35,188 nt of DNA. Origin: an uncultured Clostridia bacterium (GTDB lineage Bacteria; Bacillota; Clostridia; Christensenellales; Aristaeellaceae). The stretch covers positions 1 to 35,188 of the forward strand of contig CAMKEI010000022.1 of assembly GCA_946411525.1 (NCBI GenBank). The letters run 5' to 3'. Made by a program: the position numbers and the translations under genes. This document shows positions 1 to 35,188 of this stretch, one piece after another. Every line of letters begins with the position of its first letter. The stretch's first letter is position 1. The notes beneath the pieces are model-generated. The model searched no databases. It worked only from the letters and a program-made list of their open reading frames with translations, and was not told the origin of the DNA.

Positions 1-301
1 TGCCGCCGATCCCTTTCCGCTGGTATTTCTTCAGCACGCTGAAATCGACGATCATCGGCCAGCCTTTCCCCTTGAACGGACCTTCATGTACGGTCAGATA
101 CAGATACACGGCACCGGCGGGATGTCCCCGGTATTCCGCTGTCAGGGCAATGCATTTCCCTTCGGCCTGTTCCCTCATCCGCATCCGGTAGTATTCAACA
201 TTCGGATGCCACCCCTGAGCCGTGTATTCATCAAAAAAGATCTGCGCGTCCGGCTCTTCCATATTACGGATGAGCACTTCTCCGTCATTGTAATAAACCA
301 T
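1..301 (-). CDS. GNAT-family N-acetyltransferase, C-terminus cut off by window edge
   Basis: About the first 100 residues of a protein that runs off the window. The visible part ends in KKYQRKGIGG, the beginning of the GNAT acetyl-CoA pyrophosphate-binding loop (R/QxxGxG/A), preceded by a strand (GWPMIVDFSVL) as expected for GNAT motif A. The family transfers acetyl from acetyl-CoA to amines or protein N-termini; the substrate cannot be told. The ATG at 301 is chosen because AAGGAGA lies 9 nt upstream. An in-frame ATG at 310 directly abuts that Shine-Dalgarno and is less likely. It is the last visible gene of a minus-strand run that begins at 5269, 77 bp after the methyltransferase stop. Confidence 0.8.
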   Translation of the reverse strand, partial: MVYYNDGEVLIRNMEEPDAQIFFDEYTAQGWHPNVEYYRMRMREQAEGKCIALTAEYRGHPAGAVYLYLTVHEGPFKGKGWPMIVDFSVLKKYQRKGIGG

Positions 302-378
302 ATCTTTCATTCTCCTTTATACTGTCGTTAATCCGGGGAACTGCCTGTCCGCAATTTGGAAGGACCCCTCAAAAGCCG

Positions 379-1308
379 TTAGATCTCCCCGATCGCCAGC
401 AGGTTATCTTTTCCCATACCGCAGACGTACGGGTTGGAATCAAACCGGTAGCAGAAATCCAGAAAATCTTTCTTCTGCGCCGGATCTGTCATGATCTTCG
501 TCAGGATCTCCCGCGGGGTTGTCCTCCCGTAGGCGCCGGGACCCGACATCCGGATGTCCTTCACGCCGTATCCCTTCAGGATACCTTCCAGTTCATCCGG
601 CATGAAGGTATAGGTAATGCACCACGGCGCGCCGCCCTGCTCATACTGGGCGATCTCCTCCTCGCCGCCCATCAGGCCGTCGGAAAGAAGCTTTTCAGCA
701 GCCTGTTGACTGAACGAGAACCCGCCGATCATCTGCTCCTTATTCTCGACGCACCATTGTACAAAAGGATCGTCGGTCTCCTCATCCAGGATAAACTGGT
801 TCTTCTGAATCGGATTGGCCAGGTAAGGCAGTGACCCGAGCCGGCTGGAAACGCTGAATGCGATCCGTTTTCCTGCAATCCGCACCAGTTCGCCGATTAC
901 CCTGTTCTGGTTGGGCCACGTATAGGAGATCGGCGCGTCAAAGGACATCACCAGGTCAAACTCCCGGTCTGCATATGCGCTCAGGTCTTCCAGGGCGCCT
1001 TTCACGAAGGTGATCCGGTCAAGCACACCTTCCTTTTCCGCCAGTTCCCGGGCTTTGTCGATCATCGGTTTGGAAATGTCAAAGTGCGTGACCCGGCAGC
1101 CCTGCTTTGCCAGCAGGATCGAAAAACGCCCGCAGCCCGCGCCGCCGTCGAAGACGGTGTAAATCCCGTCCAGGTTCTCCAGCAGTTTCCGCTGGATGTG
1201 GTCCTTCTGGATGATGTCGTCGATATAGGTCGCTTCCCGGCGGCTCTCCAGTTCTCCCTTGTCCGGGAGATTCCACTGCCGCTCCGAGATTTTCCGGCTG
1301 TAATCCAT
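379..1308 (-). CDS. class I SAM-dependent methyltransferase
   Basis: A 309-residue cytoplasmic protein with a Rossmann-type methyltransferase fold. Motif I is VFDGGAGCGRFS (about residues 52-63). The acidic residue after strand 2 is in THFDIS (about 74-79), and the post-motif strand is FDLVMSFDAPIS. Such enzymes move a methyl group from S-adenosylmethionine to a small molecule, protein or nucleic acid. The C-terminal third has no motif that fixes the substrate. The start ATG has AGGGGAAG about 8 nt upstream. The stop of the upstream glycosidase gene is only 14 bp away, so the two are probably cotranscribed. A functional link to arabinoside breakdown is not evident. Confidence 0.85.
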   Translation of the reverse strand: MDYSRKISERQWNLPDKGELESRREATYIDDIIQKDHIQRKLLENLDGIYTVFDGGAGCGRFSILLAKQGCRVTHFDISKPMIDKARELAEKEGVLDRITFVKGALEDLSAYADREFDLVMSFDAPISYTWPNQNRVIGELVRIAGKRIAFSVSSRLGSLPYLANPIQKNQFILDEETDDPFVQWCVENKEQMIGGFSFSQQAAEKLLSDGLMGGEEEIAQYEQGGAPWCITYTFMPDELEGILKGYGVKDIRMSGPGAYGRTTPREILTKIMTDPAQKKDFLDFCYRFDSNPYVCGMGKDNLLAIGEI

Positions 1309-1322
1309 GGCAGGCTTCCCCT

Positions 1323-3770
1323 TTACTTCTTTGTCAGCTTCAGGATGTTCACCGACAGAGCGGGTGCTTCATAGGTAAACGCCCGGGAAGCGCCGGTAGC
1401 CTGAACCGTCACGTCGTGGACGTTCTCCGGCTGCTCAATGCTGTTCTCGTCCGTCGCGTTCCCCGTCAGCATGCCCACTGTATAGTCCGGCTCCACATCG
1501 CAATCCAGTGTGATTTCCACCGGTTCAGCACTGTCCGCAAAGTTCACAATCTTGACGTACACATGCTTATCGTCCACCGTTGCCACCGTGCCCATCGCCG
1601 GATAGGATGGCAGTTCCACCGTATCAATCGTTTCGCCGTTCACTTCCAGCGTCACAAAGTGACCGGACACAGTATACTTCAGATGATTGAACTCATTCTT
1701 TATTAGGCTGACCTCTTTGACTTCCGAGATGGGCTTTGGCGGAAAACTGTCCCGGGCCACATAGGACTTTCCGTCGGACAGGATCCACCGGGAAACCTCC
1801 AGGAACCGCATACTCCAGGGATCGCACGGGTTGGGATTGGTCCGGTCGTAATAGGAAAGCGGTTTGGGGGAGACCAGAATCCCCAGCGCGATATTCTTTC
1901 CTTCTTCACAGAAAACGTCCGTCTCAAAAACACCCTGCCGGCATTCCAGATCGTCTCCCAGCGTGACCAGCGGATAGATTTTGAAGGGGAATTCGGGCAT
2001 GTCCGGATTCAGTTTCCGGAAAACGGTAATCTCATTTCCTTTTGTCTCCGATCCTGCCATGATATGGCGGGACGGGACGACAGGCTTCCCGTTCCATACC
2101 GGGTTCCGGTACCGGAGGCCGTCGTCCCCGGACAGTGCCGGTAAACCGTGAATATCGTAATGAATCTTACCGACTGTTTCCTTGGAAGCTGCCACCCGGC
2201 TGCCCCGGCTGCCGCCGAAAAGCCGCCAGGCGTAATAGGTCGGGATCGCGAAACTCCGGCTGTTGTCATAGATGATCAGGTTCGGGAACCAGGATCCGTA
2301 GCGTACATGCTGGAACAGCGGTGCGTAGGATGCCAGCTTCACCTTGTCCTGGTTGCGCTCAAAGCCCACCATGAACATTGCCTCGGCGACCGCCGCCCGG
2401 AGCTGGCCTTCATAGGTCTGATTGACCGAGAATTCCCCGACGAACACGTCCGCGTCCTGCCGGTCATAATGGTCATAATGGGTAATGCCTTCCGCGAAAA
2501 ACTCCGGCATGTTATAGTAGTGGTCGTCCGCGATGTCCGCTTCCAGCCTGCGGGTCCTTCCGCGGTCGTTCGTAATGATGGTCAGCTTCGGATATCGTTC
2601 CAGCACAGCCTGTTTCACCAGGTCAAACCGCCGTTCGTATTCAGGGCCCCAGTTCTCGTTTCCGATCTCCAGGTAATCCAGCCGGAACGGCGCTTCATGG
2701 CCCATTCGCGCGCGCACGGCGCCCCAGCGGGAATCCGCCGGGCCCAGCGCGTACTCCAGCGCACCAAGGATATCCTCCAGCATGTCCGCCTGCTCTTCTT
2801 CGTTGAAATACCTGGGATTTCTGCCCTGGCAGGTCATTCCGCAGTTGCAGACGTACAGCGGCGCCACGCCCAGGTCCTCGCACAGCTGCAGGTATTCATG
2901 AAATCCCAGCCCGTTGGTCGCCCGGTAATGCCACAGCAGCCAATGGGACGGACGTTCCCAGACGGGGCCGACCATGTTGCGGAAATACCATACGGTCTCC
3001 ATCGAGAAACCTTCCACGATGCATCCGCCGGGAAAGCGCATGAACGCGGGATGGATATCCCGGAGCTTTTCCGCCAGGTCCTTCCGGAGTCCGTGGCCCA
3101 TAAAGGTCTCCGCGGGCATGAGAGACATGAATCCGAACCGGACCGTCGCTTCCTTCGCGCTGCTGATGCGGAACTCCACGCCGCCCGTAGTCATCCCGGC
3201 GGTAAGCGTCGCGTCATACCGGGCCCAGTCCCCGGACCGGACGGTAATCTCTGCAGATGCGGATACCTGTCCCTGCTCCTCAGCGGTCAGCGTCAGCACG
3301 GTATCCCGGTCTGCCCGGGCAAACATATAGAAACGATACGTTTTCCCCTTCTCCTGCGGAATCCCGCCGTAGCCGGTATTCCGGATATGACCGCCAGCTT
3401 GGAAATCCACCCGGAAGGACACTTTCCGCTTCGGGTTCAGCACGTTCTCCGGATCCAGGGTCATCTCCGCCCGGTCGGCGTACCAGGCCGGAACCGGCGT
3501 GGGGACGATCCTGTTGTCCCTGACCCACTGGGTCATTCCTTCCCCGTTGTTGAACTCCTCGATCCATCCCGTGGGAGATACGAACGTTTTGCCGCCGTCC
3601 TCCGAAATGCAGCCTTCGGGCATCAGGGAATCCTCGAAGGAACGGTTGCGAAGCATTTCGGGATAGAGTCCGCCGTCCCCTGCCCGGCTGATATCCTCGA
3701 AAAAGAGGCCGTAAAGATCAGGCGCCACGGGAAAACGCGTTTCTTTTGTCCGGATATTCATTCTGCTCAT
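1323..3770 (-). CDS. GH51 alpha-L-arabinofuranosidase with internal carbohydrate-binding-like domain
   Basis: A large (about 815 aa) glycoside hydrolase of family GH51, which removes terminal alpha-L-arabinofuranosyl units from arabinan or arabinoxylan. The N-terminal signature GLFFEDISRAGDGGLYPEM is followed by a beta-rich region (about residues 60-220) resembling a CBM4/9-type jelly roll, then the (beta/alpha)8 barrel. The acid/base Glu lies in LEIGNENWG (about 372) and the nucleophile Glu in VFVGEFSV (about 446). A C-terminal beta-sandwich follows. No signal peptide is visible, so it probably acts on imported oligosaccharides. ATG 3770 is preferred because GGAGG lies 7 nt upstream; the in-frame ATG at 3776 is too close to that site. 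It is 29 bp downstream of a GNAT gene in the same run. The GH10 gene at the other window end suggests arabinoxylan use. Confidence 0.93.
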   Translation of the reverse strand: MSRMNIRTKETRFPVAPDLYGLFFEDISRAGDGGLYPEMLRNRSFEDSLMPEGCISEDGGKTFVSPTGWIEEFNNGEGMTQWVRDNRIVPTPVPAWYADRAEMTLDPENVLNPKRKVSFRVDFQAGGHIRNTGYGGIPQEKGKTYRFYMFARADRDTVLTLTAEEQGQVSASAEITVRSGDWARYDATLTAGMTTGGVEFRISSAKEATVRFGFMSLMPAETFMGHGLRKDLAEKLRDIHPAFMRFPGGCIVEGFSMETVWYFRNMVGPVWERPSHWLLWHYRATNGLGFHEYLQLCEDLGVAPLYVCNCGMTCQGRNPRYFNEEEQADMLEDILGALEYALGPADSRWGAVRARMGHEAPFRLDYLEIGNENWGPEYERRFDLVKQAVLERYPKLTIITNDRGRTRRLEADIADDHYYNMPEFFAEGITHYDHYDRQDADVFVGEFSVNQTYEGQLRAAVAEAMFMVGFERNQDKVKLASYAPLFQHVRYGSWFPNLIIYDNSRSFAIPTYYAWRLFGGSRGSRVAASKETVGKIHYDIHGLPALSGDDGLRYRNPVWNGKPVVPSRHIMAGSETKGNEITVFRKLNPDMPEFPFKIYPLVTLGDDLECRQGVFETDVFCEEGKNIALGILVSPKPLSYYDRTNPNPCDPWSMRFLEVSRWILSDGKSYVARDSFPPKPISEVKEVSLIKNEFNHLKYTVSGHFVTLEVNGETIDTVELPSYPAMGTVATVDDKHVYVKIVNFADSAEPVEITLDCDVEPDYTVGMLTGNATDENSIEQPENVHDVTVQATGASRAFTYEAPALSVNILKLTKK

Positions 3771-3799
3771 GGTCATTCCTCCGTTCGTTCAGATCTGTT

Positions 3800-4327
3800 T
3801 CAGTCAGTGTTGCCTGCTCTGCCCTGATTCGGAATCCGGACAAAGTAATGGCTTTCGTCCTGCCCGACAATACGTCCGCCGTTGTTCAGCATCACATGCA
3901 GGGACGCCGGATTGTCCAGGTTGACCCGCAGGTAAATCTCTTCTTCCGGCACGATGCGGTGCGCTTCCTCCAGGGTCAGGCGAAGCCCTTCCGTTCCGTA
4001 ACCTTTCCCGCGGAACGGTTTGGCAATGAAATAGCCGATATGCCCGGCGCCGGTCCGCAGGGATTCGCACAGGTAATGGCGGATCCGGAACTGGCCGATA
4101 ATCTCATCGTCCTTCCAGAGAAAAAGGAATGTCTCCGGTACATAACCTTCCGGAAGGTTCTTTCCTTCCATGAACTTCATCATGGCGGGAAAGGCCCTGT
4201 GCTCAAAGTCATCCCGGGAAATTCCGTGAAAGGAATTGGTCAGGCCGTTCTCGTCCTCCGGCATATCCCGGACAAACTGCCATTCCTTTTCCATATCTTC
4301 CGCGTTGAGTTTTTTGAGATACAGCAT
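3800..4327 (-). CDS. GNAT-family N-acetyltransferase
   Basis: A 175-residue single-domain GNAT protein. Motif A is IAKPFRGKGYGTEGLRL (about residues 104-120), holding the RxxGxG acetyl-CoA loop. The C-terminal motif B region reads LRVNLDNPASLHVMLNNGG, typical of RimI-like and small-molecule acetyltransferases in which a conserved Asn precedes the last helix. Substrate unknown. The start is well supported: AAGGAG lies 8 nt before the ATG. Its 12 bp spacing to the upstream double-GNAT gene and short gap to the glycosidase gene indicate one transcription unit. No internal terminator was seen. Confidence 0.9.
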   Translation of the reverse strand: MLYLKKLNAEDMEKEWQFVRDMPEDENGLTNSFHGISRDDFEHRAFPAMMKFMEGKNLPEGYVPETFLFLWKDDEIIGQFRIRHYLCESLRTGAGHIGYFIAKPFRGKGYGTEGLRLTLEEAHRIVPEEEIYLRVNLDNPASLHVMLNNGGRIVGQDESHYFVRIPNQGRAGNTD

Positions 4328-4339
4328 AGCTACCGCTCC

Positions 4340-5269
4340 TTATAAAGCTTTTCCCAGGATCAGTTCCCTGGGCTGCTCATGACCGGGAAACGGCAGATTC
4401 AGTTCACCGCAGTCCCGATAGCCGACGGCCCGGTAAAAATGCTGGGCTTCTTCATCTTCCTGGGTAGAAGTCAGGACCAGGCCGTATCCTCTTGCTCTCA
4501 TATCCTTCTCCCAGTACTCCATCAGGATCTGGCCGTATCCCTGGCGCTGTTTCTCTTTCCTGACATACAGGAGCGTACAGAAAGGGATGCTGTCCCAAAA
4601 CAGGGAATAGCGGAGAACAGCAATCGGCTGATCGTCCAATGTCAGCACATACCCCATCTGATCCCGTACCTTGCGGTCAAACTCCGCCTCGCTCAAATGC
4701 CGGTCCAGTGAGAACCAGAATGCCCGGTCCGCTTCTGTCGCATAGTGAACAGATACCTGCGCCCCGTTTGCTCTTTCCAGGTCAATCTCCATATACCCGC
4801 AGGTAAACGGAAAAAAGTCGAATTTCTCTGTGCCTGTGTGGACCGCGCCGTTTCGCTCATACCACTTTCGCAGGACGGTGTTTTCCTCCACAATGCTAAG
4901 CTTCATTTCGCCGCAGTTCTGTTCCCTGGCCATCTGCATAGAGTGTTTCAGCAGCGCGCTGCCGATGCGCCTGTGCCGGTATTCCGGCAGCACGGAAAGG
5001 CTGCCCAGTTCGCAGGTTCCGTCGCCGTTCAGGCGCAGGGAATAGTACCCGCAGATCCGGCCATCCTCCTCGTCCAGGTACATAAGCCTGTGCTCATTGT
5101 CCATTTGCCACATCAGTCTTTCTTTCGTCGTGGCAAAGGCCGTGAACCGGGGCGCGTTCTCCTCGGTAAAACCGAATTCATCCGCCACCGTCTGAAAACT
5201 GGTCCGGATCACTTTCACACATTCGGGCAGATCCGCCCGTTTCACTTGCCTGATCATATACATCACCAT
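4340..5269 (-). CDS. tandem two-domain GNAT acetyltransferase
   Basis: A 309-residue protein with two GNAT domains. The first has its acetyl-CoA loop in PEYRHRRIGSALLKHSM (about residues 94-110) and the second in KEKQRQGYGQILMEYWE (about 238-254). Such tandem GNATs usually keep one catalytic and one degenerate copy; both loops here look intact. Substrate unknown. The start is uncertain, since several in-frame ATG/GTG codons occur in the first five positions (MVMYMI) with only a weak GAGA upstream. It appears to be the promoter-proximal gene of the 5269-to-1 run, but no clear promoter was seen in the 141 bp between it and the end of the MutS2-type gene. Confidence 0.88.
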   Translation of the reverse strand: MVMYMIRQVKRADLPECVKVIRTSFQTVADEFGFTEENAPRFTAFATTKERLMWQMDNEHRLMYLDEEDGRICGYYSLRLNGDGTCELGSLSVLPEYRHRRIGSALLKHSMQMAREQNCGEMKLSIVEENTVLRKWYERNGAVHTGTEKFDFFPFTCGYMEIDLERANGAQVSVHYATEADRAFWFSLDRHLSEAEFDRKVRDQMGYVLTLDDQPIAVLRYSLFWDSIPFCTLLYVRKEKQRQGYGQILMEYWEKDMRARGYGLVLTSTQEDEEAQHFYRAVGYRDCGELNLPFPGHEQPRELILGKAL

Positions 5270-5410
5270 CTCTGCAGGATTGTCATCATTTTATCTTTTT
5301 TGAACATACATGTAAACGAAATTCAGAATCTGTTCCAGTCCTTTGGACAGGAATTCCCTGTCCCGGACTGCAAACGGATGGCCTGTATTTTTCACATCTG
5401 TCCATGCTGG

Positions 5411-7318
5411 TCATTCCTCCTTATTTCCTTCCTTCAGCACGATCACGGCGTCCCGGTCAAATTTGCGGTCCATGGTATGGGCTGCCTTCCGGTTAGCCAC
5501 GGTGTCGAATATGATTGAGAAATCATAGTCCGGCGGGTAAAGCTCGGCAGCCGGCACCAGCAGCTTCAGGCGGTTGTGCTTTACCGTTATTTTCCGCCCC
5601 TGGAACTGGATCACCACGTTGCCCTCGTCGTCCGCGGGCTGATAGACGATCGCATTCTTTTTGTCCGGCAGCAGTATCACGCTGTCGCCCACGGCAAACC
5701 GTTCGAACGTTCCTTCCGTTTTTGTGGACAGGCGCTGCAGCCGGCCCGCGGGGATACGCATCGGTTTCCGGACCGGTTCAGGTTCTGTGTCCGGTCCGTG
5801 GTCGGCCACCTGCCTGGCCCGGAAAAGCAGGCCCTCGTCCATGCCAAGACGGCGCGCGATCTCAATCGCGCAGCTTTCCCCGCTCATGCCCAGCTCCAGA
5901 TGGTACAGCGGCATCAGGGAAGCCTGGTCAAAAGCCATCCGTGCAGAGATCACATGATCCGTCTGTTCAGCCCATTGCTTGATCTGCGGATCATGGGTCG
6001 TCACCATGAAGAAGCAGCCGCGTCGGAGCAGTTCTTCAAGGATCGCCGCGGCAAGGCCGGAGCCCTCCGCCGGATCCGTCCCGCTGCCCAGTTCATCAAG
6101 CAGCACCAGGCTGTCCCGGCTGCATTCCCCCAGGATGCGGATCACGTTGGTCATATGCCCGGAGAAGGTAGACAGGTTCTGGCTGATGCTCTGGCTGTCG
6201 CCGATGTCGCACAGCACCCGGTCCATGAGGCCGATCACGGTTCCTTCCCCGCAGGGGATATGAAGCCCGCTCTGCGCCATCAGGGTCAGCAGGCCCACCG
6301 TCTTCAGGCAGACGGTCTTTCCGCCGGTATTCGGCCCGGTTACGGCAATGCCGCAGTCCGGCAGGGTCAGTTCCAGGTTCAGCGGCACGCAGGTTTCCCG
6401 GTCCAGCAGCGGATGCCGGGCGTTCACCAGGCGGATCCGGCGCTCCCCGGTCAGTTCCGCCGGCCGCGCGCCTATCTCCATGCTCAGCTTCGCCCGGGCG
6501 AAAAGCATATCCAGGTCCGTCATCACCCGGATCGCGTCGCGCAGCGCCCTCTCTTCGGAAGCGACCCGGTCACTGAGTTCCCAGAGAACCCGGCGTTCCT
6601 CCGTGTCGATACCGATCAGCAGCGTTTCCAGAGCCTGCCGCGCAGATTGTACGGCGGACGGTTCCATGAAGACGGTGCCGCCCTTGCCTGAGGTATCGAT
6701 CACATGTCCCGGGAATGTGCTCTGGAAACGTTTCTGCACCGGAATGACGAAGATCCCGTTCCGTTGGGTGATATAGCTGTCGGCCAGCTCCTTTTTGTGG
6801 TGAAGAAGGATCTGATTGAGTTTTTCACGGATTCCCTGTTCTATGTGTTCCCGCTGCCGGCGCAGGTTCCGGAGCGCCGGCGAGGCGTCGTCCAGGACGG
6901 TGTCTTCCCGGACGGACCGTTCGATTTCGCTTTGCAGGCCGTCCAGGTCCGGCAGTTCCGTATGCCAGGACGCAATACCGGCGCTCCAGATCTGCGCGCC
7001 TTGAAGATAGCGGCGAAGCCGCTGTACCGTCGAGCAGAACCGTGCGACGGAGGTCAGCTGGGCAGGCAGAAGCATGCCGCCCTGCGCTGCCTGGATCAGG
7101 CCCGTGTCCGCTCCTTCCGTTTCCGCCAGTGGCGGAGTGCCTGTGTTTTCCATCACACGAAGCGCGGCGGTCGTTTCCTCCATGCGGGCTTTGCAGAGTC
7201 CCTCGCTGAGGATCGGTTCCGTTTCCGCCAGACGCCGTTTCGCGGCCTGCGAGACTGCCTGTTCCTGAAGTTGTTGAATGATCCGGCCAAACCCGAGCGT
7301 TATCATATCCTGTGTCAT
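5411..7318 (-). CDS. mutS2: MutS2-type ATPase lacking the Smr domain
   Basis: A 635-residue MutS-superfamily protein with the MutS2 layout: core/lever region, coiled clamp, then the ABC-type ATPase. Walker A is GPNTGGKT (about 328-335). Walker B is LVLLDELGSGTDP with D408/E409, and STFSGHM is the signature loop. A KOW-like segment follows (FAVGDSVILLP to KHNRLKLL, about 541-587). Full MutS2 proteins are near 780 aa and end in an Smr domain. Here the tail is only about 50 residues (NRKAAHTMDRKF) and has no Smr motif. Known MutS2 proteins suppress recombination and, in Bacillus, split stalled ribosomes. The start at 7318 has GAGG about 7 nt upstream; an in-frame start at 7375 would add 19 unconserved residues. 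It is preceded by its own promoter and a structured leader, with ylmH upstream. Confidence 0.9.
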   Translation of the reverse strand: MTQDMITLGFGRIIQQLQEQAVSQAAKRRLAETEPILSEGLCKARMEETTAALRVMENTGTPPLAETEGADTGLIQAAQGGMLLPAQLTSVARFCSTVQRLRRYLQGAQIWSAGIASWHTELPDLDGLQSEIERSVREDTVLDDASPALRNLRRQREHIEQGIREKLNQILLHHKKELADSYITQRNGIFVIPVQKRFQSTFPGHVIDTSGKGGTVFMEPSAVQSARQALETLLIGIDTEERRVLWELSDRVASEERALRDAIRVMTDLDMLFARAKLSMEIGARPAELTGERRIRLVNARHPLLDRETCVPLNLELTLPDCGIAVTGPNTGGKTVCLKTVGLLTLMAQSGLHIPCGEGTVIGLMDRVLCDIGDSQSISQNLSTFSGHMTNVIRILGECSRDSLVLLDELGSGTDPAEGSGLAAAILEELLRRGCFFMVTTHDPQIKQWAEQTDHVISARMAFDQASLMPLYHLELGMSGESCAIEIARRLGMDEGLLFRARQVADHGPDTEPEPVRKPMRIPAGRLQRLSTKTEGTFERFAVGDSVILLPDKKNAIVYQPADDEGNVVIQFQGRKITVKHNRLKLLVPAAELYPPDYDFSIIFDTVANRKAAHTMDRKFDRDAVIVLKEGNKEE

Positions 7319-7546
7319 GTTATCCCTCTGTTCGTTTAATGATGGACATGAACAGAGTATCGGAGAATGCGGCACAGGAAAAAAGCATACAAAAAAGTGC
7401 CCGGTTACGATCCGTACCGCGTCATGGCGTCAGCAAACAAGCGGTCATGTCACCGCTCCTTTTGTTCAACCATGTTCCCCGTTACAGGACCGTCTCCAAA
7501 CACTACCTCCCAGAGCTTACCCGCTTCTGTCGGGACTCTCTGTATC
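7319..7546 (-). promoter_or_regulatory. structured leader of the mutS2-type gene with two overlapping mini-ORFs
   Basis: The stretch between the 7551-7579 promoter and the MutS2-type start would be a leader of about 225 nt. It shows a stem pairing CCCG with CGGG inside AGAG/CTCT, and a second stem AGCGGT/ACCGCT extended by AACAA/TTGTT. A mini-ORF at 7448-7422 (MTACLLTP) has AAAGGAG 7 nt before its ATG. Its stop overlaps, as ATGA, a second mini-ORF at 7425-7405 (MTRYGS). A small hairpin (CGGTACG/CGTAACCG) then stands 6 nt before a T6 run, a weak terminator candidate. I recognise no known riboswitch class. It may be an attenuator or a separate small RNA. Confidence 0.4.
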
Positions 7547-7550
7547 TGTG

Positions 7551-7579
7551 ATTATAATTTCGTAAGGATCTCCTGTCAA
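7551..7579 (-). promoter_or_regulatory. consensus sigma-A promoter for the mutS2 leader
   Basis: On the minus strand TTGACA (7579-7574) and TATAAT (7556-7551) are separated by exactly 17 bp, a full match to the housekeeping consensus. It starts 5 bp after the ylmH stop codon, so the MutS2-type gene can be transcribed independently of ylmH. Confidence 0.85.
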
Positions 7580-7583
7580 CCGG

Positions 7584-8336
7584 TCAGATCAGCTTCCGGA
7601 GCCTGACCTGATACCGGTTTTTCCTGGTTTCGTATTCGATCCCGTCGTATACGGCCTTGCCGAACCCACGCACAGAGAAGATGTCTCCTTCCTTCAGCCG
7701 GAAGCTTCGGTCCGTAATCATCCGCCCGTTCACATAGACTTTTTCGGCGGCGAACAGCCTGTCCGCCTGGCCCCGCGACAGGCCCGAAAAAGCAGCGATC
7801 ACCGCGTCCAGGCGTTCCGATGCCACGTTCACCCGGAGTGGCGCGTATCTTGGCTGAAGCGCCTGGATATCCGCTGTTGTTACTGCTGCGGTCACGGTTG
7901 TCCTGCGCACCTGCGTCAGGGAGGATACCAGCAGATCCGCCGCGGAACTCAGGCAAAAAAAACAGGCGCATTTGTCCCGGATCAGGATGTCGCCGATCAG
8001 GCTGCGCTCGATCCCCATGCCGAGAATCGCCCCGAGAAAATCCCGATGGCTCAGTTCCTCCGCGTACTTCTCTGATTTCGGCGTCACGGCAATCACAGTG
8101 ACCGGTGGCTCGGGCGGACCCATTTCCGCTTCGTTCCCGGCCGCCAGGATCTTCCGTTCTGCGTTCTCGTATCCGCCGGTCAGGCGGAAGGAAAAACCGG
8201 CGGCTTCCCTGCTGCGCAGCAGGTCGTCCTGTTCCGCCGGGGACAGGAAACCGGAGTACTGCCAGGTTCCTGTCTTTTCGCTCTTCCGGCAGAGATCCAC
8301 CAGATGCCGGAGCGTTATGTCGTTTACGGAATTCAT
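7584..8336 (-). CDS. ylmH: YlmH/RqcP-type S4-domain RNA-binding protein
   Basis: A 250-residue protein of the YlmH family. The central motif HRDFLGAILGMGIERSLIGD (about 97-116) is the family hallmark. The C-terminal S4 RNA-binding domain spans about 174-232 (SERLDAVIAAFSGLSRGQA, then VYVNGRMITDRSFRLKEGD). In Bacillus the homologue, RqcP, binds the stalled 50S subunit and supports RqcH-driven poly-alanine tailing in ribosome-associated quality control. Elsewhere the gene sits in the division cluster next to sepF/divIVA; here it is beside a MutS2-type gene instead. The ATG at 8336 is chosen (GGGAG 9 nt upstream). An in-frame GTG at 8390 adds 18 poor residues and overlaps a possible -10 (TAAGAT). 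Confidence 0.9.
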   Translation of the reverse strand: MNSVNDITLRHLVDLCRKSEKTGTWQYSGFLSPAEQDDLLRSREAAGFSFRLTGGYENAERKILAAGNEAEMGPPEPPVTVIAVTPKSEKYAEELSHRDFLGAILGMGIERSLIGDILIRDKCACFFCLSSAADLLVSSLTQVRRTTVTAAVTTADIQALQPRYAPLRVNVASERLDAVIAAFSGLSRGQADRLFAAEKVYVNGRMITDRSFRLKEGDIFSVRGFGKAVYDGIEYETRKNRYQVRLRKLI

Positions 8337-8417
8337 GCTCTTGCTCCCAATCTTCAGGGATCCCGGTCCCTGTTTTCCCAATCTTAGCACGGATTTTTCA
8401 CTTCCGGAAGCGTATCT

Positions 8418-8966
8418 TTACAGTCTGAACGTATCCCGGATCCTTTTCGCCGCGTCCTCCGCCGATAGGTTGCTGTTGTCGATTCTCAGATAGTTGTCAA
8501 AGGGGATCTCTCCCTCATAGCTGACCAGGCGGTAGGCATCCTCGCCCTTCAGTCGCGCGTTGGAGGCTTCCACGTCCGCCTTGGATGGCTTGTTCGCGAT
8601 CCGGTTCGCGGTCGCGTTCCGGACCAGGCGGATCTCCTGCGGCGCCACTAGCTCCACATAATAGAACTCCGTTCCGTACGGGATGAAGATTTCCTTCACG
8701 TGCTCGATATAATCCCAGTCTGCCTGCTGGTCGAAGGCCCACATATAGGTGAAAATCATCCCGGGCAAATCTGACGCGGCAAACTCCCGGAAGATGATCT
8801 CCCGGATCTCATTGACGACCTTCCCGTTATAATTCCCGAAAACCGCGATAACCGGCTCGATGGTCATGTGGTTGTGGAACAGTCTCAGGCCGGTCAGCTT
8901 CATCAGTTCCTGCCCCACGGTCATCTTGCCGACAGCGCCGCTGCCGATGATAAATACCAGTTTCAT
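8418..8966 (-). CDS. P-loop NTPase/kinase-like protein of unknown substrate
   Basis: A 182-residue protein that starts with a nucleotide-binding loop, FIIGSGAVGKMTVGQEL (about residues 5-21), resembling shikimate or adenylate kinase-like enzymes. The usual Ser/Thr after the loop Lys is Met here, followed by Thr (GKMT). I recall this GKMTVGQ form from related small proteins, so it may be normal for the family. LFHNHMTIEP follows, and LVAPQEIRLVRNATANR may serve as the lid arginine region. It is probably a phosphotransferase for a small molecule. ATG 8966 is preceded by AGGAGGAGAC. An in-frame extension to 9017 exists but runs into the terminator of the neighbouring small gene. Confidence 0.75.
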   Translation of the reverse strand: MKLVFIIGSGAVGKMTVGQELMKLTGLRLFHNHMTIEPVIAVFGNYNGKVVNEIREIIFREFAASDLPGMIFTYMWAFDQQADWDYIEHVKEIFIPYGTEFYYVELVAPQEIRLVRNATANRIANKPSKADVEASNARLKGEDAYRLVSYEGEIPFDNYLRIDNSNLSAEDAAKRIRDTFRL

Positions 8967-9000
8967 CTTCCCGTCTCCTCCTGTTCTTTCCTGTCTGAAT

Positions 9001-9039
9001 AAAAAACGACCGCCCATCCTGCAGGGGATAAGCGATCGT
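9001..9039 (-). terminator. intrinsic terminator of small peptide gene, copy 1
   Basis: A stem of about 14 bp (ACGATCGC/GCGGTCGT extended by TTATCC/GGATGG, with a few G-U pairs) is followed on the minus strand by TTTTTT. It lies 30 nt after the small ORF stop and 40 nt before the P-loop gene. Confidence 0.85.
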
Positions 9040-9068
9040 CAGATACTGTGCGCGTTTTCCGGAATCTG

Positions 9069-9161
9069 CTATTCCCTGTCTTTCGGATGGCTGTACGTGA
9101 AAGAATGGCCGTGGCGGATTGTCCCGGTCATCATCATGGCGGTCATGGTGCGCAGTGCCAT
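9069..9161 (-). CDS. 30-residue Met-rich peptide, copy 1 of a duplicated family
   Basis: A short ORF with AAAGGAG 8 nt before its ATG. The product begins MALRTMTAMMMT and ends HGHSFTYSHPKDRE. It has five Met and three His, no Cys, and no clear membrane segment. It aligns with a second ORF at 27212-27304: Met at positions 1, 6 and 9, then an MM pair, and a shared GxxFTYxHPK near the end. The homology continues outside the ORF, in the promoter, the 5' leader and the segment before the terminator. The unit is thus a conserved gene of about 185 nt transcript length, not a chance ORF. It sits just after the DtxR-family gene. I recognise no family; it could be a peptide, a leader or a dual-function RNA. 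Confidence 0.65.
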   Translation of the reverse strand: MALRTMTAMMMTGTIRHGHSFTYSHPKDRE

Positions 9162-9193
9162 CTGAAAAACTCCTTTCCGGAAAGATTGGGGTG

Positions 9194-9222
9194 AGTATAC
9201 TCCGCGGAACAGCTTCCGTCAA
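9194..9222 (-). promoter_or_regulatory. promoter of small peptide gene, copy 1
   Basis: Minus strand TTGACG (9222-9217), 17 bp, TATACT (9199-9194). It begins 7 bp beyond the end of the DtxR-family gene. The same -35, spacing and -10 recur at 27338-27366. The leader that follows contains CTTTCCGGAAAG, a perfect self-complementary 12-mer whose right arm overlaps the Shine-Dalgarno. Confidence 0.8.
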
Positions 9223-9229
9223 GGGTAAA

Positions 9230-9589
9230 TCATCTGATCTGTCCGCAGATCGCGTTGAAGGATTCTTCGGAAAGGTCATGCTCGATCTTGCAGGCGTCCT
9301 CCCGGGCAATCTCTTCCGGAACGCCCAGCTGAATCAGGTATTTCGTCAGCGCCTGGTGGCGGTCATAGATCTTCCGGGCAATCGCGTAACCCTTGTCCGT
9401 CAGGGAGATCAGGTTGTCCGTGCTCATTTTGATATACCCGTTCTCCTTCAGCTTCTTCATGGCCACGCTCACGGAGGGCTTGGAAACGTTCAGCCCCATG
9501 GCAATGTCCACGGAGCGGGCGTGTCCCTTCTGCTCCAGCAGCATCAGGATCTGCTCCAGGTAATCTTCGCCTGATTCATAGATATTCAT
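9230..9589 (-). CDS. DtxR/MntR-family metal-dependent transcriptional repressor
   Basis: A 119-residue regulator with an N-terminal winged helix (HARSVDIAMGLNVSKPSVSV, about 23-42) and a metal-binding dimerisation domain. It has no C-terminal SH3-like domain, as in MntR. Candidate primary-site ligands are D9, E12, H78, C100, E103 and H104 (motif DACKIEHDLS). D9 is as in MntR, while Cys100 matches the DtxR/IdeR site (MntR has Glu), so the site is a hybrid and metal choice (Fe or Mn) cannot be read off. When metal-bound, such proteins repress uptake genes. An operator lies just downstream of its own -10 (autoregulation), and related boxes precede the ABC, ZIP, ZinT-like and feo genes. The start has GAAAGGAG upstream. 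Confidence 0.93.
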   Translation of the reverse strand: MNIYESGEDYLEQILMLLEQKGHARSVDIAMGLNVSKPSVSVAMKKLKENGYIKMSTDNLISLTDKGYAIARKIYDRHQALTKYLIQLGVPEEIAREDACKIEHDLSEESFNAICGQIR

Positions 9590-9617
9590 ATGCGAGCTCC
9601 TTTCCCGGTTTGGGAAA

Positions 9618-9642
9618 CGGGATGCCGTTTTCCGGCATCCCG
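9618..9642 (-). repeat. hairpin CGGGATGCCG/CGGCATCCCG in the dtxR leader
   Basis: A perfect 10 bp stem with a GAAAA loop on the minus strand, between the dtxR-family promoter and its start codon. The same two arms occur in the terminator at 13945-13972. Here only TTTCCC follows, so it is a poor terminator and may be an attenuator or a transcript-stabilising stem. Confidence 0.6.
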
Positions 9643-9666
9643 CCTGAGTCAGTCAATGTGATATTC

Positions 9667-9719
9667 GGTTAAGTTTTTCTAACCAGTCACAATCTATCAG
9701 ATTTCAGCCTGTTCGTCAA
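9667..9719 (-). promoter_or_regulatory. autoregulated promoter and DtxR-type operator of the regulator gene
   Basis: Minus strand TTGACG (9719-9714), 17 bp, TAGATT (9696-9691). The 18 bp inverted repeat GGTTAGAAAAACTTAACC (9684-9667) covers the expected transcription start. It fits GGTTAG-N6-CTAACC with one mismatch. Confidence 0.75.
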
Positions 9720-9731
9720 TAAGCGGTTTGA

Positions 9732-12026
9732 TTATTCCGCAGTCTTCAGTGCCGCCACCATGTCGATGTGACGGTTCTTCCGGGCGACCATCAGACCCAC
9801 GATCAGCGATACGCCGAACGTCAGTAGGATGCTCACCAGCCATGTGGGAAGGCCGAGTACGAGCTTCAGCTCATACTCGGAAGCCAGCGCGGTCAGCAGG
9901 TACTGCAGCACCCCGACGCCGGCCGGTACGCCGATCAGGATGCCCAGCACCGTCAGCCACAGGTTCTGGCTGATCAGCAGCCGGCCGATTTTGGAATCCT
10001 TAAAGCCGACCACCTTTAGCGTGGCCATCTCCCGGTACCGTTCCGTGTAGCTCATCACGCCCAGGTTGTACAGCACCACGATGCCGAGGATCACCGCCGC
10101 GATCACCAGCAGCCAGATCATTTTATTCATCAGGTCCATAAACACGTCGAATGAGTCCATGATCGACTGCTTGCTCTGTTTGTTCAGGATATGCGGATTC
10201 TCCGGGATCTCCGCCGCGTCCGTAAATATGGAATCCGCCGTATAGGTGATGCCGGTCCGGTCGGCGAAAGCGTCTGTCATGAAGATGCCCTCCGTCATGG
10301 AATCCAGCACGCCCGCGACGGGCACGGTATAGTGCTCATTGCTGTCATAGGGAGAGAAAGTCAGTTCGTCCCCCGCCTTCAGGCTGTATTCCCGGGCAAT
10401 CCGCGAGCAGATATAGGCTCCGTCGTCCGTCAGGGAAATGATGTTCATGTCCACGTCGGAAAACCGGACCTTGTCATGGGTAATCGAGTAGATCTCCAGC
10501 GTGTATCCCCTGTCCCCGATCTGGATCGCCCGGGAAGCCGCCCAGTCCCCATCCAGCGACGCAGCAAGCGCTTTTCCTTCCCCATTCGTCATGTTGTCCG
10601 CGTCCAGGTTGACCCGGGTGGTATAGTTGATCGCTTTTTCATAGAAGACGTCCAGGAAGGCGTCCATGGTGTCCTTCATGCCGAGCCCTCCGACCAGCAG
10701 CACCATGCACCCGATGATGCCGAACAGCGTCATCAGGCTCCGGGCCTTATGCCTCACGCAGTCCCGCAGGTTCCATTTCGTGCCGAAGCCGAGCTTCTTG
10801 AAGCGTTTTGTTTCCTCAAACCGCAGATGCTTCATCCGCTTCGGGGAATAGGGCCGCAGCGCGTCCGCCGCCGTCCCCCGGAGCATCTTCCGCACGGACA
10901 GGAAACCAATGAACGTCAGGAACGCGTTGATTGCGATTAGCACATACCATGTGAACCGCGGCGCGTGCAGGGTCCAGGAGGGCATGTCGATATAGGTGGC
11001 CATGGCGCCGTCCGGGTTCATGATAAACCAGCCCAGCCCGTAGCCGATGGCGACGCCCAGCATCGTCCCCAGCAGGCCGATGATCAGCGCGTAGGCGGAA
11101 TAGTGAACCAGGATCCGCCTGTCCTTGAAACCAAGCGCCTTGAATGTGCCGATCTGGGTTTTCTCACTGGCGCAGATCCGGTGCATGGTGGTCACCATCG
11201 TCAGGATCGCGATCGCAAGAAACAGCACTGGCAGAATGGAAGCCATTGTTTTCCCTTCATTCACCTCACCCTGCGCTTCCGCCCAGGAAACCGTCTCGTC
11301 CTTGGACAGGATCAGCCGGGTGGTTCCCAGCGCCTTGTCCGCCGCTTCGACAAAATCCGCCTTGTCCAGTGCGGACTTTACGTTGATCTGGTGATACAGA
11401 GAACCGATGAACGCCCTGTACAGGGCGGGAATCGCGTTGTCCAGCATGGCCGGGGAAATATATACGAAACCGTACGTGGAATAGTCCGGCATCATCTGGG
11501 TGGAATCCGGCAGGCAGATCAGGTATTCGCTGGCCTTGACCAGGCCTTTGACCGTGCCGGAAAGGGTGATCGTCTGATAGGTCAGCGTCAGCGGATCACC
11601 TACGCTGATTCCGTTGGCAGCGGCATAGGAGTCGGAAAGCCAGAAGCCGTCCGGGTCCTCCGCGCTGTAGGGTTCTCCTTCCATGACCAGCACGCCGGAC
11701 ACGTCCATGTTCTCGCTGACGGTCAGCGCCAGCGTATCCGTATCGTCCTTCACCGAAACGTTCATGGAAAGGAACCGGGTCGCGTCATCCACGCCGCCGA
11801 TCCCTTTCACCGCTTCAAGGTCTTCCGGGCTGAATCCTTTGTCGGAATAGATCCGGAAATCCGCGAAGCCGGTCGCGTCGTAGATCTCTTTGGTATTCAC
11901 CTCCAGCGAATACCACTCCACATTAAACCCCAGGAAAACGCCGATGCCCAGCGCGACCATAATCACCATGGAGATAAACTGGGCCTTATACTGCCACAGT
12001 GTCCTGAATAATTTCTTGATCAGCAT
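9732..12026 (-). CDS. FtsX/MacB-type ABC transporter permease, two-domain
   Basis: A 764-residue membrane protein with the duplicated FtsX-permease layout. It has an N-terminal membrane helix (QFISMVIMVALGIGVFLGF, about 15-33), a large extracytoplasmic region, three helices near 265-375 (ILPVLFLAIAILTMV, YSAYALIIGLLGTMLG, WYVLIAINAFLTFIG), another helix (LMTLFGIIGCMVLLVGG), a second extracytoplasmic region, and three C-terminal helices. Members of this class move lipids, peptides or lipoproteins out of the membrane or act mechanically on surface enzymes; they are not classical metal importers. The cognate ATPase gene lies 84 bp upstream. Because that gene carries two DtxR-type boxes, the system should be made under metal limitation. 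The substrate is unknown. The start ATG has AGAGG upstream. Confidence 0.9.
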   Translation of the reverse strand: MLIKKLFRTLWQYKAQFISMVIMVALGIGVFLGFNVEWYSLEVNTKEIYDATGFADFRIYSDKGFSPEDLEAVKGIGGVDDATRFLSMNVSVKDDTDTLALTVSENMDVSGVLVMEGEPYSAEDPDGFWLSDSYAAANGISVGDPLTLTYQTITLSGTVKGLVKASEYLICLPDSTQMMPDYSTYGFVYISPAMLDNAIPALYRAFIGSLYHQINVKSALDKADFVEAADKALGTTRLILSKDETVSWAEAQGEVNEGKTMASILPVLFLAIAILTMVTTMHRICASEKTQIGTFKALGFKDRRILVHYSAYALIIGLLGTMLGVAIGYGLGWFIMNPDGAMATYIDMPSWTLHAPRFTWYVLIAINAFLTFIGFLSVRKMLRGTAADALRPYSPKRMKHLRFEETKRFKKLGFGTKWNLRDCVRHKARSLMTLFGIIGCMVLLVGGLGMKDTMDAFLDVFYEKAINYTTRVNLDADNMTNGEGKALAASLDGDWAASRAIQIGDRGYTLEIYSITHDKVRFSDVDMNIISLTDDGAYICSRIAREYSLKAGDELTFSPYDSNEHYTVPVAGVLDSMTEGIFMTDAFADRTGITYTADSIFTDAAEIPENPHILNKQSKQSIMDSFDVFMDLMNKMIWLLVIAAVILGIVVLYNLGVMSYTERYREMATLKVVGFKDSKIGRLLISQNLWLTVLGILIGVPAGVGVLQYLLTALASEYELKLVLGLPTWLVSILLTFGVSLIVGLMVARKNRHIDMVAALKTAE

Positions 12027-12071
12027 ATCTCAACCTCTTCTGTCCCCTGTCCTTCCCGGGACAGTTCCGAT

Positions 12072-12104
12072 CATTATGAATTCTGAATTATGAATTATGA
12101 ATTC
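12072..12104. repeat. short AT-rich tandem repeat (TGAATTA units)
   Basis: Between the ATPase and permease genes the plus strand carries three near-copies of the heptamer TGAATTA (TGAATTC/TGAATTA/TGAATTA/TGAATTC). Nothing coding was seen here. It may be a slippage-prone spacer. Confidence 0.6.
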
Positions 12105-12110
12105 TTTTCC

Positions 12111-12812
12111 TTACCAGTCCACTTCCTCCACCGACAGCGGATTGTCCTGTTCCTCACAGGACCTGATCTTCCCGTTCTTCACCCGGATCACCACGTCAGC
12201 CATCTTCGCAATGTTCTGGTTGTGGGTCACGATAATGATCGTTTTTCCCATATCCCTCGCCATAGAGAGCAGGAGTTTGAGCACCATGACGCCGGTTTCG
12301 GAATCCAGCGCGCCGGTGGGCTCGTCGCACAGCAGGATATGGGGATTCTTGGCCAGCGCCCGGGCGATGGAAACGCGCTGCTGCTCGCCACCGGACAGTT
12401 CGGACGGGAACTGGTGGATATGGTCCTCCAGGCCGACTGCGCTCAGCATGTCGTGGCTGGAAAGCGGGTTCGGCGCGATCTCCTTCACCAGCGCCACGTT
12501 TTCGATGACGGTCAGCGTCGGAATCAGATTGTAGCTCTGAAAAACAAAGCCTACGGATGCGGCGCGGTATTCCGCCAGTTCGTTGGGCGTCAGCGTGGAA
12601 ATATCCCTTCCGTTCACAATGATTGTGCCTTCCGTGGGGCTGTCCAGCCCGCCGAGCATGTTCAGCAGTGTGCTCTTTCCGGCGCCGCTGGGCCCCAGCA
12701 CCACGATGAACTTTCCTTCCTCCAGCTTCAGGTTCACATGATCCAGCGCCCGCTGCTCATGTTCGCCGTTTTTATAGACTCTCGATACATCCCGGAATTC
12801 GACAATGGCCAT
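12111..12812 (-). CDS. ABC transporter ATP-binding protein (LolD/MacB type)
   Basis: A 233-residue ATPase partner of the downstream FtsX-type permease. Walker A is GPSGAGKSTLLN (about 40-51), the Q-loop is VFQSYN, the signature is LSGGEQQRVSIARAL (about 139-153), Walker B is ILLCDEPTGALD, and the H-loop is IIIVTHN. The wording LSGGEQQRVSIARAL and GALDSETG is typical of the MacB/LolD/FtsE group. ATG 12812 has AAAAAGGAG 9 nt upstream. The leader contains two DtxR-type operators and a possible terminator, so expression is likely repressed by metal. Confidence 0.93.
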   Translation of the reverse strand: MAIVEFRDVSRVYKNGEHEQRALDHVNLKLEEGKFIVVLGPSGAGKSTLLNMLGGLDSPTEGTIIVNGRDISTLTPNELAEYRAASVGFVFQSYNLIPTLTVIENVALVKEIAPNPLSSHDMLSAVGLEDHIHQFPSELSGGEQQRVSIARALAKNPHILLCDEPTGALDSETGVMVLKLLLSMARDMGKTIIIVTHNQNIAKMADVVIRVKNGKIRSCEEQDNPLSVEEVDW

Positions 12813-12870
12813 GATTCTCTGCTCCTTTTTTATGCTTTCCGCCGGACAGGCCGCATGGGACGGAATAATA

Positions 12871-12888
12871 GGTTAGAGTTAGCTAACC
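12871..12888. promoter_or_regulatory. DtxR-type operator in the ABC leader
   Basis: Perfect inverted repeat GGTTAG-AGTTAG-CTAACC, 59 bp before the ATPase start and downstream of the 12970-12998 promoter. The arms are perfect and the spacing is 6 bp, as in the other boxes. No convincing promoter overlaps it. Confidence 0.75.
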
Positions 12889-12899
12889 TTGTGGCTTAA

Positions 12900-12941
12900 G
12901 AAAAATCGCGCTTTTGATTCAACGGCCATCAGCTGCGCGAT
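12900..12941 (-). terminator. possible leader terminator ahead of the ABC ATPase
   Basis: Minus strand ATCGCGC (12941-12935) pairs with GCGCGAT (12911-12905), followed by TTTTTC. The loop is long (23 nt), so this is a weak call. It lies between the promoter at 12970-12998 and the coding region. Confidence 0.35.
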
Positions 12942-12947
12942 CTTTCC

Positions 12948-12998
12948 GTTAGAGAAAGCTAACTTTTGTATCTTATCACTCTTGCCTGGTCTTGTCAA
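12948..12998 (-). promoter_or_regulatory. promoter and DtxR-type operator of the ABC operon
   Basis: Minus strand TTGACA (12998-12993), 17 bp, TAAGAT (12975-12970). The inverted repeat GTTAG-N6-CTAAC (12963-12948) lies directly over the expected start point, a classic repressing position. Confidence 0.8.
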
Positions 12999-13057
12999 CT
13001 CTTCTGACTGAAGGGCGAAGCCATTGCATACTGATACGATTCCTTCATGTGTTCCCT

Positions 13058-13846
13058 TTATCCAAGCGCCACATCCAGGATCATCATCACCACAAAACCG
13101 AGTGAGAAAGCGATGGTCCCGATATTTGAATGCTTCCCTTCCGACATCTCAGGAATCAGTTCCTCCACGACCACATACATCATGGCGCCCGCCGCGAAGG
13201 CCAGGAAATAGGGCATTACCGGCGTGACCAGGCCGGCTGTCAGGATCGTGATGACCGCGGCGGCCGGTTCGACCGCACCGGAAAGCACGCCCAGCCAGAA
13301 TGTCTTGCGCCTGGGCATTCCCTCCGCCAGCAGCGGCATGGATACAATTGCCCCTTCCGGAAAGTTCTGAATCGCAATGCCCAGTGCCAGCGTCAGTGCG
13401 CCGGCGGCAGTAATTCCCGCCGACCCGGCCCGCAGTCCCGCATAGACCACCCCGACTGCCATGCCTTCCGGAACGTTGTGAAGGGTTACGGCAAGGATCA
13501 GCTTCGTCGTACGTTTGAAGCCGCTCTTCGGTCCCTCATTCTGTTTGTCCATATGGGTATGCGGAGTAAGCATATCCAGACCCAGCAGAAACCCGATGCC
13601 GATCAGGAAACCGATGGCTGCCGGCAGAAACGCCAGTTTTCCCATTTCCGCACTGCCGTCCAGCGCCGGCTGCAGCAGGCTCCAGAAGGAAGCGGCGACC
13701 ATTACGCCCGCCGCAAACCCGGTCAGTGCTTTCTGTGCGCTGCGGGAAATCTGTTTCTTCAGGAAAAAGACCATCGCCGCTCCCAGGCTGGTGCCCAGAA
13801 ACGGGATCAGAACGCCTTCAGCAATCTGTATATTCATGAGTTTCAT
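13058..13846 (-). CDS. ZIP-family divalent metal transporter
   Basis: A 262-residue polytopic membrane protein of the ZIP (ZupT/GufA-like) family, which imports Zn, Fe or Mn. About eight hydrophobic segments are visible. The binuclear metal-site helices carry LHNVPEG (about 122-128) and QNFPEG (about 160-165), and a His-bearing cytoplasmic loop reads TPHTHMD (about 94-100). The later helix holds VVVEELIPE. The start is taken as the ATG at 13846; the Shine-Dalgarno is weak and an ATG three codons further in is possible. An operator of the DtxR type between its promoter and start implies metal repression, which favours iron or manganese as cargo, though this is inference. Confidence 0.92.
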   Translation of the reverse strand: MKLMNIQIAEGVLIPFLGTSLGAAMVFFLKKQISRSAQKALTGFAAGVMVAASFWSLLQPALDGSAEMGKLAFLPAAIGFLIGIGFLLGLDMLTPHTHMDKQNEGPKSGFKRTTKLILAVTLHNVPEGMAVGVVYAGLRAGSAGITAAGALTLALGIAIQNFPEGAIVSMPLLAEGMPRRKTFWLGVLSGAVEPAAAVITILTAGLVTPVMPYFLAFAAGAMMYVVVEELIPEMSEGKHSNIGTIAFSLGFVVMMILDVALG

Positions 13847-13873
13847 CTCTCATCCGTTCATCCCTGTTCCGTG

Positions 13874-13924
13874 AGTTAGCCATAACTTACTTGTTCATTA
13901 TATGCCGATATGCGCAGATTGCAA
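13874..13924 (-). promoter_or_regulatory. promoter and DtxR-type operator of the ZIP gene
   Basis: Minus strand TTGCAA (13924-13919), 16 bp, TATAAT (13902-13897). It is followed by the box AGTAAG-N6-CTAACT (13891-13874), which has one mismatch between arms and lies at the likely start point. Confidence 0.7.
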
Positions 13925-13936
13925 GTGTTTTTTCGC

Positions 13937-13972
13937 AAAGAAAACGGGATGCCGGTACGCTTCGGCATCCCG
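13937..13972 (-). terminator. terminator of the ZinT-like gene
   Basis: Minus strand CGGGATGCCG, 8 nt loop, CGGCATCCCG, then TTTTCTTT. The stem arms equal those of the hairpin at 9618-9642. It lies about 80 bp after the ZinT-like stop. Confidence 0.85.
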
Positions 13973-14051
13973 CCTCTTTGGAGGTAAGTCCTCAGGAGGT
14001 CAGTCCTTTGGTATATCATCCGGGCGGCCAAACCCGGTTGATATCAGATCG

Positions 14052-14780
14052 TCACGCGGCGTCCTCCGCCTGCGCTTCCGCCAGGTTCTCCTCGCAGAAC
14101 AGGGTGATTACGTTCCTGATCATTTCATCATCCGCGTCAACGGGGAAACCGGCAGCCAGCCAGTAGGCGTAGGGGCCTTCGTTGTATTTGGCCAGGTCGT
14201 CCGCGTTGCTGCCGTAGCGGAACTCCAGGTGGTAGGTGGTGGCGGGTGTGTCCGGCATCATAAAGAAGTATTTGAATTCGCCTGCGTCCTCGTCCGCCGT
14301 TTCATAGAGGTAGCCTTCCATCATGCCGGCCAGCGTCAGCTTGCTGACATAGGTGTACTCATGGCTGAACACCTGCGTTCCCTCCCCGTCAGCGCCGCTG
14401 ATCGTGTTTCCGTTGAAGGTGATCGTGGAAACGCCGTTGATCAGCAGGCAGTCGAACTGCGCGCCGTTGGATCCGTCGCCGTAAGCGTCGATCGCTTCCT
14501 GTCCGTAGATTGTGCCGTTGCAGGCGGCTTTCAGCATTTCGGCAGCCATCGGTCCGTCTTCCTCGCCCATCGCGGCGACGCAGGGATCCAGCCAGATCTG
14601 GTCATATTCAGGTTTGGTGATGACCGGGAACAGCGCTTCGTAAGTGCCTTTGATATTCTCCAGCAGAGCGGCAGCTTCAGCGGCGTCATCCGTAGCTTCC
14701 GCCATTCCGAAAGCGCTGCAGGAAATCAGCAGGGCAAGAACCAGCATAAGGGGAACCAGTTTGTTTACGATCTTTTTCAT
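14052..14780 (-). CDS. secreted ZinT-like (lipocalin-type) metal-binding protein
   Basis: A 242-residue protein with a signal peptide (MKKIVNKL, then hydrophobic LVLALLISCSAFGM; the Cys could be a lipobox or lie before an AxA site). The C-terminal part (YLYETADEDAGEFKYFFM, then TTYHLEFRYGSNADDL and YAYWLAAGFP) resembles ZinT/YodA and the ZinT-like domain of AdcA, periplasmic or surface zinc chaperones. The usual HFH ligand cluster is reduced to a single His (TYHLEF), so metal binding is uncertain. The mature N-terminus is acidic. Its start overlaps, as ATGA, the stop of a small ORF at 14777-14944, suggesting translational coupling. The unit is preceded by two DtxR-type boxes. Confidence 0.7.
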   Translation of the reverse strand: MKKIVNKLVPLMLVLALLISCSAFGMAEATDDAAEAAALLENIKGTYEALFPVITKPEYDQIWLDPCVAAMGEEDGPMAAEMLKAACNGTIYGQEAIDAYGDGSNGAQFDCLLINGVSTITFNGNTISGADGEGTQVFSHEYTYVSKLTLAGMMEGYLYETADEDAGEFKYFFMMPDTPATTYHLEFRYGSNADDLAKYNEGPYAYWLAAGFPVDADDEMIRNVITLFCEENLAEAQAEDAA

Positions 14781-14944
14781 TTGGGTAACCGTCCTTTCAT
14801 GATTGGTCTATTCCATTTCCTTCCGGAAACATGAACAGCGGTTTTCATCTCTTTCCTGTCCGTAAGCGGACAGTTGAACATATTGCCCGTCTTCAGTCCG
14901 GACATCGTCGGCGCGCAGCAGCAAGCCGGCATTTCGTCTGACAC
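14777..14944 (-). CDS. possible 55-residue Cys-rich mini-protein upstream of the ZinT-like gene
   Basis: The ORF starts at GTG 14944 with GGAG 6 nt upstream and ends in a TGA that overlaps the next ATG by 4 bp. The product contains MPACCCAPTMSGL and MFNCPLTD: a CCC triplet, one more Cys, and several Met. It has no signal peptide or hydrophobic segment. The overlap, the Shine-Dalgarno and the position inside a metal-regulated transcript argue for translation. The GTG start and lack of a known family argue against. It may be a metal-binding peptide or a regulatory leader. Confidence 0.4.
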   Translation of the reverse strand: MSDEMPACCCAPTMSGLKTGNMFNCPLTDRKEMKTAVHVSGRKWNRPIMKGRLPK

Positions 14945-14958
14945 GAAGTTCTCCAATT

Positions 14959-14974
14959 ATTAGTATATACTAAT
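14959..14974. promoter_or_regulatory. DtxR-type operator, second box of the ZinT-like unit
   Basis: Perfect 16 bp palindrome ATTAGTATATACTAAT. It fits TTAG-N6-CTAA and is 15 bp before the GTG of the small ORF. Confidence 0.65.
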
Positions 14975-15035
14975 CAAACATATGTTGTGCATCCATAACA
15001 ATCTTCCCGTATACGGAATGTTATGTTTTTGTTTT

Positions 15036-15089
15036 GGTTAGTATAATCTAACCATAAGGAGGATATCATCAAAGCGTATTCCCTGTCAA
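15036..15089 (-). promoter_or_regulatory. promoter and DtxR-type operator of the ZinT-like unit
   Basis: Minus strand TTGACA (15089-15084), 18 bp, TATCCT (15065-15060). The perfect inverted repeat GGTTAG-N6-CTAACC (15053-15036) lies over the expected start. The arrangement matches those at the regulator and ABC genes. The -10 is imperfect. Confidence 0.65.
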
Positions 15090-15140
15090 TCCTTTTTCGA
15101 AACAGGCCAATATCAGACAACTGTCCTTCTGAAGCAGGAA

Positions 15141-15172
15141 ACAAAAGCCGGCGGTTCAGGAACGAACCGCCG
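15141..15172 (-). terminator. terminator overlapping the kinase-fusion stop codon
   Basis: Minus strand CGGCGGTTC, 6 nt loop, GAACCGCCG, then GCTTTTGTTT. The TGA of the upstream gene lies at the loop/stem junction, so the left arm encodes the last residues. Confidence 0.85.
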
Positions 15173-16229
15173 GAATGGCATTGATTACAATACAGCCCGG
15201 ATCGGGCAGGCCGTATGCGGTAAAGTAGGCGTCCTCCAGGGGAATCCATCGATCATGGAACCGTTTCAGGCTTTCAGGGGGTTCCCTCTTCCGCAGGCGC
15301 GCTTCCTGAGCCTCGCTGGATATGTCCAGGAATATACGCACGTCCGCCTCCCGCCGGATCCGGGGCAGATTGCTGTAGCTGCCTTCCAGGATCAGGACTT
15401 CGCAGTCGGGAAGGGTTTCTTCCGGCAGCAGGCAGTCCTGTATGCAGTCATAGCGGCGGTATCTGACGGGCGCTTCATTCTTCCACGGGATCACAATCTC
15501 CCTGACGATCCGCTCGTCGTCACAGTTTCCGCCGGGAATCGCCAGTCTCTCCGTTGTTTTCTGCGCATGGGGAATCACATAGTCGTCCGTATGCACGACA
15601 GCCGTCTGAAAAACCGCTGACAGTTTCTGTGCCAGGGTTGTTTTCCCCGAAGCGCAGGGGCCGTCGATGGTAACCAGCGGCCGATCCCTGCCGGATAACC
15701 AGGAAGCGATCCCGCACACCGCGTCCATATACGGAATCCATTCCGCTGATATTACCCGGTACACGGGATGATACCGCTCGCGGTATAAAGGAGAATGAGA
15801 CGGCAGCCAGGTTTCATCCGTGATTGTTTCGGGAACCTGCCGGTCATTCAGCTCCGTCCCGCCGCTTTCCGAAAGTTCTGTGCAGAAGCGGAGCACGTCC
15901 TCCCTCGAATATGATACGAAGGCACCGGGAGCCATCATAAGTCCGGCAATCATCGAAGGTGACAGATGCTGCGTCTTTGCCCGCCGCAGATTCAGCCTGC
16001 ACCAGTCCGGACTGAGCGGCTCAAGCAGCGGTTCCTCCGGATCCGCATGGAGCATATTCATTTCCCTCGTGATATATGACGTCACGCTCTCCCGGTCAGA
16101 AAGCAGATGCCCTGCGCCCAGCATGGCCTGGAACACAAACTTGACGACATCCTGCGGCTGCAGTTCCGGATACCGCAGATACTGCGCTTTCAGATTGTTC
16201 AGGATCTCCTGCCGGAAAGATTCGTTCAT
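15156..16229 (-). CDS. uridine-kinase-like P-loop domain fused to an uncharacterised N-terminal domain
   Basis: A 357-residue protein. Residues about 1-175 form a domain I do not recognise (QPQDVVKFVFQAMLGAGHLL, SPDWCRLNLRRAK). Residues about 180-357 are a nucleoside/uridine kinase-like P-loop domain: VTIDGPCASGKTTLAQKL (Walker A), VVHTDDYVIP (the catalytic-region Asp pair of uridine kinase-like enzymes) and VLILEGSYSNLP (Walker B region), with an Arg-rich lid (EARLRKREPPESL). It probably phosphorylates a small molecule. It starts 4 bp inside the ECF S-component gene (ATGA overlap), so the enzyme may trap the vitamin or nucleoside imported by that transporter. The exact substrate is unknown. 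Confidence 0.8.
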   Translation of the reverse strand: MNESFRQEILNNLKAQYLRYPELQPQDVVKFVFQAMLGAGHLLSDRESVTSYITREMNMLHADPEEPLLEPLSPDWCRLNLRRAKTQHLSPSMIAGLMMAPGAFVSYSREDVLRFCTELSESGGTELNDRQVPETITDETWLPSHSPLYRERYHPVYRVISAEWIPYMDAVCGIASWLSGRDRPLVTIDGPCASGKTTLAQKLSAVFQTAVVHTDDYVIPHAQKTTERLAIPGGNCDDERIVREIVIPWKNEAPVRYRRYDCIQDCLLPEETLPDCEVLILEGSYSNLPRIRREADVRIFLDISSEAQEARLRKREPPESLKRFHDRWIPLEDAYFTAYGLPDPGCIVINAIPAVRS

Positions 16230-16777
16230 CCGGACGCCCCCTCCCGCCTGTTCAGGGATAAGCCTGCCCGGTCCATGGCAATGACCAGAACAGGAATCAG
16301 GGCAAGATGCAGGATAATCCCTGGAATTGCATTGGTGATCGCTCCGGCAAGAAACAGCGCCCAGGTAAAGCTACTTCCGGTTAATCCCGCCAGAACAACC
16401 CGGACAGCGCCCCAGACAATTCGTCCCGCAATCATGGACAGGATCAGCACCGCATAAGTAATCCACGTCTTTCGGGGAAGCAGGTGATACAGCAGACCTG
16501 CCATTCCGCCGTAAACAGCCAGTTCGAATGCCATTGCCACCGCTGTCGGGATCATTGCGGGCATGCCGAAGAGCAGGGATCTGAGCAGCGGGGCGATAAA
16601 ACCGACTGCCAGCCCCCAGGGCCAGCCGCACATAAATCCGCACAGCAATGCCGGGATATGCATGGGGCACAGCATCGCGCCGATCTCCGGAATCTGGCCG
16701 GTCACAAAAGGCAGCACAATGGCGATCGCAAGATAAAGGGCAGCATAGGTTAACTTGCGGACCTGCAGGGACGTCAT
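16226..16777 (-). CDS. ECF transporter S component (substrate-binding membrane subunit)
   Basis: A 183-residue protein of about six membrane helices with the wording of energy-coupling-factor S components: TYAALYLAIAIVLPFVTGQ, then GAMLCPMHIPALLCGF and PLLRSLLFGMP. S components bind a vitamin or other micronutrient and use a shared EcfA/A'/T module encoded elsewhere. The CPMHIP and LLRSLLFGMP blocks resemble S components often called pantothenate-type, but the linked kinase would also fit another phosphorylatable substrate. Both ends overlap neighbours by ATGA (16774-16777 and 16226-16229), pointing to tight coupling. Confidence 0.85.
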   Translation of the reverse strand: MTSLQVRKLTYAALYLAIAIVLPFVTGQIPEIGAMLCPMHIPALLCGFMCGWPWGLAVGFIAPLLRSLLFGMPAMIPTAVAMAFELAVYGGMAGLLYHLLPRKTWITYAVLILSMIAGRIVWGAVRVVLAGLTGSSFTWALFLAGAITNAIPGIILHLALIPVLVIAMDRAGLSLNRREGASG

Positions 16778-17196
16778 CGGCTGCTCTCCCTGTCCACCAG
16801 ATCCTTGATATGGTTCATGGCGTCCTCCAGAATCGCGGCGGAGCCGGGGGCCACGCCCGCAATATAGGTATTGCAGAGATTCATGGGAATCAGCACCCGG
16901 TAGGCGGAACTGGATGCAACCGCGTTGGCCATGGCAGGCGTAATCTCCCCCAGCATGGCGTCCGCTGTAACAATGCCGAATGGGCCGACAATGACCTGTG
17001 CTGTCCTGCAGGCCACGATCACGGCGTTCTCGCCGGTCGCCAGCTGATCCGCACAGTTGCTGTTCATCATGTTTGACGTTGCGATACTGTTTGTTCCGAC
17101 AGCGGTGATGAATGCTTCCGGGCAGGTCTTCCGGATGTTTTCCGCCAGTTTCCGGCCCAGCCTGCCTCCCTGTCCGTCGATGACCAGAATATTCAT
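16774..17196 (-). CDS. DUF3842 family protein
   Basis: A 140-residue protein beginning MNILVIDGQGGRLGRKL, a Rossmann-like nucleotide-binding start, with GTNSIATSNMM and the C-terminal block LIPMNLCNTYIAGV. It matches the clostridial DUF3842 family as I know it. Function unknown; it is often found near ECF or cobalamin-type transport genes. The Shine-Dalgarno AAGGAGG lies 6 nt before the ATG, inside the end of the lipoprotein gene, whose stop overlaps the start by one base. Confidence 0.85.
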   Translation of the reverse strand: MNILVIDGQGGRLGRKLAENIRKTCPEAFITAVGTNSIATSNMMNSNCADQLATGENAVIVACRTAQVIVGPFGIVTADAMLGEITPAMANAVASSSAYRVLIPMNLCNTYIAGVAPGSAAILEDAMNHIKDLVDRESSR

Positions 17197-18218
17197 CAGA
17201 ATCCTCCTTGTTCGCTGAAATAGTAAATACCGGCAGGAATACTGCCTGTTGCTTCCTCGGTCAGCATCCGGATCGCCCGGTCCGGATCGGTGTCCGCAAA
17301 CAGTTCCGGATTGGCAGTCTTAGCGATCAGCAGCATGGCCGCAGTCTGCAGGTGCGGCGCTTCCAGCAGTTCTTCCGAGAGCAGCAGGACTTTTTTCTCC
17401 CTGATTGCGTCGATCTGCGCCCATCCTTCTCTGGAAACAAGAGCGGAAAGGACGTTCCGGGCAACCGCTGTCGAAGCCGCTCCCGAACCCAACACGCTTC
17501 CGTCCACGATCTTGACGATCACCCCGGGATTCTTCCGGCTGATCCAGCCGTCATCCACATGGAGGTTTTCCTCCAGCAGCCTGGAAGACACGTCATAGGC
17601 GCCCGCGTCCAGGATCAGTCTGTGCTCCGGGGATGTTCTGAACACCGTTACGTGATCTTCCTTCGTTTCCCAGTAAACATACAGCCTCTGGCACTCAAAG
17701 AGCGAACCCGTCCGGTCCTGCAGCAATACGGAATAATAGGTCAGGGCGGAGTCCGCCTCCGCGGCGTCATCGGAAACGCCTTTCTTCTCCGCCTGTTCCG
17801 CCGCGATTGTCTGCGTTGCGGTTTCTTCAGCCTTTTCGTCCAGCCGGTTTACGCTGACCGGCGAATCCTCGTCCGGAATAGGGGCTCCTTCTCCTTCTCC
17901 CTCACCGTGAAGCTTTCGGTCTGTTCCGGATACGATTTCCGCCGGAGCGTTTTCATCATATTCTTTTCGGGACGCTTCGGGATTTTCCTTTGTCCGGCCT
18001 CCCGGAATATCGCCGCTGTTCTCCCGGTCTGTTTCATCCGTCTTATCCGGGGTATCTTCCCGTAAAGAACCGGCCGTGGATGAATCCGCGGATGCTATGG
18101 CTTCATCCCATGGGCTTTCACTGTCCTGCGTATCGCCGGTCGTGCGAACCCGGCATCCGGAAAGCGTCAGGCAGCATAGCAGCAACAGCAGGATTCCGGC
18201 TCCTTTCCTGATTCTCAT
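17196..18218 (-). CDS. lipoprotein with a low-complexity linker and a partial BtuF-like domain
   Basis: A 340-residue exported lipoprotein. The signal GAGILLLLLCCLTLSGC ends in the lipobox LSGC. Residues about 25-145 are a hydrophilic, Asp/Glu/Ser-rich linker. The C-terminal half (NPGVIVKIVDGSVL, EGWAQIDAIREKKVLLLSEE, LLIAKTANPELFADTDPD) resembles the C-terminal lobe of Fe/B12 substrate-binding proteins (BtuF/FhuD type). The N-terminal lobe appears to be missing, so it may be a structural or sensing relic. ATG 18218 overlaps the DUF58-gene TGA as ATGA; an ATG two codons earlier (18224) is equally open. Confidence 0.7.
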   Translation of the reverse strand: MRIRKGAGILLLLLCCLTLSGCRVRTTGDTQDSESPWDEAIASADSSTAGSLREDTPDKTDETDRENSGDIPGGRTKENPEASRKEYDENAPAEIVSGTDRKLHGEGEGEGAPIPDEDSPVSVNRLDEKAEETATQTIAAEQAEKKGVSDDAAEADSALTYYSVLLQDRTGSLFECQRLYVYWETKEDHVTVFRTSPEHRLILDAGAYDVSSRLLEENLHVDDGWISRKNPGVIVKIVDGSVLGSGAASTAVARNVLSALVSREGWAQIDAIREKKVLLLSEELLEAPHLQTAAMLLIAKTANPELFADTDPDRAIRMLTEEATGSIPAGIYYFSEQGGF

Positions 18219-19717
18219 TCGCATAAACACATCCAATACTTCAGGCGGAAGCGCTGCTTCCGGTCTGCCTTCTGCCACAGGGCGTCCTCTGTCTCCTTTA
18301 ACAGGTCCAGCGCCTGTTTCCGCTTCTCTTCCGGCAGGACGTGGCCGCTGTAAACAGCCTCCTCAAAATCCGCCGCGCAGGCAGAAAAGCGCGCGGCATA
18401 TCCTTCCGGCAGGCTGTCCGGCAGGCAGGCTGTCCAGTCACGGTAAAGAAGATTCCCGGCTCCGCTTCCGGTTGCTTCCAGCCAGTCAATCACGCGCTGG
18501 AAAATGGCGCGGACGGCCTGGCTGACGTCTGCCGACAGGAAAGTTTTCCGGGCCTCGTCCGCTTTCTTCCTCCGGCTGTTCAGCAGCAGGAACGGTGTAA
18601 AGGGAAGGATCACCAGCGCCGCAGCCAGCAGAAGCAGGAGGATGATCTTCATATAGTTCACCCAGTGGGGCATGGAAATCTGCTCTTCCTCTACGGTCAC
18701 CAGCCGGTATTCCTGATCTGCGGCTGCTTCCTGATTCCCGGTTTCAAGGGACTGGGTATGCGCATGTCGGGTTTCCGTTTCTCCTTCAGGTGCTTCGGAG
18801 ATCTTTCCGGCAAACTGCTGAACAATCCCGCTGAGATTGTCCCGGACTGTTTCGGAAGCCGCCTCGGTTGCCGCATCCACTCCCGGAAGCAGGATGACGC
18901 AGAGCACTGAAACCGTAAGGATCAGTGCGGCAAACACTTTCAGCCTTCTGTCAGAAGGAATGAGGTTCAGCAGGAGAGCGGCCAGAAGGCCGTAAACCGG
19001 GATGTTGATCCATGCCGGAAAAGCAATTCCGAAGTAAACCTGGAAAACGGTCAGGGCAGCCGCGATCCCCAGGATCAGGAACCGGCTGCGCAGCAGAACC
19101 GTCAGGATGATAAGAGAGGCAGCCATCAGAAGCAGCAGGAAAGCCGCCGGGAAAACGTTCTGGTTTTCCGGAACGGGAAAATAGGTATAGGCGTAGGCAT
19201 TGACCGCTTCACTGGCGGTAAAAACCCTGTTGCACAGCGCCTGACTGCCCCGGCGCGTCTCCGGAATCAGCACCAGCATAAGCAGGCAGAGAACAATCAC
19301 CGCTGTCAGGATCCGGATCAGGATCTTCCGGAAATCTTTCTTCCCGTTCCTTGTTGGGGCAATAAGGTTCTTTTTTTCTGCAGGTTCATCCGCCGTCTGG
19401 GTTTCCCGGATCAGGATATCGCCTTTCTTGGCGGACAGTTTCCAGTGAATGCGCCGGACAGGATCTCCCGGCCTGTACGGACGTATATCCCCCGGTTCAT
19501 CTGTCTCCTGCCGGATAAAAGTGCTGACCGTCTGCTGTCCGTTCTCTTTTTCCTTCCCCGCGTCCTCTTTACCTGAAATGGAGGACCGCAGTGCGGGAAA
19601 CACAGGAAAAAGCAGCGAGCAGATCAGGACCGCGCGTGTGCCCATATTGTTTTCAAAAAAATACAGGCACGCGGCCAGCAGCAGCCAGAACGCGTAAACG
19701 ATCCATTGTCTTCTCAT
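18215..19717 (-). CDS. DUF58/DUF4129-like membrane protein of a MoxR operon
   Basis: A 500-residue membrane protein. Two N-terminal helices are followed by the DUF58 core DEPGDIRPYRPGDPVRRIHW and KLSAKKGDILIRE (about 73-106). A multi-helix membrane section follows (about 130-280), then an extracytoplasmic stretch, a helix (IILLLLLAAALVILPFTPFL), and a cytoplasmic tail (VIDWLEATGSGAGNLL, then SLPEGYAARFSACAADFEEA) resembling DUF4129-type tails of transglutaminase-like partners. DUF58 proteins accompany MoxR ATPases and are thought to help assemble or activate exported complexes. It looks like a fusion of a shortened DUF58 with the membrane and tail part of a transglutaminase-type protein whose catalytic domain is absent. 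It overlaps moxR by ATGA. Confidence 0.75.
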   Translation of the reverse strand: MRRQWIVYAFWLLLAACLYFFENNMGTRAVLICSLLFPVFPALRSSISGKEDAGKEKENGQQTVSTFIRQETDEPGDIRPYRPGDPVRRIHWKLSAKKGDILIRETQTADEPAEKKNLIAPTRNGKKDFRKILIRILTAVIVLCLLMLVLIPETRRGSQALCNRVFTASEAVNAYAYTYFPVPENQNVFPAAFLLLLMAASLIILTVLLRSRFLILGIAAALTVFQVYFGIAFPAWINIPVYGLLAALLLNLIPSDRRLKVFAALILTVSVLCVILLPGVDAATEAASETVRDNLSGIVQQFAGKISEAPEGETETRHAHTQSLETGNQEAAADQEYRLVTVEEEQISMPHWVNYMKIILLLLLAAALVILPFTPFLLLNSRRKKADEARKTFLSADVSQAVRAIFQRVIDWLEATGSGAGNLLYRDWTACLPDSLPEGYAARFSACAADFEEAVYSGHVLPEEKRKQALDLLKETEDALWQKADRKQRFRLKYWMCLCE

Positions 19718-20667
19718 TTTTTCATGATCCCCTGAAAGCGGCTGCGGTGATCCGGCGTATCCGTTTTTTTCACCAGGTCATCCAGCACCTGCGTTACGGA
19801 GTGTTCGCTTCCGTCCTTCAGCAGTACCCGATGGGTACAGACGTCCCTGAAAACAGCCTGTATATCCGACCCCGTTACATAATCCCGGTCTTCCAGATAG
19901 GCTTTTGCCTTCGCGGTTCTGCCGATGAAAAGCGCGCCGCGCGGACTGATCCCGACGGCGACGGCTTCATGCGTGCGGGAAGCCATGGTCAGCTTGGTGA
20001 TATAATCCAGGATCTCATCCTTCATGGTCACAGAGCGGGTTTCCCGCTGCATGGCGGTCAGTTCCTCCCTGCTTAAAACGCAGGATACGGATTCCAGCGG
20101 ATTCTCCGTCTGGCGGTCCCGCAGCATGGTCATCTGCGCCTCGTAATCCGGATAGCCAATGGACAGCTGTACCAGGAACCGGTCCATCTGCGCGTAAGGA
20201 AGAACCTGTGTGCCGGCGGTTCCGATGCTGTTCTGCGTGGCAATCACCGTAAAGGGCTTTTCCATCGGATACGTATTTCCGTCCACGGTCACCTGCCGCT
20301 CTTCCATGGCTTCAAGCAGTGCGGACTGGGTTTTGCTGGATGCGCGGTTGATCTCGTCCCCCAGCAGCAGGTTCACCCGGCTGAGCAGGCCGGGACGGTA
20401 CGTGAAGCCTCCGCTTTCCTTGTCATACATGGAAAAACCGGTGATGTCGGACGGAAGCACGTCCGGCGTAAACTGGATGCGCCGGAACGAAAAACCCACA
20501 GCCCGGCTCAGCGCGGTCGCCAGCGTGGTTTTGCCCACGCCGGGAACGTCATCCAGCAGGATATGTCCCTCCGCCAGCAGAGCGATCACGATCTTCTCGA
20601 TAACTTCCCGCTTTCCCGCGATAACCTTCTCAACTTCCCGTATCACATCTTCAAGCTGTGTACGCAT
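19714..20667 (-). CDS. MoxR-type AAA+ ATPase
   Basis: A 317-residue cytoplasmic ATPase. Walker A is DDVPGVGKTTLA (about 38-49) and Walker B is LLGDEINRAS (about 101-110). Sensor 1 is TVIATQNS, the arginine-finger region is YAQMDRFLVQL, and the C-terminal lid holds GISPRGA. MoxR ATPases act as chaperones for maturation of secreted or metal-containing complexes, usually with DUF58 partners, as here. A Shine-Dalgarno GGGAGG lies 14 nt upstream of ATG 20667. An intrinsic terminator ends only about 20 bp upstream of the start. Confidence 0.93.
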   Translation of the reverse strand: MRTQLEDVIREVEKVIAGKREVIEKIVIALLAEGHILLDDVPGVGKTTLATALSRAVGFSFRRIQFTPDVLPSDITGFSMYDKESGGFTYRPGLLSRVNLLLGDEINRASSKTQSALLEAMEERQVTVDGNTYPMEKPFTVIATQNSIGTAGTQVLPYAQMDRFLVQLSIGYPDYEAQMTMLRDRQTENPLESVSCVLSREELTAMQRETRSVTMKDEILDYITKLTMASRTHEAVAVGISPRGALFIGRTAKAKAYLEDRDYVTGSDIQAVFRDVCTHRVLLKDGSEHSVTQVLDDLVKKTDTPDHRSRFQGIMKK

Positions 20668-20685
20668 ATGCCCGGATACCTCCCT

Positions 20686-20721
20686 GAAAAAGAGAACAGC
20701 AAGTCTCGAAAAGGCTTGCTG
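20686..20721 (-). terminator. strong terminator or attenuator directly ahead of the moxR operon
   Basis: Minus strand ACAGCAAG, 10-11 nt loop, CTTGCTGT, then TCTCTTTTT. It ends about 20 bp before the MoxR start. Further small stems (GTGCC/GGCAC and CTGTGC/GCACAG) precede it in the 20722-20823 spacer. Confidence 0.75.
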
Positions 20722-20823
20722 TCACTCGCTTCCTGTGCTTTGCGCACAGTCCCGGAATTCGGCGGAGCAAACAGCTGCAACTGATCTGCCCGGTCGGAAG
20801 AAGTGCCGATTGTGGCACGTCTG

Positions 20824-21690
20824 TTATTTTATGGTAATTCTGCCCTGTGCTTCCGCATAGGGCTCTCCGATCACATTGTTCAGTTCACCGGCGATGTACA
20901 GCCAGATTATATCACGAACTACGGCAGTAGTGATCGTACTCTTTTCGTTTTCTTCAGCGGCAGTTTTGAACATATAGGAAGAATCCATGCCGTTGAAATT
21001 GGCATTGCTGGTAATGACGGCGTAAACAGCTTCCGGATCGAAAGGAAGGCCGTTCACTTCCTCCACTGTGACGCGGCTCAGGGAAGCGGCTTTGAACCAG
21101 TTGTCTCCGTACGCTTCGCCCTTGTCGTAATTCTTTGAAGTATCAACCGTGTATTTGATCCCCGCGACCTGCATGAAGGATGCGCACGCGGCGGCCGTTT
21201 CCTCTGTATAGGGAAGTCCCTGGGAAGCCGCTTCCAGAACCTCCAGCAGCTGGCTGCCGGTCATATAGGCGACAGCAACCTTGTTGGGATAGGGCAAGAC
21301 TTCGGCCAGCTGTTCCGCGCCGAATTTGCCTTCGGCGACGTCCGCGCGCAGGTTTCCGCCGTTCCACAGGGCTACAATGTGATCGGCATCCGCGTCGATT
21401 GCCGTATTGCCGGCTGTGATATCGTCTTCCTCAAAATACCCGTTTATTGTACCGGAAACCGCGAACCAGCGCAGCGCGTCTGCCCACAGGTCTCCCAGAT
21501 TGGTCTCGCCCTTGCGCGCCGCGTCGTCCGCGCCGGAAAGCACATAGTTTGTATACGCCTCAAGGGAGTCATCCAGTTCGATCACATTTCCATGGGCGTC
21601 GGTAAATGTGGAAGCGGACGCGCTCACCGCCAGACCGCAGAACAGGCACAGGGCCAGGACGAGGCTCAGGACTTTTTTCATTGCATTCAT
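20824..21690 (-). CDS. secreted 5'-nucleotidase C-terminal-domain protein
   Basis: A 288-residue exported protein with a signal peptide (MNAMKKVL, hydrophobic core LSLVLALCLFCGLAVSASAS, AxA cleavage). The mature part matches the C-terminal substrate-binding domain of 5'-nucleotidases: ETNLGDLWADALRW, LWNGGNLRADV, LPYPNKVAVAYMTGSQLLEVLE, FMQVAGIKYTVD. The metallophosphatase domain normally found before it is absent. As seen it is not expected to hydrolyse nucleotides; it may bind them. ATG 21690 is chosen because GAGGAGG lies 9 nt upstream. It has its own promoter and an attenuator-like leader. Confidence 0.85.
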   Translation of the reverse strand: MNAMKKVLSLVLALCLFCGLAVSASASTFTDAHGNVIELDDSLEAYTNYVLSGADDAARKGETNLGDLWADALRWFAVSGTINGYFEEDDITAGNTAIDADADHIVALWNGGNLRADVAEGKFGAEQLAEVLPYPNKVAVAYMTGSQLLEVLEAASQGLPYTEETAAACASFMQVAGIKYTVDTSKNYDKGEAYGDNWFKAASLSRVTVEEVNGLPFDPEAVYAVITSNANFNGMDSSYMFKTAAEENEKSTITTAVVRDIIWLYIAGELNNVIGEPYAEAQGRITIK

Positions 21691-21737
21691 CGGGGATATC
21701 CTCCTCTTCAATCTGTTGCATCAGTTTCCGGAAACAT

Positions 21738-21780
21738 AAAAAAGGAGCGATAACCTTCTTGGGAAGGTCATCGGCACCTT
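21738..21780 (-). terminator. leader attenuator of the nucleotidase-domain gene
   Basis: Minus strand CGATGACCTT, 6 nt loop, AAGGTTATCG, extended by AAGG/CCTT, followed by TTTTTT. It stands between the promoter (21867-21895) and the coding region, so full expression needs readthrough. Confidence 0.8.
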
Positions 21781-21860
21781 CATGATACCGGAAATTGATC
21801 GTTGGACCCGAACAAAACAAGCCGGTTCGCTTGTGCAAACCCTTATCAACTTATGCTGAC
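21781..21860 (-). promoter_or_regulatory. structured 5' leader upstream of the attenuator, possible riboswitch
   Basis: The leader contains a 7 bp hairpin GGTTTGC-ACAA-GCGAACC and a following G/T-rich segment with GTTCGGGTCC. No core of the purine, cobalamin, SAM, TPP, glycine or T-box classes was recognised. The link to the attenuator is by position only. Confidence 0.35.
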
Positions 21861-21866
21861 AGGAGG

Positions 21867-21895
21867 ATACTACCATGCACCTGTCTTTTTGTCAA
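21867..21895 (-). promoter_or_regulatory. sigma-A promoter of the nucleotidase-domain gene
   Basis: Minus strand TTGACA (21895-21890), 17 bp, TAGTAT (21872-21867). Confidence 0.8.
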
Positions 21896-21907
21896 TCTGG
21901 GGACTGT

Positions 21908-21938
21908 TGAAGAAATCTGCCGAAAGTGTTCCGGCAGA
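21908..21938 (-). terminator. terminator of the AraC-type gene
   Basis: Minus strand TCTGCCG, 9 nt loop, CGGCAGA, then TTTCTTC. It lies 17 bp after the regulator stop. Confidence 0.65.
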
Positions 21939-21954
21939 CTGCTCAGGATCATGA

Positions 21955-22341
21955 TTATATCGGAAACGGAAGGTCGATCGGGATTGCTTCGGCAGTTTCC
22001 GGATCGTCCCGCCAGGCGCTTGGCGCGATCCCCGTCATTTTCTTGAACAGATGGGAAAAATGGGCGGATGAGACAAACCCCACTGCAGCGCCGATCTCCG
22101 AGACGGACAGATCGGAATCGGACAGCAGTTTTTTGGCTCTCTCACAGCGGACAGCGTTGTGATACCACAGCAGCGTGCAGCCTGTTTCCCGCTTGAAGAC
22201 CCTGGCCAGGTAATTGCCGTTCACGTAGAGCGCGCCGGCGATCTCATCCAATGAAAACTTCTGATCGCTGTGCTCCCGGATAAAATATCCGGCCTGCCGG
22301 GCAAGGCGCTTTCCGGCGGAGATTCTCGGCGAATCTGACAT
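21955..22341 (-). CDS. AraC-family transcriptional regulator, DNA-binding domain only
   Basis: A 128-residue protein made almost entirely of the two helix-turn-helix motifs of AraC/XylS regulators. HTH 1 is FSLDEIAGALYVNGNYLARVFK (shown here as start and end; about 29-50). HTH 2 is in LSVSEIGAAVGFVSSAHFSH, followed by LFKKMTGIAPSAWR (about 78-111). There is no effector domain, so it is like SoxS/MarA-type or two-part systems. It is downstream of the HMA-domain gene by 59 bp on the same strand. AAAGGATGG precedes the ATG. The target is unknown. Confidence 0.88.
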   Translation of the reverse strand: MSDSPRISAGKRLARQAGYFIREHSDQKFSLDEIAGALYVNGNYLARVFKRETGCTLLWYHNAVRCERAKKLLSDSDLSVSEIGAAVGFVSSAHFSHLFKKMTGIAPSAWRDDPETAEAIPIDLPFPI

Positions 22342-22400
22342 ACATATCCCATCCTTTCTTCCTCAGGCTTTTATTCTCCGTGATATAACAGGGCAGCATC

Positions 22401-22676
22401 TCATTTTTTGCGGAACAGTCTGCCCAGTGAAGCAGGCAATGATGAATTGCTATGGATCTCCTCCTCATTCACGGAAAGCACAACATACCCTGTCGCGTTC
22501 ACAACCCGCCTGAGCTGATCCGGATCGATCGGCTGATCGGATTCGATCACTGTTTCTCCCTTATGTCGGGAGGAACTTACTTTTCTGACAGGAAAGGCCG
22601 CCCGGATCTCGTCGTTTACATGCGTTTCACACATGCCGCATACCATCCCGGACACTTTGGCAGTCGTTCTGATCAT
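22401..22676 (-). CDS. heavy-metal-associated (HMA) domain protein
   Basis: A 91-residue protein with one ferredoxin-like HMA domain: TAKVSGMVCGMCETHVNDEI (metal-binding CxxC at about residues 13-16) and the closing VVNATGYVVLSV. A short charged tail follows. Such domains bind Cu(I) or Zn(II) and pass the metal to transporters (CopZ-like) or form the N-terminus of P1B ATPases; no ATPase is attached here. It lies directly after the terminator of the feo operon, whose stem ends 17 bp before this start, and it may depend on readthrough. GGAGGG lies upstream of the ATG. Confidence 0.85.
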   Translation of the reverse strand: MIRTTAKVSGMVCGMCETHVNDEIRAAFPVRKVSSSRHKGETVIESDQPIDPDQLRRVVNATGYVVLSVNEEEIHSNSSLPASLGRLFRKK

Positions 22677-22692
22677 AATGAATCACCCTCCG

Positions 22693-22725
22693 GAAAAGGA
22701 GGCACGGGTATTTCGCCGTGCCTCC
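22693..22725 (-). terminator. terminator of the feo operon
   Basis: Minus strand GGAGGCACGG, 8 nt loop, CCGTGCCTCC (perfect 10 bp stem), then TTTTCC. Confidence 0.85.
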
Positions 22726-22731
22726 CGCAGA

Positions 22732-22905
22732 TCATGGTTGTTTATGGCAGGAACCTGACATGGGACAGCTGCCGCAGTTGCAGCCGCAGGAGGATCTTCC
22801 CTGCTTCCTGTCTTTCCGGAGCCGGATGATGATACCTGTAACCAGCCCGGCCAGGATCAGGCTGACAAGGATCGTTCCCGCGTTATCAGCAATTCCCTGA
22901 AACAT
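22732..22905 (-). CDS. FeoB-associated Cys-rich membrane protein
   Basis: A 57-residue protein. The N-terminal membrane helix TILVSLILAGLVTGIIIRL (about 11-29) is followed by a basic turn (RKDRKQGR) and a Cys-rich cytoplasmic tail (SSCGCNCGSCPMSGSCH). This matches the small FeoB-associated Cys-rich proteins of Firmicutes, which may take the place of FeoC or help hand over Fe(II). It starts 4 bp after the FeoB stop and is followed by the operon terminator. It is too short for default gene finding. Confidence 0.88.
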   Translation of the reverse strand: MFQGIADNAGTILVSLILAGLVTGIIIRLRKDRKQGRSSCGCNCGSCPMSGSCHKQP

Positions 22906-22909
22906 ATGC

Positions 22910-25372
22910 TCACACTTTCTTCGTCAGCTTTACAGCCTCCTGATACTTCCTAAAGAACAGCATATAGATCATCGCGCCGAGCACGGCAATCGCGGCGATC
23001 AGGCCGATCACGTTCACATTGCCCGTGAAAATGCCGCCGAACTGATAGATCATCAGCGCCACCGCATAGGCAAAGCCGCACTGCCACGCAATGGCAAACC
23101 AGGTCCAGCCCGCGTTGTTCATTTCACGCTTGATGGCACCGATCGCGGCAAAGCAGGGTGCGCACAGAAGGTTGAACACCAGGAATGCGTAGGCCGCGAT
23201 GCCGGTGAAGGACGCCGCCAGATTGGCGTAGGTCTCGGTACCGCCATACAGGATACCCATCGTACCGACAATGTTTTCCTTGGCAATCAGTCCGGTAAAG
23301 GAGGCGACCGTTGCCTGCCATGTGCCGAAGCCGACGGGCTTGAAGATCCAGGCGATCGCGCTGCCGACCCTGGCAAGAATGGACAGCTCCAGTTCTTCCT
23401 CCTCCAGCATCCGGAAGGTGCCGTCCGCCACACCGAAACGGCTCAGGAACCAGACCAGGATCGTGGACAGCAGGATGATCGTTCCCGCCTTCTTGATGAA
23501 ACTCCAGCCGCGCTCCCACATGGAGCGGAGCACATTGCCCAGCGTCGGCCAGTGATAGGCGGGAAGCTCCATGACGAAGGGAGCGGGATCTCCCGCAAAG
23601 CGCTTGGTCTTCTTCAGAATGATGCCGCTGATGATGATGGCGGCCATGCCGATGAAGTAGGCGCTCGTCGCCACCCAGGCGGACTTGTTGAAGATCGCGC
23701 CGGCGATCATGGCGATAAAGGGAACTTTCGCGCTGCAGGGAATGAAGGTCGTCGTCATGATCGTCATCCGCCGGTCGCGCTCGTTCTCAATGGTCCGGGA
23801 AGCCATAATGCCGGGCACGCCGCAGCCCACGCCGATCAACATCGGGATAAAGGACTTTCCGGACAGGCCGAACTTACGGAAAATCCGGTCCAGCACAAAC
23901 GCGATACGCGCCATGTATCCGCAGGCTTCCAGGAAAGCCAGCAGGAAGAACAGCACCAGCATCTGGGGCACAAAGCCCAGCACCGCGCCGACGCCGGCCA
24001 CAATACCGTCCAGGATCAGGCCTTTCAGCCAGGGAGCGGCGTTGACGGAATCAAGGCCCTGTTCAATCAGCGCCGGAATGCCCGGGACCCAGGTGCCGTA
24101 TGCGGCAGGATCCGGCGCGCCGGGATCGGACTTGTATCCTTCTTCCGTGCTGAGATACTCCGCCGCCGCGGCTTCCAGGTCCGCTTTGGTCGTCTCGGGA
24201 TGTTCTTCGGTTTCCAGCGTCTCCTCGTCCTGTGTGAGATAGGTAACGCTTGCGTCGTCCGGTGTGGCGGCAATCAGGGCGTTCAGGGAGCCTTCCGGAT
24301 CCTCTTCGTCGATCTCCACGCCGTATTCTTCCGCGAAAGCTTCGATGATGGCGTCGGTATCCCCGTACCGTTCCGCCGCTTCCTCATACTGCGCTGTACC
24401 GTTGCCGAACAGGTGATAGCCGTCTCCGAACAGCCCGTCGTTGGCCCAGTCCGTCGCCGGCGCGCCGACTGCCACCATGGCAATCCAGTACACCGTGAAC
24501 ATGATCGCCGCAAAGATCGGCAGGCCCAGCCAGCGGTTTGTGACGACCTTGTCGATTTTGTCGGAGGTGCTCAGGCTGCCGGCGTTATGTTTCTTATAGC
24601 AGGATTTGATCACCTGCGCGATGTAGACATACCGCTCGTTGGTAATAATGCTTTCCGCGTCGTCGTCCAGTTCCTTTTCAGCTGCCCGAATGTCCGCTTC
24701 GATATGCTTCATGGTTTCCGGAGCGATTTTCAGCTGATCCAGCACCTTGTCGTCTCGCTCAAATACCTTGATGGCATACCAGCGTTGCTGTTCCTCGGGC
24801 AGGCCGTGTACCGCGGCCTCCTCAATATGGGCAAGGGCATGCTCCACCGGTCCGGAAAAGGTATGCTGTGGTACGGTCTTCGCGCTCTGCGCCGCCTGGA
24901 TTGCCGCTTCAGCCGCTTCCATGACGCCCGTGCCCTTCAGCGCGGAAATTTCCGCAACTTTGCAGCCCAGATAGCGGGAAAGATCCGCTGTATTCAGTTT
25001 GTCGCCGTTCTTTTTGACCACGTCCATCATGTTGATGGCAACCACCACCGGGATACCCAGCTCCACCAGTTGTGTGGTCAGATACAGGTTGCGTTCCAGG
25101 TTTGTTCCGTCAATGATGTTCAGGATCGCGTCCGGCCGTTCGTTGATCAGGTAGTTCCGGGCCACCACTTCCTCCAGGGTATAGGGGGAAAGACTGTAGA
25201 TGCCGGGCAGGTCTGTGATTGTGACGCCGTCATGCTTTTTCAGCTTGCCTTCCTTTTTCTCCACTGTAACACCCGGCCAGTTGCCGACAAACTGGTTTGA
25301 TCCGGTCAGGGAATTGAACAGGGTCGTTTTGCCGCTGTTGGGGTTGCCCGCCAGCGCGATGCGAATATCCAT
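22910..25372 (-). CDS. feoB: FeoB ferrous iron transporter with enlarged acidic loop
   Basis: An 820-residue inner-membrane Fe(II) transporter. The N-terminal G domain has G1 AGNPNSGKTT, switch region NQFVGNWPGVTVEKKEG, G3 DLPG and G4 NMMD, followed by a helical GDI-like region and the membrane domain with the Gate motifs (LGFVPQMLVLFFLLAFLE, GCGVPGIMASRTIENERDRR, IPCSAKVPF). Between the first and second membrane helices is an insertion of about 110 residues (about 318-428) rich in Glu and Asp. ATG 25372 has GGAGG 10 nt upstream; an ATG at 25381 sits too close to that site. A DtxR-type box lies directly before the gene. Confidence 0.96.
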   Translation of the reverse strand: MDIRIALAGNPNSGKTTLFNSLTGSNQFVGNWPGVTVEKKEGKLKKHDGVTITDLPGIYSLSPYTLEEVVARNYLINERPDAILNIIDGTNLERNLYLTTQLVELGIPVVVAINMMDVVKKNGDKLNTADLSRYLGCKVAEISALKGTGVMEAAEAAIQAAQSAKTVPQHTFSGPVEHALAHIEEAAVHGLPEEQQRWYAIKVFERDDKVLDQLKIAPETMKHIEADIRAAEKELDDDAESIITNERYVYIAQVIKSCYKKHNAGSLSTSDKIDKVVTNRWLGLPIFAAIMFTVYWIAMVAVGAPATDWANDGLFGDGYHLFGNGTAQYEEAAERYGDTDAIIEAFAEEYGVEIDEEDPEGSLNALIAATPDDASVTYLTQDEETLETEEHPETTKADLEAAAAEYLSTEEGYKSDPGAPDPAAYGTWVPGIPALIEQGLDSVNAAPWLKGLILDGIVAGVGAVLGFVPQMLVLFFLLAFLEACGYMARIAFVLDRIFRKFGLSGKSFIPMLIGVGCGVPGIMASRTIENERDRRMTIMTTTFIPCSAKVPFIAMIAGAIFNKSAWVATSAYFIGMAAIIISGIILKKTKRFAGDPAPFVMELPAYHWPTLGNVLRSMWERGWSFIKKAGTIILLSTILVWFLSRFGVADGTFRMLEEEELELSILARVGSAIAWIFKPVGFGTWQATVASFTGLIAKENIVGTMGILYGGTETYANLAASFTGIAAYAFLVFNLLCAPCFAAIGAIKREMNNAGWTWFAIAWQCGFAYAVALMIYQFGGIFTGNVNVIGLIAAIAVLGAMIYMLFFRKYQEAVKLTKKV

Positions 25373-25402
25373 GGGTTGCATACCTCCGTCTGTTCTGTAT
25401 TA

Positions 25403-25418
25403 TTAGATTTAACTAACC
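25403..25418. promoter_or_regulatory. DtxR-type operator between feoA and feoB
   Basis: TTAG-ATTTAA-CTAACC, 30 bp before the feoB start. A possible internal minus-strand promoter (TTTGCC, 17 bp, TAATAA) overlaps it, so feoB may have its own regulated start. Confidence 0.6.
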
Positions 25419-25434
25419 TTTGGGCAAAAAAAGA

Positions 25435-25656
25435 TCACTCGACTTCGATGCTCTCGGCGTCAGCCTTTCGCAGGGACAGTTCGTATCCGCGCACCGTAAT
25501 CTCGATCGGATCGCCCAGCGGTGCCACCTTGCGCACATAGATCTCCACACCTTTGGTGATCCCCATGTCCATGATCCTGCGCTTTACCGCACCTTCGCCG
25601 TGGATTTTGACCACCTTTGCCGTTCCGCCGACCGGCACTTCCCTGAGATTGTTCAT
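25435..25656 (-). CDS. feoA: FeoA domain protein, second copy
   Basis: A 73-residue SH3-like FeoA protein: LREVPVGGTAKVVKIHGEG, then RIMDMGITKGVEIYVRKVAP and an ITVRGYELSLRKADA ending typical of FeoA. FeoA is a small cytosolic partner that stimulates FeoB. It lies 12 bp after the first feoA and before feoB. AGGAGG precedes the ATG. Confidence 0.93.
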   Translation of the reverse strand: MNNLREVPVGGTAKVVKIHGEGAVKRRIMDMGITKGVEIYVRKVAPLGDPIEITVRGYELSLRKADAESIEVE

Positions 25657-25668
25657 TTCCTTTCCTCC

Positions 25669-25881
25669 TCAAATCATGATCTTGCGGGCCATTTCATCGT
25701 TGATGGCCACCCTGGCTTCCTTTACCTTGACAATCACATTGCCGTTCATCGCCGTGATCACCGTTACGCTTCCTCCCACCACGAATCCGAGATTTTCCAG
25801 ATGTTTTTTGACTTCCGGGCTTCCGCCGATCCTGCGGATCACGGATTCTTCCCCCGGGTTCGCGTAGCTTAATGGCATCAT
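25669..25881 (-). CDS. feoA: FeoA domain protein, first copy
   Basis: A 70-residue FeoA-like protein (MMPLSYANPGEESVIRRIGG, then HLENLGFVVGGSVTVITAMN and VKVKEARVAINDEMARKIM). It is the promoter-proximal gene of the feo operon. Two consecutive feoA genes before feoB are common in Clostridia. Expression is governed by the TTGACA/TATACT promoter whose spacer is a DtxR-type box. Confidence 0.93.
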   Translation of the reverse strand: MMPLSYANPGEESVIRRIGGSPEVKKHLENLGFVVGGSVTVITAMNGNVIVKVKEARVAINDEMARKIMI

Positions 25882-25914
25882 CCTCCCGCCTCCCAGCTGA
25901 TACAGCGTTCAGTC

Positions 25915-25967
25915 GTTAGCGTTTGCTAACCGCTGATCAGTATAGTTAACATAAACTAACTTGTCAA
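25915..25967 (-). promoter_or_regulatory. feoA: feo promoter with two DtxR-type operators
   Basis: Minus strand TTGACA (25967-25962), 17 bp, TATACT (25944-25939). Box GTTAG-N6-TTAAC (25960-25945) fills the spacer between -35 and -10, and box GTTAG-N6-CTAAC (25930-25915) covers the start region. Bound repressor would exclude RNA polymerase. Confidence 0.88.
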
Positions 25968-26020
25968 GCGGGTATTTGTCTGATATTTACCATTTCAGTC
26001 ACAATCTGTAAATAAATATG

Positions 26021-26050
26021 CAAAAACCGGCTGACCCGAAGTCAGCCGGT
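26021..26050 (-). terminator. terminator of the double-GNAT gene
   Basis: Minus strand ACCGGCTGAC, TTCGG loop, GTCAGCCGGT, then TTTTG. A perfect 10 bp stem 17 bp after the stop. Confidence 0.9.
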
Positions 26051-26066
26051 CCTGTTCTGTGATTGC

Positions 26067-27119
26067 CTATGCTTCTGTCAGGGGCATCTCCATGTATCTT
26101 CTGTAGGTTGTAAACCCGGCCGCTTCATAGAAGGCCAGGGCGCCCCGGTTGAACGCCCACATGTTCAGCTCCAGCCGGCTGAATCCCTGTTCCTTCGCCC
26201 AATCCCGGATGAAGCGGATCATTTCACTGGCGACGCCCTTCCGCCGGCAGTTTTCGTCCACGCCGAACTCGTCGATATCCAGGTAATCCCGCTCAAACAT
26301 GAAAGGATTCTCCGGACGGTTGATATGGTTCAGCACCGCGAATCCGCAGATCTCTCCCTCCTGCTCCGCCACGGCGATCTCCTTCTGCGGGTCTTCCCAA
26401 ATCACATGGACATAATCCCGCAGCTCATCGCAGAATCCGGGCTTGAAGATTTCGGGTTCCCCGGCGACGTGCAGGTCGTTCACCTGCTTGCGCAGTTCGT
26501 TAACCCGGTCCAGTTCGTCTTCCCGGGCAAATCTAACCGTCACCGGCGCCGTGTTCCGGGCTGGCTTCGGCGTCCGGTCACTCCTGAGCGCCGCATGCCA
26601 GACCTCGTCGCAGATCCCGAGGTTGTTCTTCCCGGCGCCGCGGAAGATTCCCTCCTGCTTCATCCCGGCCTTCTCCATGACCCTTCCAGACTTGGGGTTG
26701 TTCACGTCGTGGCAGGCAGCGATCCGGCTGACGCCCACGGTGTCAAACAGATAGTCCATCACGGCCCGCAGGGCTTCCGGCATGATGCCCCGGCCCCAGA
26801 ATGCCCGGCTCATGCAGTAACCCATGTCCGCCGCTTCCGTCTGCTCGTTCAGCTTCACGACCGCGATGTTTCCGATTACGCTGCCGGTCTCCTTCCACTC
26901 GATGGCCCACTGGAAAAAGCCGCCGTCATCATAACGGGAGATCCAGCTGTTCAGCACCATGCGGGTCACGTCGACGTTCGGATGGGTCGGCCAGGTCAGG
27001 AAACGGGTCACTTCCGGATCCGACGCCCAGTTGTTGAACATATCCTCCGCGTCTTCTAGGGTAAACCGTCTCAGGATCAGCCTGTGGGTTTCGATGCGCT
27101 GTGTTCCGGTCTTGTTCAT
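26067..27119 (-). CDS. tandem GNAT acetyltransferase (RimJ/L-like plus second GNAT)
   Basis: A 350-residue protein. Residues about 1-175 are a RimJ/RimL-type acetyltransferase (IETHRLILRRFTLEDAEDMF, MSRAFWGRGIMPEALRAVM, NPKSGRVMEKAGMKQEGIFR). Residues about 190-350 form a second GNAT domain (VDENCRRKGVASEMIRFIRD, LNMWAFNRGALAFYEAAGF). RimJ/L enzymes acetylate ribosomal protein N-termini; family members also act on drugs. ATG 27119 has AAAGGA about 11 nt upstream; a GTG three codons earlier is too close to that site. The small peptide cassette lies immediately upstream but is separated by a strong terminator. Confidence 0.88.
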   Translation of the reverse strand: MNKTGTQRIETHRLILRRFTLEDAEDMFNNWASDPEVTRFLTWPTHPNVDVTRMVLNSWISRYDDGGFFQWAIEWKETGSVIGNIAVVKLNEQTEAADMGYCMSRAFWGRGIMPEALRAVMDYLFDTVGVSRIAACHDVNNPKSGRVMEKAGMKQEGIFRGAGKNNLGICDEVWHAALRSDRTPKPARNTAPVTVRFAREDELDRVNELRKQVNDLHVAGEPEIFKPGFCDELRDYVHVIWEDPQKEIAVAEQEGEICGFAVLNHINRPENPFMFERDYLDIDEFGVDENCRRKGVASEMIRFIRDWAKEQGFSRLELNMWAFNRGALAFYEAAGFTTYRRYMEMPLTEA

Positions 27120-27145
27120 GGGAGTCACCGTCCTTTTCAGAAAAT

Positions 27146-27183
27146 AAAAACGATCACCGGTCCGTCGAGCGGTCGGTGATCGT
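27146..27183 (-). terminator. intrinsic terminator of small peptide gene, copy 2
   Basis: Minus strand CGATCACCG paired with CGGTGATCG with further inner pairing, then TTTTTATTTT. It corresponds in position to the terminator at 9001-9039; both are entered by GACGATC. Confidence 0.88.
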
Positions 27184-27211
27184 CTGATGGCTTGGTTTGT
27201 CCGGACGTTCT

Positions 27212-27304
27212 TCAGCTCTTCGGATGGCGGTACGTGAAACGATAACCGTAAGCATAACCGGCTTCGGCCATCATGTTCATGGAATACATCACGTACGTTG
27301 CCAT
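27212..27304 (-). CDS. 30-residue Met/Tyr-rich peptide, copy 2 of a duplicated family
   Basis: A short ORF with GGAAAGGGAG upstream of its ATG. The product begins MATYVMYSMNMM and ends YGYRFTYRHPKS. It has five Met and five Tyr, no Cys, and no signal peptide. Compared with the ORF at 9069-9161 it keeps Met 1, 6 and 9, the MM pair, GxxFTYxHPK and the total length, while the Gly/Ala/Tyr centre differs. The promoter, leader and distance to the terminator are also conserved. It lies between the MerR gene and the double-GNAT gene. Confidence 0.65.
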   Translation of the reverse strand: MATYVMYSMNMMAEAGYAYGYRFTYRHPKS

Positions 27305-27337
27305 GGGAAGCGCTCCCTTTCCAGAAAGATTGGTGTG

Positions 27338-27366
27338 AGTATACTCCGGAAAGCAGGCTTCGTCAA
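27338..27366 (-). promoter_or_regulatory. promoter of small peptide gene, copy 2
   Basis: Minus strand TTGACG (27366-27361), 17 bp, TATACT (27343-27338). After it the leader matches copy 1 almost base for base down to the Shine-Dalgarno (TCACACCAATCTTTCTGG against TCACCCCAATCTTTCCGG). Confidence 0.82.
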
Positions 27367-27484
27367 GCGGTTCCTGCGCCTTCCTCAGCGTGATCCGGAT
27401 ATGCGCACTGATGATACCCGAACTCCGATGCCATTCAGCCCGGAGGAAAAGTCCCTGCTTCCGTGTTCTCTGAAACGTGGTATG

Positions 27485-27874
27485 TTATTCCTTCTTTTCC
27501 GCCCAGCCTTCTTCATAGGCCCGGAGTTTTTCGGTAAAGAAGTTCAGCTTCCAGGTCACCTTGTCCAGGTGCTTCTGCATCTCCTCCATCTTTTCCTGCA
27601 CCCGTTCCCGGTGCTGCCGCAGCAGTTCCACCCGTTCCTTCAGCGTGTGGTCTCCCTCATGGGTCAGCTGAACAAACCGGGCGATCTCCTGGATGGACAT
27701 GCCTGTGTTTTTCAGGCAGCAGATCAGCCCCAGCCGTTCCAGATCCTCGTCCGTGTACTGGCGGAACCCGCCCTGCGTGCGCTCGACGCCGGAGATCAGT
27801 CCCTCCTTTTCATAATACCGAAGCGTATGTGCAGTCAGCCCGGTCTTCCGGCTCACTTCCTGGATCGAATACAT
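27485..27874 (-). CDS. MerR-family regulator, AdhR/NmlR-like
   Basis: A 129-residue regulator. The winged HTH is MYSIQEVSRKTGLTAHTLRY and FRQYTDEDLERLGLI (about 1-51), followed by a long dimerisation coiled coil (about 72-120). Residues 52-53 are CysCys in the block ICCLKNTGMS, the position of the aldehyde- or thiol-sensing Cys in AdhR/NmlR proteins. The probable role is sensing reactive aldehydes or electrophiles and activating an alcohol dehydrogenase. A similar operator occurs at its own gene (27891-27913) and at the dehydrogenase promoter (29946-29976). GGAGG lies 6 nt before the ATG. Confidence 0.9.
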   Translation of the reverse strand: MYSIQEVSRKTGLTAHTLRYYEKEGLISGVERTQGGFRQYTDEDLERLGLICCLKNTGMSIQEIARFVQLTHEGDHTLKERVELLRQHRERVQEKMEEMQKHLDKVTWKLNFFTEKLRAYEEGWAEKKE

Positions 27875-27890
27875 GGTGTACCTCCGTCCA

Positions 27891-27951
27891 TTAACTTGGA
27901 TTGAACTCTAAAGAGCAGGAAGATATTACCTGAAAACGGGGCCGCTGTCAA
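27891..27951 (-). promoter_or_regulatory. promoter and imperfect operator of the MerR gene
   Basis: Minus strand TTGACA (27951-27946), 17 bp, TAATAT (27928-27923). Downstream lies CTTTAGAGTT-CAAT-CCAAGTTAA (27913-27891), a degenerate form of the palindrome at the alcohol dehydrogenase promoter, consistent with autoregulation. Confidence 0.7.
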
Positions 27952-28013
27952 ATCCTGTCCGCGCTTCCCTTATCGCCCGGCATCCTGTATAATCTTCCCG
28001 GAGGCGAATGACG

Positions 28014-28844
28014 ATGATCCAGTTTGGAATGCCGACGCTGATCGAAAACCGCACGCTGCAGGAGAATATCGACCTCTGCGGCCGCCTCGGCCTGCGCTTT
28101 ATCGAGCTGAATATGAACTTTCCCGAATACCAGGCGGACCGGCTGGAGCAGACCGGAAAGCTGCTGGACGCGGCGGACGCCGCCGGGATTTTCTATACCA
28201 TCCACCTGGATGAAAACCTGAATATCGCAGACTTTAACCGGCTCGTCACGGATGCATACCTGGAGACCGTGCGCCGGACCGTTGAAGCCGCCAAAGCGCT
28301 GCTCCCCCTCCGCGACAAATACGGCGATATGTCGCAGCCCCTGACGGTCAATATGCACATGCACCACGGCATCTTCATCACCCTGCCGGACCGGAAGGTG
28401 CAGATGTACGAGCGGGACAAGGACCGCTACCTGGAGGACTGCTGCCGCTTCCGCGACCTGTGCGACGAATGGATCGGCGGGGCGCCGGTCATGATCGCCG
28501 TGGAAAACACGGACGGTTTCCGTTCCTATGAGCAGGAAGCGATCAGCCTGTTCCTGGAAAGCCCCCGTTTTGGCCTGACCTGGGACATCGGCCATTCAAA
28601 GGCGGTCGGTGAAAAGGACGTACCCTTCCTCCGCTCCCATGAAGACCGGCTGGTTCATTTCCACATTCACGACGGTACGGAACAGCCGCCCCGGAATCAT
28701 CTGGCGCTGGGCGACGGGGAGATCGACCTTGCGGACCGGCTGAAACTGGCTGAAAACCGGGGCTGCCGCTGCGTGCTGGAAACCAAAACCGTTGAAGCGT
28801 TAACCCGCTCCGTCGGGTGGCTGGCGGAAAGGAACCTGCTGTAA
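28014..28844 (+). CDS. xylose-isomerase-like TIM-barrel sugar phosphate isomerase/epimerase
   Basis: A 276-residue cytoplasmic TIM-barrel protein of the AP-endonuclease-2/sugar isomerase superfamily: LRFIELNMNFPEY, FYTIHLDENLNIADF, VNMHMHHGIF, VMIAVENTDGF, LTWDIGHS and LVHFHIHDG. The Glu, Asp and His residues in these strands form the divalent metal site of the superfamily. The substrate is undefined. ATG 28014 is 9 nt after GGAGG; an ATG two codons earlier is only 3 nt away. TGTATAAT 30 bp upstream is a candidate -10. It ends in a strong terminator. Confidence 0.85.
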   Translation: MIQFGMPTLIENRTLQENIDLCGRLGLRFIELNMNFPEYQADRLEQTGKLLDAADAAGIFYTIHLDENLNIADFNRLVTDAYLETVRRTVEAAKALLPLRDKYGDMSQPLTVNMHMHHGIFITLPDRKVQMYERDKDRYLEDCCRFRDLCDEWIGGAPVMIAVENTDGFRSYEQEAISLFLESPRFGLTWDIGHSKAVGEKDVPFLRSHEDRLVHFHIHDGTEQPPRNHLALGDGEIDLADRLKLAENRGCRCVLETKTVEALTRSVGWLAERNLL

Positions 28845-28861
28845 ACCGTATGCTCTCAGAG

Positions 28862-28896
28862 GAAGAGCGCTGCCACGCAGCGCTCTTCTTTTTTTT
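28862..28896 (+). terminator. terminator after the sugar isomerase gene
   Basis: GAAGAGCGCTGC, CAC loop, GCAGCGCTCTTC (perfect 12 bp stem), followed by TTTTTTTT. It separates two convergent genes. Confidence 0.92.
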
Positions 28897-29864
28897 CAGT
28901 ATCCGATCGCCTTCAGGATCCGGTCCGTCACCCGGGCGGTCAGCAGGCTGAATTCCCTGCTCACATGCGGCTTTTCGCCGTACAGGATGCAGCGGCTTAG
29001 CTGCTCCGTCTCCAGGGCATAGTTGTTCGGCGCGGTCACAGTCTTTGTTTCTTTTACGCCGTTCCGCTCAACGGTATACGGAATCTCCCCGCACTGATTG
29101 AATTCCACGGGCGAAAGGATTTTCCCCTCCGTGCCGAAAATACACAGGCCGTCCTGCCGGCCGGAAACCGGCAGCATCCCGCAATCGATTTTTGCCAACG
29201 GCCCGTCTTTATAACTCAGCAGCGCGGAGGTGAACAGATCAATCTGTTTTTCCGAGAACCGGGCGGCGGCCTGCACCTCATCCGGTTCTTTTCCCAGCAT
29301 CCACAGGGCCATGCTCAGGGGATAGCAGCCCAGGTCGTAGAACGCGCCGCCGCCGGTTTCCTTCCGCAGGCGGATATCCGTATCCGGCCTGCAGCCCGTA
29401 ACAAACTCCGACTCAAAATACTGTATCTTCCCGATTGCGCCGGCGTCCAGTTCCGCCTTCACCGCCTTCACAAAGGGGCTGTGGAGATAGGCGAAGGCTT
29501 CCATCAGCATCACGCCGTTCTCCTCCGCCGTCCGGAACATCTCCTTTACCTGCGCCTCTGAGAGTGCCAGCGGTTTCTCGCACAACACGTGCTTTTTCGC
29601 CTTCAGGGCTTTGACAGTCCACTCGCAGTGAATATGATTGGGCAGGGGGATATAGACCGCCTGCACCTCCGGGTCGGCCAGCAGCTCGTCATAGCTTCCG
29701 TAGGCTTTCTGAAAGCCGAATTCCTCCCGATAGCTCTCCGCCTTTTCCAGCCTGCGCCCGGCGACGGCATACCGCTCGCAGTGCTCCGCCAGCGTCATGC
29801 CCGGGATCGTCTGTCCCCGGGCGATATCCGCCGTTCCCAGAACGCCCCATCTGACTTTTTCCAT
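28896..29864 (-). CDS. Gfo/Idh/MocA-family NAD(P)-dependent oxidoreductase
   Basis: A 322-residue enzyme. The Rossmann start is VRWGVLGTADIARG (about 4-17). The catalytic-motif segment is HVLCEKPLALSEAQV (EKP, about 89-95), and the substrate-domain block is GGGAFYDLGCYPLSMALWMLG (within about 170-190), with the His of the usual DxGxH replaced by Tyr (DLGCY), a known subfamily form. It acts on sugars, inositols or dihydrodiols; the substrate is unknown. ATG 29864 has GGGAG 7 nt upstream; an in-frame ATG at 29906 is poorly supported. It is divergent from the alcohol dehydrogenase. Confidence 0.9.
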   Translation of the reverse strand: MEKVRWGVLGTADIARGQTIPGMTLAEHCERYAVAGRRLEKAESYREEFGFQKAYGSYDELLADPEVQAVYIPLPNHIHCEWTVKALKAKKHVLCEKPLALSEAQVKEMFRTAEENGVMLMEAFAYLHSPFVKAVKAELDAGAIGKIQYFESEFVTGCRPDTDIRLRKETGGGAFYDLGCYPLSMALWMLGKEPDEVQAAARFSEKQIDLFTSALLSYKDGPLAKIDCGMLPVSGRQDGLCIFGTEGKILSPVEFNQCGEIPYTVERNGVKETKTVTAPNNYALETEQLSRCILYGEKPHVSREFSLLTARVTDRILKAIGY

Positions 29865-29945
29865 ACGATTTCTCCCTTCTTCCCGATCAAGGCTTTTGCT
29901 CTTCATTTTTTGCCAATTTTGTACGGACTTTTTGGTGTCTGTCTA

Positions 29946-29976
29946 TTGACTTAGAGTTAACTTTAAGGGTTATCAT
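29946..29976 (+). promoter_or_regulatory. MerR-type promoter of the alcohol dehydrogenase gene
   Basis: TTGACT (29946-29951), 19 bp, TATCAT (29971-29976). The lengthened spacer carries the near-palindrome CTTAGAGTTAACTTTAAG. A 19 bp spacer with a dyad centred in it is diagnostic of MerR-activated promoters. Confidence 0.88.
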
Positions 29977-30040
29977 CATTATATTGGATTTATGAAAAAG
30001 TGTCAATCGCCCCTGCGGGGCCGGGAAAGGACGGACGATC

Positions 30041-31216
30041 ATGGACAATTTCACCTTCTATTCTCCCACCTGTTTTGTTTTCGGAAAAAACGCGGAAAAC
30101 CAGGCCGGCGCGCTGGTGAAGCGCTTCGGCGGTAGCCGGGTGCTGATCCACTACGGTGGCGGCAGCGCGGTGCGTTCCGGGCTGATCGGCCGGGTGCAGG
30201 CATCCCTGGAAGCGGAAGGCCTTCCCTGCTTCCTGCTGGGAGGGGTCAAACCCAATCCCCGCAGCGGCTTGGTCTATGAAGGAATCAGCCTGTGCCGGAA
30301 GGAAAAGATCGATTTCATCCTCGCCGTGGGCGGCGGCAGTTCCATTGACTCCGCCAAGGCCATCGCGGCCGGCACCGTCTACGACGGCGATTTCTGGGAT
30401 TTCTACAGCGGAAAGCGCATTGAGCAGGCCCTTCCGGTTGGCACCGTGCTGACCATCTCCGCCGCGGGCAGCGAAGGCAGCCCGGACAGTGTCATCACCC
30501 GGGAGGACGGCATGTTCAAGCGCGGCGCCAGCGGGGACGCCATCCGGCCGAAGTTTTCCATCCTGAACCCCGCCCTGACCCAGACCCTCCCGGCCTTCCA
30601 GACGGCCGCCGGCATCACGGACATCATGGCCCACCTGTATGAGCGGTACCTGACCAACACGAAGGAAGTGGAAGTCACAGACCGGCTGATTGAGGCCCTG
30701 CTCCTTACCATGATCCACGAGGGCCCCCGCGTGATCGCGGATCCGGACAACTATGAAGCCCGGGCCAACATCATGTGGGCCGGCATGATGGCGCACAATA
30801 ATTCCTGCGGCGTCGGCCGCAGCCAGGACTGGAACAGTCATAACATTGAGCATGAACTCTCTGCCCTGTACGACTGCGCGCACGGGGCCGGCCTCGCGGT
30901 CACCCTGCCGGCGGTTTTCACCTACGTGATGGAGCATGACGTGATGCGCTTCGCCCAGGTTGCCGTCCGGGTCTGGGGCTGCCAGATGGACTTCGCCCAT
31001 CCGGAAGTGACCGCCCGCGAAGGCATCCGCAGGCTGCAGCAGTTCTTCGTCTCCATCGGCATGCCCCGGAATTTCGCCGAGCTCGGCGCCAGAGAAGAGG
31101 ATATCCCCGTGCTGGTGAACTCCCTCTGCCGGGGCGACGGCCGCCAGGGCAGCATCTCCGGTTTCGTTACCCTGGATGAAGAGGACTGCGCGAATATCTA
31201 CCGGCTGATGGTCTGA
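30041..31216 (+). CDS. iron-containing alcohol dehydrogenase (YqhD/Bdh-like)
   Basis: A 391-residue group III alcohol dehydrogenase. The NAD(P)-binding region has GGGSAVRSG and AVGGGSSIDSAKAIAA (about 91-110), with D102 of the GGGS-xxD motif. The metal ligands are supplied by GITDIMAHLYERY (D and H) and by HNIEHELSALYDCAHGAGLAV (two His; given in part). It is closest in wording to NADPH-dependent YqhD and butanol dehydrogenases, which reduce aldehydes. Control by a MerR-type promoter suggests aldehyde detoxification rather than central fermentation. AAAGGA lies upstream of the ATG. Confidence 0.95.
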   Translation: MDNFTFYSPTCFVFGKNAENQAGALVKRFGGSRVLIHYGGGSAVRSGLIGRVQASLEAEGLPCFLLGGVKPNPRSGLVYEGISLCRKEKIDFILAVGGGSSIDSAKAIAAGTVYDGDFWDFYSGKRIEQALPVGTVLTISAAGSEGSPDSVITREDGMFKRGASGDAIRPKFSILNPALTQTLPAFQTAAGITDIMAHLYERYLTNTKEVEVTDRLIEALLLTMIHEGPRVIADPDNYEARANIMWAGMMAHNNSCGVGRSQDWNSHNIEHELSALYDCAHGAGLAVTLPAVFTYVMEHDVMRFAQVAVRVWGCQMDFAHPEVTAREGIRRLQQFFVSIGMPRNFAELGAREEDIPVLVNSLCRGDGRQGSISGFVTLDEEDCANIYRLMV

Positions 31217-31236
31217 TCCGGTTTTTCGTCCTGTGT

Positions 31237-31268
31237 AAATGAAGGATCTTTGTATTCTTCATTTTGTT
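31237..31268 (+). terminator. weak hairpin after the alcohol dehydrogenase
   Basis: AAATGAAG, 12 nt, CTTCATTTTGTT. An AT-rich 8 bp stem with a poor T tract. It may be only a partial terminator before the ABC genes. Confidence 0.4.
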
Positions 31269-31299
31269 CAGCGTGACTGTTGTGAGGATATAAAGCGTT

Positions 31300-33042
31300 A
31301 TGCGCAAACAATTTGAGTGGCTGTGGAAGAACATGGACCCGCCGTACCGGCGCCGTCATGTAATCGCGTTGTGCGTCTGTGCGTTCACCTGCCTGCTTCT
31401 GCTTGTCAATCCCGCCCTCTCCCGCCGCCTGATTGACGACGTGATTATGGCGGGAAATCCCGATCCCCTGCTGTCCATCCTGGCGGTCATGCTCGTGGTA
31501 AAGCTTGGCCGCGAGGGGTTGCGCTATATGATGGTGATCTTTCTGGAAAAGGATTCGCAGAACGTCGTCTTCAATCTGCGCCGCCATTTGTTCACCAGGA
31601 TGCAGTACAGCGACATGCCTTTCTTCGATGCGCACCGCACCGGAGACCTGATGACCCGCATGAGCGCGGACCTGGACTGGTGCCGTCATTTCCTGGCTTA
31701 TATTGATTACCGCATCATCGACGCAGTCTGCACTTTCGTTTTCGCCACGGTCTATCTGGTCACAGTGAATTGGAAGCTGACCCTGCTGCTGATCGTCATT
31801 ACCCCCGTTCTGCTGGTCATCTCCCGCTTCCTGTCCCGACACATCCGGCCCCGGTTCATGTTCATGCGGGAACGCCTTGCCGATATGAACACCGCTGCCC
31901 AGGAAAACATCGCCGGTAACCGGGTCGTCAAGGCCTTTGCCCGGGAGGAATACGAAAAAGAGCGCTTCGAGAAAAAGAACCGTGCTTTCATGGACAGCCA
32001 CCTGCGCATCAACAAGCTGTGGCTCTCCTTCTTTCCAGTCATCGAGCTGCTTGTCAATGCCATCCAGCTGGTTACGGTCTTCGTGGGCGGCTTGTTTATC
32101 ATCCGGGGCGAACTGACTCCCGGCCAGCTGGCAATCTTCACCGGCCTGAGCTGGGCCGTTTCCAACCCCATGCGTGAACTGGGCAACCTGATCAACGACC
32201 TGCAGCGCTTCTCCACTTCTGCTGCGAAGGTGATCGAGCTTTATTATGCGAAGCCTTCCGTCACAGACGCTCCGGACGCTGTTGCTCATGAGCGGATACA
32301 GGGAAAAATCGAATTCGATCATGTCTCCTTCTCCTATGATAATAAGCCTGTCCTGACCGATGTGACCTTCGCTGTGGAACCCGGGCAGACCGTGGCGGTG
32401 ATGGGACCCACCGGTAGCGGCAAAACCACCCTCATCAGCCTGCTTGCCCGCTTCTATGATGTCACGGAAGGCGAAATCCGGGTGGATGACTGCAATGTGA
32501 AACAATGGCGTCTGAACGAGCTTCGCGGCGGAATCGGCACCGCCACACAGGATGTGTTCCTCTTCTCGGATACTGTGGAAGGCAATATCGCCTTCGGAAA
32601 TCAGGATCTGACCCTGGATGAGGTAAAGGATTTTGCCCGCCGGGCGGATGCCGCGGAATTCGCTGATAAACTGCCGGAGGGATATGACACGATCATCGGT
32701 GAGCGCGGCGTAGGTCTCTCCGGCGGCCAGCGCCAGCGCATTGCCCTGGCCCGCGCTCTGGCTGTACGCCCCGGCGTTCTCATCATGGACGACACAACCT
32801 CCGCCGTGGACAGCGAAACGGAGCAGTATATTCAGGACCAGCTGCGCCATTTGCCTTTCGATTGCACAAAATTCATCATCGCCCAGCGGATCTCTTCCAT
32901 GCGGGATGCGGATCTGATCCTGGTTCTGCAGGACGGCAGGATCACTGAACGCGGCACGCATAGGGAATTGCTTGAACAGCGCGGCTATTACTGGCAGACT
33001 TACTGTCTTCAGTACGGTATTCCGTTTGAGGAGGTGAGCTGA
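31300..33042 (+). CDS. ABC exporter half-transporter, degenerate-site subunit
   Basis: A 580-residue protein with six membrane helices (about 1-310) fused to an ATPase. Walker A is GPTGSGKTT (about 369-377), the signature LSGGQRQRIALARAL (about 473-487) is canonical, and Walker B is VLIMDDTTSAVD, in which the catalytic Glu is Asp (D498). The H-loop is FIIAQRIS, with Gln for His. These changes mark the non-catalytic site of heterodimeric exporters such as TM287/288, LmrCD or BmrCD, which export drugs or lipids. The partner starts at the next base after the stop. Confidence 0.94.
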   Translation: MRKQFEWLWKNMDPPYRRRHVIALCVCAFTCLLLLVNPALSRRLIDDVIMAGNPDPLLSILAVMLVVKLGREGLRYMMVIFLEKDSQNVVFNLRRHLFTRMQYSDMPFFDAHRTGDLMTRMSADLDWCRHFLAYIDYRIIDAVCTFVFATVYLVTVNWKLTLLLIVITPVLLVISRFLSRHIRPRFMFMRERLADMNTAAQENIAGNRVVKAFAREEYEKERFEKKNRAFMDSHLRINKLWLSFFPVIELLVNAIQLVTVFVGGLFIIRGELTPGQLAIFTGLSWAVSNPMRELGNLINDLQRFSTSAAKVIELYYAKPSVTDAPDAVAHERIQGKIEFDHVSFSYDNKPVLTDVTFAVEPGQTVAVMGPTGSGKTTLISLLARFYDVTEGEIRVDDCNVKQWRLNELRGGIGTATQDVFLFSDTVEGNIAFGNQDLTLDEVKDFARRADAAEFADKLPEGYDTIIGERGVGLSGGQRQRIALARALAVRPGVLIMDDTTSAVDSETEQYIQDQLRHLPFDCTKFIIAQRISSMRDADLILVLQDGRITERGTHRELLEQRGYYWQTYCLQYGIPFEEVS

Positions 33043-34839
33043 GTGGCGCGGAATAAGTTTGACGTCGATGAACGTCTCGAATCCCCGTTCCGGTGGAAGC
33101 ATCTGAAACGGGCCGGAAAATATATCGCACGGCATAAATACAAGATGGTGGCAGCGCTCCTCATGAGCGCTCTGGCCAGCGTCGCTTCCCTGTTCATTCC
33201 CAAGATCACCCAGTGGGTGCTGGACGAAGCCGTTCCGAATCAGGACGCGTCCATGATCGGCAGAATGGCCATGATGTTCGTCGGCATTATTGCGCTGAGC
33301 ATTGTGTTCACCACCATCCGTTCACGCATTATGGCGCATGTAAGCCAGCGGATCATTTACGATATCCGCAGCGACCTGTTCGCGCACCTGCAGAAGCTGC
33401 CTTTCAGCTACTATGACAGCCGTCCCGCCGGAAAGATCCTGGTGCGTGTCATCAATTACGTCAATTCCGTCTCGGATATCCTGTCCAACGGCATCATCAA
33501 CATGATCCTGGAGATCATCAACCTGGTCTTCATTGTGATCTTCATGTATTCCACCGACGCGAAACTGGCCACGGTGATTATCGCGGGTCTGCCGTTCTTC
33601 ATCGGCATCATCATTCTGATCAAGCCCCGTCAGCGCCGTGCCTGGCAGAACCAGAGCAACAAAAACAGCAACTATAACGCCTATCTGGCGGAATCCATCG
33701 ACGGTGTCCACGTCAGCCAGCTGTTCGACCGTCAGGAAGTAAACATCTCTATCATGGAACGGCTCGCCACCGCCTGCCGTCAGGCCTGGCTGCGGGCCAT
33801 CCGGATCAGCAACTGCGTCTGGCTCACCAGTGAGACCATGACCCAGCTTGTCCTGACGTTCCTTTATATCGCAGGCGTATACTGGATGGGTGGCGGAAAA
33901 ATGGTCTCCTTCGGCGTAATCCTCGCCATGGGCCAGTATGTCAGCCGCTTCTGGCAGCCTATCACTAATCTGGCAAACATCTATAACTCCTTTGTCAATA
34001 ACATCGCCTATCTGGAGCGGATCTTCGAGACCATGGACGAGCCCGTGGTCGTGGACGACGCGCCGGATGCCGAAGAACTCCCGCCCATCACCGGGGAAGT
34101 TAATTTTGAGGATGTGACTTTCGCCTACGAGGAAAACCTGAATGTACTGGAGCATATGGATCTGCATGTCCGGGCAGGTGAAAGCATCGCCCTGGTCGGT
34201 CCCACCGGTGCCGGAAAGAGCACTGTTATCAATCTGCTCTGCCGCTTCTATAATCTGAATAGCGGGCGGATCCTGCTCCACAGTGAAGATGGCGCGCACG
34301 ATATCAGCCGGGTGACGCTTCACTCCCTGCGCAGCCAGCTGGGCATCATGCTGCAGGACAGCTTTATCTTCTCCGGTACGCTGATGGATAACATCCGTTA
34401 CGGCCGCCTGGACGCGACCGATGCGGAAGTCATTGAGGCCGCCCGCCGGGTCCGTGCCGATGAGCTCATCCGGAAAATGCCCCAGGGCTATCAGACGGAG
34501 ATCCGGGAACGGGGCGGCAACCTCAGCCAGGGTGAAAAGCAGCTCGTGGCCTTTGCGCGTACCCTGCTCTCCGATCCCGCGATCCTGATCCTGGACGAGG
34601 CGACCTCCTCTATCGATACCCAGACGGAGAAGCTCCTGCAGGAGGGCATCCAGGAGATGCTCAAAGGCCGGACCAGCATCATCGTCGCCCATCGCCTGAG
34701 TACCATCAAGAACTGCGACCGTATCCTCTATATCAGCAATAAGGGCATCGCCGAGATGGGCAGCCATGAAGAACTGATGGCGAAGAAAGGTCTGTATTAC
34801 CAGCTGTATACAGCCCAGGTGCGGGATGACGCAGCTTAA
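33043..34839 (+). CDS. ABC exporter half-transporter, catalytic-site subunit
   Basis: A 598-residue partner. Six membrane helices are followed by an ATPase with Walker A GPTGAGKST, intact Walker B ILILDEATSSID with catalytic Glu, and H-loop SIIVAHRLS. Its signature is altered to LSQGEKQLVAFARTL. The altered signature faces the other subunit's degenerate Walker site, while its own Walker site faces the canonical LSGGQ, as in asymmetric exporters. The start is GTG 33043 with GAGGAGG overlapping the end of the upstream gene; the one-base-next spacing implies coupled translation and a 1:1 heterodimer. Confidence 0.94.
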   Translation: MARNKFDVDERLESPFRWKHLKRAGKYIARHKYKMVAALLMSALASVASLFIPKITQWVLDEAVPNQDASMIGRMAMMFVGIIALSIVFTTIRSRIMAHVSQRIIYDIRSDLFAHLQKLPFSYYDSRPAGKILVRVINYVNSVSDILSNGIINMILEIINLVFIVIFMYSTDAKLATVIIAGLPFFIGIIILIKPRQRRAWQNQSNKNSNYNAYLAESIDGVHVSQLFDRQEVNISIMERLATACRQAWLRAIRISNCVWLTSETMTQLVLTFLYIAGVYWMGGGKMVSFGVILAMGQYVSRFWQPITNLANIYNSFVNNIAYLERIFETMDEPVVVDDAPDAEELPPITGEVNFEDVTFAYEENLNVLEHMDLHVRAGESIALVGPTGAGKSTVINLLCRFYNLNSGRILLHSEDGAHDISRVTLHSLRSQLGIMLQDSFIFSGTLMDNIRYGRLDATDAEVIEAARRVRADELIRKMPQGYQTEIRERGGNLSQGEKQLVAFARTLLSDPAILILDEATSSIDTQTEKLLQEGIQEMLKGRTSIIVAHRLSTIKNCDRILYISNKGIAEMGSHEELMAKKGLYYQLYTAQVRDDAA

Positions 34840-34893
34840 CCCCGAGGTGAAGGATCTCCCCCAACGACGCCGAATAATCAGGAGGTAACAAAA

Positions 34894-35188
34894 ATGGATC
34901 AGCTGAAACACCGTAAGGCAGACGCTAAACTTCAAATTCTCAATCCGGACGGCACCCCGGCCGTCGGCCGCACCGTCCGCGTGGACCAGGTTTCCCATCA
35001 GTTTCTCTTCGGCTGCGGCGCGTTCGACGCCGTGGAAATCATGAAAACGGCCGATGAGCAGAAGAAATCCTTCCTGCTCGACAGGATGGAGAAATGGTTC
35101 GGCCTGTTCAACTACGGCACCCTGCCCTTTTACTGGGGCCGGTATGAGCCCGTGGAAGGGCAGACCGCCTATACCGAGACCATGGCCG
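34894..35188 (+). CDS. GH10 endo-xylanase-like protein, N-terminal fragment
   Basis: The first 98 residues of a protein cut off by the window end. SHQFLFGCGAFDAVE and GLFNYGTLPFYWGRYEPVEGQ (given in part) match the start of the GH10 catalytic barrel (the FNxxTxxNxxKWxxxEP-type region). No signal peptide is visible, and a short beta-rich lead (LQILNPDGTPAVGRTVRV) precedes the barrel. GH10 enzymes cut beta-1,4-xylan. AGGAGG lies 8 nt before the ATG. The gene starts 54 bp after the exporter and has no visible promoter of its own. Confidence 0.85.
   Translation, partial: MDQLKHRKADAKLQILNPDGTPAVGRTVRVDQVSHQFLFGCGAFDAVEIMKTADEQKKSFLLDRMEKWFGLFNYGTLPFYWGRYEPVEGQTAYTETMA

Follow-up and report, generated by a model that had tools for sequence, protein, structure and literature searches.

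A family of short leader units ahead of diverse enzyme genes in one Clostridia genus: probable ribosome-controlled transcription attenuators

Two homologous units of about 220 bp were analysed in a 35,188-nucleotide stretch of DNA from an uncultured Clostridia bacterium (the whole stretch is called the window here), together with their relatives in other genomes. Judged from sequence and from RNA folding models, each unit is probably the leader of the gene that follows it and would act as a ribosome-controlled transcription attenuator of the ermK, vmlR and cplR kind. The features computed for the units were their anatomy, their family, their place ahead of genes, two competing helices, and the keeping of a reading frame. 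The family carries the case for attenuation; unit 1 by itself supports it weakly, and we lowered our confidence slightly for this reason. In attenuator terms, a box at the start of the leader ORF (box A) would serve as region 1, a box at its end (box B) as region 2, and the two terminator arms as regions 3 and 4.

Both units had been put forward in the original prediction, and all of their parts could be located: a promoter, a Shine-Dalgarno sequence ahead of each 30-codon ORF, and a terminator. Absent from that description were the strand (minus for both units) and the enzyme-like genes beginning 38 nt past the terminator of unit 1 and 28 nt past that of unit 2. Unit 1 opens with a sigma-70-type promoter (9194..9222; TTGACG at 9222-9217, a 17-nt spacer, TATACT at 9199-9194). 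Its box A (9156..9171) covers the end of the Shine-Dalgarno region, the spacer and the start codon (ATG, 9161-9159) of leader ORF 1 (9069..9161, 30 codons plus TAG), for which homologues were found. Box B (9077..9092) consists of the SHPKD codons and is complementary both to box A and to the region of the intrinsic terminator (9005..9040, stem 9040-9005). The predicted box A:box B duplex amounts to -19.0 kcal/mol, and the segment 9034-9005 alternatively pairs with the B region in a predicted duplex of -26.3 kcal/mol. The promoter of unit 2 is of the same type (27338..27366; TTGACG at 27366-27361, TATACT at 27343-27338) and is followed by box A in the start region (27299..27315), leader ORF 2 (27212..27304, 30 codons plus TGA), and box B (27213..27229), which comprises the HPKS codons and the beginning of the stop codon. 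Here the start region pairs with the HPKS codons (predicted duplex -16.8 kcal/mol), and box B is also complementary to the loop and 3' arm of an intrinsic terminator at about 27148..27185, which came from a separate hairpin search and is absent from the terminator scan list. No second minus-strand promoter match was found in the 500-bp stretches scanned at either unit.

An alignment of the two units spans their whole length, promoter and terminator included, and is closest over the FTYxHPK codons, the promoter and the 5' leader. The leader peptides, MALRTMTAMMMTGTIRHGHSFTYSHPKDRE and MATYVMYSMNMMAEAGYAYGYRFTYRHPKS, are 43% identical, and the shared features first proposed for them (M1, M6, M9, an MM pair and GxxFTYxHPK) are indeed common to both. 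This likeness is not due to chance, since a DNA pattern for FTYxHPK allowing up to two mismatches matched twice in the window against 0.06 expected, and the leader part matched with an E value of 7.4e-8 in a whole-genome search. The NCBIfam model 'salivaricin M' was considered for peptide 1 and taken as a chance match (E 0.13, far below the cut-off). A gene for a short MntR/DtxR-like regulator of 119 aa lies on the same strand at 9230-9589 of the window, with 7 nt between its end and the -35 box of unit 1; a functional link between the two was rejected on the evidence of the downstream genes, because the unit recurs before many other genes.

Related genomes had been suggested as the place to look for further homologues, and these proved numerous. 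A two-row profile search returned five, all in the same genus, at E < 0.001. At E <= 0.1, a promoter-to-ATG model built from seven units (R1) matched 33 of the genus's 45 genomes. Its 59 best-listed places (57 fetched and the two in the window) formed the first set; leader ORF and terminator were both present in 55 of them, and 54 were kept after L121, L125, L132 and L140 (without leader ORF or terminator, or at a contig end) and L142 (ORF continuing through the terminator) had been dropped. The leader ORF of L136 was set by hand. A refined model from 38 units (R2) matched 38 of the 45 genomes at E <= 0.01, with up to eight matches per genome, which were partly checked. The second set was made of 34 of the 35 places not yet fetched, down to E 2.4e-4 (G009:C2:151801, E 1.7e-4, was left out); 29 of these were units, and L196, L207, L215, L217 and L219 were dropped, giving 83 analysed units in total. 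An alignment of 38 units shows strong conservation of the promoter hexamers and the 5' leader, with the Shine-Dalgarno sequence and start codon among the conserved parts, and the R1 and R2 models themselves contain promoter, Shine-Dalgarno sequence and ATG. All 83 kept units have a predicted hairpin and T run, units without a terminator having been dropped.

The expectation of many copies in the genome comes down to four places in the source genome, namely the two in the window and one each on contigs C35 and C24. A pattern search of this genome gave, besides the two copies, seven matches with two mismatches, which is not above control. Nearly all family matches fall in one genus. An order-wide sample yielded matches at E <= 0.001 in 14 of 396 genomes, six of them belonging to the genus, and no clear family member was found outside it in the seven of eight genomes inspected (L175-L179, L181 and L182; L183 and another match, L083, were left out). 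One of these places, L177, lies in another family of the order; read by eye, a short ORF there resembles a leader, has many Tyr, Ala and Cys codons, and is followed by a hairpin, a T run and a gene whose product begins MII. It is perhaps an unrelated amino-acid attenuator. An exact leader pattern had no match in viral contigs, and 17 of the 19 genome-contig records that it matched, on the pattern alone, are titled Clostridia, Clostridiales or Eubacteriales, several of them from goat, sheep or buffalo gut. Two exact-pattern matches, L161 and L163, were rejected as family members and look like chance Shine-Dalgarno matches.

That the family was undescribed held for the libraries searched: there was no Rfam match (window at gathering threshold, unit 1 region at E up to 1, 16 loci at gathering threshold), and no description of this leader family was found in the open-licence literature. 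In genome G008, the orthologue of the gene at 8418-8966 is preceded by a divergent Met/His-rich leader and terminator (L260) with a weak leader-model score; because of this weak score, the census is probably a lower bound. In subfamily 3, the first terminator of L143, L113 and L126 is followed by a further stretch that has a Shine-Dalgarno-like sequence of its own. In L143 this stretch also holds, read by eye, a second leader-like ORF ahead of the downstream gene, which gives the appearance of a tandem pair of leaders.

The position of the units was examined next to the genes that follow. In 63 of the 83 units, the terminator is followed within 60 nt by the start of an ORF of at least about 70 aa, the gap to the start codon being 17-55 nt; in the other 20, the called gene is farther away (13 units) or there is none within 250 nt (seven units). 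Unit 1 is followed by a minus-strand gene (8418..8966) for a kinase-like protein of 182 aa with a P-loop recognised by eye. Four of its eight plasmid relatives are annotated as AAA family ATPase and one as shikimate kinase, and the protein gave no match in Pfam or PDB and none in NCBIfam at the cut-off. The gene behind unit 2 (26067..27119, minus strand) encodes a protein with two GNAT acetyltransferase domains. When 76 following proteins were grouped by Pfam scans of representatives and BLAST linkage, 32 fell into methyltransferase groups and 26 into GNAT/nitroreductase groups (58/76); in the subset within 60 nt, the counts were 29 and 23 (52/63). The other 18 of the 76 include the P-loop protein, 2'-5' RNA ligase-like, HAD, phosphorylase-family and hydrolase proteins, and unknowns; no scanned downstream protein (sets of 10 and two) reached an NCBIfam cut-off. 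The unit comes and goes ahead of orthologous genes: a complete unit stands directly in front of the double-GNAT gene in five of 22 full-length orthologues. At another such gene, in G006, a script recognised a promoter and a terminator without a leader ORF (L245, the same place as L140), possibly a decayed unit.

The unit had originally been read as an independent gene, and part of that reading stands: there is a real family with a promoter, an apparently translated ORF and a terminator. Taken as a small gene for a functional peptide (a Met/His metal binder, a toxin-like peptide or a signal), it would have its neighbour by coincidence, and the 20 units with no called gene within 60 nt fit this, as does the complete promoter-ORF-terminator arrangement; the 63 units that directly precede another gene do not. 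The downstream genes likewise bear on an attenuator of the trp/his type, whose leader ribosome would stall when a single amino acid runs short. Its leader ORF and terminator anatomy is the same as that seen here, and some leaders are Met-rich, but no single-codon run common to the subfamilies was seen by eye and the Pfam scans of neighbours revealed no gene of amino-acid biosynthesis, which leaves this type the least probable of the readings considered.

Pairing between the two ends of the leader ORF was examined across the family. The ORF end (B) is complementary to a stretch (A) from the Shine-Dalgarno sequence to just past the start codon, and alternatively pairs with the 5' half and loop of the terminator (T), the partner in unit 2 being the loop and 3' arm as described above. 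Other subfamilies have an ORF end of AGAGAAGAG or GAAGAGCTCC with a matching start region, and leaders with unlike C-termini (REE, SSGV) keep pairing of the A:B type. In 32 representatives at 70% identity, A:B pairing averaged -17.3 kcal/mol with own partners vs -13.3 with swapped ones, and B:T pairing -21.0 vs -17.3. None of 20,000 permutations reached the observed mean for either helix at either clustering level (the relatedness of the units remains in this control), and the swap test was likewise positive with 44 and 30 representatives at 80%. The own partner beat the row median in 25 of 32 cases for A:B and in 25 of 32 for B:T, leaving seven representatives that were not better in each case; its median rank is 5 to 7 rather than 1 because subfamilies share boxes.

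A control with synonymous codons, in which the peptide was held fixed, gave a similar picture. For 27 of 30 leaders, the real ORF end was the better partner of the 12 nt before the ATG (mean z -1.45), and for 24 of the 30 the real sequence gave the stronger whole hairpin (mean z -0.99). Pairing of the ORF end thus exceeds what a peptide would need, which argues against a peptide gene at the level of the family, but not strongly in the case of the two window units: for unit 1 alone, 23 of 200 synonymous versions paired as well and 26 folded as well, and for unit 2 alone, 45 of 200 paired as well and none folded as well. In one subfamily of 18 hand-chosen rows, with the tested structure taken from the first row and relatedness again remaining in the control, B:T was 95.5% paired vs 36-56% when slid, and A:B with the inner hairpin was 85.7% paired vs 34-47%. 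Double-sided changes in A:B were few in this subfamily and not above shuffles (148 of 500 as high), and RNAalifold on 21 rows recovered no A:B helix, its prediction being limited to the inner hairpin and the terminator. On average, then, the family has mutually exclusive pairings, one of which opposes the terminator; subfamily 3 is not explained by the same B:T pairing, and unit 1 alone is weak.

Competing helices would also suit a riboswitch or another ligand-sensing RNA, in which a metabolite controls the terminator and the ORF is incidental, and the RNA of unit 1 folds better than shuffled sequences (z -2.85; 3 of 200 shuffles as good). Against this stand the lack of an Rfam match, the conserved Shine-Dalgarno sequence and start codon, downstream genes without one common pathway, and a reading frame held against length changes. 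We regard such an RNA as highly improbable, by a shade less so than the trp/his type.

The frame was the feature that bears on translation. Across the family, the leader ORF is 27-39 codons long, and the distance from the ATG to the pairing box shifts in triplets, with one phase in 55 of 56 boxes (19/19, 28/29 and 8/8 by subfamily, over several lengths), the boxes for this test having been picked by eye. Two looser box patterns showed mixed phases (36/19 and 45/9/1), because those patterns lump different motifs. Alternative frames are open in 2 of 83 units (+1) and 20 of 83 (+2); the leader frame itself is open in 83 of 83 because open ORFs were required. Since the boxes keep one phase to the ATG, the leader ORF is probably translated.

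Constraint on the peptide was weaker. The comparison of nonsynonymous and synonymous change that had been proposed as a check gave pN 0.096 and pS 0.197 in 60 non-independent pairs above 80% identity; this pN/pS of about 0.49 points to weak constraint on the peptide among close pairs. In 39 aligned leaders, M1 is the sole invariant residue and the mean column identity is 27%. The kept phase and a pN/pS below 1 would be expected of a peptide gene, yet this poor conservation across the family would not, and with the units' place ahead of genes and the pairing of the ORF end it makes an independent peptide gene unlikely, though somewhat less so than a riboswitch. What is kept in the leader ORF is probably frame and pairing more than peptide, and the FTYxHPK codons are, as read from their complementarity, largely an RNA pairing arm. 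The suggested metal-binding, toxin-like or signalling function is accordingly not supported, as the C-terminal codons would serve largely for pairing and the peptide drifts; a metal peptide was rejected also because Met and His are not kept by eye beyond the first subfamily. The proposal of a dual-function sRNA came close in one respect, in that termination would yield a short, structured RNA made up of the leader.

The attenuator reading was then considered in a folding model in which a ribosome masked a set position of the leader and the RNA was made up to the 3' arm of the terminator. At least five expected B:T pairs were obtained in 13 of 32 representatives without a ribosome and in 25 of 32 with a ribosome on the start codon. 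The number was 21 of 32 with the ribosome at codon 5, 14 of 32 at codons 10 and 15, and 0 of 32 at the ORF end, the last being a consequence of the mask itself. Unit 2 rose from 2.6 to 8.9 B:T pairs once the start codon was masked; unit 1 had 8.8 pairs without a ribosome vs 9.4 with one and so lacked such a rise. Seven of the 32 stayed below five pairs despite a ribosome on the start codon, including members of subfamily 3 (L113, L117 and L126). At full-length equilibrium, the terminator was favoured in every state (mean probability 0.91-0.97), so that the switch would be a kinetic one.

The attenuator would work as follows. The promoter would produce a leader RNA, as its sequence suggests, and ribosomes would translate the leader ORF of 27-39 codons, as the conserved frame suggests. 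Box B would be covered by a ribosome that reaches the stop codon, and would be paired with A if no ribosome has loaded; either way the terminator would form and keep the gene off. A ribosome held at or near the start codon would instead cover A and leave B free. Free B could then pair with the 5' part of the terminator before RNA polymerase has finished its synthesis, and this B:T pairing would permit readthrough into the methyltransferase, acetyltransferase or kinase-like gene. Production of the enzyme would probably be confined to times of disturbed protein synthesis. By analogy with vmlR and cplR, we give about even weight to translation stress as the trigger, most simply antibiotics that hold initiating ribosomes. 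A K-x-R motif near the C-terminus, of the kind at which macrolides stall ribosomes, was considered as the on signal; it is unlikely in this role because box B would lie under a ribosome stalled at that point and the terminator would be kept.

Attenuation of this class is known. The leaders of ermK, which codes for a methylase, and of mef/mel(msr) confer control of macrolide resistance through transcription attenuation (PMC5418344). They resemble the present units in having a short translated leader ORF, an intrinsic terminator before the gene and an alternative antiterminator. The likeness is one of anatomy; here one homologous leader is common to many different genes, and the two ends of the leader ORF pair together, unlike in ermK and mef/mel(msr). 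For the leaders of vmlR in Bacillus subtilis and cplR in Clostridioides difficile, the ribosome is reported to be probably stalled at the start codon (PMC12121999), and both genes code for resistance ABC proteins. A ribosome on the start codon would likewise be the on signal here, in the folding model. Unlike in those two systems, no resistance ABC protein was recognised among the scanned neighbours of the present units. The proteins encoded by vmlR and cplR are of the ABC-F type. Several classes of antibiotic induce through toiL, the uORF of E. coli topAI, according to PMC12121999. Pairing along the uORF lets ribosomes stalled at various places act as a switch, in which toiL resembles the present leaders. 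The output differs: toiL works through Rho and masks the downstream gene's ribosome-binding site, and the present leaders would act on an intrinsic terminator.

What is unusual in this family is the pairing of both ends of one leader ORF and the occurrence of one homologous leader before many different genes. To our knowledge, leader attenuators have usually been described gene by gene. We suggest tentatively, with somewhat less than even confidence, that the attenuator has been copied to positions ahead of several enzyme genes unrelated to one another, with gains and losses among orthologues. In a genus of gut Clostridia, the units would then form a cis-acting translation-stress regulon without a regulator protein, whose targets may include undescribed methyltransferases, acetyltransferases and kinases that modify the ribosome or drugs. 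A caution also follows: what looks like a 'conserved small protein', complete with promoter and terminator, can be a by-product of RNA pairing in a translated leader. A dispersed and recognisable leader family of this kind would reveal stress-induced enzymes of uncultured gut bacteria from sequence alone.
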